Positions 1 through 64,000 of a DNA stretch of 64,000 nt are shown in pieces (position 1 is the first letter of the stretch; each line of letters opens with the position of its first letter). The notes beneath the pieces were generated by a model. It did no database searches. It was not told the origin of the DNA and saw nothing but the letters and a program-made list of their open reading frames with translations. A program made the translations under genes and the position numbers. The stretch is from Silvimonas amylolytica (GTDB taxonomy: Bacteria > Pseudomonadota > Gammaproteobacteria > Burkholderiales > Chitinibacteraceae). Location of the stretch: assembly GCF_014645555.1 (NCBI RefSeq), contig NZ_BMLY01000001.1:577939-641938 (forward strand), written 5' to 3'.

Positions 1-19
1 GGGCGGCCATCATGCCACA

Positions 20-2290
20 TCAGGGCGGCGGCGATGATAAATCCGGCTTTTGCGGGCCCTCCAGCGACGGGGCCTGTTCTGCCCGTTCGGGTAAATCCAG
101 CTTGCCGTTGACGCGAATATCCATCTGCGGGAATGGCATGCTGATGCCGGCTTTGTCGAAATTCTTTTTCAGCCGCAAGTTGAACGCGCGCGCCACGTCC
201 CACTGTTGCAGCGGGCGCGTCCGGAAGCGGGCGCGGATGACCAGCGCGCTGGCATCAAACCGGTCCAGCCCCTGGACTTCCAGCGGCGCGAGCAACAAAT
301 GCCGCCATGAGACATCGTGGCTCATTTCGTGCCCGGTATCACGCATCACTTGCAAGACCTTGTCGATGTCCGTTTCATAGGGGACATTAATATCAAAAAC
401 AGCGTAGGCAAAATCGCGCCCCATGTTTTTGATGACCTTGATCTGGCTGAAAGGTACGGAATGCACCGCGCCTTGCACGTCGCGAATACGCACGGTGCGG
501 ATCGTCAGCCCCTCAACCGTGCCGACATGGCCGCCCGCATCGATGGTATCGCCAACGGCGATGGTGTCTTCCACCAGAATAAACACGCCGGTGATCAGAT
601 CCTGCACCAGGGCCTGCGCACCAAAACCCACCGCCAGACCGATCACACCGGCACCTGCCAGCAACGGGTTCACGTTGATACCCAGATTGGCCAATGACAA
701 GATCACCGCAATAATCAGCATGATGACCAGCAAGGCATTGCGAAACAAAGGCAGCAAAGTGCGCGCGCGATTTGAGGTATGACCGCCACCGCGCCGGAAA
801 CTGCTTTTGCCAGCGATCCGCTCTTCCATGATGGCATCCAGCACGATCCACACCAGCCACATGACAAACAGCGTGGTTGCGATACTGAAGAACACCTGAT
901 CCATGCGCCGACCGGCCACGGTGAGTTTCGCGACGTCTGCCAGCGAGTGATGCCAGGTATGCAATATCAGCTCAAAGAACAGAAACCAGCTCGCGATATT
1001 GAGGAGCAAAAAGGTAAATTGCAGCATCCGCCGCACGTAGGCTGAACGCCGCGCCGCGTAACCCGGATGCTGCAAGCGCGCCTGATAGCGCCGGTGAATC
1101 AGCATGCTCACAAACGCCGCCATCACCAGCCACACCACCGTGCGCACCGCTTGATCCGTCAACGCACCATTGCGCCCCGCACTACCCCAGATGCCCACGC
1201 CCGCGACAACGGCAATCATCAGTACCGGCCACTGCCAGACCATGGAAGCAAACTGCAAGATCTCGCTGACCGTTTTGTGCTTTTGCCGGAATGGATAGGG
1301 GTTGTTGCGAATCAAATGCGCCACGGGCCGCCGGAAGCGAATGGCAAACGCCGCCAGCAACACGACGTTAACCAGGTGACTGATGGTGATGATCAAAAAA
1401 CAGAAATTCATGCCCAACGCCAGTTGGGTGCGGTAATCCCCCGCGGCATCATTCAACGCGGCCATGGCGCCAAACAAAATGAGCCAGCGCGAGCACCCAT
1501 GCAGCAAGACCCGCACAGCCGGGCGGCGGTGCCCTTTGGCACATAACGAGAACAGCGCCAGCGCCAGTGATGCAAAAACGGCACCGCAAAGCACACACCA
1601 GGCCAGCAAAAAGGCAAACGCACCGCCGACCGAATGCGACCAGTCGCTGGTGAAATACACCGTCAGCACCAGCCCGAGCGCCCAGGGAGCGATCGTCCGT
1701 GCCGCATAAATCAGCAAGGTAAAGGTGCTGGGGTCTGCCGGCATATCCAGCGCCAGACCATACCGGCGCAGGATCCGCAGCGCGATCTCCCGGATCGCGA
1801 ACGCAGTCACTGCCCACACCGCCAGCCCCCCCAGAAACCCCAGCGCCACCCGCGCGCCCTGGCCTGGCGTCTCTTGCACGTGCACCGTGAAGTCATACGC
1901 GGCATTACGCAGCAACTGTGTCCAGGCAATCTGATTGGTCAGGATCAGGTCGGTCTGCACCCCCATCCAGCGAGCCATACCTGTGACCTGCCCCAGCAAG
2001 CCACCGCCCTGCTGCGCTTGTGCGTCTTGGGCCACCGCACTGGCGACTGTCCGCATGCGCTTGAGCTCTGACACGAGTGCGGTGCGGCGCTGATCGTCCT
2101 CCAGCGTGTTGATGACGTTATCCAGCGAGGCCGCAAACGCCACCGCCGAGGCAGCACTGGCTTGAGAGGCCGAGGGCTTGGGCAAACCTGGCAAGGTCAC
2201 CGCCCAGACCGGGCTCAGCAGAAACAGGCCGAGCAGCATCCATAACAACCGGCTACGCCAGCGGGCCAGCATGAAAGCGACAGACGTCAA
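20..2290 (-). CDS. ybiO: Large MscS-family mechanosensitive channel (YbiO-like)
   Basis: Inner-membrane channel that would release solutes under hypo-osmotic shock. The 756-residue product has an N-terminal signal-like segment ending in VWA, a periplasmic helical region, many membrane segments from about residue 140, and the MscS pore helix near residues 545-575 (GAGVIGLAVGFGAQALVQD), followed by the beta domain. Length and layout match E. coli YbiO (about 740 aa) rather than the 286-aa MscS. The start is uncertain. TTG at 2290 has GAGG seven bases upstream, whereas the first ATG at 2272 has no evident ribosome site; both leave an intact signal segment. It is divergent from the TPR gene. The family is certain; the YbiO subtype rests on length and remembered similarity. 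Confidence 0.9.
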   Translation of the reverse strand: MTSVAFMLARWRSRLLWMLLGLFLLSPVWAVTLPGLPKPSASQASAASAVAFAASLDNVINTLEDDQRRTALVSELKRMRTVASAVAQDAQAQQGGGLLGQVTGMARWMGVQTDLILTNQIAWTQLLRNAAYDFTVHVQETPGQGARVALGFLGGLAVWAVTAFAIREIALRILRRYGLALDMPADPSTFTLLIYAARTIAPWALGLVLTVYFTSDWSHSVGGAFAFLLAWCVLCGAVFASLALALFSLCAKGHRRPAVRVLLHGCSRWLILFGAMAALNDAAGDYRTQLALGMNFCFLIITISHLVNVVLLAAFAIRFRRPVAHLIRNNPYPFRQKHKTVSEILQFASMVWQWPVLMIAVVAGVGIWGSAGRNGALTDQAVRTVVWLVMAAFVSMLIHRRYQARLQHPGYAARRSAYVRRMLQFTFLLLNIASWFLFFELILHTWHHSLADVAKLTVAGRRMDQVFFSIATTLFVMWLVWIVLDAIMEERIAGKSSFRRGGGHTSNRARTLLPLFRNALLVIMLIIAVILSLANLGINVNPLLAGAGVIGLAVGFGAQALVQDLITGVFILVEDTIAVGDTIDAGGHVGTVEGLTIRTVRIRDVQGAVHSVPFSQIKVIKNMGRDFAYAVFDINVPYETDIDKVLQVMRDTGHEMSHDVSWRHLLLAPLEVQGLDRFDASALVIRARFRTRPLQQWDVARAFNLRLKKNFDKAGISMPFPQMDIRVNGKLDLPERAEQAPSLEGPQKPDLSSPPP

Positions 2291-2548
2291 GGCAGAACCT
2301 CGAAAAAGAGTGGCATAGCCCCGACATGAGCATTGACGAGGCGCAATAGGTGCAGGATAGCCTGGGGATGGCGATCAAGCTGACCACCAACCCAGTGAAC
2401 CGGCACACAGGTCAGATGATGACGCTGTCTGGTTAAGTCCTGTTTAAGCAGCCCCGCCGATACTGCGAATGAGAAAACCCGGACTCGTGGCGCTACGGCG
2501 TTACTTTGAAACGGGATTGGCATCATTGCCGAACAAGGAGAAACACCC

Positions 2549-3427
2549 ATGCGCTGGATAGCAAGTCTGATTTTTGCAGTCGCCACCACCCTGGCTTTTG
2601 CGCTGCCGACCGAGCAAGACGTTCAGGCGGCCGTCAAGCAAGGCAACTTTGCGCAAGCCCAAACCATGATGGCGGAAGTCATCGCCGCCAAGCCCGATAG
2701 CGCCAAGGCGCATTACATCTACGCTGAAATCCTGGCGCACAACGGCCAGTTTGCCGATGCCACCAACGAGGCCCTCAAAGCCAAAACGATCGACCCACAA
2801 ATCCACTTCACTAACCCGGACAAGTTCCGCAAGTTTGAAGCGCAATTGCTGAACTCAGCGCAACCCGCCGCAACCTCAGGCGGCAGCCGTGCGGTAACCA
2901 CGCAAGCTGTTGCCCCGCCAGCGGTGCCGGCGGAACGCAGCAGTGGCTTTGGCTGGACAGGCATCATCATCCTGGTTGTGGCCGGATTTGGCATGCTGAT
3001 CTGGCTGACTACCCGCCGCCGCGAACCCGCGGTGTTCACCGGCAACGGTGGCCCGGCACAACCCTACGGTGTACCTGGTGGTTACAACAACGGCATGCCA
3101 GTCGGCAATGGCCCGGTGGTGGTCAATCAAGGCGGTAGCGGTCTCGGCGCCGGGTTGATGGGTGCCGCGGGCGGTTTTGCTGCAGGCATGCTGGTTGAAG
3201 AAATGCTGGATCATCGCAATGGAGGCATGGGTGGACGACCCGAAGTTGTCGAGAACAACACCTACATTTACGAGAACGGGGCCGGCGCTGGCAATGTTGA
3301 CCAGCAACTGGAAAGCCAACCCATTGATTTTGGCAACGGCAGCAGTTGGGACAACAACAGTGGCAATACGGGCGGCTTTTCTGACAGCGCACTCGACATT
3401 GGCAGTGGTGACGACAACAACTGGTAA
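2549..3427 (+). CDS. TPR-containing, single-pass membrane protein with Gly/Asn-rich tail
   Basis: Function unknown. Visible parts in order: a signal peptide (residues 1-19, ending AFA), a helical TPR-like segment (about 20-88, with an AKPDSAKAHYIYAEILAHNGQF repeat core), a low-complexity Ala/Pro linker, one transmembrane helix near 132-152 followed by the basic stop-transfer TTRRR, and a Gly/Asn-rich tail with a glycine-zipper-like stretch (GLMGAAGGFAAGMLVEEMLD) ending in Asp/Asn residues. The start follows AAGGAG eight bases upstream. It stands alone and is closed by a strong terminator. TPR plus glycine zipper suggests an envelope scaffold or assembly role, which is inference only. Confidence 0.8.
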   Translation: MRWIASLIFAVATTLAFALPTEQDVQAAVKQGNFAQAQTMMAEVIAAKPDSAKAHYIYAEILAHNGQFADATNEALKAKTIDPQIHFTNPDKFRKFEAQLLNSAQPAATSGGSRAVTTQAVAPPAVPAERSSGFGWTGIIILVVAGFGMLIWLTTRRREPAVFTGNGGPAQPYGVPGGYNNGMPVGNGPVVVNQGGSGLGAGLMGAAGGFAAGMLVEEMLDHRNGGMGGRPEVVENNTYIYENGAGAGNVDQQLESQPIDFGNGSSWDNNSGNTGGFSDSALDIGSGDDNNW

Positions 3428-3447
3428 CACCGTTGGCGTGATCCTGG

Positions 3448-3477
3448 AAAAAAGCCGGTCTCCTGACCGGCTTTTTT
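3448..3477 (+). terminator. Rho-independent terminator after the TPR membrane gene
   Basis: The hairpin arms AAGCCGGTC and GACCGGCTT are separated by a four-base loop and followed by a run of Ts (positions about 3472-3477). Upstream As make it potentially bidirectional. Confidence 0.9.
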
Positions 3478-3607
3478 CATTCCAGAGCACCGCAACGGTG
3501 CGTCTGGCGGCCAAGAGGTGGCATTCCCACCCGCGTATGTGGCGCTCTATGTGTACCTTGAAGGTAAGACCAGGGCACAATTACCTATCGCTTATACGGG
3601 ACCACTG

Positions 3608-4111
3608 ATGTACATCCGCCGTCTGACCCCCGCCGACGCCCAGCTTTATCGTGCCCTGCGCCTGGCCGCGCTGGCCGATTCCCCCACCTCGTTCATGCCC
3701 ACGGTGGAGGAAGAAATCATCACGCTCACGCCGCTGGAGCTGGAAAAACGCCTCGCGCCAGATGGCCATAACCAGGTGCTGGGCGCGTTTGAGGACGAGG
3801 AACTGGTCGGCATCATTGGTCTGCTGCAAGACCCGCGCCGCAAACTGGCGCACAAGGTGATTCTGGTTGGTGTTTTCGTCAACGCCGCCGCGCGGGGCAA
3901 GGGCTATGCCACGGCGCTGATGAAAGCCGGCATCAATACCGCGCGGGAGTGGGATGGCGTGCGGCAGGTGCTGTTAAACGTGCGATCTGACAACGCGCGC
4001 GCGAAGGGTTTGTATACAAAGCTTGGGTTCAAGCTGTACGGGCGGGAGCCAGATGCGATTCTGGTAGACGGTACGTTTTACGATGAAGAGTTGATGATTT
4101 TGATGCTCTGA
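3608..4111 (+). CDS. GNAT-family N-acetyltransferase
   Basis: A 167-residue acetyl-CoA-dependent acyltransferase of unknown substrate. It begins MYIRRLTPADAQLYRALRL, a typical GNAT beta1-alpha1. The acetyl-CoA loop is the VNAAARGKGYATALMKAG region at about residues 97-115 (the R/Q-x-x-G-x-G/A motif), followed by DNARAKGLYTKLGFKLYGREP, the beta5-alpha4 signature seen in many RimI-like proteins. The ATG at 3608 is preferred over an upstream in-frame codon at 3518, because the extra 30 residues have no homology-like features and overlap intergenic sequence. It has no operon partner. Confidence 0.88.
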   Translation: MYIRRLTPADAQLYRALRLAALADSPTSFMPTVEEEIITLTPLELEKRLAPDGHNQVLGAFEDEELVGIIGLLQDPRRKLAHKVILVGVFVNAAARGKGYATALMKAGINTAREWDGVRQVLLNVRSDNARAKGLYTKLGFKLYGREPDAILVDGTFYDEELMILML

Positions 4112-4166
4112 GATGGATTTGGGCGGAAGTCATCATCCATCGAAGGCACCCCGCCAGGCGGTTGAC

Positions 4167-4196
4167 TGGTTTCGGGCTCAAGACCGGAATGACGAG
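4167..4196. repeat. dRS3-like dispersed inverted repeat, copy 1
   Basis: TGGTTTCGGGCTCAAGACCGG followed by AATGACGAG resembles the second copy at 55532-55560. Both have a short inverted repeat (CGG...CCG) flanked by TGG-TT and ATGAC, like the small dispersed repeats of Neisseria and other betaproteobacteria. It lies in the otherwise empty 205-base gap between the convergent acetyltransferase and lutC genes. Confidence 0.5.
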
Positions 4197-4316
4197 TTTG
4201 TGAAAGAGCAACCGCCCCATCCTTGTGAACAGATGGTGTGCGAAGTTGGAGTTGGGGTTGTTTTTGACGAACATCCCCTTGACCCCGCCGTCAGGCGCTA
4301 ACCGCGGTTCAGTTTC

Positions 4317-4904
4317 TCAAACTCGTTGGCCCAGGCCAACAACCGTCAACGTCCTCACCCCCTGCGCCCCGCGGATCAACACCCCCTCAATATCCGCCGT
4401 CGCTGAAGGCCCTGTGACCAGCGCACAGTATCGGGCCTCGGCAAACGCGGGCTGCCGGTACGCATGATGCAGATTCGGCAAGATCGCAGAGGCGTCCAGC
4501 AGCACGACCAGATGCTGTGCCAGATACCCCAGTGAATTGACGCCATACTCGGCCTCTGACAACCACACTGACCCCGTCTCTGCCACCGCAAAGCGCGCGC
4601 GCACGATGCCCACATCCACGTTCTCCAGCGCGCGCGGGTCGGTCACCGTTTCTACCCGCAACGTACCGGCCATCTCTGGCACCGCGCTGCAGATCACTTT
4701 GGCATCCGGGAAACGCGTGCCAAGCCAGGCGTCCAGCCCCTCAGCCGGCGTATCGAGCCACTGCCCGCCCATCCGCGCCAGCGTGGTTTTGAATTGGTCC
4801 AGCGCCGGTGGCAAACCCGCGTCGAACAGCGGGACTTCCGGCAAGGGTTCCGGTACCCGGCCAGCGCTGCGCAATTTGCTCAGGATATCGTCGCGGCTGC
4901 TCAT
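4317..4904 (-). CDS. lutC: L-lactate utilization protein LutC
   Basis: A 195-residue DUF162/LUD-domain protein and the third subunit of the LutABC iron-sulfur L-lactate oxidase, which converts L-lactate to pyruvate. The fold signature is visible in the central part (VGIVRARFAVAETGSVWLSE at about residues 98-117), and the C-terminal GPSATADIEGVLIRGAQG motif is characteristic. The start ATG at 4904 overlaps the lutB stop by four bases (ATGA); an upstream in-frame codon at 4940 lies inside lutB and is rejected. Last gene of the lutABC operon. Confidence 0.95.
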   Translation of the reverse strand: MSSRDDILSKLRSAGRVPEPLPEVPLFDAGLPPALDQFKTTLARMGGQWLDTPAEGLDAWLGTRFPDAKVICSAVPEMAGTLRVETVTDPRALENVDVGIVRARFAVAETGSVWLSEAEYGVNSLGYLAQHLVVLLDASAILPNLHHAYRQPAFAEARYCALVTGPSATADIEGVLIRGAQGVRTLTVVGLGQRV

Positions 4905-6313
4905 GCTTCGTTCTCTTGTTTGCGGTTGGCGGCGTACCATTGATGGAAGGTTTGTTTGGGCGGCTCGGGCAACTCGCGTTGTTTGCCCCAGGCGTTGAAA
5001 GGGTTGTACAAGAATGCCCGTGGCAAACTGGCAAGCGCTTTGCCAGCGCCGCTACTCCACGCCCGATAGCGTTTCGGGTCCGCCAGCAGCTTGCCCGCCA
5101 GCTTCATGCTTTCTTTCTTCACAAACGACACCTGACCCTGCTCCACCACAATCTGCCGCCATTTGTAGATCTGCTCGTGGATATTGATCTTCACCGGGCA
5201 GACATTGCTGCAACTGCCATTAAGCGTGCTGGCAAAAGGCAGCGCACTGTATTTTTTCAGGTCAAACGTCGGGTTGATGATGGCCCCGATCGGGCCCGCG
5301 TACACACCGCCATAGCTCAAGCCACCGCTGCGCCGATAGACCGGGCAGGTGTTCATGCACGCGCCGCAGCGAATACATTTGAGCGAATACCAGAAATCAT
5401 CCATCGCCAGCCGGTCGCTACGGCCGTTATCCACCAGGATGAAGTGCGACTCGCCGCCTGCCCTCGGCGCACGAAAATGCGAGGTGTATTGCGTGATCGG
5501 CGAGCCCAGTGCGCTCCGCGACAGCATGCGGATGAACACACCGAGGTGTTCCATTTTCGGGATCAGTTTTTCAATGCCGATGCTGGCGATATACAGCGGC
5601 GGCACATTGCCTGATAGATCTGCGTTGCCTTCGTTGGTACAGGTCACCACGGTGCCGGTTTCCGCCACGGCAAAGTTGCAGCCGGTCATCCCCGCACCCG
5701 CCTTGATAAAGTACGGACGCGTGTCCTGGCGCATGCCTTCGGCAAGGTAATGCGGATCGGCGTTGTTGCGATCCGTACCGATAGTGTCGGCAAAGGTTTG
5801 CGCCACATCGGTTGCCAGCTTGTGCACGGCCGGTACCACGATATGCGACGGCGGTTCGTCATCAAGTTGCTGGATGCGTTCGCCCAGGTCGGTCTCGACC
5901 ACCGTGATGCCGCGCTCCTCCAGGTAAGGGCGCATATTGCATTCTTCGGTCAGCATCGACTTGGACTTGACCAGCGTATCCACGCCCCGCGCTGCCAGGA
6001 TCTCGTGCACGATGCGGTTGTGCTCTACCGCGTCTTTGGCCCAGTGCACAGTCACGCCATTGGCGGTGGCATTGCGCTCAAACTCTTCCAGGTAATCGGC
6101 CAGGTGTGTGAGCGTATGGCTTTTGATGGCCGAGGCCAGTTCACGCAGTTGCTCCCATTCGGCAATGCCATGCGCCTCTTTGTCACGTAGCTCACGCAGT
6201 GTCCACAAACGTTTGTCATGGAAAGCAATGTGCGGCTCATCCGCAATGAACTGGCGTGAGCCTTTAACGTGATCGACTTTCTTGTCGCTGAAAATGTCGT
6301 TGCTCTTTCCCAT
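4901..6313 (-). CDS. lutB: L-lactate utilization iron-sulfur protein LutB
   Basis: A 470-residue iron-sulfur subunit of LutABC. The N-terminal LUD domain covers about residues 60-290. Two ferredoxin-like cysteine clusters follow: CIRCGACMNTCPVYR at about 305-319 and a CSNVCPVKI segment near 360, the pattern expected for two 4Fe-4S clusters carrying electrons from lactate. The start is the ATG at 6313, two bases after the lutA stop. A TTG two codons upstream is in frame (TTG-ATC-ATG), which is one of several such tandem starts in this window. Operon order is lutA-lutB-lutC. Confidence 0.96.
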   Translation of the reverse strand: MGKSNDIFSDKKVDHVKGSRQFIADEPHIAFHDKRLWTLRELRDKEAHGIAEWEQLRELASAIKSHTLTHLADYLEEFERNATANGVTVHWAKDAVEHNRIVHEILAARGVDTLVKSKSMLTEECNMRPYLEERGITVVETDLGERIQQLDDEPPSHIVVPAVHKLATDVAQTFADTIGTDRNNADPHYLAEGMRQDTRPYFIKAGAGMTGCNFAVAETGTVVTCTNEGNADLSGNVPPLYIASIGIEKLIPKMEHLGVFIRMLSRSALGSPITQYTSHFRAPRAGGESHFILVDNGRSDRLAMDDFWYSLKCIRCGACMNTCPVYRRSGGLSYGGVYAGPIGAIINPTFDLKKYSALPFASTLNGSCSNVCPVKINIHEQIYKWRQIVVEQGQVSFVKKESMKLAGKLLADPKRYRAWSSGAGKALASLPRAFLYNPFNAWGKQRELPEPPKQTFHQWYAANRKQENEA

Positions 6314-6315
6314 GA

Positions 6316-7059
6316 TCAACCCCGCGCCCCATTCAGAATCTGCGCAATGTGGATGAACTTGAGCGGCATTCCAAGTCGCTCTGCACAGCCCTTCTGATGC
6401 ATCAGACAGGACATATCCGCAGACACGATGTACTGCGCCCCGGCCCCGGCGTGATCACGCACTTTGTCATACCCCATGCGCGCCGATACAGGCTCTTCGG
6501 TCACGCAGAATGTCCCGCCAAAACCACAGCATTCATCCGGTCTTTTGGGTGTGACGAACTCGATCCCCTTTACCCCGCGCAATAAATCCAGCGGCTTGGA
6601 CCAGGGTGTGACATTGAGCTCACTGGTGCTGGCATGCCCCAGTCGGCGCAAGGTACCGCAGCTGTTGTGCAGGCCCACTTTGTGTGGGAACTCTGCCCAC
6701 GGAAAATCCGTGATCTTGAGCACATCGTGCAGGAACTCGACGAGTTCGTACGTCGAAGCGCGAACTTTGCGTGTGGCGCTGTCTTGCTCTACCGCGGTGA
6801 GATGATCGCGCACATGGTGCACGCAACTGCCACTGGGCGAGACCACGTAGTCGTAGTCGGCAAAGTTCTGCACGAACAGCGCCTCGGTGCCACGGGCGTC
6901 AGTCTCGCAACCGCTGTTACCCATGGGTTGGCCACAGCAGGTCTGGTTGAACGGGTACACCACCGTGCAACCGGTTTTCTCCAGCAACTCCAGTGTGGCG
7001 ATGCCGACTTCCGGGAAGAAGGCATCGATAAAACAGGGGATGAACAAAGCAACTTGCAT
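6316..7059 (-). CDS. lutA: L-lactate utilization protein LutA (CCG-domain oxidoreductase)
   Basis: A 247-residue cytoplasmic subunit with two cysteine-rich CCG domains (DUF3483/GlpC-like). The first is CCGQPMGNSGC at about residues 40-51 and the second is CCGFGGTFCVTEEPVS near 178-193. These bind an unusual iron-sulfur cofactor in related heterodisulfide reductase-like proteins. It is the first gene of lutABC, and the start matches the family (MQVALFIPCFIDAFFPEV). No GntR-type lactate regulator is adjacent. The context next to the rhamnose operon, whose predicted end product is L-lactate, suggests catabolic coupling (inference). Confidence 0.95.
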   Translation of the reverse strand: MQVALFIPCFIDAFFPEVGIATLELLEKTGCTVVYPFNQTCCGQPMGNSGCETDARGTEALFVQNFADYDYVVSPSGSCVHHVRDHLTAVEQDSATRKVRASTYELVEFLHDVLKITDFPWAEFPHKVGLHNSCGTLRRLGHASTSELNVTPWSKPLDLLRGVKGIEFVTPKRPDECCGFGGTFCVTEEPVSARMGYDKVRDHAGAGAQYIVSADMSCLMHQKGCAERLGMPLKFIHIAQILNGARG

Positions 7060-7214
7060 CTGTGAGTCCCGCGAGCGTTTCAGGCTGTCGCCATGTCAGC
7101 GAAAACCGGATTTTGGCCATTTGCCGGAACACACATTGCCCCAGCAAGTCGTACCAAGGTTAAGAGTATCTACATTACGGCGAGTGCAGCCGCCAGAGAA
7201 CAAGGAGAAACCCC

Positions 7215-8003
7215 ATGCCCACCACGCAATACACCTGGAACTGGGTGGTACAACACACGCTGGATTTCGGCCTCGATACCGTGCTGGCGGCGGTCATTCT
7301 GATCGTCGGCTGGTGGTTGTCCAACCGCATCAGCGCACTGGTGATGCGTTCTTTGAACAAGACCAGCGCCGACGTCACTATCCGGCCGATACTGGCCAGC
7401 ATCATTGAATGGTCGGTACGCCTGTTGGCCCTCACCGCCGCGCTGGACCGCTTTGGCGTACGCACGACCAGCATTGTGGCGGCGCTGGGCGCGGCAGGTC
7501 TGGCCATCGGCCTGGCTTTGCAGGGTACGCTGCAGAATATCGCCGCGGGTTTCATGATCTTGCTGCTGCGCCCCTTCAAGGTGGGTGACTACATCGAAGG
7601 TAGCGGAACCATCGCCGGTACGGTCAAGGAAATCAGTCTGTTTTACACGCGCCTCAACAAGGCGGATGGCCAAGGCATGTTTGTACCCAACAGTCAGTTG
7701 TGGAGCAGCGCCATCACCAATTACAGCGCCAACACGACTCGGCGGATTGAAGCGCACCTTGTGGTGCCGCATACCGAAGTCGCCAACGCCATTGCACACC
7801 TGCGCATGTTGATTGATTCGGATAACCGCATTCTCACCGACCCCGCACCCAACGTGGTGGTCTCTGACTTTACCGATGTCGGCACGCGCATCACTGTGTA
7901 TGCGTGGACGCAAAATGCTGATTTCCTGAGTGTAAAGAGTGAGTTGCTGGGGCAGGTGCCACCGGAACTCAAAAAAACCGTGACCATTACGCAACGCGCG
8001 TAG
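7215..8003 (+). CDS. mscS: Small-conductance mechanosensitive channel MscS
   Basis: A 262-residue inner-membrane channel of the classic E. coli MscS size. It has three N-terminal transmembrane helices. The pore helix AALGAAGLAIGLALQGTLQN is at about residues 94-113, followed by the conserved RPFKVGDYIE junction to the beta domain and the cytoplasmic vestibule. The start is preceded by AAGGAG. It sits between lutABC and the rhamnose transporter, convergent with rhaS, and has no evident functional link to either. It is a second MscS-family protein, distinct from the large one at 20-2290. Confidence 0.95.
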   Translation: MPTTQYTWNWVVQHTLDFGLDTVLAAVILIVGWWLSNRISALVMRSLNKTSADVTIRPILASIIEWSVRLLALTAALDRFGVRTTSIVAALGAAGLAIGLALQGTLQNIAAGFMILLLRPFKVGDYIEGSGTIAGTVKEISLFYTRLNKADGQGMFVPNSQLWSSAITNYSANTTRRIEAHLVVPHTEVANAIAHLRMLIDSDNRILTDPAPNVVVSDFTDVGTRITVYAWTQNADFLSVKSELLGQVPPELKKTVTITQRA

Positions 8004-8057
8004 CGCCTTATCGCCGGCATGACGCAGCCCAGGTGGCGTCATGCCGGCACGTAATGG
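7984..8057. terminator. Nested inverted repeat, likely bidirectional terminator
   Basis: A perfect 13-bp stem (GCCGGCATGACGC at 8013-8025 with GCGTCATGCCGGC at 8036-8048, loop of 10) is nested inside a second inverted repeat (CCATTACG at 7984 and CGTAATGG at 8050). It lies between the convergent mscS and rhaS genes and has no T tract. Confidence 0.6.
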
Positions 8058-8085
8058 CCCGGCGGATCAAGCCATCAAACGGCCA

Positions 8086-9087
8086 TCAGAAGTTGAAGTT
8101 GTCGATGTTGGAGGCATCAAAGGTGGTCGGTGGTCCAAGGATGACCTCGCCGCTCTTGCCCACGGTGCGCTTGCCCAGCTTGCCGGCTTCAAAGGTCTCG
8201 CCTTCCTTGCCGGTGATGTTGCCCGAAGCCAGGTTAGCCGCAGCGTAGGCTGCCAGATAACCCAGTGCACCCGGATCCCACAACTGGAACGCCTTCACCG
8301 TGCCGTTCTTCACAAAGGCGCGCATCTGGTTCGGCGTACCCAGGCCGGTCACCACAAAGGTGCCCTTTTTCGGGGATGTCGAGATATAACGCGCGGCAGC
8401 AGAGATCCCGACGGTAGTCGGGGCGACGATGGCCTTCAGGTTCGGGTACGCTTGCAGCAGACCTTGTGTTTCCACAAAGGATTTCTGGTCATCGTCGTTG
8501 CCGTAAGCCACTTTCACCAGCTTGATCTTGGCGTATTCCGGCTTCTTCAATTCTTCTTCCATCCACTTGATCCAGGTGTTCTGGTTCGTGGCGTTCGGCG
8601 TGGCCGATAGCACCGCAAATTCACCTTCGCCACCGATCAATTTGGACAGCAACTGGATCTGGCCACGGCCAATGGATTCGCTATCTGCCTGGTTGATGAA
8701 CAACGCACGACCTTCCGGAGCAGTATCCGAGTCAAACGTCACCACCTTGATCCCCTGCGCCTGCGCCTTCTTGAGGTAAGGCACCACAGCATTGGCATCG
8801 TTGGCAGCAATCACGATGGCGTTCTGCTTTTGCGTGATCAGCGTGTTGATGTACGACACCTGCGACGATGCGCCAGCATCCGACGGGCCCACCACCTTGC
8901 CTACGCCGCCCATTTCCTTGATGGCTTCCAGACCGCCGTTGTCGGCGATCACTTCATAGGGGTTGTTGATCTGTTTTGGCAAAAACGCGATCTTCAGGTC
9001 TTTCTTGATCCCCGCGCCCATTGCTGTGGCAGACAGCAGCGCCGCAAGCAGTACCGGCATGGCCAGTAACTTGATGTTTCTGTGCAT
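8086..9087 (-). CDS. rhaS: L-rhamnose ABC transporter, periplasmic substrate-binding protein
   Basis: A 333-residue periplasmic binding protein (Peripla_BP_4 fold, sugar type). A signal peptide ends near ATAMGAG. The mature protein opens with the diagnostic IAFLPKQINNPYEVIADNGG. It would deliver L-rhamnose to the RhaTPQ importer. The start ATG at 9087 has GAGGAG upstream; an alternative codon 18 bases earlier lacks a site. It is the last gene of the minus-strand operon, separated from rhaQ by about 100 bases containing a hairpin, which may allow the binding protein a different expression level. Assignment to rhamnose rests on the RhaS-like sequence and the catabolic genes in the operon. Confidence 0.9.
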   Translation of the reverse strand: MHRNIKLLAMPVLLAALLSATAMGAGIKKDLKIAFLPKQINNPYEVIADNGGLEAIKEMGGVGKVVGPSDAGASSQVSYINTLITQKQNAIVIAANDANAVVPYLKKAQAQGIKVVTFDSDTAPEGRALFINQADSESIGRGQIQLLSKLIGGEGEFAVLSATPNATNQNTWIKWMEEELKKPEYAKIKLVKVAYGNDDDQKSFVETQGLLQAYPNLKAIVAPTTVGISAAARYISTSPKKGTFVVTGLGTPNQMRAFVKNGTVKAFQLWDPGALGYLAAYAAANLASGNITGKEGETFEAGKLGKRTVGKSGEVILGPPTTFDASNIDNFNF

Positions 9088-9151
9088 GAGTCGACTCCTC
9101 GTCAATGTATCTGGTCGGTGGTTTGACCATGGTTTTTGGGTACCGCTTAAG

Positions 9152-9170
9152 CCGGCTCTTGTGGAGCCGG
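9152..9170 (-). promoter_or_regulatory. Intercistronic hairpin between rhaQ and rhaS
   Basis: A seven-base stem, CCGGCTC and GAGCCGG with a five-base loop, lies in the only sizeable gap of the transporter genes. There is no T tract, so it more likely stabilises mRNA ends than terminates. Confidence 0.45.
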
Positions 9171-9189
9171 GATGTCGTAATGAATTTGC

Positions 9190-10191
9190 CTAGCGCGCAG
9201 CAACGGCCTTGGCCGCCATCACCCGCTTGATCCGCGCTGCCCGCAAGCGCTCAGCCATGTTGGGCACCAGTACCGACGACAACAGCAACAGACCGGTCAC
9301 AATCGTCAGCACTTCGCTGGACACGTCGTAGAGCGTGAGTGCGTTTTTCAGCACGCCAATAATCAGCAGGGACAGCAACACGCCCACCAGCGAGCCCTTG
9401 CCGCCAAAAATGCTCACCCCGCCAAACAACACCGCCGCGACGACAGAGAGTTCGAACCCCTCACCGTTATCACCCCGGGCGCTGGAAAAACGCAGGGTGT
9501 AGATGATCCCCGCCAGGGCGCTCATGAATCCGGACATCACAAACAGCTTGATCTTGGTGCGGGCCACATCAATGCCAGAGAAATGCGCAGCAGTCTGGTT
9601 GCTGCCAATGGCGTACAGGCTGCGACCAAACGCCGTGGATTGCAGGAGTACGGTGAAGCCCACGGCGGCAATGATCACCAGGATAAAAGGCTGCGGCAGA
9701 AAGCTGTCGCCCACAGTGCTGATACCAAAGGTGGTCCAGCTGGCCGGAAAGTCGGCAATCGCCTGATCGCCCAGCAACAAGTACGAAAACCCGCGAAACA
9801 TGGCCAGGGTACCGATGGTGATGGCCAGCGAAGGCAAACCCAGCCGTACGATCACAAGGCCATTAAAGAGGCCTGCCAGAATGCCGGCGGCCAGCACCAG
9901 GACCACCACCAGCGGCATGGACAAACCCATATGCCAGAGCACGCCCATCAAGGCGCTGGACATGCCCATGACCGAGGCCACGGAGAGATCGATCTCGGCG
10001 GCGACAATGATCAGCGTCATCGGCAAAGCCATCAGCGCGATTTCAGTGAAGTCTGCCAACAGGTTGGAGACGTTGGCCGTGCCGAGGAACTCGGCCGACA
10101 ACCCGCGCCCCAGCCCTAGCGACATGACCAGCACGACGCAGAGCATGGCTTCCCAGGAGAAGCGCAGATTCAGTTTTTGGGTTGTCGCCAT
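9190..10191 (-). CDS. rhaQ: L-rhamnose ABC transporter permease (RhaQ-like)
   Basis: A 333-residue polytopic membrane permease of the RbsC/BPD_transp_2 family, with about ten hydrophobic segments. The family signature is visible in EIALMALPMTLIIVAAEIDLS near residues 52-72 and GFMSALAGIIYTLRFSSARG near 225-244. It pairs with the second permease encoded immediately upstream to form a heterodimeric channel for the sugar. The start at 10191 has AAAGGAAA upstream. Which permease is RhaP and which RhaQ is assigned by order only. Confidence 0.88.
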   Translation of the reverse strand: MATTQKLNLRFSWEAMLCVVLVMSLGLGRGLSAEFLGTANVSNLLADFTEIALMALPMTLIIVAAEIDLSVASVMGMSSALMGVLWHMGLSMPLVVVLVLAAGILAGLFNGLVIVRLGLPSLAITIGTLAMFRGFSYLLLGDQAIADFPASWTTFGISTVGDSFLPQPFILVIIAAVGFTVLLQSTAFGRSLYAIGSNQTAAHFSGIDVARTKIKLFVMSGFMSALAGIIYTLRFSSARGDNGEGFELSVVAAVLFGGVSIFGGKGSLVGVLLSLLIIGVLKNALTLYDVSSEVLTIVTGLLLLSSVLVPNMAERLRAARIKRVMAAKAVAAR

Positions 10192-10258
10192 GAGTGTTTC
10201 CTTTTTTCCTGAAGCTCAGAATCCATTGAAGTCGGGCAGATCAGCCTGGCAAACCGGC

Positions 10259-11314
10259 TCAACCCAGTTCCCGCTTCTTCATCGACCACTTGGCAATACG
10301 GCGGGACAACAGCGTGTCACTGACAATCGCCAGCACAATCAGCGCGCCCTGGATGGCCAGTTGCCAGAAAGACGACACCCGTAGCACCACCAGCGAGATA
10401 TTGATCACACCCAGCAACAGCGCACCCAGCGTGGCACCCCATACGTTGCCGACACCGCCGGTAATGGCGACGCTACCGACCACCGCTGCAGCCACAACCT
10501 GCAGTTCAATACCCTTGCCGGTGCTCGCATCGACCGTGCCAAAACGCGCCAGCCACAACACGCCAGCCAGGCCTGCCAAAGCGCCGGACAACAAGAAGCC
10601 CACAAACACGCGGCGATTAACGCGGATACCTGCCAGCGTGGCTGCTTCCGGGTTAGAACCAATGGCATAAAACTCGCGGCCGCCACGGAAGAACTTGAGG
10701 TAGTAACCGACGCCAGCCAGCACGACAGCGGCAATCACCACCAGAATCGGCAAGCCCAGAACATTGCCCGTCGCAATGTGCGAGAACGCATCCGGCAAAC
10801 TGGTGGCGTTGATCTGGCCCCCGTGCACCCAGGCGTAGTCGATACCGCGGAAGATGTAGAGCGTGGAAAGCGTGGCCACCAGGGACGGCACGCGGCCGAA
10901 GGTCACCAGCGCACCATTGACACAACCCGCCGCCACGCCAATCAGTACACCGGCGACAATGGCCAGGGGCACGGGCATGCCGGGGATCGCGATAAACAAA
11001 CTACCCACGGCATAGGCAGTGACGCCCAGCGTCGAACTCACGGAGAGATCGATATGCCGCATCAGCATCACCACCGTCATCCCGGCAGTCAGGATGGCCG
11101 TGATCGCCACATTAAGGAGAACGTCCCGCGCGTTATGCCAGGAAAGGAACGCCGGTTCTGCCAGACCCGTGCCGACGATCAGCAGCAGCAAGACGACCAG
11201 CAATGTGCTTTCCCGGTTGCGCGCCAGAACAAGAAACCAGCGTTGACGCTCAGGCGTGGGGTTGGCGACAGGCGCAAGGCTTTGGCTGTGTTGGCTCATG
11301 AACGTGGTACTCAT
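10259..11314 (-). CDS. rhaP: L-rhamnose ABC transporter permease (RhaP-like)
   Basis: A 351-residue inner-membrane permease of the RbsC family. The cytoplasmic N-terminus contains [18 protein letters not shown]. About ten membrane spans follow, with the characteristic [20 protein letters not shown] near residues 78-97 and [20 protein letters not shown] near 242-261. The start ATG overlaps the rhaT stop by four bases (ATGA), implying translational coupling to the ATPase. It forms the membrane channel with the downstream permease. Confidence 0.88.
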
Positions 11315-12837
11315 GCTGCTTTCCTGGAGGCGGGATCAGTCTGGCCCAGCGCAGCGGCCATGATGCGTTCTTCATTGGCCTCGTCACGCGGGATATCCGC
11401 CGTGATGCGGCCTTCGTGCATGACCAGCACGCGATCAGCCATGCCAAGTACCTCGGGCAACTCGCTGGAGATCATCAGTACGGCCATGCCTTCTTTCACC
11501 AGGTCTGCCATGGTCTGGTAGACCTCGGCCTTGGCACCGACGTCGATCCCGCGGGTGGGTTCATCGATGATCAGAACGCGCGGATGCGTAGCCAGCCATT
11601 TACCCAGCACCACCTTTTGCTGATTGCCGCCGGACAGTGTGCCGGCCGGCGCATCAACCGTATGCGCCTTGAGTTTGAGTTTGCTGCCCCACTCCGTCGC
11701 CAGTGCACGTTCTGCCTTGCCAGAGATCAAGCCAAAATGAACCAGTTTGTTGAGCACGGTGAGCGAGGTATTGCGGGCAATCGGCATATCCAGCGCCAGG
11801 CCTTGCTGGCGGCGGTCTTCAGGCACGAGTGCCACGCCCGCGCGCACGGTGGTGGCAGGTTTGCCCAGTTTGAGCTTCTGGCCCATGACGTAGACTTCCC
11901 CACTATCCACCGGATCAACCCCGAAAATGGCACGGGCGACTTCACTGCGCCCAGCACCTACGAGGCCGGACAGCGCCACAATTTCACCTTTGCGCACGTC
12001 AAAAGAGATATCCCGAAACACACCGGTACGCGACAGACGCCGTACTGACAAACCGACTTCTCCCGGCGTGACATCCGCTTTGGGGTAGTAGGTAGACAGA
12101 TCACGCCCCACCATGCGGGCGACAATACTGTCGTGATCCATCTCGGCGGTCATGGCGAAATGGACCGCCGCACCCTCACGCATGATGGTGACGCGTTGGG
12201 TCAGACGAAACACTTCTTCCAGCCGGTGCGTAATGAACAGGATGGCGACGTTGGCTGCGCGCAAACGCTCGGCAATGGCAAACAAGCGCTCTACTTCTGG
12301 TCGCGACAATGCGGCGGTCGGTTCATCCATGATCAGCACATTGGCGTTCAGCGAGAGCGCTTTGGCGATCTCCACCACTTGCTGATCGGCAATCGACAGT
12401 CCGCGCACCAGTTGCGTCGCTTTCAGTTGCACGCCCAGCGACTGCAGTATCTCTTGTGTCCAGCGGTTCATCTCGTCGTAACGAATGCGACCCAGGCGAT
12501 CAAGCGGCTGTCGCCCCATATAGATGTTCTCGGCAATCGAGAGATCAGCAAACAGCGTCGGCTCCTGATAGATAACGGCAATGCCGGCCTCCAGCGCATC
12601 AGAGGGTCGGGCGAAGTGGCGTTGCACGCCATTAATCACCAAAGTGCCGGTATCCGGCTTGTGTACGCCAGCGAGGATTTTCACCAGCGTGGACTTGCCC
12701 GCGCCGTTCTCACCCAGCAAGGCATGAACCTCGCCGGGGTACAGGGACAAGCAGCCGTTGAGCAGCGCCTGGACTTCACCAAAGGCTTTGCTCGCACCGC
12801 GCAGTTCCAGCCGCGGCTGGGTGGGTTGATCGCTCAT
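11311..12837 (-). CDS. rhaT: L-rhamnose ABC transporter ATP-binding protein (duplicated ATPase)
   Basis: A 508-residue protein with two ABC ATPase domains, as in RbsA. Domain 1 has Walker [10 protein letters not shown] (about 37-45), a degenerate signature ([15 protein letters not shown]) and Walker B LIMDEPTA. Domain 2 has a degenerate Walker A (LVGAGRSE) and an intact signature [15 protein letters not shown] with [11 protein letters not shown]. Degeneracy of the second P-loop is normal for sugar-type CUT2 importers. The start ATG at 12837 has AAGGACC upstream; the extra 18 residues of a longer frame are rejected. It powers RhaPQ with RhaS. Confidence 0.92.
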
Positions 12838-12865
12838 TGCATGGTCCTTGTTGCTGAAACTGTGT

Positions 12866-13753
12866 CTACAACCGGTAAACCCGTTCCGCATTCATGCGAA
12901 ACAACTGCGCTTTTTCAGAATCACTCGCCCCGCCCACAATCTGCGCAAAGGCCTGCCACACCGCCGGATAATTGCTGTAGAGCTTGTCGACGGGGAAGTT
13001 GGAAGCAAACATGCAGCGATCAGCGCCAAACGTGTCAATCACCTGCAAGACATAAGGGCGCAGACTTTCCACTGTCCAGTGATGGTCAAACATGCCCAGC
13101 CCGCTGATCTTCACCGTCATGTTGGGTAGCGTGGCCAGGAGGGCCAGACCATCACGCCAGGCCGCCCAGCCGCCAACTTGATCACGGTCGACAAACATGC
13201 CGGCGTGGTTGAGCACAAAGCTCACATCCGGGTTATCACGCGCCAGGACAGCGGCGGCATGCATTTGTGAGGGGTACAACTGCATGTCGAAACTCAGGCC
13301 GTATTGACTCAGCAGCTTGAAGTTGCGCCGCCAGGTCACGTCATCCATGTAGTGGCGGCCAACATAGTCATACAACGGGTTGGCATGCACGTTCAGAATC
13401 TGGCGGATGCCGCGCGTGGCACGACTCTCGCACTGTGCAGCCAGCAAAGTTTCGACATCCGGCCGGGTAAAATCGGCATAGCCGACGATGCCGATCTTCA
13501 GCACATCCTGAGCGTCGGCCTGTTCTTGCACCCAGCGGGTTTCAGCCAGCGGATCTGCGGCGATGGCTTCGATATGTACTGCCTTGAGGACTTGCACGGT
13601 GTCGCCCGCGTCGGCCAGCAAATCTGCCGGCGCATACCGTTTCTTCACCGGCGTCACATCGCCGTTAAAACCGACGGCGTCGCTTTCCATCCATGGGTAG
13701 CGCAGCGTGCCTGGAGCCCATAGGTGAACGTGCGGATCAACTACCTGAAGCAT
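12866..13753 (-). CDS. L-rhamnono-1,4-lactonase (amidohydrolase_2 family)
   Basis: A 295-residue TIM-barrel hydrolase predicted to open L-rhamnono-lactone to L-rhamnonate, step 2 of the non-phosphorylative pathway (LRA2 role). The metal-binding HxH is in [10 protein letters not shown] (residues 4-13). Later barrel histidines (VHIEA, LNHAG) and ASNFPVDK near 250 fit COG3618 lactonases. The ATG at 13753 is chosen because AGGA lies seven bases upstream; an ATG two codons earlier is too close to that site. Specificity is inferred from the operon, and an L-fuconolactonase activity cannot be excluded. Confidence 0.85.
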
Positions 13754-13768
13754 CGTCATGTCCTGGCC

Positions 13769-14083
13769 CTACTCCATGTAAAACACGGGCACCAGCGCCC
13801 ATTGCTGCGGTTTGTGATCAGGCTCTGTCGCCATGATGTCGGCCATGTAATCCCACCAGCGGCGCATGACCGGCAGTTGCGGCAGGTCTGCCATGCGGTG
13901 GTTATCCGTGGCTTTGAGCACCGCAAACAGCGCGTTGGTTTCCTGATCCAGGAAGATGCGGTAGTCGCTGATCCCGGCGTCTTTGAGTGCCATGACCAGT
14001 TCTGGCCAGATTTCATCATGCCGGCGCGCGTATTCAGCGGCCTGGCCGGGGTTGAGCTGCATGCGAAAAGCGTGGGTTTGCAT
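13769..14083 (-). CDS. rhaM: L-rhamnose mutarotase RhaM
   Basis: A 104-residue dimeric alpha-beta barrel protein that interconverts alpha and beta anomers of L-rhamnose. Its length is identical to E. coli RhaM. Family motifs are YARRHDEIWPELVMALKDAG (His in the catalytic position near 20), YRIFLD, LFAVLKAT, and MRRWWDYMADIM near residue 70, followed by a C-terminal VFYME. Its presence in the operon is the best single argument that the sugar is rhamnose. The ATG at 14083 gives the family length; a GTG two codons upstream is in frame (GTG-ATC-ATG). The ribosome site is weak. Confidence 0.93.
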   Translation of the reverse strand: MQTHAFRMQLNPGQAAEYARRHDEIWPELVMALKDAGISDYRIFLDQETNALFAVLKATDNHRMADLPQLPVMRRWWDYMADIMATEPDHKPQQWALVPVFYME

Positions 14084-14104
14084 GATCACGACGCCGTGTG
14101 TGCG

Positions 14105-14857
14105 TTACTGCAGGTTGACGAATAAACCACCATCAACCAGCAAGGATGCGCCCGTGACATAGGCCGCCATATCAGATGCCAGGAACACCACCGCGCCGCC
14201 AATGTCTTCGGGCTGGCCCATACGGCCCAACGGAATGCGCTTGTTGAAATACGCCACTTTTTCCGGGTCAGACAGGTCGTCTTTGTTAATGTCGGTCAGG
14301 ATGGTGCCGGGCATCACCGAGTTACAGCGGATGCCATATTTGCCCAGCGCAATGGCGGTCGATTGCATGAGCGAATGCACACCGGCTTTGGTCGGCGTGT
14401 AATGGGTTTGATACTCGCCACCCACCAGGGCGCTGATCGAACTGATAGCGATGATGGCACCGCCTCGTCCCTGATCCTTCATGCGGTTGGCTACGGCTTG
14501 CGTCACATAAAACGCGCCATGCAAGTTCACTTCCATGGTGCGCTGGAAGGTTTCCAGCGGCATATCCAGAAAACCATGGAACGGGCAGATGCCGGCATTG
14601 CTGACCAGCACGTCGACACCACCAAAATTTTCCACGGCCGCCTGCACCAGCAACTGCGCGGTTTGCGGATCGGCCACATCGCCCTTCACCGCCACCACGC
14701 CACGGCCCAGGGCCTGGATGTCGGCAATGGTTTCATCCGCATGGCTGTGATGGCTGACCACCACGTTGGCGCCATGCTGCGCACAAGCCACTGCCACGGC
14801 GCGACCAATCCCGCGGGAACCCCCGGTGACGATGACGGTTTTGTCTTTTAGAAGCAT
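14105..14857 (-). CDS. L-rhamnose 1-dehydrogenase (SDR family)
   Basis: A 250-residue short-chain dehydrogenase that oxidises L-rhamnose to L-rhamnono-lactone, step 1 of the pathway (LRA1 role). The cofactor motif TGGSRGIG is at about 10-17, the catalytic Ser in SSISALVGG, and Tyr-x3-Lys in YTPTK near 148-152. The stretches MLLKDKTVIVTGGSRGIG, NAGICPFH, and the C-terminal VTGASLLVDGGLFVNLQ closely match my memory of the characterised Azotobacter vinelandii enzyme. The ATG at 14857 has GGAG nine bases upstream, so the longer frame is rejected. Confidence 0.92.
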   Translation of the reverse strand: MLLKDKTVIVTGGSRGIGRAVAVACAQHGANVVVSHHSHADETIADIQALGRGVVAVKGDVADPQTAQLLVQAAVENFGGVDVLVSNAGICPFHGFLDMPLETFQRTMEVNLHGAFYVTQAVANRMKDQGRGGAIIAISSISALVGGEYQTHYTPTKAGVHSLMQSTAIALGKYGIRCNSVMPGTILTDINKDDLSDPEKVAYFNKRIPLGRMGQPEDIGGAVVFLASDMAAYVTGASLLVDGGLFVNLQ

Positions 14858-14889
14858 GTGTTTCTCCAGCTCTCTCATCGCCAGTCAGA

Positions 14890-16074
14890 TCAGTGCTCGT
14901 ACGGCCGCACCAGCTTGCATTCCGGGTTCAAGCGCACGCCAAAGCCCGGTTTATCCAGCGCTGAAGCAGAAATCCGCCCGTTCACCGGCACCGGTTCATC
15001 CAGCAGCAGCGGGTTGAACATCGGCACCACCTGGTCGGCCTTGGGCGCCATCATCAAAAACTCTGCAAACGGACTGTTATGGCGAGTGATCACAAAGTGG
15101 TAGCTGTACACAGATGAACCGTGCGGCACGACCAGCACGTTATGGGCGTCGGCCAGCGCGGAAATCTTGATCAGTTCAGTGACACCACCGCACCAGCCCA
15201 CATCGGGCTGGATGATGTCGCAGCAGCCCATTTCCATGAGCAGGCGGAAACCCCAGCGCGTCGATTCGTGTTCACCCGTGGTCACCAGCATGCCTTTAGG
15301 GACATTGCGGCGTAGCTCCGCATAGCCCCAGTAGTCATCTGGCGGCAGCGCTTCTTCAATCCATTTCAGGCCGTATTGATGGGCCCTGGTGGCCAGTTTG
15401 GTGGCGTAATTGGTGTCCAGACTCATCCAGCAATCGAGCATCAGCCAGAAGTCATCGCCCACGCGATTGCGCATGTCTTCAATCATGGCCAGGTTCTTTT
15501 TCAGACCCTCTTCACCTTCAGCCGGGCCATGATGCAGCGGCATCTTGCCGCCGATAAAACCCATCTCTTTGGCCAGATCCGGCCGTGCGCCAGTGGCGTA
15601 GAACTGCAGTTGATCGCGCACCGGGCCACCCAGCAACTGGTGCACCGGTTCACCACGCACTTTGGCCAGCAGATCCCACAGCGCCAGATCCACGCCGCTG
15701 ATGGTGTTGATCACCACGCCTTTGCGGCCGTAGTACAGCGTGGCATTGAACATCTGATCCCACATCTTTTCGATGTCGGTGACTTTCTGGCCTTCAATGA
15801 ACCGGGCCAGGTGTTTCTCCACGATGTACGCACCAATCTCACCCGCCGTGGTCACCGCAAAGCCGACCGTGCCATCGCTGGCTTCCACCTCGACGACCAG
15901 GGTACCTAGCACGTTGATGCCGAATGACTGGCGGCTCTGGCGATATTGCTCGTATTTGGACATCGGCGTGGCGATGTGGTCATCAATCCAGTGACCGCCG
16001 CCCTGATCGTGGTAATCCGCCCCGCCGCCGCGCACGGTGTAGGCGCGGATTTGCTTGATGGTTGGCATGCTCAT
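14890..16074 (-). CDS. rhmD: L-rhamnonate dehydratase
   Basis: A 394-residue enolase-superfamily enzyme that converts L-rhamnonate to 2-keto-3-deoxy-L-rhamnonate (LRA3 role). Long segments match E. coli RhmD, for example [40 protein letters not shown] and [20 protein letters not shown]. Mg ligands are visible in [17 protein letters not shown] and TTGEHES, with the catalytic His in VPHGSSVYS. The start ATG at 16074 follows AGGGGA. This is the most diagnostic gene of the operon; fuconate dehydratases are different in sequence. Confidence 0.97.
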
Positions 16075-16090
16075 TGCACAAATCCCCTGC

Positions 16091-16843
16091 TCAATACGTG
16101 GCGCGGCCACCGGAAATATCTATCACACCGCCCGTGGTAAACGAGCAATCTTCAGAGCACAGCCAGCCAATCAACGCGGCGACTTCATCCACCTGCAAGA
16201 AGCGCCCCATCGGGATTTTGCTGAGCATGTAATCAATGTGCTGCTGGCTCATCTGATCAAAAATTTCGGTTTTGGCCGCCGCGGGGGTAATGCAGTTGAC
16301 GATCACGTTTTTGGTCGCCAGTTCTTTACCCAAAGACTTGGTCAACCCGATCAACCCAGCCTTGGAAGCGCTATAGTGCGAGGCGGTCGGGTTGCCTTCC
16401 TTACCCGCTACAGAAGCCACATTGACGATGCGGCCGTAGCCGTTTTCCAGCATTTTCGGGATCACCGCGTGGCACACCAGGAACGGCGCCACCAGATTGA
16501 CTTCAATCACCCGCGCCCAGCCTTTCGGATCCAGCTCCCAAGTCAGGCCGTTGCCGCCGGTAATGCCCGCGTTGTTGACCAGGATGTCTACCTTGCCATG
16601 AGCAGCGACGGTGGCACCCGCCGCTGCGTTCACCGCTGCTGCATCCGTCAGATCCAGCGCATGCACGCTGACCTGGCCGTGTCTGGCGAGTTCTGCGGCG
16701 GATTGGTCCAGCCGGGCTGCGTCGATATCCCACAGCGCCACGCTGGCGCCCGATTGCAACATGCGCTCAGCCGCTGCGTAGCCAATGCCGCGCGCGCCGC
16801 CGGTGATGATGGCCACACGGCCCTTCAAATCGAGTTGGTTCAT
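16091..16843 (-). CDS. 2-keto-3-deoxy-L-rhamnonate 4-dehydrogenase (SDR family)
   Basis: A 250-residue short-chain dehydrogenase predicted to oxidise 2-keto-3-deoxy-L-rhamnonate at C4 to the 2,4-diketo acid (LRA5 role in Sphingomonas). Motifs are TGGARGIG (about 14-21), NNAGITGG, catalytic Ser in VNVASVAG, and YSASK near 153. It lies between rhmD and the FAH-family hydrolase, the same association as in the characterised diketo-hydrolase pathway, and no aldolase gene is present. The start has GGGAT upstream. Substrate assignment is by operon context. Confidence 0.87.
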
Positions 16844-16861
16844 GGTGTCGATCCCGATGAT

Positions 16862-17719
16862 TTACGCCGCCGGGCCTTTGGCCGGGACAGTCAGTTGTTG
16901 CTGTTCGCCCAGGCCTTCAATGCCCAGCTTCATGGTCTGACCGGCATGCAGATACACCGGCGGTTTCTGGCCCAGACCAACGCCCGGCGGTGTACCGGTA
17001 GCAATCACATCACCCGGTTGCAGGGTCATGAACTGGCTGATGTAAGACACCAGTGTCGCGACATCAAAAATCATGGTGCGGGTACTGCCGTTCTGGTAAC
17101 GGTGGCCATCCACTTCCAGCCACATGGCCAGGTTTTGCGGGTCAGCCACTTCATCGGCAGTGACCAGCCACGGGCCAATCGGCGCAAAAGTGTCATGCCC
17201 CTTGCCTTTGTCCCACTGGCCGCCGCGCTCAAGCTGGAAGGCGCGTTCAGAGACATCATTGACCACGCAGTAGCCAGCCACGTAATCCAGTGCAGATTCT
17301 TTGCTGACGTATTTGGCCGTCTTGCCGATCACCACACCCAGTTCGACTTCCCAGTCTGTTTTCTCGGCACCACGCGGGATTTCCACATGGTCGTTCGGAC
17401 CGCAGATAGAACTGGTCGGCTTCATGAACAGGATCGGCTCAGTCGGGATAGCCATGTTTGATTCTTTGGCGTGATCGCTGTAGTTCAGGCCCACGCAAAT
17501 CACCTTGCCTACGCCAGCCACACACGGGCCGATCCGTGCGCCGGCCGGTGCCGTCGGCAACACGTCAGTTTTAACTTCACGCAGCTTGGCCAGATTGGCG
17601 GGCAGCAATGTGGCACCGCTAATGTCATCCACCACGGAAGACAGATCACGAATCACGCCAGAGGCATCGACAAGGCCCGGTTTTTCATGGCCGGCAGGGC
17701 CAAAACGCAGCAGTTTCAT
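16862..17719 (-). CDS. 2,4-diketo-3-deoxy-L-rhamnonate hydrolase (FAH family)
   Basis: A 285-residue fumarylacetoacetate hydrolase-fold enzyme predicted to cleave the 2,4-diketo acid to pyruvate and L-lactate (LRA6 role). The FAH metal ligands are visible as the Glu pair in DWEVELGVVIGKTAK (about 122-136) and Asp in VVNDVSER. GTPPGVGLGQKPPVYLHAG near 232-250 is a family hallmark. It is the first gene of the ten-gene operon; the ATG at 17719 has AGGAG upstream, and 14 extra residues of a longer frame are rejected. Its L-lactate product fits the neighbouring lutABC. Confidence 0.9.
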   Translation of the reverse strand: MKLLRFGPAGHEKPGLVDASGVIRDLSSVVDDISGATLLPANLAKLREVKTDVLPTAPAGARIGPCVAGVGKVICVGLNYSDHAKESNMAIPTEPILFMKPTSSICGPNDHVEIPRGAEKTDWEVELGVVIGKTAKYVSKESALDYVAGYCVVNDVSERAFQLERGGQWDKGKGHDTFAPIGPWLVTADEVADPQNLAMWLEVDGHRYQNGSTRTMIFDVATLVSYISQFMTLQPGDVIATGTPPGVGLGQKPPVYLHAGQTMKLGIEGLGEQQQLTVPAKGPAA

Positions 17720-17838
17720 GTACTTCTCCTGTTCCGCAAACAGCGCCCTGAACAAGCGCATGTGTGTAGTCGTTTTGCAATGGCTACATTTTTATCGCGC
17801 TCAGAAATACCTGACTAATGCAAATCTGGTTATATTCA

Positions 17839-17904
17839 ATAACTACAAGTTATCGATAATGACATTTGTGCGATTGCAACAATGAAATCAACCAACTGAT
17901 TTCA
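17839..17904. promoter_or_regulatory. Divergent rhamnose control region with palindromes
   Basis: The 229-base gap between the hydrolase and LysR genes is AT-rich and holds three palindromes: ATAACT-ACA-AGTTAT (17839-17853), TTATCGATAA (17850-17859) and TGAAATCA-N6-TGATTTCA (17883-17904). A spaced dyad next to a divergent LysR gene is the expected form of a LysR-type binding site. Confidence 0.6.
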
Positions 17905-17948
17905 ATCATATTTATCAAACAGAAACGTTTCCGTATTGGTGCACCGCA

Positions 17949-18902
17949 ATGCTCAAACAATATTTTTATCAATCGTTGCTTCACCGTTTGCGCTACAAAC
18001 ATTTGTTCCTTTTGGTCGCCCTGGCGGACCATGGCAACTTGCATCAGGCCGCAGAGACCCTGGCCATGTCGCAACCTGCGGCGACACGCATGCTGCAAGA
18101 GGTGGAAGCGTTTCTGGACTGCACCCTGTTTGAACGTCAGGCCCGCGGCGTAAAACCAACGGAAGTCGGGGAGGAGATCATCCGCTTTGCCCGCACCACT
18201 CTGGGTGGCCTGCAACGCACTGCAGACAGCCTGCAGCTATGGCAGCAAGGCGGTTTTGGGCAATTGATCATCGGCACCATCATGGGTGCTGCACCTGATC
18301 TGGTCGCGCAATCCGTGGCTGAGCTGAAAACCCGCAAGCCGCTCTTGCGCATCCGCATCAAGGGGGAAACCAGCGATCAACTGGTCGAACTGCTGGAGCA
18401 AGGCAAGGTCGATTTCGCCATTGGCCGCTTTTCTGAGCTAAGCCAGCACAACTGGCTGGACTTCGAGCCGCTGGGCAATGAAGTGATGAAAGTGGTGGTC
18501 CGCAGCGGCCACGCGCTGGCCGGGCGCGAGTCTGTCACGCTGGCGGAACTGGCCAACTGGCCATGGGTGCTGCAGCCGCTGGCCAGCCCGGCGCGACAGG
18601 TGCTGGAGCGCGAGTTTGAACACAACCACAGTGCCACACCGCTGAACACGGTGGAGTGCGACTCCATCTTTGCCACCCTGCAGTTAGTACAGCGCAGTGA
18701 TGCCGTCACCGCATTGGCAGAGCCGGTGTTGCGGGATCATTTGTCGGCGAAGTTATTGACTGCGTTGCCGCTAACGATCGGGCAGAACCTGGCGCCGTAT
18801 GGCTTGCTGACGCGCAAGGGGGAGACGTTGTCGGGGATTGGCCTGGAGTTTGTAGAAATCGTACGCAGGATGGCGTTGCATGCGCGGGTACAGGGGGTTT
18901 GA
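17949..18902 (+). CDS. LysR-family regulator, likely activator of the rhamnose operon
   Basis: A 317-residue LysR-type regulator of the GbpR-like subgroup. The N-terminal winged helix (residues about 17-75) contains YKHLFLLVALADHGNLHQAAETLAMSQPAATRML, with the recognition helix in SQPAATRMLQEVE. The substrate-binding domain runs from about 95 to 300. It is divergent from the operon, and the intergenic dyads are the probable binding sites. The inducer is likely a pathway intermediate such as L-rhamnonate or its keto-deoxy product (inference). Confidence 0.88.
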   Translation: MLKQYFYQSLLHRLRYKHLFLLVALADHGNLHQAAETLAMSQPAATRMLQEVEAFLDCTLFERQARGVKPTEVGEEIIRFARTTLGGLQRTADSLQLWQQGGFGQLIIGTIMGAAPDLVAQSVAELKTRKPLLRIRIKGETSDQLVELLEQGKVDFAIGRFSELSQHNWLDFEPLGNEVMKVVVRSGHALAGRESVTLAELANWPWVLQPLASPARQVLEREFEHNHSATPLNTVECDSIFATLQLVQRSDAVTALAEPVLRDHLSAKLLTALPLTIGQNLAPYGLLTRKGETLSGIGLEFVEIVRRMALHARVQGV

Positions 18903-18935
18903 GATGGGTGATGGCGCTTTTCCAGACGGCTGCAA

Positions 18936-19403
18936 TCACCCCTGCAACGTGATACCCCGCGCCATCGCCGCCGCACACAACACCATGGGCACCAGCAAAA
19001 ACAGCTGTAGATAACTGATCTGGGATAGTTTTCTTGCCAGCATCAGATTCGGTGTGGCGTCGCCTTTGCGCCCGCCAATCCGCCAGCGCAATAAAGTGAG
19101 CATGGGGTAGATTTCCAGCAGGAATATCGCCACCAGACAGGCCATCTTGATATGGAAAAACGGCTGGTGGCCGTAGTACAAGGTGCCTTTTTCAAAACCA
19201 CCGAATGCGCGCGTCAGGCCAGTCAGCACCAGCACCAGGGCGCTGATCCCCCACAAAGAATCGGCCAGAAAAATCTCAGGCAGGTCGATCCGCGCCAACG
19301 GCCTGCCCAATACACGGGCCCGGCTGTAAATGGCCGCAAACGCCAGGCAGACACCCAGCAAATGAATGACAGCAAGCACCCAGCTTGAAACCATGGTTCT
19401 CAT
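18936..19403 (-). CDS. DUF2214-like four-helix membrane protein
   Basis: A 155-residue integral membrane protein of unknown function. There are four hydrophobic segments at about residues 5-25, 45-65, 80-100 and 130-150. The order ARVLGRP...EIFLADSLWGISALVLVLTGLTRAFGGFEKG..YYGHQPFFHIKMACLVAIFLLEIYPMLTLLRWR is the pattern I associate with DUF2214. Two starts are possible, ATG at 19403 or 19394, both near GGTCGGGG. It ends about 30 bases after the convergent LysR gene and has no operon partner. Confidence 0.75.
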   Translation of the reverse strand: MRTMVSSWVLAVIHLLGVCLAFAAIYSRARVLGRPLARIDLPEIFLADSLWGISALVLVLTGLTRAFGGFEKGTLYYGHQPFFHIKMACLVAIFLLEIYPMLTLLRWRIGGRKGDATPNLMLARKLSQISYLQLFLLVPMVLCAAAMARGITLQG

Positions 19404-19460
19404 CCCCGACCTGGATGTCATGAATGGTAGACCACTTTGGCCCGCAGTCCCGGCCGTGGT

Positions 19461-20360
19461 TCAAGGTCTTGCCAGAAATGCGACAGCGGCATTCACGCTG
19501 GCTGCGTCTTTCAGGATTTTCAGGTGGCCCAGTTGTGAGCTCGTACGCAATGCGGCGCCGGGCCAGCGGGCAACCAGCGCTTCGCCTTGCGCGACAGAGA
19601 CTTTATCGTCGTCCAGGTCGTGCAAAACCAGTAGCGGCGTGGTGAGTGTTCCGGCCAGGGCAACCGGTTCCACTTCATCAAATCCCAGACAAAACCGGGC
19701 TTCCATGCGGGTGATCATGCGCTGAATCAAGCTACGTGGCACGCCAGTACGGCTGCGTACGGCATCCCATAGCGCGCCAAATTGCGTCATGGGCCCCACG
19801 AACACCGCCCGCGGAATTTTCAAACCACGCGAGAGCGCGTAGGTCGTCCCTGCTGCGCCAAATGAATGCGCAATGACGCCATGAACCTGATCGCGCCCGG
19901 CACGCTGGGCCATGTCTTCCAGCGCTTCATGAAAATGCGGCAAGGCCACTTTGGCGCGCGGCGAGTTGCCATGACCAGGGACATCCACGGCCAGTACCCG
20001 ATAACCTGCGGCAAGCAATGGTGCGACCATGGCGCTCATATGGCCGGCGTGCCCACCCCAGCCATGCAGCAGCAAAACCGCTGGCGCATGCGCGTCACCC
20101 CATTCATAACCAGACATCAGCTCACCGCGTACCCGACTCTGCCATCGTTGCGCAGTGGCAAGTACGGCGCGCTCTTCAGGCCGCATGGCCACACGGGGTG
20201 GCGTAGTGAAGAGGTGTTGTAACAACCCCGCTGCGGCTTGAGGCGCCACCGCGTTGAGCGCAGACAAGCTGGTTTTTACCCATTTCGGCGCTGGCGGCTC
20301 ATAAGAACGACCGGTCGTGCTTTTTTGGCGATTCGCAATGGCGACATCAGGCTGATTCAT
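19461..20360 (-). CDS. Alpha/beta hydrolase
   Basis: A 299-residue alpha/beta-hydrolase-fold protein, probably cytoplasmic. The oxyanion region LLLHGWGGHAGHMSAMV is near residues 95-111, and the nucleophile elbow is AHSFGAAG near 163-170, with His in place of a more common Gly before the Ser. The acid Asp is probably in LVLHDLDDDKVS and the His in SSQLGHLKI near the C-terminus. The ATG at 20360 is preferred; TTG two codons upstream is in frame (TTG-ATC-ATG). It follows the tetR gene by about 46 bases on the same strand, suggesting a regulated pair. The substrate is unknown. Confidence 0.85.
   Translation of the reverse strand: MNQPDVAIANRQKSTTGRSYEPPAPKWVKTSLSALNAVAPQAAAGLLQHLFTTPPRVAMRPEERAVLATAQRWQSRVRGELMSGYEWGDAHAPAVLLLHGWGGHAGHMSAMVAPLLAAGYRVLAVDVPGHGNSPRAKVALPHFHEALEDMAQRAGRDQVHGVIAHSFGAAGTTYALSRGLKIPRAVFVGPMTQFGALWDAVRSRTGVPRSLIQRMITRMEARFCLGFDEVEPVALAGTLTTPLLVLHDLDDDKVSVAQGEALVARWPGAALRTSSQLGHLKILKDAASVNAAVAFLARP
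20307..20318. promoter_or_regulatory. Candidate second TetR operator inside the hydrolase gene
   Basis: ACGACCGGTCGT is a perfect 12-base palindrome and differs by one base from the palindrome just upstream of the tetR start (21040-21051). It lies in codons about 15-18 of the hydrolase, about 50 bases after its start. Confidence 0.4.
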
Positions 20361-20406
20361 GATCAAGCTCCGGGTAGTGGAATTGCTGGGTAGGTGTTGT
20401 ATCTGG

Positions 20407-21024
20407 TTATGCGGGACGAACCGCCAGCACTTCTGGTTGGCGGTAGGAGCGCAGCAAGCGCTTGAAGGCCTGGCGGGCGCGGGCTTCTGCTTGTGCTTCG
20501 CCCATCAGTTTATGGGCATGCTGAAACACCATCACGATGCCGACAAATTCAAAAGCAAACTGACCCGGATCACAGTCTGGCCGGAACTCGCCCTCAGTAA
20601 TGGCAGTGGCGGCAACGCGTGCAATAGAGCCGCCAAATTCGCGCCAGCAATTCACCAGCACATCGCGGATTTCACCGGGTCGATCATCGTATTCATGCGC
20701 CAGCGCCATGAAAATACAAGAGCCCTGACTGGCCTGGCCACGAATCCATGCGAGGTATCGGTCGAACAAACCATTCAGGCGTGCCAGGCCACGCGGCAAT
20801 GCCACGGCAGGCACCATGACTTCCGCCACAAAGCGCTCGCGCGCCAGTTCCAGCACGGCCAGTTGCAGCGCTTCTTTGGATTTGAAATGCGCAAACAGCC
20901 CGCTTTTGGAGATCTCCATACTGGTGGCAAGGCCGCCCAGGCTCAAGCCTTCAAGGCCCACCTGCCCCGCCAGCATGAGCGCGTGCTCAATAATGTCTTG
21001 CCGTTTCTGTTCGCCTTTTCCCAT
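20407..21024 (-). CDS. TetR-family transcriptional regulator
   Basis: A 205-residue regulator. The HTH is at about residues 6-55: IIEHALMLAGQVGLEGLSLGGLATSMEISKSGLFAHFKSKEALQLAVL, with the recognition helix in SKSGLFAHFKSK. The C-terminal ligand domain carries SQGSCIFMALAHEYDDRPGEIRD near 99-121, as in the TetR_C subgroup of GrpB-like or YcdC-neighbour regulators. It precedes the alpha/beta hydrolase on the same strand. Its own start is flanked by the palindrome ACGATCGGTCGT at 21040-21051, so autorepression is likely. Confidence 0.88.
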   Translation of the reverse strand: MGKGEQKRQDIIEHALMLAGQVGLEGLSLGGLATSMEISKSGLFAHFKSKEALQLAVLELARERFVAEVMVPAVALPRGLARLNGLFDRYLAWIRGQASQGSCIFMALAHEYDDRPGEIRDVLVNCWREFGGSIARVAATAITEGEFRPDCDPGQFAFEFVGIVMVFQHAHKLMGEAQAEARARQAFKRLLRSYRQPEVLAVRPA

Positions 21025-21039
21025 GCGCTAAAAATTAGC

Positions 21040-21051
21040 ACGATCGGTCGT
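21040..21051. promoter_or_regulatory. Probable TetR operator upstream of the tetR/hydrolase pair
   Basis: ACGATCGGTCGT is palindromic except for the central pair and sits 16 bases upstream of the tetR ATG. Its near copy at 20307-20318 supports it as the regulator's site. Confidence 0.55.
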
Positions 21052-21220
21052 TTTATACAAACTGCATAAATCAGCGAGGTGCCAGACGGTCGGCCAACCT
21101 GGCGCGCCACTTTTTACGACACACAAAAAAACCGGCTTTTATGACATACAGATCACTGCCAGAATGCACGTACAACGCTGTGCACATTCCAACAATACGA
21201 TTCTGCGAGTGACCTGTTAC

Positions 21221-22066
21221 ATGTCCCCTGCCCGGGTGTTTGCATTCACGCTGTTTGCCATGGTGGCCTTTGCCGGCAATTCCATCCTGTGTCGGCTGGC
21301 CCTGAAAAATACCCCGATCGATCCGGCCAGCTTCACGATGATCCGGATCGTGTCTGGCGCAGCGGTATTGGCCTTGCTGGTTTCTTTGCGCAAGCAGCAA
21401 CCACGGTTCAAAGGTAACGTGGCTTCGTCCTGGGCGTTATTCATTTACGCTGCCGGTTTTTCATACGCCTATGTCAATTTACCGGCGGCTGCGGGCGCGC
21501 TGATTCTGTTCGGGGCCGTGCAAATCAGCATGATTGGCTACGGCTTGTGGCGCGGTGAACGGCTCGCGCCGATCCAGTGGCTCGGTGTATTGCTCGCAGC
21601 CGCTGGCGTGATCGGGCTGATGTTGCCGGGACTGTCTGCGCCACCGCTGTTGTCGTCCATCCTGATGATTGCAGCTGGTGTAGCCTGGGGCGTGTATTCA
21701 TTGCGCGGGCGCGGTGCGGGTGATCCAACTGCGGTCACTGCCGGCAACTTTTTGCTGGCCATTCCAGCTGCCGTGGGGTGCTGGATCATCGTCCTGCAAC
21801 ACACGCATATGGATGCAGTCGGCGTGATGTACGCCCTGGCATCCGGCGTCATCACTTCTGGTCTGGGTTATGCGTTGTGGTACCGCGTGCTACCCGCGCT
21901 GGCCGCAACCAGCGCGGCCATTGTGCAGCTATCGGTGCCTGCCATTGCGGCCATCGGCGCTGTGCTATTCCTCAATGAACCCTTGGGGTTACGCTTGATT
22001 CTGGCTTCAGTGGCAATCCTGGGCGGCATTGTGCTGGTGATCCTCAACCGCCGTGCTGCCGCTTGA
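21221..22066 (+). CDS. EamA/DMT-family transporter
   Basis: A 281-residue inner-membrane protein of the drug/metabolite transporter superfamily with about ten transmembrane segments in two EamA repeats (about residues 1-135 and 145-278). Diagnostic stretches are MVAFAGNSILCRLALKN near 12-28 and the repeat-2 end AIVQLSVPAIAAIGAVLFLNEPLG. The ATG at 21221 begins directly with the first helix; a longer frame from 21164 adds a non-membrane leader and is less likely. It is convergent with the LysR gene at 22070, three bases away. The substrate is unknown. Confidence 0.88.
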   Translation: MSPARVFAFTLFAMVAFAGNSILCRLALKNTPIDPASFTMIRIVSGAAVLALLVSLRKQQPRFKGNVASSWALFIYAAGFSYAYVNLPAAAGALILFGAVQISMIGYGLWRGERLAPIQWLGVLLAAAGVIGLMLPGLSAPPLLSSILMIAAGVAWGVYSLRGRGAGDPTAVTAGNFLLAIPAAVGCWIIVLQHTHMDAVGVMYALASGVITSGLGYALWYRVLPALAATSAAIVQLSVPAIAAIGAVLFLNEPLGLRLILASVAILGGIVLVILNRRAAA

Positions 22067-22069
22067 GCG

Positions 22070-22984
22070 CTAGCGGTTGGCCTGCTGAAACCAGTCGATA
22101 AACACCCGCAGCTTGCGGGGCATCCACGCGCGGTTCGGGTAGTACATAAAAAAGCCATCGAACGGCGTGCACCAGTCGTCCAGCACGCGCTCCAGCACGC
22201 CACTGGCCAGATCGTCCTTGATCACGTCTTCAGTGATATGAACAATACCCAGCCCAAGACGAGCGGCGTCGACCATGTCGTAAATGTCGTTGTACACCAG
22301 CCGCCCTTCCAGCCCGATTTCAAACTCACGCCCGTCTCGCGTGAATTCCCATGCATACAGGCGGCCACTGCTGATAAAGCGGTAACGCAGGCAGTTGTGA
22401 TGAAACAGATCTTCCGGGACCTGAGGCCGGCCGTGGCGATCCAGGTAATCCGGCGTGGCCGCAACGGCAATCCGCCGGTTACCGCCAATTTTTGACGCCA
22501 CCATATCCCGCGCCACGCATTCGCCAAAACGGATACCGGCGTCAAAGCCCTCGCCCACGATATCGCTCAGGCCTTCGTCCAGCCGGAACTCCACATGCAG
22601 GTCCGGATAGGCCGCCATAAACCCGGCCAGATGCGGCGCGATGATGATGCGGTACGCCAGGCGCGGCAGGTTGATGCGCAAAGTGCCGGCGGGCTGTTCG
22701 CGCAGGTCTTCCAGATCAATCAAGGCCGCTTCAATCTGCGCCAGACCCGGCGTCACGCCCGATAAAAGGCGCATACCCGCCTCTGTGACATTGACCCGCC
22801 GCGTCGTGCGGTTCAGCAAATGGATCCCGGTACGGGCTTCCAGGTTGCGGATGGTCTGGGATAACGCGGATGGGGACACCCCCATTTCATCCGCCGCCTT
22901 GCTGAAATTGCCATGGCGCGCTACCCGCTCAAATGCCAGCAGGGCCGGTAACTGGGCCGGATCAATCTTTAAGTTTTGCTTCAT
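22070..22984 (-). CDS. LysR-family regulator, divergent to an aldo/keto reductase
   Basis: A 304-residue LysR-type regulator of the CrgA-like subgroup that often controls neighbouring oxidoreductases. The winged helix is at about 12-70 (ARHGNFSKAADEMGVSPSALSQTIRNLEARTG), followed by the typical LNRTTRRVNVTEAG hinge. The effector domain has FDAGIRFGECVARDMVASKIG near 147-168, common in this subgroup. It is divergent from the aldo/keto reductase with a 120-base gap, so that gene is the probable target. Confidence 0.88.
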   Translation of the reverse strand: MKQNLKIDPAQLPALLAFERVARHGNFSKAADEMGVSPSALSQTIRNLEARTGIHLLNRTTRRVNVTEAGMRLLSGVTPGLAQIEAALIDLEDLREQPAGTLRINLPRLAYRIIIAPHLAGFMAAYPDLHVEFRLDEGLSDIVGEGFDAGIRFGECVARDMVASKIGGNRRIAVAATPDYLDRHGRPQVPEDLFHHNCLRYRFISSGRLYAWEFTRDGREFEIGLEGRLVYNDIYDMVDAARLGLGIVHITEDVIKDDLASGVLERVLDDWCTPFDGFFMYYPNRAWMPRKLRVFIDWFQQANR

Positions 22985-23104
22985 GGTTCATCCATCCAGA
23001 AGGTATTTTTCTTCACAATAAAGCAGACCAGAATGGGTTCCGTCAACACCCGATACCCCCGGCGGCACCACCGCTACCGGGACCACTTTCTGGAGGATCT
23101 GATC

Positions 23105-24217
23105 ATGAGCAACGCTAGCTATCATCTGTTGGGCCGTTCTGGTTTGCGCGTCAGCCCGTTCTCTTTGGGTACCATGACGTTTGGCACCGAATGGGGCTGG
23201 GGCACGGAACGCGACATCGCCAAAAACCTGTTTGATGTGTACCTGGAACACGGCGGCAATTTCTTCGACACCGCAGACATGTACACCAACGGCACCAGCG
23301 AAATCTGGACTGGCGAATTCATTGCGGACCGTGGCGTGCGTGATCGCGTGGTCATCGCCACCAAGTACAGCTACAACGCCGAACCAGGCAACCCCAACGC
23401 GGGCGGGAATCACCGCAAGAACCTGATGCGCGCACTGGAAGGCTCGCTCAAGCGCCTGAATACCGATTACATCGATCTGTATTACCTGCACACCTGGGAT
23501 CGCGTTACGCCGGTGGAAGAAGTCATGCGCACCATGGATGACGCCGTGCGCGCCGGCAAGATTCGCTATGTGGGGCTGTCTGATACGCCGGCCTGGTATG
23601 CCGCCAAGGCGCAAACGCTGGCGCAGTGGCGCGGCTATGAACCAGTTGCCGCGATGCAGCTGGAGTACTCCATGATCGAGCGCAATGCCGAACTGGAGTT
23701 CTCGGATCTGGCTGCGGAGAGCGGCATGGGTCTGGTGGCGTGGAGCCCGCTCGCCATGGGCCTGTTAAGTGGCAAGTACAAGCCCAGCCAGGGCGGCCAG
23801 TTTGGCGATGGCCGCTTGCAGACAACCTCTGGCAGCGGCCACGCCGCACCGGGCTTTGACAAGCTGACCGCCCGCAACTTTGCAATCGTCGCCGAACTGG
23901 AACGCGTGGCGCAGGACATCGACCGCCCGATGGCGCAAGTGGCGCTCAACTGGCTATATCACCGCAAAGGTATGAGCAGCGTGATTGTTGGTGCGACCAA
24001 ACCGGAACAGCTACAGCAAACCATGCGTTCGCTGGAATTCACCATTCCGGCTGAACAACTGGCGCGGCTCAACGCGATCAGTGAGCCGGCCCGCCCTTTC
24101 CCGTATTACATGTTTGCCGACAATCACCAGCATCGCATTCACGGCAATGTGCCGGTGAACAGCCAGCCAGCCGCGTTTGCACCCGTGACCCACATTCCGG
24201 TTGCAGCAGCAGAGTAA
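23105..24217 (+). CDS. Aldo/keto reductase
   Basis: A 370-residue NAD(P)H-dependent aldehyde/ketone reductase with a TIM-barrel fold. The catalytic tetrad is visible: Asp and Tyr in FFDTADMYTNG (about 54-64), Lys in IATKYS (about 87), and His in YYLHTWD (about 129). The C-terminal cofactor site includes GATKPEQLQQTM near 305. The ATG at 23105 follows GGAGG; the long upstream extension is rejected. A second in-frame codon upstream makes CTG-ATC-ATG. It is likely controlled by the divergent LysR. The gene is followed by a hairpin and a truncated SDR gene. Confidence 0.92.
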   Translation: MSNASYHLLGRSGLRVSPFSLGTMTFGTEWGWGTERDIAKNLFDVYLEHGGNFFDTADMYTNGTSEIWTGEFIADRGVRDRVVIATKYSYNAEPGNPNAGGNHRKNLMRALEGSLKRLNTDYIDLYYLHTWDRVTPVEEVMRTMDDAVRAGKIRYVGLSDTPAWYAAKAQTLAQWRGYEPVAAMQLEYSMIERNAELEFSDLAAESGMGLVAWSPLAMGLLSGKYKPSQGGQFGDGRLQTTSGSGHAAPGFDKLTARNFAIVAELERVAQDIDRPMAQVALNWLYHRKGMSSVIVGATKPEQLQQTMRSLEFTIPAEQLARLNAISEPARPFPYYMFADNHQHRIHGNVPVNSQPAAFAPVTHIPVAAAE

Positions 24218-24225
24218 GCCACACA

Positions 24226-24250
24226 GGGCGCCAGCCAGTGACTGGCGCCC
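24226..24250 (+). terminator. Hairpin after the aldo/keto reductase gene
   Basis: GGGCGCCAG and CTGGCGCCC form a perfect nine-base stem with a seven-base loop between the reductase stop and the SDR remnant. No T tract follows, so it may be an mRNA-stabilising or weak termination structure. Confidence 0.5.
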
Positions 24251-24271
24251 ACTCATCACACAGAGAACTGC

Positions 24272-24366
24272 ATGGCGCAGGCCAACTGGAACTATCAGGG
24301 CAAAACCGCGTTGATCGTTGGTGCAATCAGCGGCATCAGGCGCGCGGCGGCGCTGGCCATGGATGG
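24272..24366 (+). pseudogene. N-terminal stump of a short-chain dehydrogenase gene
   Basis: From ATG at 24272 the frame reads MAQANWNYQGKTALIVGAIS then GIRRAAALAMDGG, an SDR beginning with its cofactor loop (normally TGxxxGIG, here VGAISGIR). After about 30 residues the similarity stops abruptly, and the frame runs antisense into the end of the anti-sigma gene. No catalytic Tyr/Lys part is present. This is best read as the 5-prime end of a gene whose remainder was deleted, joining it to the sigma-factor operon. Confidence 0.65.
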
Positions 24367-24381
24367 CGGTTTTCTGGCGCA

Positions 24382-25182
24382 TCAGGCCGGGCGCTGGCCT
24401 GCACCGCCAGCGGCCTTGAGCAATTGGGCAAAACGCTGCAGATCTGCGCCATTCAGATCAGACACCGCCCACATGTTCATCCCCTCTTGCTGCCAGCCAA
24501 GAATCTGGTACCCCTGGCGCGTTTGCAGCGTCTGGCCCGCTGCTGTTTTACCCGCCACCGGCCAGGCGTATACCTCAATCACATGCAGGCGATAACGATA
24601 GTTGAGCACCGCCACAGGCCGCTGTTGCAGGTAATCAAGGCGGCCACCCGCCAGCGGAAAACCATCCGCCACGAGGTCATGTACCGGCGGGGAGAAATCC
24701 AGCTTGCCAGCAAACCACGGCTTGACGGTGTGCTGATCAGTGCTGATCACATCAGACAAATGATCAACCTGCAACGCCCGGATATGCCCTGCCAGCAGAT
24801 CTTGTGTGAGCAAATCAGACTGCGGCTGCCACAGCGGCAACAACGCAAACATCAATGCTGCGCCCGCCAGCAAACCACCCAGCCCGGTCAGACCCGGCCA
24901 GAACCAGGTACGCGTTTTACCTGGTCCAGTTGCCGGTTTGACGTTCTGCATCGGAATCGCCGCAACAGGTTTCAGGCTGGCGGTTAACTGCGCTGCCAGC
25001 GCCGGCGGCATGGGCATCACCGCGTCACGCTGTATCCAGGTGCCCATGGCCAGCATGGCGGCATAGGCCTCACGGCACTCCATGCAGTCGTTCAGATGCG
25101 CACGCAGCGCCTGAGCTTCATCGGCCGGTAATTCGTCATCAATCAGCGCGGACAAACGCGTCTGGATTTCATCGTGGTTCAT
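24382..25182 (-). CDS. Anti-sigma factor (zinc-finger anti-sigma type)
   Basis: A 266-residue inner-membrane protein that would hold the co-encoded ECF sigma factor inactive. The N-terminal domain has the ZAS-type H-x3-C-x2-C motif (HLNDCMECR, residues about 29-37) and starts with the family's LSALIDDELPADEAQALRAHL. One transmembrane helix lies near 98-118 (GLGGLLAGAALMFALLPLW), followed by a periplasmic domain of about 145 residues. The start ATG overlaps the sigma gene stop by four bases, as is usual for such pairs. Confidence 0.9.
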   Translation of the reverse strand: MNHDEIQTRLSALIDDELPADEAQALRAHLNDCMECREAYAAMLAMGTWIQRDAVMPMPPALAAQLTASLKPVAAIPMQNVKPATGPGKTRTWFWPGLTGLGGLLAGAALMFALLPLWQPQSDLLTQDLLAGHIRALQVDHLSDVISTDQHTVKPWFAGKLDFSPPVHDLVADGFPLAGGRLDYLQQRPVAVLNYRYRLHVIEVYAWPVAGKTAAGQTLQTRQGYQILGWQQEGMNMWAVSDLNGADLQRFAQLLKAAGGAGQRPA

Positions 25183-25715
25183 CGCGTTGTTCCTGGTTGG
25201 GCCGCGCCCAGCAATTGGGCCAGCTGGATGCGAGCGCGAGAGAGTCGTGACATCACCGTGCCAGCCGGCAAACCGGTGAGCGCCGCAATTTCCTCATAGG
25301 AGCACTCCGCCAGTTCGCGCAGTACGATCATCTCCCGATACGCCACCGGCAGTTGCCGCAAAGCTTGCTCCAGTACGCGGCGGGCATCGGCCCGGGCAGC
25401 GAGGATTTCCGGGTTAAAGCGCCAGTCCACCGCCTCCGGGCCGGCTTCATCGAGCGGTTCGGTGTCTGGCCGCGCCGCCACGCTGTCGTAAAAAGCGTTA
25501 CGAACAATGGCCAACAGCCACGCCCTGGCATCCTCGGTGCTGCCAGAGAACCCATCGAAATAACGCCAGGCGCGCAGCCAGGCCTCCTGCACCACCTCTT
25601 GCGCCTGCGCGTCGTTACGCGCCAGCCAGCGCGCTAATTGCCAGGCACGATTCAAGTGAGGCAAGGCCAATTGCTCGAAGCGAGTCTTTTTATCGGGGGG
25701 CATGGGGGCGTTCAT
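25179..25715 (-). CDS. ECF-type RNA polymerase sigma factor
   Basis: A 178-residue sigma-70 family factor with only regions 2 and 4. Region 2 is at about 20-85 (LARWLARNDAQAQEVVQEAWLRAWRYFDGF...ARAWLLAIVRNAFYD). Region 4 is at about 115-165 (LRQLPVAYREMIVLRELAECSYEEIAALTGLPAGTVMSRLSRAR). It is translationally coupled to the anti-sigma gene downstream. It is divergent from the phosphoesterase and cupredoxin genes, which are its likely targets (inference from arrangement). Confidence 0.93.
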   Translation of the reverse strand: MNAPMPPDKKTRFEQLALPHLNRAWQLARWLARNDAQAQEVVQEAWLRAWRYFDGFSGSTEDARAWLLAIVRNAFYDSVAARPDTEPLDEAGPEAVDWRFNPEILAARADARRVLEQALRQLPVAYREMIVLRELAECSYEEIAALTGLPAGTVMSRLSRARIQLAQLLGAAQPGTTR

Positions 25716-25832
25716 GCTGTGTTAACTGCCAGGTGGGCAGTTTTATTTCACCAGACGCGGAATATTCTTTTCGCGCCGCCGGTTACTGCAAACAAGAGCG
25801 ATGGGCTCTGCTCAGAAGCAAAGGTGAAAAAC

Positions 25833-26732
25833 ATGGAAAACGCAATCAACCGGCGCAGTTTTCTCAAACTCGCCGGTATGGGAAGTGTGGTGTTGGTGAC
25901 TGGCTGTGCCGGTATGAGCAAGGCCGGCCAGCAAGCCAGCAGCGACTTTTACTTTGTGCAGTTGTCCGACACCCACTGGGGCTTCAAAGGTCCGGCCGTG
26001 AACCCGGACAACACCGGCACGTTGCCCAAGGCCATCGCTGCGGTGAACGCCCTCAACCCACCCCCGGATTTTGTGGTGTTTACAGGCGACCTGACCCACA
26101 TCAGTGAAGACCCCGCCATGCGCCGCCAGCGCATGCAGGAGTTCAAACAGCTCGCCGCGCAGATCACCGTGCCCGTGGTGCATTACATGCCCGGCGAGCA
26201 CGATGCCTCACTGGATAACGGTGCAGTGTTCCAGGAATACTTTGGCGCCACCCACTACACCTTTGATCACAAAGGTGTGCATTTCATCGTGCTGGATAAC
26301 GTGAGCGACCCGCACGCCAAAGTGGGCGATGCGCAACTGCAATGGCTGGCGGCAGACCTCACCAGACAGCCGCACGATGCCCGCATCATTGTCTTCACCC
26401 ACCGCCCGCTGTTTGACCTCTACCCACGCTGGGACTGGGCCACCACGGATGGCGAACAAGTCCTTGCGCTCCTGCAACCGTACGACAACGTAACTGTGTT
26501 CTACGGCCATATCCACCAGGAACACCATCATCTGACCGGCAACATCAGCCACCACGCAGGCCAGGGGTTGATGTTTGCCCTGCCTGCGCCGGGCTCACAA
26601 CCGCAACGCACCCCTGTACCCTGGAACGCGGCTGCGCCCTATCACGGGTTGGGTTTCAGAGAGGTGACCGAGCCCGCTGCCGCCGTCATGCCAGTGCTCC
26701 ATGAACTGCCGGTACAAGGAGCGCAAACATGA
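25833..26732 (+). CDS. Tat-exported metallophosphoesterase
   Basis: A 299-residue calcineurin-like phosphoesterase. A Tat signal (NRRSFLKLAGMG) begins at about residue 6, and a lipobox-like VTGC follows at about 25-28, so the protein may be a Tat lipoprotein. The metal-binding blocks are SDTHWG, FTGDLTH, MPGEHDASLDNG (a GEHD variant of the usual GNHD), FTHRPL and YGHIHQEHHH. The ATG at 25833 has AAGGTG upstream and starts the Tat motif; the longer frame is rejected. It overlaps the cupredoxin gene by four bases. The substrate is unknown. Confidence 0.9.
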   Translation: MENAINRRSFLKLAGMGSVVLVTGCAGMSKAGQQASSDFYFVQLSDTHWGFKGPAVNPDNTGTLPKAIAAVNALNPPPDFVVFTGDLTHISEDPAMRRQRMQEFKQLAAQITVPVVHYMPGEHDASLDNGAVFQEYFGATHYTFDHKGVHFIVLDNVSDPHAKVGDAQLQWLAADLTRQPHDARIIVFTHRPLFDLYPRWDWATTDGEQVLALLQPYDNVTVFYGHIHQEHHHLTGNISHHAGQGLMFALPAPGSQPQRTPVPWNAAAPYHGLGFREVTEPAAAVMPVLHELPVQGAQT

Positions 26733-27085
26733 CAACACGGCGCCAGTTTTTGCGCGGCAGCCTTGCCGCTGTGTCGGCCGGAGCGCTGACCACACTGGTA
26801 GCCGCGGCCGAGCCCAAAGTGGTCCGGATCAGTGCCAAACGCTTTGTCTATACGCCCGCGACGGTGGCCATTCCGGCAGGTCAGCCGGTGGTACTGGAAG
26901 TGACCGTAAGCGACGTGGTCATGGGGTTTTCTTTGCCGGATCTGAAACTGCGGACTGATCTGGTGCCAGGGCAAACAGCGCGGTTGAACTTGCCAGCCTT
27001 ACCGCCAGGAGAGGTGGTGTTTTTGTGTGATGTGTTCTGCGGGAGCGGGCATGAGGACATGAGCGGGGTTTTGAAGGTGGGGTGA
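26729..27085 (+). CDS. Tat-exported CuA-like cupredoxin
   Basis: A 118-residue periplasmic cupredoxin related to the soluble domain of cytochrome c oxidase subunit II. The Tat motif TRRQFLRG opens the protein. The C-terminal CDVFCGSGHEDM fits the CuA ligand pattern C-x3-C-x3-H-x2-M. The first CuA ligand, usually a His preceded by V-V/A and followed by G/S-F, appears here as Met in SDVVMGFSLPDL (about residues 65-76). The gene overlaps the phosphoesterase stop by four bases. Its function is probably copper or electron handling (inference). Confidence 0.85.
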   Translation: MTTRRQFLRGSLAAVSAGALTTLVAAAEPKVVRISAKRFVYTPATVAIPAGQPVVLEVTVSDVVMGFSLPDLKLRTDLVPGQTARLNLPALPPGEVVFLCDVFCGSGHEDMSGVLKVG

Positions 27086-27194
27086 GCAGGCCTGGCGCCA
27101 TCGGGCGCTAACACCAGGCTCTACAGTGGCAAGGGTGGGTTGTCGCCACCGTCCCGGCTCCACCCTGCCCCTTGCTCCTAACCCCGGATGCTGG

Positions 27195-28586
27195 CTATAG
27201 CGCTGCAGCCTCTCCACCCAGCGCCTTGTACAACGTCATCAAATTAACCAGCTGGTTATAACGGTTCTCATCCAGACTAATCTGCGCACTCCGCCGGGTC
27301 TCTTGCTGATCCAGCCAGTCCTTTACCCCGGTCTGCCCGGCCCTGTACCGCGTCTCGGCCAGTTTTTCTGCTTTCACCGCTGCATCGTATGCAATCTGCC
27401 GTTGTTCACCTTCAGCCCTATATTGCGTGCGGGCAGACAGTGCGTTTTCTACATCAGACAACGCGGAATACAAGGTCTGGCGGAAATTGACCACGGCTTC
27501 TTCATACTGCGTCTGCGAGACCTTGATCGTCAGTTGTGTGGTGTTCCACTGGATGAAAGGCAAGGTCAAACCCGCGCCCAGCGTGCCGATCGGGTTCTTG
27601 AGTACATCCACCAGCGTGGTAGTTGAGGTGCCAACGCTGCCAGTCAGACTGAAGGTCGGATAGAAACTCGCTTTGGTAGCATCCACATTGGCCAGGCTTT
27701 CGCGCAACCGTGCCTCCGCCGCGCGCAGGTCCGGACGCCGGCCGAGTACATCAGCGGGCACGCCAGCCGGTACTTCCGGGAGCGGGCCAACCGGTAGGGC
27801 ATCACGCTCGGTCTCACGGTTTTCCGGGGCCTGATTGAACAGGATGGCGAGTGCGTTACGCGCCTCTTCGCGCTGTTGCAGCAAGGAGGTCAGCGCGGCT
27901 TTCTGGCTGGCCAGGTTCTGTACGGATTGCGCTTCATCCAGCCCGCTCGATTGCCCGGCATTGTGCTGGACGCGCACGAGGTCCAGCGTGCGCTGGGCGT
28001 AATCAATGCTTTGCTGTGCCGACACCACGCGCTGGTTGAGGTAACCAATCTGCCAGTACAACTGTGCCGTGGTGCCAATCAGGGCGAGCGCGGTGTTCTG
28101 CCGATCCAGTTCAGTGGCTTTGGCTTCCCAGGCAGAGACATCACGCAGTGCAGACAAATGTCCCCAGAGGTCCACTTCATAGCTCAAGGAGACCGTAGCG
28201 CCGACCGTTCGGGTGCTCGGGCCACCGCGTTGCAGGTCTTTGGAGGTGCTGGCGTTCAGGCCGGCGGTCACTGCCGGCGTGAGATTGGTGTCGGTCAGGT
28301 TGGCCTGCAGTTGCGCGGCGCGGACTTTGAGCGTCGCAGCGGCCAGATCATTGTTGGTGCGCAGCGCCTTGTCGATCAGCGCATTGAGTTGCGGATCATT
28401 AAAGCTGTGCCACCACGGGTCTTGCGCAGCGACTGCGCTGCCGGTAGTGACCGGGCCAACCCATTGGGCAGGGACAGTGGTTTGCGGTGTGTTGTAGTCG
28501 CTACGCAGCGCGGTGCCGCAACCCGCAAGGCCCAGTGCCAGAGTGAGTGCGGTCAGTCTCATTATGTGTTTTGTGGTTTTCATCAT
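27195..28586 (-). CDS. Outer-membrane efflux lipoprotein (NodT/TolC-like)
   Basis: A 463-residue outer-membrane channel of the RND efflux NodT family. The lipoprotein signal ends [10 protein letters not shown] (lipidated Cys near residue 23). Two OEP repeats follow, with the conserved [20 protein letters not shown] near 57-76, [16 protein letters not shown] near 136, and [20 protein letters not shown] near 283-302. The first ATG overlaps the macB stop by four bases. It completes a tripartite pump with MacA and MacB. Confidence 0.92.
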
Positions 28587-30553
28587 TCGCGCGCCAGGGC
28601 TTCAATCGGATCCAGCCGCGCCGCATTGCGGGCGGGCATGAAACCAAAGATCACGCCGATCAACGTAGAACACACGCAGGCCGCCACAATGGAGCCCACG
28701 GAGAATTTCATCGCCATTGCCGAAACAAACAGCGAGAACACAAAGCCGATACCAAAACTCAGCAGTACGCCAATGACGCCCCCCATCAAGCACACCAGCA
28801 CGGCTTCAATCAAAAATTGCTGCAGGATGTCGTGCTGGCGTGCGCCGACGGCCATACGAATGCCGATCTCATGCGTCCGTTCAGTTACCGACACCAGCAT
28901 GATATTCATCACGCCAATCCCGCCCACGATCAGTGAAATTACCGCAATCGCAGAGATCAGCAACGTCAGCGTGCCTGTGGTTTTTTCCACCGTTTTCAGG
29001 ATGCTGTCAGATGAATTGGTGAAGAAATCCTGCGTGCCATGACGCAACGTCAGTACCTTGGTCAGGCTGGCCTCGGCAAGGTCATTGGGCATGCTATCGC
29101 GCACCCGTACCGTGATGCTGTTGAAGTACTGCTGCCCCAGCAAACGGCCCATGGCCGTGGTGTACGGGATAAACACCTGCAGGCTGGAGTTGCTGCCAAA
29201 GGCGCTCTCTTTTTTCTCTGCCACGGCCACGACTGTGCAGGGCAAGGAGCCAACCAGAATGACCTTGCCAACCGGGTCTTCCCAGGATTTGAACAGCTTG
29301 TTGCGCGTGTTGTCGTCAATCACCGCCGTTTGGGCCTGACGCGTGACTTCAGCCGCGCCAAAAGCCTGACCACTGGCCATTTTCATGTCGCGCACGCGGA
29401 AATACTGCTCGCCCACCCCGCTGACAGAAGACGTTGCTGTGACGTTGCCGTAACGCAGCGTTTCGCTACCAGAGACCGACGGCGTGACGCTGTCGATAAA
29501 GAATTGCGATTGCAGCACCGCCAGATCACTGGGTGTCAGTGTCTGGATGGCGCTGGCCTTGTCGTCGCCCCAGCCTTTGCCGGGGTATACATCGATGGTG
29601 TTGGTTCCAATGGAACTGATGTCATCAATCACCTTTTGCCGTGCGCCCTGCCCCAGCGCCACCACAGACACCACAGACGTGATCCCGATGATGATGCCCA
29701 GCATGGTCAGCAACGTGCGCATGCGGTGCGTCATCATGGCAATCCACGCCATCTTGAACGCCTCGCCAAAACGGCCCCAGTTGGCGTGCAGCAGGTTCTG
29801 CTTGTGCGCCAGTGGTTTATCCAGCGTCTCGCGCGGCAGGCTGTGTTCGTCACGCACATTAGGGCGGTCGTCAATCACTTCGCCATCACGCAGTTCAATG
29901 ATGCGTTCAGCGTTGTTGGCCACGTTCATATCGTGCGTGACCAGAATGACGGTATGCCCGCGCTGGTGCAGTTCACGCAGAATGTTCATGACTTCTTCGC
30001 CGCTGCGGCTATCGAGCGCCCCAGTCGGTTCATCGGCCAGAATCACATCGCCACCGTTCATCAGCGCACGAGCGATACTCACGCGCTGTTGCTGGCCGCC
30101 AGAAAGCTGACTGGGCCGGTGCAACGTGCGATCACTCAGCCCCAGTCGCGACAACAAGGCGCGCGCGCGTTCTCGTCGCTGGTGCTTGTCAGTACCAGCG
30201 TAAACGGCGGGAATCTCGACGTTCTCTTCAGCAGAAAGATGCGGCAACAAGTGATAGCGCTGGAAGATAAAGCCGAAATACTCGCGTCGCAGCGTCGCCA
30301 GTTCGTCGGTTTCCAGTTCGCGGGTTTCTCGCCCCGCCACCTGATAACTGCCACTGGAAGGCCGATCAAGGCACCCCAGGATGTTCATCAGCGTGGATTT
30401 ACCCGAACCGGACTGCCCGACAATCGCCACCATTTCACCGGCGTTGATCGTCAGGTTGATGTCCTTGAGCACGGTGACTTCTTCTTCCCCGGCCGGGAAA
30501 CGCCGCTCCAGATGCGCCAGTTGCAGGAGCGGTCGACCTTGTGTCGTGCTCAT
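28583..30553 (-). CDS. macB: MacB-type ABC efflux transporter
   Basis: A 656-residue fused ATPase/permease. The N-terminal ABC domain has Walker [11 protein letters not shown] (about 39-48), signature [15 protein letters not shown] and Walker [13 protein letters not shown] first membrane helix near 275-300 ([18 protein letters not shown]), a large periplasmic domain, and three C-terminal helices with the FtsX-like fold ([28 protein letters not shown]) follow. The start is directly after the macA stop. It exports macrolides, peptides or siderophores in relatives; the substrate here is unknown. Confidence 0.95.
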
Positions 30554-30555
30554 GG

Positions 30556-31749
30556 TCAGTGCCCCGGCGGCGGGCCGCGGTGATCGTCGTTGCTGGCCGT
30601 TTTGAGCATGCTGGTATCGCCAACGATGACCTTCTCGCCCTCGTTGAGGCCACTCAAGACTTGCACGTTCACGTTATTGTTGAGCCCCGCCTTGATATGG
30701 CGTACTTCTGGCATCTCGTTCTTGCCCAGCACGCGTACTTCATACGTGCCATCGGGTGCCTTCTTGCCCAGGGCGGTCACCGGAATCGCCAGCGCATGTT
30801 TGGCTTCACCCTGCACAATCGAGACCTGCGCCGTCATGTTGGTCTTGAGCACGTGACCGGGGTTGGCCACATCAAACAGACCGTTGTAGTACACCGCACT
30901 GGTGGACGTTGTACTGGTGCTGGTGGTGGTGCTTTCAGAACTGATGGACTCGGGTGCGGGTTCAATCGCACGCAGCTTGCTTTCAAACTTCTTGTCTTGC
31001 GCGCCCAGAATGGTGAAATACACCGGCTGGCCCGGTTTGACGCGTACGACGTCTGCTTCGGAAATCTGCGACTTGATGGTCATGGTGTCGAGGTTTGCCA
31101 TGATCAGGATGGTCGGTGCGCTCTGCGCAGACACCACGGTCTGGCCTTCTTGCGTGACGATGGAAATGATCTCGCCGTCCATGGGCGCGGTAATGCGCGT
31201 GTAGCCCAGGTTGGCTTTGGCGGTATCGACATCCACTGCGGATTGTTTGATCTGGGCATCCAGCGCGGCCAGATCGGCCCTGGTGGAGTCCACCTGCGCC
31301 TGGGCGCTTTCCAGATCGGCGCGCGCGCTGGCGTCATTGGCGATCATGGTTTGCTGACGTTGCAGGGCAAGTTCGTATTGCTTGAGCAGCGCCTGTTTAG
31401 ACACCTTTTGCGCGATCACGTTATTGAGCCCGGCTTCGGCTTTACGCAGATCGTTCTGTTGCAGCACAGGGTCGATCTCGGCCAGCAACTGACCTTTGGT
31501 CACGCGCTCGCCCAGTACCACCTTGAGCGACTTCAACTGACCATTCACCTGCGCACCCACACTTACCTGTTTGATAGGCTTGATGGTGCCGCTGGCCAGC
31601 ACGCTGTCTTCCAGATCCATGCGGCTCACGGGGGTGGTCAGAAATTGCGGTTTGGGCGGTTTGAACAACACGCGGCTGAGCGCAAACAGAGCGACAAGCA
31701 CGATCAGCCCGATCACGATGATACGGGTGGTTTTTCTGGAAAGTTTCAT
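30556..31749 (-). CDS. macA: MacA-type periplasmic adaptor
   Basis: A 397-residue membrane-fusion protein. One N-terminal anchor helix is at about 7-28 ([21 protein letters not shown]). It is followed by the barrel/lipoyl and long hairpin domains ([36 protein letters not shown] near 40-75), and the C-terminal domain with a proline-rich end. A Ser/Thr-rich insertion near 265-285 ([13 protein letters not shown]) is unusual low-complexity sequence. The ATG at 31749 gives the family start; a 21-residue extension is rejected. First gene of the operon macA-macB-nodT. Confidence 0.94.
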
Positions 31750-31909
31750 GTTCTTTTGAGTTGGCTCAGGGCCAGTCGGTTGACTGCGGCATGATACCCG
31801 TCCGCAGCACACTCTGGCTGTGGCGGCGTGCGGTGAAATGTACCGCTACGGCGTTGATACAAATGAATCAGATACAAGCCTGGCTGCGACAAATGGATTG
31901 CTCACTGGT

Positions 31910-32302
31910 TCAGCGTGTCAGCACAGCTTGCAGTTGCGTGAGGTCTTTGCGCACCCAGTTCTGGTCGCGTGGCCAGATTTCATCCGTCATGCCGGGCTGG
32001 CGGAACAGCGTAATCAGCACCTCTGCGCCATCGACATTGGCAATGACACGCATGGGCACATGGACTGGAGACTGGCCGGGCGGGATCACGGTGTGGTCGA
32101 GCACACCGTAATCATTACGAGGTGAGAAATCGACGGCCAGTTCGCCAGAGGGGCTTTGCACATACCAGACACCGTTGGCTTGCCGGATTCCGCTCGCCAG
32201 GCCCGTAGCCCATTGCGGCCAGTTATTGGGGTCTGCAAGGAAGGCGTAGACCTCGATAGCTGAACGGTTGATACAAACGGAAAACGTGAGTGCTGGGAGC
32301 AT
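31910..32302 (-). CDS. SRPBCC-family small-molecule binding protein
   Basis: A 130-residue cytoplasmic protein with the START/SRPBCC helix-grip pattern: FSVCINRSAIEVYAFLADPNNWPQWATGL near residues 7-35 is the typical opening of polyketide-cyclase-like and ligand-binding members, and GMTDEIWPRDQNWVRKDLTQLQAVL ends the protein with the long C-terminal helix. No substrate can be named. It lies about 20 bases downstream of the yfcF-like gene on the same strand, so the two may be cotranscribed. Confidence 0.8.
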   Translation of the reverse strand: MLPALTFSVCINRSAIEVYAFLADPNNWPQWATGLASGIRQANGVWYVQSPSGELAVDFSPRNDYGVLDHTVIPPGQSPVHVPMRVIANVDGAEVLITLFRQPGMTDEIWPRDQNWVRKDLTQLQAVLTR

Positions 32303-32321
32303 GTGCGCGGCCTCGATGGAC

Positions 32322-32957
32322 TTAATTGGTACGCAAATTCAACCACTTGCGCACAGATGGACGCTCCCACTGCGCCATGGCAAAGCGCCGCAATTTTTCA
32401 GGGACTTCATCGCCATTACGTACGAGGCGATTGAGCATCAACGCCAGATCGGTGTCGGCAATGCACCAGGTATCAAACAAGCTGGTTGTACCGTCAGGGA
32501 TCAGTTTGTCGGCAACATCAAACAATTTTTCGACGGCGTCGGTTGCTTCAAACGAAAGCGGTGTGAGGTTGGGCTGGATGAATACCACTTCTGTCGAGCG
32601 CTCGTAGCGCAATGGCAGCAAGTCACTGCGTAGCCAGGCTTGCACTTGTCGGGCGCGGGCGCGTTCCAGCGGGTGCCGGGGCAACAATGGGGCGAAGTCT
32701 GGCGCGGGAAAGGTGTCTTCCAGAAATTCAATAATCGCCGAGGACTCAGACAACGTGAAGTCACCCGCCTGCAACATCGGCACCCGGGCAGTCAACGAGC
32801 TGGTGCGATAAGTCGGCGCATAATGCGCGCCTTTGTCCAGATCAACGCTGACCAGCGAGAACGGCAGGCCTTTCTCATGCAATCCGACAAACACGCTCAT
32901 GGCGTAGGGGCTGAGGAAAGCCGCGTCGGTGTACAGGGTGATGGGGGCTTCAGACAT
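32322..32957 (-). CDS. yfcF: Glutathione S-transferase family protein YfcF
   Basis: A 211-residue glutathione transferase. The thioredoxin-fold N-terminus is about residues 1-85, with the cis-proline and glutathione-contact region ARVPMLQAGDFTLSESSAIIEFLED. The helical C-terminal domain contains RARARQVQAWLRSDLLPLR and the conserved LFDTWCIADTDLALMLNRLV. Many segments match E. coli YfcF, an enzyme with glutathione peroxidase-like activity and a role in peroxide tolerance. It follows the GNAT gene on the same strand by about 27 bases. Confidence 0.9.
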   Translation of the reverse strand: MSEAPITLYTDAAFLSPYAMSVFVGLHEKGLPFSLVSVDLDKGAHYAPTYRTSSLTARVPMLQAGDFTLSESSAIIEFLEDTFPAPDFAPLLPRHPLERARARQVQAWLRSDLLPLRYERSTEVVFIQPNLTPLSFEATDAVEKLFDVADKLIPDGTTSLFDTWCIADTDLALMLNRLVRNGDEVPEKLRRFAMAQWERPSVRKWLNLRTN

Positions 32958-32984
32958 GACAAGGTTCCTGGCAAGTCAACAAGA

Positions 32985-33437
32985 TCAAGATTGCAAGACG
33001 GCGGCAGCACGTTGGTAGAACAGATCCACGCCATCCTGGCGCAATTGCACAAAACCATGACGCTCGTAAAAGCGGGCGGCATCACTTTCGATCAGCACTT
33101 CCAGACGCACCGGCAAACCGCTGGCATCGGCTTGATCCAGAATCTGGCGCAAAACAGCAGCACCCAGCCCCTGACCACTCATACCCGGCACCAGGTAGAG
33201 GTTTTGCAGATAAAAACCGCCCTCTTCCCGGATCACGCAGAAGAACCCCGCGCGCTGGCCGTTGACCAGAATCAGCTGTGTATCAGCCGGTCTGAACTGG
33301 TCACGCAAACGCTGGCGCGCACGGGTGTCATCAAAGCGGCCAATGCGCTCCAGGCTGGGCCGCATGGCCAGCACGCGGATTTCACACAAGTCCTCCAGAT
33401 CAGCCGGGCTGACCGCCTGCGTGGCAAAGGCCGGCAT
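32985..33437 (-). CDS. GNAT-family N-acetyltransferase
   Basis: A 150-residue acetyltransferase with the core pattern LYLVPGMSGQGLGAAVLRQIL near residues 79-99 (acetyl-CoA loop with G-x-G-x-G/A) and SDAARFYERHGFVQL near 118-132. The substrate is unknown. The ATG at 33437 is five bases after the yggL stop, so it is probably translated in the yggL-GNAT-yfcF run. Confidence 0.87.
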   Translation of the reverse strand: MPAFATQAVSPADLEDLCEIRVLAMRPSLERIGRFDDTRARQRLRDQFRPADTQLILVNGQRAGFFCVIREEGGFYLQNLYLVPGMSGQGLGAAVLRQILDQADASGLPVRLEVLIESDAARFYERHGFVQLRQDGVDLFYQRAAAVLQS

Positions 33438-33442
33438 GGTGA

Positions 33443-33820
33443 TCAGGCCAGCCAGCCGTGCCAGACATCAACAAGGCCTTCAGCGCGGGCATCGGCCACA
33501 TCGCTGCGCGTCTTGAGCCAGGCCACCAGCGCATCACGGTCGGCGTCACCCAGCGAGCCCGGTGCGGCTTTACAGACGAAAGCAGAGGTCTCGGTCAAGG
33601 GCAAATGTCCGCCCAGACCACCCAGCGTCCATCCTTGTTTTTCCACATGATCAAACAAGTCTTCAGCGAAGCCCGTTAAACCAGCGTCATCCAGTGCGGA
33701 TTTGAAAGCGATGTGAATGTCAAAACCCAGTTCCTGGAATTCGGCGACGTGCAGCTTTTTGCGCTGACGGGTGTTGAGCTTGCTGATGCGGCGGCGTGAT
33801 ACGGCGTCGAGTGCGGACAC
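33443..33820 (-). CDS. yggL: YggL-family (DUF469) 50S-associated protein
   Basis: A 125-residue small cytoplasmic protein. The N-terminal LNTRQRKKLHVAEFQELGFDI (about residues 16-36) and the C-terminal DARAEGLVDVWHGW match YggL, which in E. coli binds the large ribosomal subunit. The start is GTG at 33820, with AGAGG eight bases upstream and no ATG available. It is the first gene of a short run with the GNAT and yfcF genes. Confidence 0.87.
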   Translation of the reverse strand: MSALDAVSRRRISKLNTRQRKKLHVAEFQELGFDIHIAFKSALDDAGLTGFAEDLFDHVEKQGWTLGGLGGHLPLTETSAFVCKAAPGSLGDADRDALVAWLKTRSDVADARAEGLVDVWHGWLA

Positions 33821-33894
33821 GAGTGAAACCTCTGAGGATGAATCGACAAATCAGAACAATAGCAGTGTGGCAGCGCTTGTTGCAGATGGCATAA

Positions 33895-33921
33895 CAAAAA
33901 AGGCGGGCCCGCAGGCCCGCC
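33895..33921 (-). terminator. Terminator of the phosphoesterase gene
   Basis: On the minus strand GGCGGGCC and GGCCCGCC form an eight-base stem with a four-base loop followed by six Ts. It lies 33 bases after the phosphoesterase stop. Confidence 0.9.
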
Positions 33922-33953
33922 TTGTTCACTGAACACTGAGCGAAGGTCAGCGC

Positions 33954-36086
33954 TTACTGCTTTTGCGTGAAGTCCAGCGCGTTGGACAGATCACCCATTG
34001 GCTTGGCGCCGTTGGCCACCAGTGCGGTATCACGATCCTTCAGACCTTGCAGTTCCGGCAGGCCGAAACGGTTGGTCAGGAAGCGCAGGATAGACGCGGT
34101 GTCATATTGGGTGTGATCCACGTAACCCTTCTTGGCGTATGGCGAAACAATGATCGCCGGGATACGGGTACCCGGACCCCAACGGTCAGCCTTCGGCACT
34201 TGAGCGTGGTCATAGAAGCCGCCGTTTTCGTCATAAGTGACGACGATCAGCATGTTCTTCCATTGCGGGGAGTTCTGCAGCGTGGTGATCAGATCAGCAA
34301 TGTGCTGGTCGCCATCAGTGACGTTGGCGTAGCCGTTATGCTGGTTCAGGTTACCTTGCGGCTTGTAGAACGACACGGTCGGCAGCGTACCGGCGGTTGC
34401 ATCGGCCACAAAGCGGCTATCGAAGTCACGCAGGTGCTCTGCACGCTCAGCGGCGCCGGTCGTGGTACCCGGATCAAAGCGCTGATAGTAGTTGAACGGA
34501 TGATGGTGGAACTGGAAGTTCGGTGTCGGCGAGCCAAAAGAACGCGAACCTTGTGCAGCCGCCAGCGTGGTGTTCCAGGCGCCGGCATACCAGGCCCAGG
34601 TAATCCCCTTGCTGGTCAGCAAGTCACCAATGTTGGTCTGTGTTTGAACCGGCAAGGTGTTGTTCTTGGTCGGATCAGCATACAGCTTGGCGGTATCGGT
34701 GCTGGCCGGGGCATTGCTGGACGGCTGATACGGCGGCTGCATGGTGTTCACAGCGTAGAACATGCCGTTCTTGTCCTTCGGCGTGATATTGCCATCTGCC
34801 TGGTAAGTGGCAGCCGCATTCAGCACGGTGGTCGAAGCAGTCGAAGCCGGTGTCAGACGCAGGAAGTTGCCATTGGCATCGGTGTCGATCGCCGAGATGG
34901 TCGGGTGAGCAGAAGCGGTGTCTGCATTCGGGTAGGTCGGCGCGCAGGCGCAGATCAGGTATTGGTGGTTCAGGAAAGAACCGCCAAATGCACCCTGGAA
35001 GAAGTTGTCAGCCAGCACGTAGTTTTTGGCGACATTCCACATCTTCATCTTGCTACCGTCGAAGTAACCCATGGTCAGGGCACCCGCGTCGGTGTAAGCG
35101 GCGTACTTGTCGTTCTTGCCACCGTTGATCTGCATCTGGTTTTCATAGAAGCGGTGAACCAGATCGCGCGTGATGACAGACTGGCTGATGACAGCGCCGG
35201 TGCCCTGAACGCCAGCGGGATCATCCACCTGGAACATGCTATTGGCCCAACCCGTGGCTTGCGCCTGGGTCACGGTCACCGATTGGCCGGAAGCAGTCAG
35301 ACCGCCCCAGACCGGTGGCAATGTCGGCAGTTCGCTGCCGTCAAAGTCAACCTGCTTGGCAATGGTGCCCGTTGCAGTCGGGTTCTTGCCCGGAATACCG
35401 TTAGCGCCCGGGAACAAACCATACAGGTTATCGAAGCCGCGGTTTTCGGCGTAGATCACGACCACGGTCTTGATCTGGTCCAGCGACAGTTCAGTGTTCA
35501 GTGCAGAAATCGGATCAGTACCCGTTGCCACAGCGTTGGCAATCAGCGGCAGTACACGATCGGTTTCAGCTTGCAGCAGCGCCTTGATGCCGGCATCGCT
35601 TTCTTTGTTGTGGTCTTCAACCAGCTTCGAGACGGACACACCCAGGCGAGTCGCCAGCGTAGCAGCAGCGGCCTTCAGATCACCCCCATTCTGACTCATC
35701 AGAGCGACCAGCTCGGTGCTGATCGGAGACAGAATGTTGATGCCAGACGGGGTGCGGAATACGAGCGCACTGGTCACCGGCGTAGCCGTGCCGGTAGCCG
35801 GGTCATAACGGGTTGCATCGGTACCGATCTCAGCAAGCACAGTACCCTGGCCATTGACGGTATATGCACCGTTATCATCGGTGTAGGCAAAAGGCTCGCC
35901 GGTATCGCACTTGCCATTGTTGTTGGTATCTACACACACCTTGGCGTGACGGAAGTAGCTGCCGACTACGACACCAGTGCTGGTTTTGGCTGACGTTGCC
36001 GGGGTGTCACTGCTTCCGCCGCCACAGGCGGTCAGAGCAGAAAGTACGGCGACAGCGGCGGGCAATTGGATTAATGCGCGCTTCAT
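33954..36086 (-). CDS. Secreted lipoprotein phosphoesterase (PF04185, acid phosphatase/phospholipase C type)
   Basis: A 710-residue protein of the AcpA/phospholipase C superfamily. A lipoprotein signal ends LSALTACGGGSS (lipidated Cys near 21). An N-terminal region of about 200 residues, with the Cys-rich VCVDTNNNGKCDTGEPFAYTD, resembles a calcium/dockerin-like or carboxypeptidase-regulatory insertion. The catalytic domain begins near 212 with VVVIYAENRGFDNLYGLFPG (metal-binding Glu-Asn) and continues to GPGTRIPAIIVSPYAKKGYVDHTQYDTASILRFL near the end. The ATG at 36086 has AAGGAG upstream. It may scavenge phosphate from organic esters. Confidence 0.9.
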   Translation of the reverse strand: MKRALIQLPAAVAVLSALTACGGGSSDTPATSAKTSTGVVVGSYFRHAKVCVDTNNNGKCDTGEPFAYTDDNGAYTVNGQGTVLAEIGTDATRYDPATGTATPVTSALVFRTPSGINILSPISTELVALMSQNGGDLKAAAATLATRLGVSVSKLVEDHNKESDAGIKALLQAETDRVLPLIANAVATGTDPISALNTELSLDQIKTVVVIYAENRGFDNLYGLFPGANGIPGKNPTATGTIAKQVDFDGSELPTLPPVWGGLTASGQSVTVTQAQATGWANSMFQVDDPAGVQGTGAVISQSVITRDLVHRFYENQMQINGGKNDKYAAYTDAGALTMGYFDGSKMKMWNVAKNYVLADNFFQGAFGGSFLNHQYLICACAPTYPNADTASAHPTISAIDTDANGNFLRLTPASTASTTVLNAAATYQADGNITPKDKNGMFYAVNTMQPPYQPSSNAPASTDTAKLYADPTKNNTLPVQTQTNIGDLLTSKGITWAWYAGAWNTTLAAAQGSRSFGSPTPNFQFHHHPFNYYQRFDPGTTTGAAERAEHLRDFDSRFVADATAGTLPTVSFYKPQGNLNQHNGYANVTDGDQHIADLITTLQNSPQWKNMLIVVTYDENGGFYDHAQVPKADRWGPGTRIPAIIVSPYAKKGYVDHTQYDTASILRFLTNRFGLPELQGLKDRDTALVANGAKPMGDLSNALDFTQKQ

Positions 36087-36319
36087 TTTTGTACATCTCC
36101 TTGAAAGAAGAGCGCGCATTATGCGTATCGCAATGTTTCACCCTGATTAGATAAATATTGCAACGTCACTAAACATTTTTTTGAAGTCCCGCCGTCAGAC
36201 ACAAAGTTGTCACTGATCCGTAACGAACCCGTCTTAGACTCCCTGCCTGCCTGTTTGAGAACCATTCGCAACCGGTTCCACCAGTCCCATACACATACAA
36301 GTCAACCGCAGGGCTGTCC

Positions 36320-37678
36320 ATGTTCAGCAAATTCAGTCTTCCTCCGATCCGGCGCCGACGCACCGGCCTGCACTATCCGCTGTTTGTCGCAGCCGCGGTG
36401 CTCACGCTGGGTGCGCTTTATGGCTGCAAGGACAGTGTTGCCAGCCAGACGCCTGCGGCCAAATCCGCTGCGGCATCACAACCCGCGTGGAAAAAAGCCG
36501 ATTACGCACCCACGCTGAAAACCCAGCCCAAAGTGGCGGACATGACCGCGCTGGGCAAGCTGATGTTTTACGATGTATCGCTCTCCGGCTCTGGCAAAGT
36601 CTCTTGCGCTACCTGTCACAGTGCCGATCACGCCTACGGGCCGCCCAATAACCTGCCGGTGCAAATGGGCGGCAAGGATGGCAATCTGGCCGGCACGCGC
36701 GCGGTCCCTTCGCTGCGCTATCTGCAAACCGTGCCAAATTTTTCCGAACACTTTTTTGATGACGATGGCGATGACAGTGTCGACGCCGGCCCAACCGGTG
36801 GGCACAACTGGGATGGCCGTGCCCGCACGGTGCATGATCAGGCACGTATTCCGCTATTGGCCGTCAACGAAATGGCCAATGCATCTGCGGCAGATGTCGC
36901 CGCCAAAGTAGCCAAAGCACCTTACGCGGGCCAGTTCAGGAAAGTGTTCGGCGAGGACATCTTCAAAGACCCGGACACCGCCTTCAAATGGGCGACGATG
37001 GCACTGGAAGTTTTCCAGGAAACGCCAACCGAGTTCTACCCGTACAGCAGCAAGTACGATGCTTACCTGCGCCACCAGATCAAACTCTCGCCCCAGGAAA
37101 TGCGCGGCCTGCAAGTATTCAACGATGAAGACAAAGGCAATTGCGCCAGCTGCCACATCAGCGCAGTGGCCGAGAATGGCGCCTTCCCCAATTTCAGCGA
37201 TTTCGGTTTGATCGCACTGGGCGTGCCGCGCAACATGAAGATCCCTGCCAATGTCGATCCGGCGCATTTCGATATGGGGGCATGCGGACCGGACCGGACC
37301 GATCTGAAAGGACGCGGCGAGTTCTGCGGTTTGTTCCGCACGCCGTCACTGCGTAACGTCGCCACCCGGAAGGTCTTCATGCACAACGGCGAATTCACCA
37401 GTCTGGAACAGGTTGTGCGCTTTTATAACGAACGCGATACCAATCCGGCCAAGTGGTACCCGCGTGGCAAGGATGGCAAGGTCATTGCCCATAACGACCT
37501 GCCCGACCAGTACAAAGATAACCTGAATCAGGACCCGCCATTTGGTCGTAAACCAGGCCAGAAACCGGCCATGAGTGAAGCAGACATCCGTGATGTCGTG
37601 GCCTTCATGAAGACGCTGACCGATGGCTACACCGACCCGGTGCAAGAAGGCGGCAAACTCAGGACCGCTCACAAATAA
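36320..37678 (+). CDS. Di-haem cytochrome c peroxidase family protein (MauG/CcpA-like)
   Basis: A 452-residue exported di-haem protein. The N-terminal anchor is at residues 20-36 (YPLFVAAAVLTLGALYG), with a Cys next to it at LYGC that could be a lipobox. Haem 1 is CATCH near 95-99 and haem 2 is CASCH near 275-279, with the expected Met/His regions between. The C-terminal FRTPSLRNVATRKVFMHNGEFTSLEQVVRFYNERD is the standard family block. It is divergent from the phosphoesterase, sharing a 233-base promoter gap. Substrate may be peroxide or a modified protein; paired peroxidase-phosphatase neighbours occur in several betaproteobacteria. Confidence 0.92.
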   Translation: MFSKFSLPPIRRRRTGLHYPLFVAAAVLTLGALYGCKDSVASQTPAAKSAAASQPAWKKADYAPTLKTQPKVADMTALGKLMFYDVSLSGSGKVSCATCHSADHAYGPPNNLPVQMGGKDGNLAGTRAVPSLRYLQTVPNFSEHFFDDDGDDSVDAGPTGGHNWDGRARTVHDQARIPLLAVNEMANASAADVAAKVAKAPYAGQFRKVFGEDIFKDPDTAFKWATMALEVFQETPTEFYPYSSKYDAYLRHQIKLSPQEMRGLQVFNDEDKGNCASCHISAVAENGAFPNFSDFGLIALGVPRNMKIPANVDPAHFDMGACGPDRTDLKGRGEFCGLFRTPSLRNVATRKVFMHNGEFTSLEQVVRFYNERDTNPAKWYPRGKDGKVIAHNDLPDQYKDNLNQDPPFGRKPGQKPAMSEADIRDVVAFMKTLTDGYTDPVQEGGKLRTAHK

Positions 37679-37717
37679 ACCACATTGCCGTCCGGCCCGG
37701 CTGGATGGCAAACCCGC

Positions 37718-37757
37718 TGGCGCCGGCCTGCAGAATGCAGCCAGGCGCCATTTTCTT
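37718..37757 (+). terminator. Terminator after the cytochrome c peroxidase gene
   Basis: TGGCGCC and GGCGCCA form the outer stem and CTGCA/TGCAG the inner one, then TTTTCTT. It lies 40 bases after the peroxidase stop. The remaining gap to 37957 shows no gene. Confidence 0.75.
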
Positions 37758-37956
37758 GCCGGTTATCGGGCCTGGATACCCGCCAGCGCCCCCAAACGGC
37801 GCAGATTGCGCCATAAAGGGGCATGAAACCTCATCAGGTGTTTTACTGATTAGCAAAATGCCTTACTTATCAACACCCTGCCGCTTATGTTGCAATGCCA
37901 CATAGCCGGCATGCTTCTTGCATTTGCCTGATTGTCCCTTTGATGAAGCCAAAGCC

Positions 37957-38382
37957 ATGCTACGTATTCTCCTGGTTACCGATACAGAGAAAGCACTGGG
38001 CGAGCTACGCCAGTCCTTGGGTAAACGCGGTCACACACTGCTGCCCGATGCGGCCACTGCCCCTGCCCTCGCCCGCCTTGTAGAAGGTCAGTCACCCGAT
38101 CTGGTGCTGGTCGACGCCAATTCACCCCTGCGCGATACACTGGAGCAAATGGCGGTGATGAACCGCAACGCGCCCCGCACTGTGCATCTGGACGGGTCCG
38201 AAGCCGATCTGCGCCTGCTGGAAGCGGCGCAAGATCTGGGTGTGTCGGTATACGGCTCGCACAACGCAACAACCGCAGCGATCGTGCCGGTGTTGGCGCT
38301 CATTGTGGCGCGTCTTACCACGCGTCCTGCGGTGCACCTGATCAGCAACAATGAACGGGTAGTGCACGCGGGCGCGCGCTAA
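37957..38382 (+). CDS. NasT-like response regulator lacking the ANTAR domain
   Basis: A 141-residue receiver-only homologue of NasT. The receiver is clear: MLRILLVTDTEKALGELRQSL opens it and LVEGQSPDLVLVDANSPLRDTLEQM carries the pseudo-phosphoacceptor loop. The usual coiled coil and ANTAR RNA-binding tail (about 55 residues) are absent; the protein ends IVARLTTRPAVHLISNNERVVHAGAR. No ANTAR-like sequence appears in any frame of the 134 bases before the next gene. It pairs with the NasS-like gene downstream. NasT normally antiterminates nitrate assimilation genes; this form cannot bind RNA in the known way. Confidence 0.85.
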   Translation: MLRILLVTDTEKALGELRQSLGKRGHTLLPDAATAPALARLVEGQSPDLVLVDANSPLRDTLEQMAVMNRNAPRTVHLDGSEADLRLLEAAQDLGVSVYGSHNATTAAIVPVLALIVARLTTRPAVHLISNNERVVHAGAR

Positions 38383-38516
38383 CCCCGACAGCACCGACAG
38401 TACAGCTGGCATAAAGCGGCGCTTACAATCTGCAGTACCTGACGTACCTGTTTTACTTTTTCTATCAAGAACACATTGTTGCAAACCCGCTTCGTAAAGC
38501 CCCGCATAGGCCATCC

Positions 38517-39695
38517 ATGCCAGCCACTGCCAGCGCCGGGCGTCTGACGCCGTCTTTTTCTCGTACGCATTTGCGGCTGGGCTACGTTGCTCAGGCTGAA
38601 TGCGCACCGCTGGTGATCGCCCAGCGTTTGCGCCTGGGCGAACAATACGGCATCACGCTGGAGCTATGCCGCCAGCCCTCATGGTCTGCCCTGCGTGACA
38701 AACTATTGAGTGGCGAACTGGATGCCGCGCAGATGTTGCATGGCATGGCTTATGGCATCCACCTGGGTTTGGGTGGCCAACGCGCGGAAATGGCCGTGCT
38801 GATGACACTTAGCCAGAACGGGCAGGCCATTACCCTGTCCAACGCGCTGGCCGAGGCCGTCACCGGTGGCGGCTCACTACGCATGAAGCTGGCCGACACA
38901 CCGCGCCGGCGCGTGTTTGCGCACACCTTCCCGACAGGCACCCATGCACTCTGGCTGTTTTACTGGTTGGCCGCGCAAGGCATTCATCCGCTCAATGATG
39001 TGCGTAGCGTGACCATACCGCCCGCACAGATGGCAGAGTCCCTGGCCAACGGCGAACTGGATGGCTATTGTGCTGGCGAGCCGTGGAGCATGTTGGCCAG
39101 TAGTGCTCACAATGGCATGACCGTTGTCACCAGCAGCGAAATCTGGCCGGATCACCCGGAAAAAGCGTTGGTATGCCGGTTAGATTTTGCGCAGCGCCAC
39201 CCCGATACCGCCCGAGCGCTCATCCGGATCATGCTCGAGGCCTGCCAATGGCTGGATGACCCGGCGCTACGCCCGCAAGCCGCGCCGTGGCTGGCAACGC
39301 CAGACGTGATCAATCAACCAGAGCATCTGATTCTGGCTCGCTTGCTGGGCGACTATGGCAAAGCACCCTTGCGCAAACCCGCGCGGCCCATCCGCTTTTT
39401 TGGTGGCGGTGAGGTCAACTTCCCGTGGTTATCAGATGGCTTGTGGTTTCTGTCGCAGTTCAAGCGCTGGGGGATGACGCAGGAGCCAGCCAGCAATGTC
39501 ACCGTCGTCAAGGCGGTCAACCAGATTGCGCTCTATTCAGAAGCAGCCAGTGAAGCCGGCATACCCGTGCCGGCAGACCCTTTCAGAACCAGTATTCTGA
39601 TGGATGGCCAACCCTGGACTGGCATCAACCCGGAAGGTTATGCCAGTTCGTTCTCTGTTCGTGAGCGCAGCCCGGTCGCCGGGCCGCGCGCCTGA
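38517..39695 (+). CDS. nasS: NasS-like nitrate-sensor protein (NrtA/CmpA family)
   Basis: A 392-residue soluble periplasmic-binding-protein-fold protein with no signal peptide, as in cytoplasmic NasS, the nitrate/nitrite sensor that sequesters NasT. Family stretches include HLRLGYVAQAECAPLVIAQRLR near 18-39, LDAAQMLHGMAYGIHLGLGG near 66-85, and the C-terminal FSRFFGGGEVNFPW-like segment (RFFGGGEVNFPWLSDGLWFLSQFKRWGM). It begins 134 bases after the NasT-like gene on the same strand. No nitrate transporter or nitrite/nitrate reductase gene follows in this window. Confidence 0.85.
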   Translation: MPATASAGRLTPSFSRTHLRLGYVAQAECAPLVIAQRLRLGEQYGITLELCRQPSWSALRDKLLSGELDAAQMLHGMAYGIHLGLGGQRAEMAVLMTLSQNGQAITLSNALAEAVTGGGSLRMKLADTPRRRVFAHTFPTGTHALWLFYWLAAQGIHPLNDVRSVTIPPAQMAESLANGELDGYCAGEPWSMLASSAHNGMTVVTSSEIWPDHPEKALVCRLDFAQRHPDTARALIRIMLEACQWLDDPALRPQAAPWLATPDVINQPEHLILARLLGDYGKAPLRKPARPIRFFGGGEVNFPWLSDGLWFLSQFKRWGMTQEPASNVTVVKAVNQIALYSEAASEAGIPVPADPFRTSILMDGQPWTGINPEGYASSFSVRERSPVAGPRA

Positions 39696-40691
39696 TCAAC
39701 CCGCACGGCTCCGTTCCAGCACGACCGGGTTGACCGCATTTTTCAGATCAGGATTACCCGCCAGCGCGCGCAGCAGGTTCTGCGCCGCACTCACCGCCAT
39801 CGCGTGACGGGTCTCGACGGTGGCTGAGCCAATATGTGGCAAGGCCACGACATTAGGTAGTTTCAGCAAAGGGTTGTCTGCCGGAGTAGGTTCAGTCTCG
39901 AAGACATCCAGCCCCGCACCTGCCAGGTGTCCTGCCTTGAGCGCCGCAGCCAGCGCGGTTTCATCCACAATGCCGCCCCGCGCAATGTTCACCAGCACCG
40001 CGTTCGGTTTCATGCTGGCGATTTGTTCAGCGCCAATCAGATTGCGGGTTTGCGGCGTGAGCGGCACCGTCACGCAGACAAAGTCAGACTCGGTGAGCAG
40101 TGCATGTAAATCACACTGGCGCGCGCCATAAGCTTGTTCGGCCTGGCGATTGGGCGTGCGTTTGGTGTACAGCACGCGCATGCCAAAACCCAACGCGCCG
40201 CGGCGGGCGACTTCAGCACCAATGCTGCCCATGCCGATAATACCCAGCGTTTTGCCTTGCACATCAACGCCAAAGTGCTCCGGTCCAAGCCCCTTTTGCC
40301 ACTGCCCCGCCCGCACCCAGCCATCCAGTTCAACCACCCGGCGCGCGACCGCCAGCATCAGCGCCAGCGCCGTATCTGCGGTGGTACCCGCCAGCGCGCC
40401 TGAGGTATTGAACAACGCCACGTTGCGTGCCGTCAGATCATCGACCTTGATGGTGTCGTAACCGGCTGAAATGGTGGAGACCACCCGCAGTTGCGGTGCA
40501 TGCGTCAGGAACTGGGCGTCGATCTTCATGCCGGCGCCAATCAACCCTTGCGCATCCACCAGCGCGCCGTGAAACGCCGCAAGATCCGCTTTGGCGCGTG
40601 GGGCATCAAAACGTCTCAACTCGCACTGTTCTTCCAGGTGGTGCAACACCTCTTCGGGAACGGGGCTGGCAAGCACAACAACGGGTTTCAT
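39696..40691 (-). CDS. ghrB: Glyoxylate/hydroxypyruvate reductase B
   Basis: A 331-residue D-2-hydroxyacid dehydrogenase that reduces glyoxylate and hydroxypyruvate with NADPH. The nucleotide-binding loop GIIGMGSIGAEVARR is near residues 151-165. The catalytic Arg is in VNIARGGIVDE near 236-246, the Glu in VFETEPTP, and the His in LPHIGSAT near 288-295. It uses the ATG at 40691 with GGAG upstream. A 126-base gap holding an 11-base inverted repeat separates it from ghrA on the same strand. Confidence 0.88.
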   Translation of the reverse strand: MKPVVVLASPVPEEVLHHLEEQCELRRFDAPRAKADLAAFHGALVDAQGLIGAGMKIDAQFLTHAPQLRVVSTISAGYDTIKVDDLTARNVALFNTSGALAGTTADTALALMLAVARRVVELDGWVRAGQWQKGLGPEHFGVDVQGKTLGIIGMGSIGAEVARRGALGFGMRVLYTKRTPNRQAEQAYGARQCDLHALLTESDFVCVTVPLTPQTRNLIGAEQIASMKPNAVLVNIARGGIVDETALAAALKAGHLAGAGLDVFETEPTPADNPLLKLPNVVALPHIGSATVETRHAMAVSAAQNLLRALAGNPDLKNAVNPVVLERSRAG

Positions 40692-40817
40692 GGGGCACTC
40701 CTGTGAAATCAGCGGGATGGATTGCGCGGTGCGCGGGTGGGGTTTGCGTTACCTGGTTTCAAACGAAACTATCACGAAGAAACACCAGACGTCATCTCGC
40801 AATCCATCAATAGTCCG

Positions 40818-41741
40818 TCAATAAGAACGGTCCCGATTCACCAGGCCTTCTGTGACCTCACCCACCTGCAAGGCTTTGATGCGTGCGGCAATCTGCGCCA
40901 CTGAGGGCTCAATCAGTGTATTGGCCGCGACATGCGGGGTGATGAAGACCGCAGGATGCTGCCAGGCGCGGTGGTTGTCAGGTAATGGCTCTTCCGGAAA
41001 AACATCCAGCTGCGCGCCTTGCAGATGGCCGCTATCAAGCAACGCCAGCATGGCATCCAGATCGATCAAATCGCCACGACCGGCATTGATAATGGCAGCC
41101 CCGGCGGGCAACAGTGTCAGCCGGGACTCATCCAGCAATTGATGTGTTTCAGGTGTGGCAGGCAACAAACAAACCAGCACATCGGTATTTCGCAAGAGAT
41201 CATCGAGTTGAGAAACGCCGTGTGCGCAGGGAACGTTGTCGATGGCCTTGGGCGTACGGCTCCAGCCCGTTACCGGGTAACCCAGCCTGACCAGCGTCTG
41301 CGCCACCTGCGCGCCCAGTTCACCCATGCCCAGCACACTGATACGGACATCGGCTGCCGCCCGCTGCGGCAACGGACGCCAGAGGACCTCTCGTTGCTGG
41401 CGCAAATAGCCATCCATATTGCGCTGGAACCGCAGCACGCCGAACAACACGTATTCGATCATCTGTTGCGCCATGCCGGCATCGGTCAGGCGGTAAAGCT
41501 GCACGTGGGCGGGCAGATCGGGGCGAGTCAGGAAGCGGTCTATCCCTGCACCGAGCGCGAAAACGTGCCGCAACGCTGGAAAGCGCACAAACAAGCCCTC
41601 GGGCGGGCGCCAGGTCATCAAGATGGTGACGTTAGATTCATCCACCGGTTGCGGAAAAGCGGCTATTTCATGATCAGGCAAGGCTTTCTGGAAACGGTCG
41701 AGCCAGACATCGCCATCGGTGGGGGTATGGATATAGATCAT
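40818..41741 (-). CDS. ghrA: Glyoxylate/hydroxypyruvate reductase A
   Basis: A 307-residue member of the D-2-hydroxyacid dehydrogenase family in the GhrA branch. Family features are MTWRPPEGLFVRFPALRHVFALGAGIDRFL near 43-72, YVLFGVLRFQRNMDGYLRQQREVLWRPL near 116-143, and the nucleotide loop ISVLGMGELGAQVAQTL. The catalytic Arg is in INAGRGDLIDLDAM, the Glu in FPEEPLP and the His in ITPHVAANT. It lies upstream of ghrB on the same strand, so the two probably serve overlapping glyoxylate reduction. Confidence 0.9.
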   Translation of the reverse strand: MIYIHTPTDGDVWLDRFQKALPDHEIAAFPQPVDESNVTILMTWRPPEGLFVRFPALRHVFALGAGIDRFLTRPDLPAHVQLYRLTDAGMAQQMIEYVLFGVLRFQRNMDGYLRQQREVLWRPLPQRAAADVRISVLGMGELGAQVAQTLVRLGYPVTGWSRTPKAIDNVPCAHGVSQLDDLLRNTDVLVCLLPATPETHQLLDESRLTLLPAGAAIINAGRGDLIDLDAMLALLDSGHLQGAQLDVFPEEPLPDNHRAWQHPAVFITPHVAANTLIEPSVAQIAARIKALQVGEVTEGLVNRDRSY

Positions 41742-41808
41742 CAGGAAATGAAACCAGGGCAGAAGGCAGACAATATAACCACTATGCCATGCTCATTTGA
41801 TGGCGGCG

Positions 41809-41837
41809 AAAAAAAGCCCGCACCAGCGTGCGGGCTT
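41809..41837 (-). terminator. Terminator of the large Gly/Tyr/Trp-rich protein gene
   Basis: On the minus strand AAGCCCGCAC and GTGCGGGCTT form a ten-base stem with a four-base loop, followed by a T run of seven (complement of the A run at 41809-41815). Confidence 0.9.
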
Positions 41838-41928
41838 CAACATGACGTCTCGTTGCCGAGACGAACCAGGATTACAAGTCATCCAACCCCTGCAACGGAA
41901 CCACTGAACAAATCTTGTTCAGCAGCGC

Positions 41929-44526
41929 TTAACGGAAGCGGCGAAAGCCGCCCATATGCCCCTGAAAACCGCCGCCGTAGCTGCCACGGTCAAAGCTGCG
42001 GAAATTCTGGGCCCGTCCTGCATTCTGGTTCGGCGTTCGCTCACCCGCACCCTGTACATTCTGACGGGTAGCACCGGATAAATTGCCGCTTTGCGCTCCC
42101 GGTGTGGCACCGCTGCGATCAATCGTGCGCTCCGTACCGCGCTGCCGTGCGAGCTGGTCCGTAGTCACACCCGATTCTGCCGGCGGTTTGGCGACGTTTT
42201 TGAATTGACCATCAGGTTGCACTTGCTGCCAGCCTTGCCCTTGTTCATAGCGATACACGTTGCCATCCTTGCCGGCGTAGACGTTGCCACCCGAGTTGAC
42301 CACGCCACCATGGGTCACCTGGCCCGTGCTGGCATCGTAATGCACATACCCTTTCCCGCTGACATCACCGCCCGCGCCCTTGCTGTTAAAGCCGCCGGCA
42401 GCAGTCGCCCCCTGATCGGTGCGTGTCGCAACACCTGCACTGGTGGTCGCGCGACCGGTATTGGTGTTGACGGAGGCATTGTGTCCGCCGGCAATCGCAT
42501 TCCCCGTATTGGAGTTGTATGCTGCCCCGCCCTGACCGGCCACAGCGCGGCCGGTTTCGGGGTTGTAACGCACACCCCCAGCCGCGCCGGACGTCACACC
42601 GGTGTACTGGTTGTAATTGCGGGCTGCATAGCCATAACCGTGGCCACCGGTGGCTTCGTTATAAAAACTGCCGCGCACGCCGGTGCCACTGTTGCCGGTC
42701 CATGGGTTGTACCAGTCAGCCCGCACGCCCTGTGCCACCGTATTGCCCCAGCGGCCATAAACATTCCCAACCGCGACGGATGGCCCCCAATACCATGGAT
42801 ACGGGCCATACCAGCCATACCATGGCCCCCAGTACGGGCCATACCAGGCCGAAGCCCACGCCCAGCCGGCGACAAAGCCAAAGGTCCATCCGGCATAGGC
42901 GTCATAACCAAAAGCCACGTTATAGCCATAGGTGGCCGGGCAGGCATACCAGACATCGCCCACCCATGCGTTGCAGGCGTAGCCCGTGCCATAAACCACA
43001 ACGCCGTTGGTCACCACCGTGCCGTAATAGCCGGGCGTGTACCCCACATAGACGACGGTATCGGTATGGCCGTAAACGTGCACGTAGGTCACATAATGCA
43101 GCGGCGAATTGGCCGGGATGCTGTAAATCACCGGCGGCACCAGCGTAGCGACGGCCCACGGTCCCACCGGAGCCGCTGCGCTGAACCAGACCCCGTTTTG
43201 TACCGCGTAATACTGCGTCGGTGTGACCTGGATGACGGGCGTTGCGGTGTTCCAGGCGTAGTTGAGCACTGTGCCGTCAATTGGCTTGAACTGCGGTTGG
43301 TTGCCGTCGTAATGCACGCTCAGGCTGGCTTGCTTGACCTGGACGGTGGCCGTCTGCGGAATGGAATTGGCGATCAGCGACTCACGGGCTTCCGGTGTAC
43401 CCGGAATCGAGGCCAGCACGGCACTCTTGGGGCTGTCAGAGGGGATTTTGGCAAAGTCCGCCGGGAGTTTATCGCCAGGGACATAAGTCCACGGCCCTTT
43501 GGTCGATGCTGCGCTGAACCAGCGGCCAGAAAGCAACACATACCAGGTGTTATCTGCATGTGCATCGACGAACACATCACCCGCGGTATTCACCACGTAG
43601 GCCAGATCCGTACCCGCCAGCGGCGCAAATTGCGGCTCACCATCCACCATGATCAATTCAGTCGGACCGGTCGCGGTATAAATGGCCGGATACTTCCCTG
43701 CCGCCAGCGCCTTTTTCATTTCGTCGCTGGGCTTGTCCATCACATCAACCTGCTTGGCAGCGACGGCCTCCTGCATGGCTTTGTCCAGCCCGGAGGGCAC
43801 CCCATTGGCCTGCGACCACGGCCCGGGCAGCGCTGGGGCTTTCATCCATTTTCCGGCAAAACGCAGATACCAGGTGCCATCATCAATCAGCAGCAAAGAG
43901 CGTGTATTGATGACCCGGCTCACCCCGTTGGCAGAGGTTGGCTTGACCGCTGGCGAACCATCGACCAACACCAGCAATGCAGGCTCGAACGAGAAAATAA
44001 TCTGCGGCGGATCGTTGTTCACTGCCTGGCTGGCCTGCGCGGCATCTGCATGATTAATGGCCAGCGTTGCTTCCAGTTGATCAAGACTGGCCACAAACGG
44101 TTTTTGCGGTAACGCCTTGCGCGCCAGCGCCAGGTAATGACCCTGGTTAGTGGTGTCGGTCGGGAAATTGACTTTATCCAGCGTGACACTGCGCAACGTC
44201 ACGGTGCGGGCTTGTTTGTCGGTTTCAGTCCGGGCGGTAAACCAGCCCACGCCGTAGGCCAGGATGTCCTGTTTTTTGCCATCTTTGTTCGTGGCCGTGC
44301 CCTTCTTGACGGAAATGGCCAGGCGCCCGCTCAGGGTGTCGCCACTCCAGCTATCGAGTTGCGGCTGATAGAACGTCACCGGTGTGCCATCGACCGTGAA
44401 ATGGTGCGGCCACGGTGCATTCGAAGTGGTATTGCCTGTACTGCTGGTGGCGGCCAGCGCCGCCGCACTGACGGCGAACAGCATCGCCACCAGCAACACA
44501 ACAAATCGCCATGGGTTCTGGAGCAT
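41929..44526 (-). CDS. Large secreted Gly/Tyr/Trp-rich protein (annotated elsewhere as carbohydrate-binding V/XII-like)
   Basis: An 865-residue exported protein. The signal peptide is near residues 1-26 (ending ALAA). The N-terminal half, about 30-420, holds repeated modules, each with a VDG(E/S)P hinge and a W-x(4)-G-x-W-x(8)-GPW pattern (for example TWYLRFAGKWMKAPALPGPW and TWYVLLSGRWFSAASTKGPW). A Tyr/Trp/Gly-rich stretch follows at about 495-610 (GYTPGYYGTVVTNGVVVYGTG, WYGPYWGPWYGWYGPYPWYW). The tail is Gly/Asn/Arg-rich, ending GGFQGHMGGFRRFR. ATG at 44526 has AAGGA upstream. Function unknown; a surface or matrix protein is inference. Confidence 0.82.
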   Translation of the reverse strand: MLQNPWRFVVLLVAMLFAVSAAALAATSSTGNTTSNAPWPHHFTVDGTPVTFYQPQLDSWSGDTLSGRLAISVKKGTATNKDGKKQDILAYGVGWFTARTETDKQARTVTLRSVTLDKVNFPTDTTNQGHYLALARKALPQKPFVASLDQLEATLAINHADAAQASQAVNNDPPQIIFSFEPALLVLVDGSPAVKPTSANGVSRVINTRSLLLIDDGTWYLRFAGKWMKAPALPGPWSQANGVPSGLDKAMQEAVAAKQVDVMDKPSDEMKKALAAGKYPAIYTATGPTELIMVDGEPQFAPLAGTDLAYVVNTAGDVFVDAHADNTWYVLLSGRWFSAASTKGPWTYVPGDKLPADFAKIPSDSPKSAVLASIPGTPEARESLIANSIPQTATVQVKQASLSVHYDGNQPQFKPIDGTVLNYAWNTATPVIQVTPTQYYAVQNGVWFSAAAPVGPWAVATLVPPVIYSIPANSPLHYVTYVHVYGHTDTVVYVGYTPGYYGTVVTNGVVVYGTGYACNAWVGDVWYACPATYGYNVAFGYDAYAGWTFGFVAGWAWASAWYGPYWGPWYGWYGPYPWYWGPSVAVGNVYGRWGNTVAQGVRADWYNPWTGNSGTGVRGSFYNEATGGHGYGYAARNYNQYTGVTSGAAGGVRYNPETGRAVAGQGGAAYNSNTGNAIAGGHNASVNTNTGRATTSAGVATRTDQGATAAGGFNSKGAGGDVSGKGYVHYDASTGQVTHGGVVNSGGNVYAGKDGNVYRYEQGQGWQQVQPDGQFKNVAKPPAESGVTTDQLARQRGTERTIDRSGATPGAQSGNLSGATRQNVQGAGERTPNQNAGRAQNFRSFDRGSYGGGFQGHMGGFRRFR

Positions 44527-44857
44527 GTCCCATCCTTTTGGGAAAGATTGTTCCGGACAAGCAGCCCTGCGGGGTGGACTGCAGACACTGCTTTTTGCAG
44601 GTTCATAGCACTGGTTTTAGTGCATGCGTGATCGTCACACCAGGCGGGTGGCATAACTCAGGCTTTTTTTGCGGGGAAAAAACGATCACCCACATCGGTG
44701 AACAAGGCGTAAGCACTCTGCCGTTTGTCGATCACGTGCTTGACTTGTTGTTTCGTAAAATATATCTTAAGACACATATCGTAAGATATAAAACAGTCCA
44801 GAGCGACTGTGATCATTAATAAAAACAAGCACCAACACAATCTACAAAGGAAACCTC
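44527..44857. other. Intergenic region with the padR promoter and operator
   Basis: This 331-base gap between the divergent large secreted protein and the PadR gene has no ORF with coding character. It holds the padR promoter and operator near its right end and a T-rich stretch at about 44660-44700 without a clear stem. Confidence 0.6.
44740..44790 (+). promoter_or_regulatory. padR promoter with NfeR-type operator
   Basis: TTGACT (44740) and TATCTT (44763) are spaced 17 bases. The -10 lies inside the inverted repeat TATATCTTA (44761-44769) and TAAGATATA (44782-44790). The same TATCTTA...TAAGATA motif recurs upstream of the siderophore-interacting protein gene. Confidence 0.65.
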
Positions 44858-45550
44858 ATGCGACACTTTTTTGACAAACTACGCGAACGGCACGAACACC
44901 ATCACGCATGCCGTGAAGAAATGATGATGCACATGATCGGTCGTCGCGGACACGCTCATGGCCGTGGCTTTGGCCGCTTTGGCGGTGCAGATGACGAAGG
45001 TGGTGGCCGCGATTTTCGCGCTGGCCGCAAGCTGTCTTCCGGTGACCTGCAACTCATCATTCTGAGCCTGCTGGAAGAAAAACCCTGCCACGGTTATGAA
45101 GTCATCAAGGCACTCGAAGAACGCACCAACGGCTTTTATGCCCCAAGCCCCGGCATGGTCTACCCTGCCCTGACGTATCTGGAAGAAGTCGGCCAGGCCA
45201 GCGTGGTGCAGGATGGCAACAAGAAGCAGTACAACATCACCAATGAAGGCCGCGCCTGGCTGAACGAAAACCGTGACCGCGTTGAAGCAATCCTTGATCG
45301 CCTGACCGCCATTGGCGACAAAATGGACCGCATCCGCGAGGTATTCGGCGAGAAGCTGGATCGCCATGCCAGCCGTTTTGGCATGAGTGTGGAAGATGAC
45401 GGTGGCCGCTTTATCAAAGAGCTGAACCAGTCCCGGAATGCATTGAAAGCCGCCATTCGCAGCCATGCTGGCGCGGGGGAAGAAGAACAACGCCGCATCG
45501 CCGCCATTCTGGCCGAGGCCGCGCGCCAGATTGAAGCTGGCAACAAGTAA
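44858..45550 (+). CDS. nfeR: PadR-family regulator with His-rich N-terminus (NfeR/YqjI-like)
   Basis: A 230-residue regulator. The N-terminal tail is rich in His, Cys and Met (HEHHHACREEMMMHM, then GHAHGRG), like E. coli YqjI/NfeR, a nickel- and iron-responsive repressor of the ferric reductase gene yqjH/nfeF. The PadR winged helix is at about 60-140 (LSSGDLQLIILSLLEEKPCHGYEVIKALEERTNGFYAPSPGMVYPALTYLEE), and a C-terminal helical dimerisation domain follows. The start has AAGGAAA. A palindrome overlaps its own -10. The likely target is the gene at 48362-49060. Confidence 0.85.
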   Translation: MRHFFDKLRERHEHHHACREEMMMHMIGRRGHAHGRGFGRFGGADDEGGGRDFRAGRKLSSGDLQLIILSLLEEKPCHGYEVIKALEERTNGFYAPSPGMVYPALTYLEEVGQASVVQDGNKKQYNITNEGRAWLNENRDRVEAILDRLTAIGDKMDRIREVFGEKLDRHASRFGMSVEDDGGRFIKELNQSRNALKAAIRSHAGAGEEEQRRIAAILAEAARQIEAGNK

Positions 45551-45570
45551 ACCAGCCGTGTTTCTTCACG

Positions 45571-45599
45571 AAAAAGCCACCATTGCGGTGGCTTTTTTT
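45571..45599 (+). terminator. Terminator of the padR gene
   Basis: AAGCCACC and GGTGGCTT form an eight-base stem with a five-base loop, followed by seven Ts (about 45593-45599). It starts about 20 bases after the stop. Confidence 0.92.
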
Positions 45600-45659
45600 A
45601 TTGGATCAGTCCTACCGTTGTTCCGGCGCAATACCTGTAATCGGCTCTGCAAATTGTGC

Positions 45660-46032
45660 ATGAACCAGCGGGTTCACCGGCTTGTAGCGGCGCACCGTAC
45701 TGGCCGGGTCGTTGCCCAAATAGTTGTTGTCTTTCCAGTTGTGCGCTGGCCGCACCGCATCAGGTGCAGGACTTCTCTCTGATCAACCGGCGTTCGATCA
45801 ATCTTATGAGGTACTTGCGAGCCGTTTCGCAGTCAGTTACCGGCATCTGGCGCGCTTGTTTCAGCAAGCTTGCGGGGTTGGGCTCAAGCAGTACCATCAG
45901 TCACTGCGGCTGGATCTGGCACGGCGATTACTCAAAGACGGCCACTGGTCCGTAGAACGCGTGGCAGAGCGCTGTGGCTTTGCCAGCCCGCAGGCGTTTC
46001 GGATCGCATGGCGGCAAACAGAAAGTTTGTAG
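45660..46032 (+). pseudogene. Degraded AraC/GlxA-family regulator remnant
   Basis: The frame ending at 46032 encodes the AraC-type HTH (FAVSYRHLARLFQQACGVGL then KQYHQSLRLDLARRLLKDG, WSVERVAERCGFASPQAFRIAWRQ) and then stops at TESL, short of the usual end. The upstream part, matching the GlxA-like RLVAAHRTGRVVAQIV segment, is in another frame near 45685-45730. There is no intact start or N-terminal sensor domain. The frameshift and truncation mark it as a pseudogene. Confidence 0.75.
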
Positions 46033-46391
46033 CCTTCGCTTTGGCGGCAGCAGATGGCACGGCGGTGAAATAGAAAAACACGAACAGTGGCAACAATGCC
46101 AATAGGTACAAGACCGACACTCGCCGTGTCAAAATAGCGGCACCGGTTTGCGCTACCCGTAAACCAATCCCTGCTTATCTGGATCGCCGCTGATATGTTG
46201 TCGCTGATGTTTGTCTGTCGCATCGTTGCCCTGCTCGCCTGGCTGGAAGGTTTATCGCTGGCGTCGGTGCGATGTGATCCGCGCTTTCTCGGGAAAACAC
46301 CGCCCCCACAGTGACGGCCACGCATGCGCATCTCATAAACAAACGGCCCGGAGATCATCCGGGCCGTTTTGTTTTTACGCAGGCATGCGCA
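46033..46391. other. Region with terminator and no supported gene
   Basis: This stretch lies between the AraC remnant and the SDR stop. Apart from a bidirectional hairpin at 46342-46376 (ACGGCCCGG and CCGGGCCGT, T-rich on the plus side), I see no coding signal; the ORFs here are antisense or random. Confidence 0.5.
46342..46376. terminator. Bidirectional terminator between AraC remnant and SDR
   Basis: ACGGCCCGG pairs with CCGGGCCGT across a seven-base loop and is followed by TTTGTTTTT on the plus strand. It lies 16 bases beyond the convergent SDR stop. Confidence 0.75.
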
Positions 46392-47156
46392 TCAGGTGCG
46401 GTTGATCGACAACCCGCCGTCGATCAAAGACGCTGTACCGGATACAAAGCTGGAGTCATCCGATGCGAAATACAGCACCGAACGGGCCAGTTCTTCAGGC
46501 TTGGCGACACGCTTGAGCGCATGCAGTTGCGTTACAAACGCGGTCTTTTCCGGGTTGTCGTTCATTTCACGATACATATCGGTATCTACCGCGCCTGGCA
46601 GGATCGCGTTCACACGGACGTTGCTCGGGCCAAATTCAGCGGCCAGGGTTTGGGTCAGGCCGATCAGACCAGACTTGCTGGCTGCATAAGCCGCCACACC
46701 CGGGAAGGCTGCGCTGTAACCCACAAAGGTCGAAGTGAAGATCACCGAACCGCCGCCGTTTTTCAGCATCTGCGCAATCTGGTGCTTGGCGCCAAGGAAC
46801 GAGCCGGTCAGGTTGATGGCAACGGCATCGGCAAAGCCAGCTTCGCTCACGCCGGTGCTGGGGCCAGCTTCGCCGAGGGTGCCCGCGTTATTGAAGGCGA
46901 CGTCCAGGCGGCCATAGGCTTCAACGGCGGTGGCAACCAAGGCCTTGGCGTAGTCTTCCGAGCGCACATCGCCCGCCAGGCTGACCGCTTCGCCGCCCGC
47001 AGCCCGGATTTCGGCAACCAGTTTGGCCAGCTCGTCTTCACGGCGTGCACCAATCACCACCCTGGCGCCTTCTGCCGCAAACAGTTTGGCTGTTTCACGG
47101 CCAATGCCAGAGCTGGCACCCACAATCAGTGCCACTTTGTTTTGCAAACGTCCCAT
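46392..47156 (-). CDS. SDR-family oxidoreductase
   Basis: A 254-residue classical short-chain dehydrogenase of unknown substrate. The cofactor motif VGASSGIG is near residues 13-20, where Val replaces the more usual Thr. NNAGTLGEAG, the catalytic Ser in FTSTFVGYS, and YAASK near 158-162 follow. The C-terminal VSGTASLIDGGLSINR is common in the glucose-dehydrogenase-like group. It is divergent from the LysR gene at 47319 with a 162-base gap, so LysR control is likely. The start has AAGGAGAAAC. Confidence 0.9.
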   Translation of the reverse strand: MGRLQNKVALIVGASSGIGRETAKLFAAEGARVVIGARREDELAKLVAEIRAAGGEAVSLAGDVRSEDYAKALVATAVEAYGRLDVAFNNAGTLGEAGPSTGVSEAGFADAVAINLTGSFLGAKHQIAQMLKNGGGSVIFTSTFVGYSAAFPGVAAYAASKSGLIGLTQTLAAEFGPSNVRVNAILPGAVDTDMYREMNDNPEKTAFVTQLHALKRVAKPEELARSVLYFASDDSSFVSGTASLIDGGLSINRT

Positions 47157-47318
47157 GATGTTTCTCCTTGAATGCGTTATGTCAGATGTCTTGATAAATG
47201 GACCTCGACCGCTTCATGTTCACGTCTCGTTCGAGGTAGTGACTGCAGTATGGTCTTGCTTTATCTGCCGGAGTAGCCTTCAATTTCCGCATCTGCTTTC
47301 CGGAAAAACCGAACAATC

Positions 47319-48236
47319 ATGAAGCTTGATGGCATTGCAACCTTCGTCACTGTAGTTGAATGCAAGTCGCTCAGTGAGGCCGCACTCAAGCTGCGCATCT
47401 CTCGCTCTGTGGTCAGTGAACGCATTGTGGAACTGGAAAAAGAACTGGGCACCAGCCTGTTGCAGCGGACCACGCGCAAAATCACGGTGACTGAAGACGG
47501 TATGGAGTTCCTGCAGCACGCCATCCGCATCGTGCGCGAGGTTGAAGAGGCAACGGCGGTGATCTCGGAACGTCGCGGCACGCTAACCGGGCCTTTGCGT
47601 ATCTCTGCCCCGGTGACGTTCGGGCGCATGCATCTGGGGCCGGCACTCTACCCTTTTCTGGCACAACACCCGGATATACAACTCACGCTTGATTTGAACG
47701 ATCGCCGTGTTGATCCGTTCTCTGATGGTTTTGACGCCATCATCCGCCACGGTGCAATCCAGGATTCCCGCCTTATCGCCTGGACACTGGCGACCAGCCA
47801 GCGCGTGCTGGTGGCCTCTCCGGACTATCTGGCCCGCCACGGTACGCCATCCAGCCCTGAAGACCTGGAGAAGCATCGCGGCATCTTTTATCTGAACCGG
47901 GGCGGTGAGGACTGGCGTTTTGTACATGCAGGCAAAACAACGGTGATCCGGGGGCAACCGGCGCTGGTCATCAACAACGGGGACATGAGCCGTGACGCGG
48001 CAGTTGCTGGCGTGGGTATTGCCCTGCTCCCTCAATTCATCGTCCACGATGCGCTTGCCGACGGGACGCTGGTCGGTCTTGATATCGGGATCGAACCGGA
48101 ACAAGAGTTCATCTATATTGCGCATCGCGAAGGTCAGCGGGCCTCGGCCAAACTACGCGCACTGGCAGACTGGTTGCGTGGGGCGTTTGGCAACCCGCCG
48201 TATTGGGAGACAGCGCGCACTGCGGTAAAAGATTGA
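47319..48236 (+). CDS. LysR-family regulator, divergent to the SDR gene
   Basis: A 305-residue LysR-type regulator of the CrgA-like subgroup. The winged helix is at about 1-60 (IATFVTVVECKSLSEAALKLRISRSVVSERIVELEKELG), then LLQRTTRKITVTEDG, and an effector domain with FDAIIRHGAIQDSRLIAWTLATSQRVLVASPDYLARHGTP near 145-185. It probably regulates the divergent SDR. The pair sits between the PadR regulator and the siderophore-interacting protein gene, two genes that share an operator motif. Confidence 0.88.
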   Translation: MKLDGIATFVTVVECKSLSEAALKLRISRSVVSERIVELEKELGTSLLQRTTRKITVTEDGMEFLQHAIRIVREVEEATAVISERRGTLTGPLRISAPVTFGRMHLGPALYPFLAQHPDIQLTLDLNDRRVDPFSDGFDAIIRHGAIQDSRLIAWTLATSQRVLVASPDYLARHGTPSSPEDLEKHRGIFYLNRGGEDWRFVHAGKTTVIRGQPALVINNGDMSRDAAVAGVGIALLPQFIVHDALADGTLVGLDIGIEPEQEFIYIAHREGQRASAKLRALADWLRGAFGNPPYWETARTAVKD

Positions 48237-48265
48237 CCGGTCACGTGCCGAACGCGGTCGCTGCC

Positions 48266-48300
48266 CAAAAAAGACGCCGCCAGGAATTCTCCTTGGCGGC
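48266..48300 (-). terminator. Terminator of the siderophore-interacting protein gene
   Basis: On the minus strand GCCGCCAAGG and CCTGGCGGC pair around an EcoRI-like centre (GAATTC), followed by GTCTTTTTT. It is about 60 bases past the gene's stop and lies between it and the convergent LysR gene. Confidence 0.8.
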
Positions 48301-48361
48301 AGGGGTTTATCAGAACTGTCCAAAGACTTATCCACAAATTCTGTGGGCAATTCTTGATGGT

Positions 48362-49060
48362 TTAGCGGCGACGCTCGCCCCAGAAATTCTTGCGGCGAAT
48401 CCAGCCTGTTTCAAAGCCACGTTCAACCAGCAACACGCTCTGCACGTCACGGACGGTGCTGGCTGCGCCAGCCACATAGATGGTCGTCGGCACAGGCAGA
48501 TCTAGTGTGCGGGCAATGCCGGACTGCCGCGATGAACCGTTGCGTTTGTCTACCTGCAAAAACGGGAGTTGCAACGCTTCAATCACCCGGCCAATACGGT
48601 CATCGCCATCAATCACCCCTTCACATGGGCCATTGGCCGCAGCGGCGATAGCGGCAAATGGCGCCAGCGTGGTGGCATCGCCAAAGAACCAGTGCGCCTG
48701 CGCGCTGCGGTCCACGGTAATGCGGCCAGAAAAACCGCGGAACCAGATATTGTCGCCCCGCTCCAGCAACCTGGCCCACGCACTGCCCGGGCCCTGGCCG
48801 TGCAAGTGAATCAACAGTTCGATTTCACCTTTTTGCGGATCAAACCGGTACACCGAATATTTGCGCCGTACTTGCATGGACTGGCCGTCGACGAATACCG
48901 AGATCTCCATACCCGGTTCATAGCCCGTCATCTTGCGGATGCCATCACCGGCAATGACGACGTGGCGGATGACGCCTTCCAGCGTGCTGGCACGCAGAAC
49001 GGTAGCGCGTTCAATGCGTTCGCCCTTGATCATGGCCTTGATGCTTTCAATCACACTCAT
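48362..49060 (-). CDS. nfeF: Siderophore-interacting protein, FAD-dependent ferric reductase (NfeF/YqjH-like)
   Basis: A 232-residue SIP-family flavoprotein that reduces ferric siderophores. The FAD-binding barrel is in the first 120 residues: RKYSVYRFDPQKGEIELLIHLHGQGPGSAWARLLERGD near 66-103 contains the R-x-Y-(S/T) flavin motif and the SIP-typical H-G-x-GPGS-x-W. The NAD(P)H-like C-terminal half is shortened; IRRKNFWGERRR ends it, close to the family's Y/FW end. ATG at 49060 has GGAGG. Upstream palindromes match the padR operator, which argues for NfeR control. Confidence 0.88.
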   Translation of the reverse strand: MSVIESIKAMIKGERIERATVLRASTLEGVIRHVVIAGDGIRKMTGYEPGMEISVFVDGQSMQVRRKYSVYRFDPQKGEIELLIHLHGQGPGSAWARLLERGDNIWFRGFSGRITVDRSAQAHWFFGDATTLAPFAAIAAAANGPCEGVIDGDDRIGRVIEALQLPFLQVDKRNGSSRQSGIARTLDLPVPTTIYVAGAASTVRDVQSVLLVERGFETGWIRRKNFWGERRR

Positions 49061-49179
49061 GCGAAACCTCCGGCTGATAAGGTGTTGCTGCGTCTCATGA
49101 TTTTTCCTTTGCAGATCTTGTTGTGATGTTTTGATGTTGTGATGCTGCTGTTTTCAGATGAGCCTCTACGGGCTTTTTG

Positions 49180-49210
49180 TATCTTAAGATATAGGTCTTA
49201 AGATATATCT
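49180..49210. promoter_or_regulatory. NfeR-type tandem operator upstream of the siderophore-interacting protein gene
   Basis: TATCTTAAGATA (49180-49191) is a perfect palindrome. TCTTAAGA (49196-49203) and AGATATATCT (49201-49210) follow. The core TATCTTA/TAAGATA matches the padR operator at 44761-44790. Confidence 0.7.
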
Positions 49211-49298
49211 AAAGAAATGCCAATGACAAGTGGAAGACGCTGGAAAACAGGTCGTTGTGACAAACCCGCAGACGGACGGCATCAACGCCGGCCCATGA

Positions 49299-49318
49299 AT
49301 ACGAGTATTTACTCGTAT
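49299..49318. promoter_or_regulatory. Candidate TetR operator
   Basis: ATACGAGT-N4-ACTCGTAT is a perfect dyad about 60 bases before the tetR start. Further ACTCG half-sites follow near 49344-49360. Confidence 0.6.
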
Positions 49319-49376
49319 AATTTGCGACATTCTATGAGCAATTACTCGCGTTTCATACTCGCATCCTGGACCCGCC

Positions 49377-50051
49377 ATGCAGACCACGCCAAACCCAAGA
49401 AAATCGCCACGTCAGGCCCGATCACAGCTGATGGTAGAGACCATTTTGCAAGCCACTGCTCGCGTTTTAAGTGAGCGCGGTCTTGCCGGTACCAACACCA
49501 ATGCGGTCGCGGAAATCGCCGGGGTGAGCGTGGGTTCGGTCTACCAGTATTTCCCCAACAAAGACGCGCTGATCAATGCCCTGCATGAACGCCACGTTTT
49601 GCAGATGGAAACGCTGATCCTGGATTCCCTGGACCAACTGGCTGGCAAAACGCTGCTTGAAGCGGTGGAATGCATGATTGAAGCCGTGCACGAGGCGCAC
49701 TTGCTGGAGCCCGCCTTGCACCGTGCGCTGGAAAGTGGCGATTTACTGTGTGACCCGAATGAAGACGACGACGGCTACCGCGCGGTGATGGTGGCGGTGC
49801 GGCAGTTGTTTGAAGTACACCGCGCCGTGATCACGGTTCCTGATCTGGATCTGGCGGTCTGGAGCGTCATGAAAATTGTGGAAATCATGGTGCACAGCGC
49901 GGTGCTCTCGCCGCCGCCCAACTTTACGCAATGCCAATTGCGCTGCGCCATTGTCGATGCGGTGATGGGATATCTGGTTTACCCCTCTTCCGTTCCACCG
50001 CATCACGCGCCGCCGCGTACGGCCAGTGAGCTGATCGAAGTCAAAATGTAA
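49377..50051 (+). CDS. TetR-family transcriptional regulator
   Basis: A 224-residue TetR regulator. The HTH is at about residues 14-62 (SQLMVETILQATARVLSERGLAGTNTNAVAEIAGVSVGSVYQYFPNKDALINAL), with the SVGSVYQYFPNK recognition helix. The C-terminal domain is of the AefR-like type and its ligand is unknown. The basic PRKSPRQAR leader is common in this group. The dyad at 49299-49318 is the likely operator. Its target could be the NAD(P)-binding gene downstream. Confidence 0.88.
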   Translation: MQTTPNPRKSPRQARSQLMVETILQATARVLSERGLAGTNTNAVAEIAGVSVGSVYQYFPNKDALINALHERHVLQMETLILDSLDQLAGKTLLEAVECMIEAVHEAHLLEPALHRALESGDLLCDPNEDDDGYRAVMVAVRQLFEVHRAVITVPDLDLAVWSVMKIVEIMVHSAVLSPPPNFTQCQLRCAIVDAVMGYLVYPSSVPPHHAPPRTASELIEVKM

Positions 50052-50106
50052 GGAGCAAGACAGCGAAATGCGTAGGGCGTGCATATACTGAGTGGAGCAT
50101 AATCAG

Positions 50107-50137
50107 CCCGGCGGGCCACAAGTCACGCCGGGTTTTT
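50107..50137 (+). terminator. Terminator after the tetR gene
   Basis: CCCGGCG (50107-50113) pairs with CGCCGGG (50126-50132), followed by five Ts. It separates the tetR from the downstream NAD(P)-binding gene. Confidence 0.75.
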
Positions 50138-50166
50138 CATCCACTCGCAAAAAGGGAAACCCGCTC

Positions 50167-50781
50167 ATGAAAATAGCGATTATTGGTGTCACCGGTCGCG
50201 CTGGCTCACGCATTGCCGAAGAAGCCTGCCGCCGGGGTCATAGCGTAACCGGCATCGTGCGCAACCCGCAGGAAGCGCCAACGCCCGAAGGTTGCGTCTC
50301 TCTGGCCAAAGGCGATGCCACGCAGCCTGAACAACTGGCACCGTTACTCAAAGGGCATGACGTGGTGATCAGCGCCGCGCATTTTCGCACGCTCAAAGCC
50401 GCACCGCTGCTGCAGGCGGTTAAAGATGCTGGCGTGCCGCGTCTGATCGTCGTGGGTGGTGCAGCCAGCCTGGAAGTAGCACCGGGCAAGATCGTGCTGG
50501 ATGATCCGAATTTTCCGGAGGCCTATAAGGTCGAAGCCGTACCGGGCAAGCAGTTTCTGGACGACCTGCGCGAAGAAAAAGGCGTGTTGTGGACGTTCAT
50601 GTCGCCGCCCGCCGAATTCGCCCCCGGACAGCGCACCGGCAAGTTCCGCGTTGGCAAGGATCAGTTGATGGTCGATGCCAATGGTCGCAGCCATATTTCA
50701 ATGGAAGACTATGCGATCGCGCTGGTGGATGAGCTGGAAAACCCGCAACACACGCAAACTCGCTTTACCGTGGGATATTGA
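50167..50781 (+). CDS. NAD(P)-binding atypical SDR (NmrA-like)
   Basis: A 204-residue Rossmann-fold protein of the atypical SDR5/NmrA type. The cofactor loop is IGVTGRAGSRIAEEACRRGH near residues 6-25 (T/A-x-x-G-x-x-G), with VVISAAHF and VVGGAASL beta strands typical of YwnB-like members. The function is unknown; quinone- or stress-linked roles are known for relatives. ATG at 50167 opens a frame without upstream extension. It lies 116 bases after tetR and ends in a strong hairpin. Confidence 0.82.
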   Translation: MKIAIIGVTGRAGSRIAEEACRRGHSVTGIVRNPQEAPTPEGCVSLAKGDATQPEQLAPLLKGHDVVISAAHFRTLKAAPLLQAVKDAGVPRLIVVGGAASLEVAPGKIVLDDPNFPEAYKVEAVPGKQFLDDLREEKGVLWTFMSPPAEFAPGQRTGKFRVGKDQLMVDANGRSHISMEDYAIALVDELENPQHTQTRFTVGY

Positions 50782-50796
50782 TTGCGGCGCGAGCCA

Positions 50797-50828
50797 ACAA
50801 AAAGCCCGGCGACATGCCGGGCTTTTTG
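50797..50828. terminator. Bidirectional terminator between convergent genes
   Basis: AAAAAGCCCGGC and GCCGGGCTTTTT pair across a five-base loop. It serves the NAD(P)-binding gene and the convergent TonB receptor gene (stop at 50847). Confidence 0.92.
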
Positions 50829-50846
50829 TTGGTGCGGTTTGTGTGA

Positions 50847-52985
50847 TCAGAAATCAAACTGCGCAGAGGCCTTCACCGTACGCGGCTCGCCCTGGTTCAG
50901 GATGAAACCCCAACTGGTTAGCCAGTATTTCTCGTTGGTGAGGTTATCCAGATTCAGACGCAGCGTGACCTTCGTGTTGTTCCACGCCGTCACATAACGT
51001 GCACCAAGGTCGTACAACGCGTAAGACGGTGCAATGTTGCTGTTATCGGCTTCCAGCGCGCGGTCACCCACGTACTGGGCGCCGGCCAGCAGGGTCAGCT
51101 TGTCGATTTGCGGTACGGCGTATTCCACATTGGCGCTGGCCTGGAAGCGCGGCGCGCCGTAGGCACGCTTGCCATCAATATCAGCAGACGCTTCGACATT
51201 CTTGGCGTCCAGCCACATGGTGCTGCCGTTCAGGGTCCAGTTTTTGGCCAGGTTCACTGAGCCATTCAGTTCCAGACCCTGATAACGGGTCTGCCCATCC
51301 TGCACAAACGTGCCTGATGTGTTCACGAACTCCAGACCGCGATTGATGCGGAACACGGCTGCAGAGCCACCCCAGTTCTGGTATTCCGCCTTCACGCCCG
51401 CTTCATACTGCTTGCTCTTGAGCGGTGCCAGGCTCTCATTGGCGTTGGTCGCGTAGATCGGCGCAGTGCCGCCTTGCTCCAGCGATTCCACATAGCTGCC
51501 ATAGATCGATACTTGCTGAACCGGCTTGTAGATCAGCGCGATGGTCGGGGTGACTGGCGAGCGATCATAAGTGGACGACGTTGCCCCGGTGGTGTCGTAG
51601 TTGTCCTGATCGTATTTGTTGTAGCGCAGGCCCAGGATGGTCGACCAATGATCATTGAACTTGATCGTATCGCTACCAAACAGCGACTTTTGCACCGTGC
51701 GGCTCGCCAGATACGTGCTGCTGGAATAATCGGTATTCGGGTTGGCGAACACCGTCATGTTGTAGATGTTGCCAGAACCCAGCGTGGTGGAGCCCGCGCT
51801 GTCGCTCTGGTTCGGGTAGTTGGAGTCCTGCTGTTGCCAGGCCACGCCCAGTACCAGTTCATGCTTGATGCTGCCGGTCTCCAGATGACCATTCAGCAAC
51901 GCCTGCGCGGTCTGGTACTTGTAGATGGAGTAACCACCCCACTGCAGTTCGGTATAACCACCGCTGTTATCAGTCAGGAAAATGGCGCTGTCGCGGTTGG
52001 TCCGATCTTGCCAGGAATAACGGTAGTCAAGGCGGGCATCCCATTGCGGGCTGATCGACCACGCCAGGTTCGTACCGGCCACGCGATAGCTGGTTTCGTA
52101 ATAAGTAAACGGCGAACCCAGCCCCTTGCTGCCATCCAGTGCCGACGGAATCTTGACCGGCTCGGCCACGTCCAGGCCATAGTCCTGCCCCAGGATCACG
52201 CCATAGTAAGCGCCATCAACATGGCGTTTGTTATACATGGCGTCCACCGACCACACGAGATCCGGCGTAATGCGCATATCTGCAGCAACCGATGCGGTCG
52301 TGCGTTTGACGTAACCGTTATCGACCGCGGTATCGCCCTGCTCCTGCACGGCATTCACGCGGTAACCAAAACGGTTGTCGTCAAAGCGACCGCCGATATC
52401 CACAGCGCCTTTCAGGACACCATCACTTTCATAACCCAGGGTCACGCTACGATACGGTGTATTGGTCGGGCGCTTGAGCACGTAATTGATAATGCCGCCC
52501 GGCGAGCCAAAGCCATACATAAAGCCGGACAAGCCTTTCAACAGTTCAACCTGGTCAAACACTTCCAGCGGCAAGTCGCTACCCCATACCGGTGCGGCCA
52601 GGCCATCAATCTTCACACCGTTGAGCAAATCAACCTGCAGGCCACGGATGCTGATCCCGCTGGACTCGCCCGCATAGGCGTTACCAAAGGCAGTCACTGA
52701 GGCGTCGTTCTTGAACACTTCAGAAATCTGGTTCGATTGCTGATCCGCAATTTGTCTGGCGGTCACCGCCGTTTCAGAGAACGGCGTATCCAGGATGGAA
52801 CGATCACCCAGCGCACCATTGCTGGTGGACGGCACACGGTAGCTCTGCAGCGTGGATTGCGAATCGGCTGTTGCTGTCACATCGACATTGGAGAGCGTGT
52901 TTTCTTCAGCAAACACGTGCGGGGCAGCACATAAAATGGCAACAGCAAACGCCGTCGGCCGCAGGCGGTGAGAACGGTATGACAT
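50847..52985 (-). CDS. TonB-dependent siderophore receptor
   Basis: A 712-residue outer-membrane receptor. The signal peptide ends near VFAEE (residues about 25-28). The plug domain runs from about 60 to 190, with the TonB-region LSNVDVTATAD just after the signal, VTAFGNAYAGESSGISIRGLQ, and the SPGGIINYVLKRPT end. The 22-strand barrel ends LTNEKYWLTSWGFILNQGEPRTVKASAQFDF, with terminal Phe. It is of the FhuA/FpvA siderophore type. It is the last gene of a Fur-boxed operon that also carries PepSY, DUF3649 and DUF3325 proteins. Confidence 0.93.
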   Translation of the reverse strand: MSYRSHRLRPTAFAVAILCAAPHVFAEENTLSNVDVTATADSQSTLQSYRVPSTSNGALGDRSILDTPFSETAVTARQIADQQSNQISEVFKNDASVTAFGNAYAGESSGISIRGLQVDLLNGVKIDGLAAPVWGSDLPLEVFDQVELLKGLSGFMYGFGSPGGIINYVLKRPTNTPYRSVTLGYESDGVLKGAVDIGGRFDDNRFGYRVNAVQEQGDTAVDNGYVKRTTASVAADMRITPDLVWSVDAMYNKRHVDGAYYGVILGQDYGLDVAEPVKIPSALDGSKGLGSPFTYYETSYRVAGTNLAWSISPQWDARLDYRYSWQDRTNRDSAIFLTDNSGGYTELQWGGYSIYKYQTAQALLNGHLETGSIKHELVLGVAWQQQDSNYPNQSDSAGSTTLGSGNIYNMTVFANPNTDYSSSTYLASRTVQKSLFGSDTIKFNDHWSTILGLRYNKYDQDNYDTTGATSSTYDRSPVTPTIALIYKPVQQVSIYGSYVESLEQGGTAPIYATNANESLAPLKSKQYEAGVKAEYQNWGGSAAVFRINRGLEFVNTSGTFVQDGQTRYQGLELNGSVNLAKNWTLNGSTMWLDAKNVEASADIDGKRAYGAPRFQASANVEYAVPQIDKLTLLAGAQYVGDRALEADNSNIAPSYALYDLGARYVTAWNNTKVTLRLNLDNLTNEKYWLTSWGFILNQGEPRTVKASAQFDF

Positions 52986-53102
52986 GGCAATTTCCCTGAG
53001 TGCAAAGTAAAGGTGTGCCTGACCTGTAGGCGGCCGGGCCTGTTTTTGAAGCTGATGCCGGCTTCTACGGCCGACGTATTTCCTGGGGGATGGTGTTGTG
53101 CG

Positions 53103-54704
53103 CTATGCGGTGTTGGCAGCCACCGCGCGGCGCGGCGGCGCGGCCTGCATGGCCCAGACACTGTTGGGCTGGCCGTTGCGCTGGCGTTGTTTGACCAGAT
53201 AGGCCAGATAAAGGAAGCCGGCACCCAGCAGCGTGGCAACGGCATCGACGCCGAAGACCTGCCACTGGCCACGCCACGGCGTCAGCAGCATTTGATCGCC
53301 CGTCAGCACACCATTGGCCAGGGGCACGCACCAGGTCACCACGGCGGTGGCAATCAGCAAACGGGTTGCGGCCACAATCGGCGGCAGCCAGAAGCTGACA
53401 CCCAGTGCCACGAAGAACAATGTGTAGCAGACAAGGCGTTCAAACATCGGGACATCCAGGCCCAGCGCCGCGCCCAGTTGTGCACCGACAAATGCGCCAG
53501 AAATGCCCATGCATGTCCCCAGGCACACGCCAACGGTGGCCTGTGCCATGTGATACGGCGCCCGACCCTGCTCTGCTGCGCGATGTTTGCGGCGCGATTC
53601 AATCCACAGCAAATTGCCAGAATAAAACAGGAACGCACCCATCAAACCCAGTACGAAATACAGCCATTTCACGGCGTAATGCCCAAATGTGCCGAAATGC
53701 ATGCTGTACGCGCCGCTCATGGTCGCGTGATTAATATCGCGATCACCCGCGATCTGGGTATTGGTGATACGACCATCGACCAGGTGCACGCCGATATTGC
53801 CGTAGGGTGCCAGCGAGCGCTCAGAGTTACCGTGCACGGCGGCTTCAGCATTGGCATCGCCGTAGTTAAACAGGCTCAGCGCGGTGGCATCAAAGTCAGG
53901 TTGTTGGGCTTTGGTGCGCGCCAGAATCTCTGGCAAGGGCAACATGGCGGCCGGTTTGCCAGCGGCGGGTGTGCCGCTGACCACGTCCAGCGCATTATTC
54001 ATCTTACCCATCAACTGACCGTCATACGCCAGAGCGTTAAACCCCATCAAGATGGTGCCGTACAGACATAAGGTGGCGCCGGTAATGGCGAAAATCATGT
54101 GGAACGGCAAGCTGATCACGCCAATCAGATTGTGCGCGTCTTGCCATAACCGTTTGAGGTTCTTGCCTGCGCGCAGGGCCAGCAAATCCTTGGCCAGACG
54201 TGGCAGATGGATCAGCAACCCCGACACCAGTGCCAGGCCATACAACACGCTGACCACGCCCATGAAATAGATCCCGCCCACTGGAATACCCAGCGAGTAA
54301 TGGATGGCGTTAATAAAGATGGTCAAATCAGAAGACGGTTTGGCGCTGCCTTCCAGATGCGCCAGCGTGGCGTTCTGCCAGTCATTTTTGGCGGTATCAA
54401 ACCACCAGGCCACGTAATGCGCACCGGTTTCTTCCGGCAATTGCAGGCTGAGCCGCGCTTTTGCATCGGGATGGGCCGCGATGACCTTTTCAATCAGACG
54501 CTGGCCATCGGCCGGGGTTTCCATCTGGCTGCCGCGATTGGCCGCGTTTTGCCAGATCGCCACGTCATCCTGGAACACGGTGATCGCACCGGCATAAAAC
54601 GCGACAAACAACGCCAACCCGGCACACAGGCCAGTCCAGGTATGCAGGGTGGTATAAAGCCGCAGCGTGGCGGCAGACACGGACGGTACTTTAAGCCAGC
54701 GCAT
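53103..54704 (-). CDS. PepSY-domain membrane protein of the siderophore operon
   Basis: A 533-residue inner-membrane protein of the PepSY_TM/PiuB family. Transmembrane segments are near 15-40 (TTLHTWTGLCAGLALFVAFYAGAITVFQD), 145-165, 200-225, 340-365 and in the C-terminal third. Periplasmic PepSY-like portions lie between them. Family members assist iron release or reduction of siderophores at the inner membrane. Its start overlaps the DUF3649 gene by 14 bases. The gene precedes the receptor by 117 bases. Confidence 0.88.
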   Translation of the reverse strand: MRWLKVPSVSAATLRLYTTLHTWTGLCAGLALFVAFYAGAITVFQDDVAIWQNAANRGSQMETPADGQRLIEKVIAAHPDAKARLSLQLPEETGAHYVAWWFDTAKNDWQNATLAHLEGSAKPSSDLTIFINAIHYSLGIPVGGIYFMGVVSVLYGLALVSGLLIHLPRLAKDLLALRAGKNLKRLWQDAHNLIGVISLPFHMIFAITGATLCLYGTILMGFNALAYDGQLMGKMNNALDVVSGTPAAGKPAAMLPLPEILARTKAQQPDFDATALSLFNYGDANAEAAVHGNSERSLAPYGNIGVHLVDGRITNTQIAGDRDINHATMSGAYSMHFGTFGHYAVKWLYFVLGLMGAFLFYSGNLLWIESRRKHRAAEQGRAPYHMAQATVGVCLGTCMGISGAFVGAQLGAALGLDVPMFERLVCYTLFFVALGVSFWLPPIVAATRLLIATAVVTWCVPLANGVLTGDQMLLTPWRGQWQVFGVDAVATLLGAGFLYLAYLVKQRQRNGQPNSVWAMQAAPPRRAVAANTA

Positions 54705-54948
54705 GGCGGGCCCCCCACAGCAACAAAACAGTCAGCACATTGAGGCCCGCCAGGATCAGCCATGCCCGTTTGGCAGAACGGAACATGACACAACCCGCCA
54801 TAATGCCCACCCACGCGGGCATGAACAGCAGTAATACCGGCACGATGACCTGATCCCAACCCGCCACCCACAAGTGGCTGACAAAGCCGGTCGACAGAAA
54901 CGCCAGCGGCAAACCCAATACCGCTCCGGCTGAAAAACGCGCCCACAT
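54691..54948 (-). CDS. Small iron-uptake membrane protein (DUF3649-like)
   Basis: An 85-residue protein with two to three hydrophobic helices: about 5-25 (AGAVLGLPLAFLSTGFVSHLW), 30-50 (VIVPVLLLFMPAWVGIMAGCVMF) and 58-78 (AWLILAGLNVLTVLLLWGARHA). The arrangement and neighbours fit DUF3649 of TonB-receptor operons. The start ATG shares one base with the DUF3325 stop (TGATG), indicating coupling. The name of the family is from memory. Confidence 0.75.
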   Translation of the reverse strand: MWARFSAGAVLGLPLAFLSTGFVSHLWVAGWDQVIVPVLLLFMPAWVGIMAGCVMFRSAKRAWLILAGLNVLTVLLLWGARHALA

Positions 54949-55220
54949 CAGCGAGCCCCTGCCACAGTCTTGAACACGGGCAGCAAGGCCAGGAATGGCA
55001 ACGCAATCCAGCTCAGCATCAAGGTCACGAATGCGCCAAACACGCCCGCTCCAGCGCCGAGCGCTTCGATCCAGCAGCACAAAGACAGCAGGACAATGCC
55101 CCACCCGGCCTGTCGCACCGTGGCACCGGCGCGTTGCGGCAGCATGCTTTGGTTGCCAGCGGTGACGTACACCGTGGCCGCACCGGCTGCGGTGAGCAAA
55201 ATGGCTAGAACGATCAACAT
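54948..55220 (-). CDS. Small iron-uptake membrane protein (DUF3325-like)
   Basis: A 90-residue protein with three hydrophobic segments, about residues 1-20, 38-52 and 58-80. The middle VRQAGWGIVLLSLCCWIEALGAGAGVFGAF-like portion has the DUF3325 flavour seen in siderophore operons. ATG at 55220 is first in the operon, about 85 bases downstream of the Fur-box candidate. The order DUF3325-DUF3649-PepSY-receptor matches the typical arrangement in Burkholderiales. Confidence 0.72.
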   Translation of the reverse strand: MLIVLAILLTAAGAATVYVTAGNQSMLPQRAGATVRQAGWGIVLLSLCCWIEALGAGAGVFGAFVTLMLSWIALPFLALLPVFKTVAGAR

Positions 55221-55302
55221 GTTGGAGAACCGACCCTGCAGTTGGCTGTGGGTGCGCTGGATCGCAGCGCCCGCTATTGTGGTTTTATCTGGTCGCCATA
55301 TT

Positions 55303-55321
55303 AATGATAAACGTTCTCATT
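55303..55321. promoter_or_regulatory. Fur box upstream of the siderophore operon
   Basis: The 19-mer AATGATAAACGTTCTCATT aligns with the Fur 7-1-7 pattern: TGATAAA-C-GTTCTCA against TGATAAT-N-ATTATCA, with 11 of 14 arm bases matching. It precedes the first gene of the operon on the minus strand. Confidence 0.75.
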
Positions 55322-55531
55322 TGCAATATGTTGATATATGAGATGGAATGAGGGGTGACTGCGGTGAGCATCCCAGCAACCCATGAGAAATTCGGCGGGT
55401 ACCGTCCCGACCCGAAGGGCGTTGTCGCTGTGGCCGCCTTTTCTTTGGGCCCGCCGAGGGTAGCGATCCAAATAGAAATGCTGTTCAAGGTTTGCAACTA
55501 CGGCCAGCAAAGGCCACCTGCGGCAACCCGC

Positions 55532-55560
55532 TGGATTCCGGCTCAGGCCGGGATGACAAA
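55532..55560. repeat. dRS3-like dispersed inverted repeat, copy 2
   Basis: TGGATTCCGGCTCAGGCCGG followed by GATGACAAA resembles the 4167-4196 copy. It has the same ATTCC...GGAATGAC skeleton as betaproteobacterial dispersed repeats. Confidence 0.5.
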
Positions 55561-55605
55561 CCAGAGAAGCAAGCCATCCATGCTTGCGCGCGTTCCCCTT
55601 CAAAA

Positions 55606-55640
55606 ACAAAAAGCCCGGCTATCAAGCCAGGCTTTTTGTT
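55606..55640 (-). terminator. Terminator of uraA
   Basis: ACAAAAAGCC and GGCTTTTTGT are complementary with an inner GGCT/AGCC stem, making a long hairpin with A/T arms. It lies about 25 bases after the uraA stop on the minus strand. Confidence 0.88.
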
Positions 55641-55663
55641 TTAACAACAGCGATCAGACAAGA

Positions 55664-56905
55664 TCAAACATCCTGCCCTTCGGCAATCCCGTCTCTCTGC
55701 TTATCCTGCGGCAGGATCAGGTTGAGGATAATCGCCAGAATACTCACCAGGCCGACACCTGCCAGATTCAGCGCGCCCAGCTTGAGCGTCAGACCACCAA
55801 TCCCGCAGGTCAGAATCACCGCCACAATCACCAGGTTGCGCGGCGACATCAGATCCACCTTGGCATCGATCAGCGTCTTCAGACCAATGCTGGCAATGGT
55901 GCCGAACAACAGCACCATAATGCCGCCCATGACCGGCAGCGGAATCGATTGCAGGATGGCGTTGAACTTGCCAAAGAAGGCCAGAATGATCGCCAGCACA
56001 GCCGCCCAGGTCATGATGACCGGATTGAAGTTGCGGGTAATCATCAGCGCGCCAGTCACTTCGGAATACGTGGTAATCGGAGGACCGCCAATCAGGCCGG
56101 CAAAACACACACCCAGACCATCACCCGTCAGCGTGCGATGCAGACCCGGCTTGGCCGTGTAGTCGTTGCCGGTCACCTTGCCGACCGCCATAACAGCGCC
56201 GATGTGCTCAATCGTCGGCGCAATTGCGACCGGCAGCATGAAGACAGCCGCAGCCCAGTTCACTTCCGGATGCACAAAGTGCGGCATGGCAAACCATGGT
56301 GCAGCGATCACACCCGCAAAGTTCACCTCGCCCATGAAGGCGGCAACAATGTAACCGACGATCACGCCAGACAAAATCGGCACCAGGCGCAGCATACCGC
56401 CCGCGAACACGGCCACGATGATGGTCGTGGCCAGCGAGACAGCCGCCAGGAAGATGGATGGACCGTATTCAACCAGTTGCTTGCCACCACCCTGCCCCAT
56501 TGCCATGCCGGAAGCCGCTACGGCAACCGACAGACCGATCACCATGATCACCGGGCCAATCACCACCGGCGGCAGCAGGCGCTCAATCAGCGACATACCG
56601 CGCCACTTCACAACGGCGGCGATCACGAAATACATGAAACCGGCGAAAAAGAGACCAAATTGTGTCGCGCCCTGGCCCCAGGTTTGCATGGCGAAAATGA
56701 TCGGGCCAATGAACGAGAACGAAGAACCCAGAAAAATCGGTACTTTGCGGCCAGTCAGCACCTGGAACATCAACGTGCCTACGCCCGCGCCCAGCAGGGC
56801 CATGGCCGGATTCAGGCCAGTGAGCAACGGCACCAGCACCAACGCGCCAAACGCGACAAACAGAATCTGCGCGCCTGATATGAATTGCTTGATCCCTGAA
56901 AACAT
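55664..56905 (-). CDS. uraA: Uracil permease (NCS2 family)
   Basis: A 413-residue uracil:proton symporter with about 14 membrane segments. Family marks are IFLGSSFSFIGPIIFAMQTWG near 55-75, the core VFMLPVAIAPTIEHIGAVMAVGKVTGNDY near 215-243 (with the conserved Glu of the uracil site in APTIEHIG), and GLIGGPPITTYSEVTGAL (second conserved Glu) near 265-282. ATG at 56905 has GGAAGGGG. It is directly downstream of upp on the same strand, forming a uracil salvage unit. Confidence 0.93.
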   Translation of the reverse strand: MFSGIKQFISGAQILFVAFGALVLVPLLTGLNPAMALLGAGVGTLMFQVLTGRKVPIFLGSSFSFIGPIIFAMQTWGQGATQFGLFFAGFMYFVIAAVVKWRGMSLIERLLPPVVIGPVIMVIGLSVAVAASGMAMGQGGGKQLVEYGPSIFLAAVSLATTIIVAVFAGGMLRLVPILSGVIVGYIVAAFMGEVNFAGVIAAPWFAMPHFVHPEVNWAAAVFMLPVAIAPTIEHIGAVMAVGKVTGNDYTAKPGLHRTLTGDGLGVCFAGLIGGPPITTYSEVTGALMITRNFNPVIMTWAAVLAIILAFFGKFNAILQSIPLPVMGGIMVLLFGTIASIGLKTLIDAKVDLMSPRNLVIVAVILTCGIGGLTLKLGALNLAGVGLVSILAIILNLILPQDKQRDGIAEGQDV

Positions 56906-56983
56906 GTAATCCCCTTCCTGATTTAATTGATTTTGGGGTTTCCCGAAACGGTGGCCGTGGATAACGGCCCCGAACAAAACAAT

Positions 56984-57001
56984 GCCGGGAAGTCTCCCGG
57001 C
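56984..57001 (-). terminator. Possible terminator between upp and uraA
   Basis: GCCGGGA and TCCCGGC form a seven-base stem with a four-base loop. On the minus strand it is followed by ATTGTTTTGTT. It may attenuate uraA or mark an independent uraA promoter. Confidence 0.5.
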
Positions 57002-57028
57002 CTTGTCATCTCTCTGTTACTGGCTGCC

Positions 57029-57664
57029 TTACGGCTTGTTCACAGTACCGAAAATCTTGTCTCCGGCATCGCCCAGCCCAGGAATGATATAGCCATGCTC
57101 GTTGAGGTGGCTATCGAGCGCCGCAGCATAAATCTGTACATCCGGGTGCGCCTCGTTGACCAGCTTTACACCTTCTGGTGCAGCGACCATCACCACGGCC
57201 TTGATTTCTTTACAGCCCTTGCGCTTGAGCATCTCGATGGTGGCCACCAGCGAGCCACCTGTTGCCAGCATCGGGTCGATGATGATGGCCAGACGATCAT
57301 GCAGATCGCCGACAAATTTTTCGAAATACGGCTCAGGTTGCAGGGTTTCTTCGTTACGGGCCAGACCCACCACGCTGATCTTGGCCGAGGGCACCAGATC
57401 CAGTACACCATTCAGCATGCCAATACCGGCACGCAAGATCGGCACCACGGTCAGTTTCTTGCCCTTGATTTGTTTGACCTCAATCTGGCCACACCAACCC
57501 TGGATGGTCTTGGGTTCCAGCGCCAGATCTCGTGTGGCTTCATAGGCCAGCAAACGGGCCAGTTCTTCGGTCAGCAGCCGGAATTTATTGGTGCTCGTAT
57601 CCTCCGCACGCAGGAGGGACAGTTTGTGTTGCACCAGCGGGTGGTCAACGACGGTGAGTTGCAT
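57029..57664 (-). CDS. upp: Uracil phosphoribosyltransferase
   Basis: A 211-residue enzyme that makes UMP from uracil and PRPP. The opening [44 protein letters not shown] is diagnostic. [41 protein letters not shown] and the PRPP loop [20 protein letters not shown] near 125-144 follow, and [16 protein letters not shown] ends the protein. ATG at 57664 has GGAG seven bases upstream; the ATG 24 bases earlier has none. It is cotranscribed with uraA. Confidence 0.96.
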
Positions 57665-57822
57665 GGCGTGCTCCGGCTTCAGTTCCATAGTAATGCGCGC
57701 ATTTTACTTGCTGAACGCGTCCTTGCCATTAGCAAAAGTGAGCATATGCGATATATGGAGAACGAGCGTGCTTCCAGACGCGGAACCCCTGATGAAGGGC
57801 CAACCATCCAGTCACCCGCAAA

Positions 57823-60800
57823 TCAATGAAAATCCCGGCTCCGTGTAAACAGGCCGCCCAACAACGCAGTCCGGTCTTCCAGCTTGCGGGCGACCACATG
57901 CAACACCCCTTCGACATGTTGTACCTCGCCATGCACCACCATCAGCCGTGACCCCAGCAACGCTTTGCGCCAGGTGGCTGCAATCTTCTCCCACACCACC
58001 ACATTGATATTGCCGGTTTCGTCTTCCAGCGTGACAAACACGACGCCATTGGCCGTTCCTGGCCGCTGCCGGCCAACCACAATGCCGCAGACTTTCACGT
58101 TGCGGCCATTGGGCGCGCGCTTGAGCTCGGCCGCGTTAATGAGTTTTTCCCGCCGCAAACGTTCGCGCAGTAACGAGAGCGGATGCCCGCGCAACGACAG
58201 CCGCAAGCTGCGGTAATCGGCAGAAATATCCTGCCCCAGAGAGGCCGCAGGTAAATCCGGGAACAGACCATCAGTTTCAGACCAGGCCAGATCATGCTCG
58301 GTATCAATGGCAGCCGCTTGCCACCATACTTGCCGGCGATGTCCGGCCAGTGTTTCAAATGCCCCACCCTCTGTCAGCGCGGTCATGTCACGCGTATCCA
58401 GCCGCAACAACTTTTGCACTTGCGCCACGGACTCAAACCCGCCGGGCGGGCGCAAACGGGCCAGATCAACCACCGCGGCTTCATTAAGACCTTTAATTTG
58501 TCGCATTCCAAGCCGCACCACCGGTTGTGGACGCGCCAACTCTTCCAGAGTGCAATCCCAATCACTGTGCTGGACATCTACCGGCCGTACCTCAATGCCG
58601 TGACGCTGGGCATCCTGAATGAGCTGTGAGGCGCTATAAAAACCCATCGGCAATGAATTGAGCATGCTGCACAAAAAGGCCGCAGGTTCGTGATACTTGA
58701 GCCAGGCGCTGGCGTAGACCAGCAAGGCGAAACTGGCAGCGTGGGATTCGGGAAAGCCATATTCAGAAAAACCTTTGATCTGACTGTAAAGGCGCGTCGC
58801 AAACTCTTCGGAATAGCCATTCTTTTTCAGCCCTTCTTTGAGTTTTTCTTCGTATAACTGCAACTTGCCGGTTCGGCGCCAGGCCGCCATCGCGCGGCGC
58901 AGTCCGTCGGCCTCATTAGCTGTGAAATCAGCCGCCACCTGCGCCAGTTTCATCACCTGTTCCTGAAAAATGGGCACACCAAAGGTACGGCCCAGTACTT
59001 TTTCTACTTCAGGCGTCATGGGCTCGATCTTTTCCTGGCCATTTCTGCGCTTGAGATACGGGTGGACCATCCCGCCCTGGATGGGGCCCGGCCGCACAAT
59101 CGCGACTTCAATCACCAGGTCATAAAACGCTTTGGGCTTCAGCCGCGGCAACATGGACATCTGCGCCCGCGATTCAATCTGGAAGACGCCAATGGTGTCC
59201 GCCCGACTCATCATTTCGTAAACTTTCGGATCTTCCTTGGGCATGTTGGCCAGCGTCAGTTGCGAGCCACCCCGCAAAGCGGTCACCAGGTTCATGGATC
59301 GCCGCAAGGCACTGAGCATGCCCAGTGCCAGCACATCCACCTTCAATAACCCCATGGCATCCAGGTCATCTTTGTCCCACTGAATGACGGTGCGGTCTTT
59401 CATGCTGGCGTTTTCTACTGGCACAAGGCGGCTGACTGGCCCACGCGTGATGACAAACCCGCCCACGTGTTGCGACAAATGACGTGGAAAACCCAGCAAG
59501 GTTTCAGTGAGTGTGAGCATCAGCTGGACTGGTTTGCTCTCCGGGTCCAGCCCTGCTTCAACCAGCCGCAAAGGCAACTCTTTACGCTGATCCCACCAGG
59601 ATAAATTACGCGACAAGCGATCAAGCTGGTCTGTTGCCAGCCCCAGCGCCCGGCCCAGATCACGCAAGGTGGATTTGGGGCGATAAGTAATCACGGTGGC
59701 GGCCAGGGCCGCCCGCTCCCGAGAGTATTTGTCATACAAATGCTGGATGACCTCTTCGCGCCGGTCGTGCTCAAAATCCACATCAATGTCCGGTGGTTCA
59801 TCCCGTTCTTTGGAAATAAACCGTTCAAACAAGGTATCCGCCAACGCGGGATCAACAGCGGTGATTTCCAGCGCATAACAGACGGCGGAATTGGCCGCTG
59901 AACCGCGCCCCTGGCACAGAATGCCTTTACTACGCGCAAACTGGACAATCTCGTGCACGGTCAAAAAATAGGGTTCGTATTGCTTGAAGCTGATGATGTC
60001 CAGTTCATGTTCAATCAACCCACGAACTTTCTCCGGCACGCCTTGCGGATAACGCTTGTGCAAGCCCGCCTCAGTCAGCTCCGCCAGATGTTCTGCCGCA
60101 GTTTTCCCCTCTGGCACCAGTTCATCCGGGTATTCATATCTCAGTTCTTTCAGATCAAACGAGCAGCGTTCCGCTACCCGCAGCGTTTCTGCCAGCAAAT
60201 CTGCCGGATAGAGCATGCCCAGCCGCTGGCGAGGCCGCAGATGACGCTCGCCATTGGGGAACAAGGCATGGCCGCATTCCGCCACCGGTTTATGCAAGCG
60301 CAGGGCCGTCATCACGTCTTGCAAGGCGCGGCGGGACCGCGTGTGCATGTGGACATCGCCCGCGGCCACGCATGGCAGGCCGGTCTGCCCGGAGAGCCAC
60401 CGGAGTTGCGCCATCCGCCCCGCATCATCCGGCCCTTGTAACAGTTCTACTGCGATCCAGGCGCGGTCTTCAAATACACTCTGGCACCAGAAGGCATCGT
60501 GGATGTCGGGTTGCTCAGGGGGAATCCACAATGCCAGCAGGCCACGCGCATAGTCCGCCACATCGTCACGGGAAAGCTTGTATTCGCCCTTGACCGCAGC
60601 GCGACGACCCAGCGTAATCAGGGCGGACAAATCGCCGTAGGCATTGCGGTCCGGCGCCAGCAATACCAGCTTGAGGCCGTCATCCAGCGTGAACTCAGCC
60701 CCGACAATCAGCTTGAGCGGATCTCCCTTCATACTTGTGATGGCCTGCCAGGCCCGCACGATCCCGGCCAGCGAGCACTCATCGGTGATGGCTAGCGCGG

Positions 60801-60954
60801 TGTAACCCAGTTCCCGGGCTTTCTCGACCAGCTCCTGAGCGTGCGAAGCACCACGCTGGAACGAAAAATTAGAAAGGCAATGCAACTCGGCATAGGCCGG
60901 CACTGAGGTCAGCGACTGCATTGGGCGGGTCACCTGATCATCAGAAAATGCCAT
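57823..60954 (-). CDS. dnaE2: Error-prone DNA polymerase III alpha-like subunit (DnaE2/ImuC)
   Basis: A 1043-residue C-family polymerase of the ImuABC mutasome, which performs damage-induced translesion synthesis. The N-terminal PHP domain (residues about 11-230) opens with YAELHCLSNFSFQRGASHAQELVEKA. The active site motif PDIDVDFEHDRREEV is near 383-397, and a HhH/OB region is at the C-terminus (NVKVCGIVVGRQRPGTANGVVFVTLEDETGNINVVVW). ATG at 60954 overlaps the imuB stop by 14 bases; the longer frame from 61053 runs into imuB and is rejected. Confidence 0.94.
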   Translation of the reverse strand: MAFSDDQVTRPMQSLTSVPAYAELHCLSNFSFQRGASHAQELVEKARELGYTALAITDECSLAGIVRAWQAITSMKGDPLKLIVGAEFTLDDGLKLVLLAPDRNAYGDLSALITLGRRAAVKGEYKLSRDDVADYARGLLALWIPPEQPDIHDAFWCQSVFEDRAWIAVELLQGPDDAGRMAQLRWLSGQTGLPCVAAGDVHMHTRSRRALQDVMTALRLHKPVAECGHALFPNGERHLRPRQRLGMLYPADLLAETLRVAERCSFDLKELRYEYPDELVPEGKTAAEHLAELTEAGLHKRYPQGVPEKVRGLIEHELDIISFKQYEPYFLTVHEIVQFARSKGILCQGRGSAANSAVCYALEITAVDPALADTLFERFISKERDEPPDIDVDFEHDRREEVIQHLYDKYSRERAALAATVITYRPKSTLRDLGRALGLATDQLDRLSRNLSWWDQRKELPLRLVEAGLDPESKPVQLMLTLTETLLGFPRHLSQHVGGFVITRGPVSRLVPVENASMKDRTVIQWDKDDLDAMGLLKVDVLALGMLSALRRSMNLVTALRGGSQLTLANMPKEDPKVYEMMSRADTIGVFQIESRAQMSMLPRLKPKAFYDLVIEVAIVRPGPIQGGMVHPYLKRRNGQEKIEPMTPEVEKVLGRTFGVPIFQEQVMKLAQVAADFTANEADGLRRAMAAWRRTGKLQLYEEKLKEGLKKNGYSEEFATRLYSQIKGFSEYGFPESHAASFALLVYASAWLKYHEPAAFLCSMLNSLPMGFYSASQLIQDAQRHGIEVRPVDVQHSDWDCTLEELARPQPVVRLGMRQIKGLNEAAVVDLARLRPPGGFESVAQVQKLLRLDTRDMTALTEGGAFETLAGHRRQVWWQAAAIDTEHDLAWSETDGLFPDLPAASLGQDISADYRSLRLSLRGHPLSLLRERLRREKLINAAELKRAPNGRNVKVCGIVVGRQRPGTANGVVFVTLEDETGNINVVVWEKIAATWRKALLGSRLMVVHGEVQHVEGVLHVVARKLEDRTALLGGLFTRSRDFH

Positions 60955-62392
60955 GCAACCACCATGAGTTCTGAAAATGGTCGTACAAGATCCAGTAACG
61001 GCGGCCGGAAACCCCTTGTGCGATGTAGTAATCCCGCACAACAGGATGTTCATCCCACCAGCCTGATTCGATCCGCTCTGGCCGCCCTTGTAGCGTCAGG
61101 ACTTCGCCATACCAGGGCTGTTCATTGCGCAGGCTAAGCGCTTGCGGTTGCGCCATCAGCCAGCCCGGGCGCGCCCCAACCGGAAGCGCTTCGCTTTTGT
61201 CACCGGGACTGGCCAGCCGCCAGGCCCGTTCGGGGCGGTGGTCCGATACCGTGGCAACGGCACGCACGGCATCTTCACCCAGGCGGGCAGACAGGCGCGC
61301 CAGTAGCAACTGGAAATTGGCATCCCCCGCGGCATGCCCAAAGAGGCCCAGCGGCATGCCATCAAGCTGATGCAATTGATCGGCAATCAAGGTAATGGTG
61401 GCTGCAGGCGCGGCCAGTTCATAGCGCTCCAGCCGTTCTTGCAATACCGACATGAATTCGGCTGCGCGCCGACCAGGCATGCCAAAACGTACAGTCAGCT
61501 CACTGGCGGGGATATCTTCATGTTTAAGCCGCAAGGTGACTTCCTGGACGCCCAGCCCCCGGCCAGAGAGAAAAGTCTCCAGCGCATCGAACAACCATTG
61601 CCCGACCTTGGCAAACGCATCCAGGCTGTCAACGGGGTAATCCAGGTCAACACCGTATTCAAAGCGGTCTGGCGGTGTAAACGGGTCACGGGGATCGGCG
61701 GCCAGGCCCAATGCCTGATCCAGCAAGTTGGGCAAGGCCACGCCAAAGCGGCGCTTGAGACCAGCACGCGGCAAATCCAGCAAAGCCCCCAGATTTTGCA
61801 AACCCAGTTGTGCCAAACCTTCCAGCGTCGCGTTATCCACCGGCAAGACCGCCAGCGGCAGATCGGCCAAGGCCCAGGCAATGTCTTTGTCAGCCATGAC
61901 TGCCCTGGTGCGCTCACAGGCCGCTCGCCAGCCGGCAGCCAAAAGAGTGGGCGCCACCCCTGTCGTCACCGTCAGGCCAAACGCGCGTAACCCTTCACAG
62001 ACCAGGTCACGCAGATGCGGTAGCCCGCCAAAATATTTAAGGCAGCCGCCAATCTCCAGCAGCAGCGTGTTGCTTGTGCCAATGACCACGGTTGGCGTGA
62101 ATTGCAATGCCCAGGCAGCCAGCACGGACATCTTCTGTGCCTCGGCTTCAGGCTTGCGCACAAAGATGTCCAGCTCGTTAGCCAGCGCAAACGCGGCAGA
62201 CAGCTTCATGCCTGGCCGAATGCCAAGTTGGGTCGCCAGGGTATCGGCCAGCATGACCCGCTCGCCACTGCCCTGCGCGATCACAACCAACCGTGGACGC
62301 ATTGTGGCGTCTTCTTCAGTGAGAGAGCCTTGGTGCCGCGGCGGAAAGACTTCCAGCGGCAACAAAGGCAGATGGATGGCCAGCCAGAGCAT
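60941..62392 (-). CDS. imuB: ImuB, catalytically inactive Y-family polymerase-like protein
   Basis: A 483-residue Y-family homologue that links ImuA and DnaE2 in the mutasome, typically through the beta clamp. Little-finger and fingers elements are present (VMLADTLATQLGIRPGMKLSAAFALAN near 45-71; LARLSARLGEDAVRAV near 365). The acidic active-site residues of polymerases (DxD and SxDE) are not visible: MLWLAIHLPLLPLEVF replaces the first, LLEIGGCLKYFGG the second. ATG at 62392 has GAGGAGG six bases upstream. It overlaps imuA by 77 bases. Confidence 0.9.
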   Translation of the reverse strand: MLWLAIHLPLLPLEVFPPRHQGSLTEEDATMRPRLVVIAQGSGERVMLADTLATQLGIRPGMKLSAAFALANELDIFVRKPEAEAQKMSVLAAWALQFTPTVVIGTSNTLLLEIGGCLKYFGGLPHLRDLVCEGLRAFGLTVTTGVAPTLLAAGWRAACERTRAVMADKDIAWALADLPLAVLPVDNATLEGLAQLGLQNLGALLDLPRAGLKRRFGVALPNLLDQALGLAADPRDPFTPPDRFEYGVDLDYPVDSLDAFAKVGQWLFDALETFLSGRGLGVQEVTLRLKHEDIPASELTVRFGMPGRRAAEFMSVLQERLERYELAAPAATITLIADQLHQLDGMPLGLFGHAAGDANFQLLLARLSARLGEDAVRAVATVSDHRPERAWRLASPGDKSEALPVGARPGWLMAQPQALSLRNEQPWYGEVLTLQGRPERIESGWWDEHPVVRDYYIAQGVSGRRYWILYDHFQNSWWLHGIF

Positions 62393-63023
62393 GCCGGGCC
62401 TCCTCATGCGTCAGATTCAGCGGTGTCGTCAAAGGCAAGCCGCGTCGCTTCAAAATATGAATTTGCCAACCCTGCGGCGTTGTCGCGACAGACAAGCGCA
62501 ACGGCAAGGGAGATGACGCGCCATGACCACGCCCGGCCCGCAGCAAAAAACCATAGCCCTGCCCGGCCCGCGCAGCCAGTTGTAAACGGCGGCAAGCCCG
62601 ATCATCAATAAACCCTTGAATCCACCCCAGCACTGCGCCACAGGCTGGCTCACGTAATGCTTGTTCCATCGCCCAGAGAGATTCAGTGACGGATGAGGGT
62701 TGTAACCAGAGTGTCCGGCCCGGATCAACCCCGGCTTGCTGCCATGCGGGTGCATAGGGCACGTGGGGCGGTGCAATCAGGACAACCTCTCGCGCCCGGG
62801 CAATCCGGCCCAGGGCTGGCCATAGCAAGGACAGTTCGCCGCTGCCAGCACCATTGGCCAGCAAGATCTCCGTCACGCTGCCCACGGCCCAGCCCCCTCC
62901 TGGCAACTGGGCATCCAGCACACCATATGAGGATGGCATGGTGGTGGGCAGTACCGGCGTGCGGCCATCACCCAGCCAGACCGCGGGGTGTTGCAAGACG
63001 CTGGCAAGGCTTGCGTGGTTCAT
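62316..63023 (-). CDS. imuA: ImuA, RecA/SulA-like mutasome protein
   Basis: A 235-residue SulA/RecA-like P-loop-derived protein. The family opening VWLGDGRTPVLPTTMPSSYGVLDAQLPGGGWAVGSVTEILLANGAGSGELSLLWPALGRIARAREVVLIAPPHVPYAPAW matches ImuA. It is the first gene of imuA-imuB-dnaE2. ATG at 63023 is preferred, with TTG in frame two codons upstream (TTG-ATC-ATG). The frame runs 77 bases past the imuB start, so its last about 25 residues share DNA with imuB. Confidence 0.88.
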   Translation of the reverse strand: MNHASLASVLQHPAVWLGDGRTPVLPTTMPSSYGVLDAQLPGGGWAVGSVTEILLANGAGSGELSLLWPALGRIARAREVVLIAPPHVPYAPAWQQAGVDPGRTLWLQPSSVTESLWAMEQALREPACGAVLGWIQGFIDDRACRRLQLAARAGQGYGFLLRAGRGHGASSPLPLRLSVATTPQGWQIHILKRRGLPLTTPLNLTHEEARHALAGHPSAFVAAGSLSAAAPRLSH

Positions 63024-63058
63024 GATCAAAATCCTGCGGGGCTGATAATTCAGGCTCG

Positions 63059-63087
63059 ATCATATAGAACGATCGTTCTATTTTCAA
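63059..63087 (-). promoter_or_regulatory. imuA promoter with LexA-like palindrome as its spacer
   Basis: On the minus strand TTGAAA (63082-63087) and TATGAT (63059-63064) are separated by exactly 17 bases (63065-63081), and the spacer contains AGAACGATCGTTCT. The full palindrome ATAGAACGATCGTTCTAT covers 63064-63081. GAAC-N4-GTTC is the form of the B. subtilis-type SOS box, not the E. coli CTG-N10-CAG box. Confidence 0.75.
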
Positions 63088-63371
63088 ACCAGGCAGATGA
63101 ACGTTCCATCCCCTGGCTGTCGTTCACAGACAACACCCCGCCAGTGCGCGCCGAGTTGCAGTTTGCCTGTCAGTACGCCATCAGCGCCCCCGAAACTGCG
63201 TCAACTGCTGTTTCTGCCAGGCCTTTGCGCATCCAGCACGCGTGTCCATCAGAAGAAAACTGAAAACGCACGGCGTACACTAAGGACAGCAAGTACATGG
63301 GCAGCGACCAGCTGGTTTTGCTAGAATCCGCAAGCTTCGGTATTTACTCGCCTTTTCGGGACCCCTACACA
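63088..63371. other. Intergenic region upstream of the TPR gene
   Basis: This about 280-base stretch between the imuA promoter and the TPR gene contains no supported gene. TAGAAT at about 63325 in TTTTGCTAGAATCC is a possible -10 for the TPR gene; I do not see a good -35. Confidence 0.4.
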
Positions 63372-64000
63372 ATGAGCCTGCGACACATCGCTCTCTCTCT
63401 GATTTTCTGCATGATGGCCGGCCACGCACTCGCCGGTGACTTCGAAGATATCCAGCAACTGCTTAAGGCCCGCCAGTACAAATCGGTGATTGATCGCGCC
63501 GATAGTTACCTGGCCAAGAACCCCAAAGACGCGCAGATCCGCTTCTTGCGCGCCATTGCATTGACCGAGCTGGGTCGCAATGATGAAGCCATCAAGGCCT
63601 TTACCTCACTGACCGAGGACTACCCGCAACTGCCAGAGCCCTATAACAATCTGGCCGTGCTGTATGCGCAGCAAAACCAGCTGGACAAGGCTCGCACAGC
63701 ACTGATGATGGCTATCCAGACCAATCCGTCATACGCCATTGCACATGAGAACCTGGGTGATCTGTATGCCCGCATGGCTTCGCAAGCTTATGACAAGGCC
63801 TTGCAGCTGGAAGGCGGTAACCAGAATGTACAAAGCAAGCTGACCCTGGTGCGTGAGTTGTTCAGCAGCAATCCAGGCATTGCGCCGCATGCCACACCGT
63901 CTGCCGCCGGCACCAAACTGGCACAGAACGCCCCGGCCAAGGCCACCCCAGCACCGACACCTGTTGCCACACCGCGTCCGACACCGACACCGCAACCGAC
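63372..64000 (+). CDS. TPR-repeat exported protein, C-terminus outside the window
   Basis: The frame is open to the window edge; 209 residues are visible. A signal peptide (about residues 1-21, ending ALA) is followed by TPR-like helices: DIQQLLKARQYKSVIDRADSYLAKNPKDAQIRFLRAIALTELGRNDEAIKAF (about 25-76) and PEPYNNLAVLYAQQNQLDKARTALMMAIQTNPSYAIAHENLGDLYARMASQAYDKAL (about 85-141). A Pro/Thr/Ala-rich linker then begins (PAPTPVATPRPTPTPQP). The 5-prime end is at the ATG at 63372. The function is unknown; the linker may tether the TPR domain to another C-terminal domain. Confidence 0.85.
   Translation, partial: MSLRHIALSLIFCMMAGHALAGDFEDIQQLLKARQYKSVIDRADSYLAKNPKDAQIRFLRAIALTELGRNDEAIKAFTSLTEDYPQLPEPYNNLAVLYAQQNQLDKARTALMMAIQTNPSYAIAHENLGDLYARMASQAYDKALQLEGGNQNVQSKLTLVRELFSSNPGIAPHATPSAAGTKLAQNAPAKATPAPTPVATPRPTPTPQP

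Follow-up and report, generated by a model that had tools for sequence, protein, structure and literature searches.

A palindrome in the imuA promoter of Silvimonas as the putative operator of a noncanonical LexA

LexA systems in related bacteria

The canonical LexA boxes of Proteobacteria are CTG-N10-CAG in E. coli and CTGT-N8-ACAG in betaproteobacteria. Autoregulation and control of recA are the usual signature of a LexA. A noncanonical LexA with the consensus GAACGaaCGTTC is reportedly found in Sideroxydans, Gallionella, Nitrosomonadales, and Methylophilales. On noncanonical betaproteobacterial LexA, an excerpt of PMC8565304 cites Sanchez-Alberola et al. (2015, J Bacteriol 197:2622). The LexA box of Bacillus subtilis, i.e., the Gram-positive type, was given as CGAAC-N4-GTTCG in a table from a section of PMC9578287. 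In Pseudomonas putida, lexA2 is co-transcribed with imuA-imuB-dnaE2, as stated in an excerpt of PMC5261740. In Laribacter, Chromobacterium violaceum, and Neisseria, lexA is absent according to part of PMC3135505, where loss in a common ancestor was suggested. A literature search for LexA in Chitinibacteraceae and for the SOS response in Silvimonas returned no report; one may exist in print.

The imuA promoter and its operon

The window, i.e., the whole analysed stretch of 64 kb from the soil bacterium Silvimonas amylolytica, carries the three genes of an ImuA-ImuB-DnaE2 cassette, contiguous and on one strand.

62316-63023, minus strand: imuA, translesion synthesis-associated protein ImuA, ATG at 63023 (NCBIfam NF033429, 184.7 bits, cut-off 150)
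60941-62407, minus strand: imuB-type Y-family polymerase-like protein with an IMS domain (Pfam PF00817, 36.6 bits, cut-off 23.2)
57823-61053, minus strand: dnaE2, error-prone DNA polymerase, longest ORF (NCBIfam NF004225, 1458.5 bits, cut-off 939)

The imuB-type ORF overlaps imuA. Its name rests on context, i.e., the IMS domain and the position; no ImuB-specific model was matched in the NCBIfam search. In the longest dnaE2 ORF, the family match sets in only at residue 51, which places the probable true start near 60903.

The imuA promoter, TTGAAA-17-TATGAT, lies on the minus strand (63087-63059) upstream of imuA-imuB-dnaE2. Direct reading and a script both recovered it around a perfect 18-bp palindrome, as the preliminary description of this DNA had it.

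63082-63087, minus strand: -35 hexamer TTGAAA of the imuA promoter (script and promoter scan)
63059-63064, minus strand: -10 hexamer TATGAT of the imuA promoter (script and promoter scan), base 63064 shared with the palindrome
63064-63081, strand-neutral: perfect 18-bp palindrome ATAGAACGATCGTTCTAT, the proposed LexA operator (direct reading and script)
63066-63079: 14-bp core AGAACGATCGTTCT of the palindrome
63067-63078: GAAC-N4-GTTC within the palindrome

The palindrome had been said to fill the promoter spacer exactly. It covers the whole 17-nt spacer (63081-63065, minus strand), but overruns it by one base, into the -10 hexamer. Within the window, the palindrome is the sole perfect one of 18 bp (one found by script), and the promoter is the single match to the strict promoter pattern. 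A general promoter scan of 62900-63400 gave two sites against a shuffle mean of 0.2, and the imuA promoter had 10 of 12 consensus bases.

Judged from sequence comparison, the palindrome is very probably the operator of the sole, noncanonical LexA of this genome, which would hold imuA-imuB-dnaE2 off until DNA is damaged.

Motif counts in the genome

The GAAC-N4-GTTC core was observed four times in the window against 0.86 expected, and three of the four lack the flanks of the imuA site. This count is what favours reading the imuA palindrome as a chance feature that serves no regulator. In the 4.56-Mb genome, the core occurred 96 times and the reversed control 97 times, so the bare core proves nothing by itself. 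Core counts alone were therefore rejected as operator evidence, because they do not tell an operator from a chance match, which flanks and conservation can.

The flanked pattern WGAACRNNYGTTCW, i.e., A/T flanks and purine/pyrimidine inner bases, matched 14 genomic sites against 5 for its control; as it was derived from sites already seen, this excess is no independent test, whereas conservation is. Seven of these sites closely precede SOS-type or conserved genes: two stand before lexA, and one each before recA, imuA, recG, fan1, and a small gene that is conserved. No clear SOS gene was found downstream of the other seven, which are not claimed as operators.

Flanked sites not claimed: C1:1131187, C1:1295161, C2:470618, C2:563968, C3:258976, C6:159070, C11:83077

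With the core unenriched and half of the flanked matches lacking a clear SOS gene, a matching sequence is not enough to call an operator. At two of the unclaimed sites, the flanked box precedes a long ORF (L037:1501-1514, at C11:83077) and a trypsin/PDZ protease (L036:1501-1514, at C6:159070). The protein downstream of C11:83077 looked FtsK-like by eye; its 487 tested residues had no Pfam match, so the likeness stays a lead.

The canonical CTGT-N8-ACAG pattern occurred 26 times in the genome and its control 38 times, so there was no enrichment. It was found in none of 146 SOS promoter regions, and thus not at lexA, recA, or imuA, where a canonical system has it. A LexA recognizing CTG-N10-CAG only, which the preliminary description had named as the opposing case, is not what appears here.

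Conservation in the family

The imuA gene is present in 16 of 43 family genomes, each with a single box in the imuA promoter, beside the -10 hexamer. None of the eight core bases differs among these promoters, nor does the T that follows the core. Variation is seen at inner bases one to three (of four) and in the -35 hexamer. Variable surroundings around an invariant core have the look of selection on an operator, and this conservation is the decisive evidence for the imuA site.

The other SOS genes showed the same box. It was found before recA in 43/43 family genomes (30/30 and 13/13), before recG in all 30 loci fetched from the 43 genomes, and before fan1 in the eight genomes having the gene. 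The lexA upstream survey covered 80 loci. The box precedes lexA in 48 of the 49 relatives with at least 51% identity (L039-L087, 51-98%), and the one miss, L086, is cut by a contig end. The remaining 31 loci (L088-L118) are distant and were left out of this count; in that upstream stretch, 13 of them did have a match.

Taken over imuA, recA, recG, fan1, and lexA, GAAC-N4-GTTC was present in 145 of 146 upstream regions, with a letter-shuffle expectation of 0.33, and the related genomes behind these counts are not independent samples. Of eight control patterns, among them CTGT-N8-ACAG and altered spacings, each hit 0-1 of the 146 regions. The reading of the palindrome as a LexA operator is drawn from this family-wide conservation together with the controls.

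A chance origin of the palindrome is next to inconceivable, since the eight core bases beside the -10 hexamer are kept in every family imuA promoter and the controls stay at 0-1 of 146; conservation already contradicts it. Another dimeric repressor could in principle share its sites with the SOS genes, with LexA acting elsewhere, and the 96 genomic occurrences show that the core is common. However, the same box stands before lexA, recA, recG, fan1, and imuA throughout the family, none of the 146 regions has the canonical box, and a box on lexA itself and on recA is the usual mark of LexA. Such a repressor is therefore very unlikely, and LexA stays the favoured regulator of the imuA site.

Four of 30 order loci (L216, L217, L219, and L224) were without GAAC-N4-GTTC upstream. 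In L217 and L219, where the LexA relatives belong to other families of the order, other palindromes, GGACGATCGTCC and GTACGTTCGTAC, replace it. This is perhaps further motif drift within the clade. In a Magnetococcales MAG (L085), the LexA is 51% identical to Silvimonas LexA and AGAACGAACGTTCT lies upstream; horizontal transfer or a mis-binned contig is possible.

The LexA of the genome

The genome is 99.99% complete and encodes a single S24 peptidase, the LexA, about 0.5 Mb from imuA. The only match to the LexA DNA-binding domain in the genome is this same protein, at 21.4 bits, under the Pfam cut-off of 23.7. The preliminary description had argued that such a site calls for a diverged LexA, and the low score agrees with this. 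It had also mentioned that a second LexA controls some of these operons in other bacteria; here the regulator would be the sole LexA, as the genome has just the one.

The protein has 195 residues and is 98% identical to the LexA of Silvimonas terrae, the nearest named relative of the genome (Chitinibacteraceae, Neisseriales). The lexA promoter, which had been proposed as the place to look for GAAC-N4-GTTC, carries two boxes, AGAACGTTCGTTCA and AGAACGAATGTTCT, starting 51 and 25 nt before the ATG. In an alignment with UmuD, Ala81-Gly82, Ser117, and Lys154 of LexA fall on the UmuD cleavage site and catalytic pair.

These findings bear on a second, operon-specific LexA of the LexA2 type, which would control imuA apart from a canonical LexA. 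Operons of this kind exist in P. putida (excerpt of PMC5261740), and both kinds of LexA are matched in several genomes of the order sample, G087 and G123 among them. In Silvimonas, the one S24 peptidase is not adjoining imuA, and the same box occurs on lexA and recA. The LexA2 arrangement thus conflicts with what this genome contains, barring a lexA hidden in an assembly gap, and it is extremely improbable. Control of imuA by the sole LexA is preferred.

The descent of this LexA was followed in a FastTree tree of 119 sequences (118 of 119 chosen loci and Silvimonas LexA, with long branches flagged). Silvimonas LexA was placed among Chitinibacteraceae, adjoining LexA of Gallionella and other Nitrosomonadales. 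A branch with support 100 parted the Chitinibacteraceae/Gallionella LexA from the LexA of Firmicutes and the canonical LexA of betaproteobacteria. The nine Firmicute/Actinomycete rows formed their own branch, apart from Silvimonas LexA. By this position, the resemblance to the Bacillus box was not inherited from a Bacillus LexA. The box had been called Gram-positive in style, which holds for the GAAC-N4-GTTC core but not for the descent of the protein. The LexA of a MAG titled Janthinobacterium (L051) fell among Iodobacter LexA in the same tree, and this MAG is probably a misnamed bin.

In a 399-genome sample of the order, the diverged DNA-binding domain was matched in 94 genomes and PF01726 in 253 (E up to 0.001), with 232 over the cut-off.

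Mechanistically, a box-bound LexA dimer would sit between the -35 and -10 hexamers and deny RNA polymerase access to the imuA promoter. When DNA is damaged, RecA on single-stranded DNA would trigger self-cleavage of LexA at Ala81-Gly82. This cleavage would turn on imuA-imuB-dnaE2 jointly with lexA, recA, recG, the FAN1-type gene, and the small gene. Binding, repression, cleavage, and damage induction are what we infer for this LexA from the boxes and the aligned residues.

Other genes carrying the box

In the same genome, recA, recG, the FAN1-type gene, and the small gene carry one box each, and lexA carries two.

L035:1-1482 (C4:34400-35881), minus strand: recG, LexA-type box just upstream
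L018:991-2001 (C1:227190), plus strand: FAN1 HTH gene (DNA repair protein of the nuclease type), preceded at about 50 nt by the box AGAACGATCGTTCT
L034:1531-1794 (C3:418225-418488), plus strand: small conserved gene, 88 aa, box AGAACGATTGTTCT about 30 nt upstream

The conserved box in every recG locus read suggests that recG is an SOS gene in Chitinibacteraceae. The name fan1 rests on the FAN1_HTH domain in 337 tested residues.

Of the 43 family genomes, 27 carry a relative of the small gene. The box was found in all 20 loci read, i.e., those fetched of the 27, four of which were unresolved by tblastn and were read by position. The protein alignment used 13 of the 20 loci. Searches of Pfam, NCBIfam, and PHROG gave no family match at a useful level. 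The structural model had a pLDDT of 84.7, and Foldseek returned nothing significant (best E 0.36 in PDB and 0.58 in BFVD). By VIA-align, 27 of the 28 listed entries were toxin-antitoxin proteins of the RelE/ParE/HigB/YoeB kind (Z 2.5-6.0; best alignment Z 6.0 over 63 residues, rmsd 2.4), all of them from Foldseek's own shortlist and with Z in the middling range of the tool. One entry, HP0894, is titled conserved protein and is presumably RelE-like. Because of the middling Z and the shortlist origin, kinship with RelE/ParE is a lead rather than a finding. A role as SOS effector is likewise a lead. No partner antitoxin gene was seen beside the small gene at the genome's own locus.

By-products of the analysis were thus a complete putative noncanonical LexA regulon in Neisseriales and a candidate family-specific SOS gene. 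It is a speculative and rather unlikely scenario that Neisseriales lost the canonical lexA and that Chitinibacteraceae rebuilt an SOS regulon, including a partnerless small protein of RelE/ParE fold as a damage-checkpoint effector.

Damage-induced mutagenesis in Chitinibacteraceae is very likely wired through a LexA box that is not of the E. coli kind. Tools seeking CTG-N10-CAG would therefore miss the whole SOS regulon here. The order-level contrast with Neisseriales reported to lack lexA could be used to test how SOS control disappears and is rebuilt. In addition, a small conserved SOS gene candidate without a known family has been named.

Comparison with known systems

The imuA site shares the GAAC-N4-GTTC core with the Bacillus box, but its outer bases are A/T, not C/G. 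Compared with canonical proteobacterial LexA, the repair-gene targets and the S24 self-cleaving type of repressor are alike, whereas the DNA-binding domain and the operator differ. As in P. putida, imuA-imuB-dnaE2 would be under a non-standard LexA. However, neither a lexA2 inside the operon nor a second lexA was found in Silvimonas, where the operon is without lexA and the sole LexA would act globally. Unlike the members of the same order that are reported to lack lexA, Chitinibacteraceae have a noncanonical LexA and a whole predicted regulon.

The closest system is that of Sideroxydans lithotrophicus and Gallionella. The motif is the same as the consensus reported for them, a box precedes lexA, and SOS genes are the predicted targets. 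Silvimonas LexA belongs to the clade of Gallionella LexA with 54-58% identity, i.e., the Gallionellales clade, and the box stands before lexA (48/49) and recA (43/43), as in a Sideroxydans-type regulon. The host differs, being Chitinibacteraceae of the Neisseriales rather than the Gallionellales, Nitrosomonadales, and Methylophilales from which the type is reportedly known. Chitinibacteraceae also often have two boxes at lexA, and their regulon adds fan1, recG, and the family-specific small gene. It is reasonable to consider the Silvimonas LexA and its motif as a further member, in another family, of the betaproteobacterial kind that has reportedly been in print since 2015.
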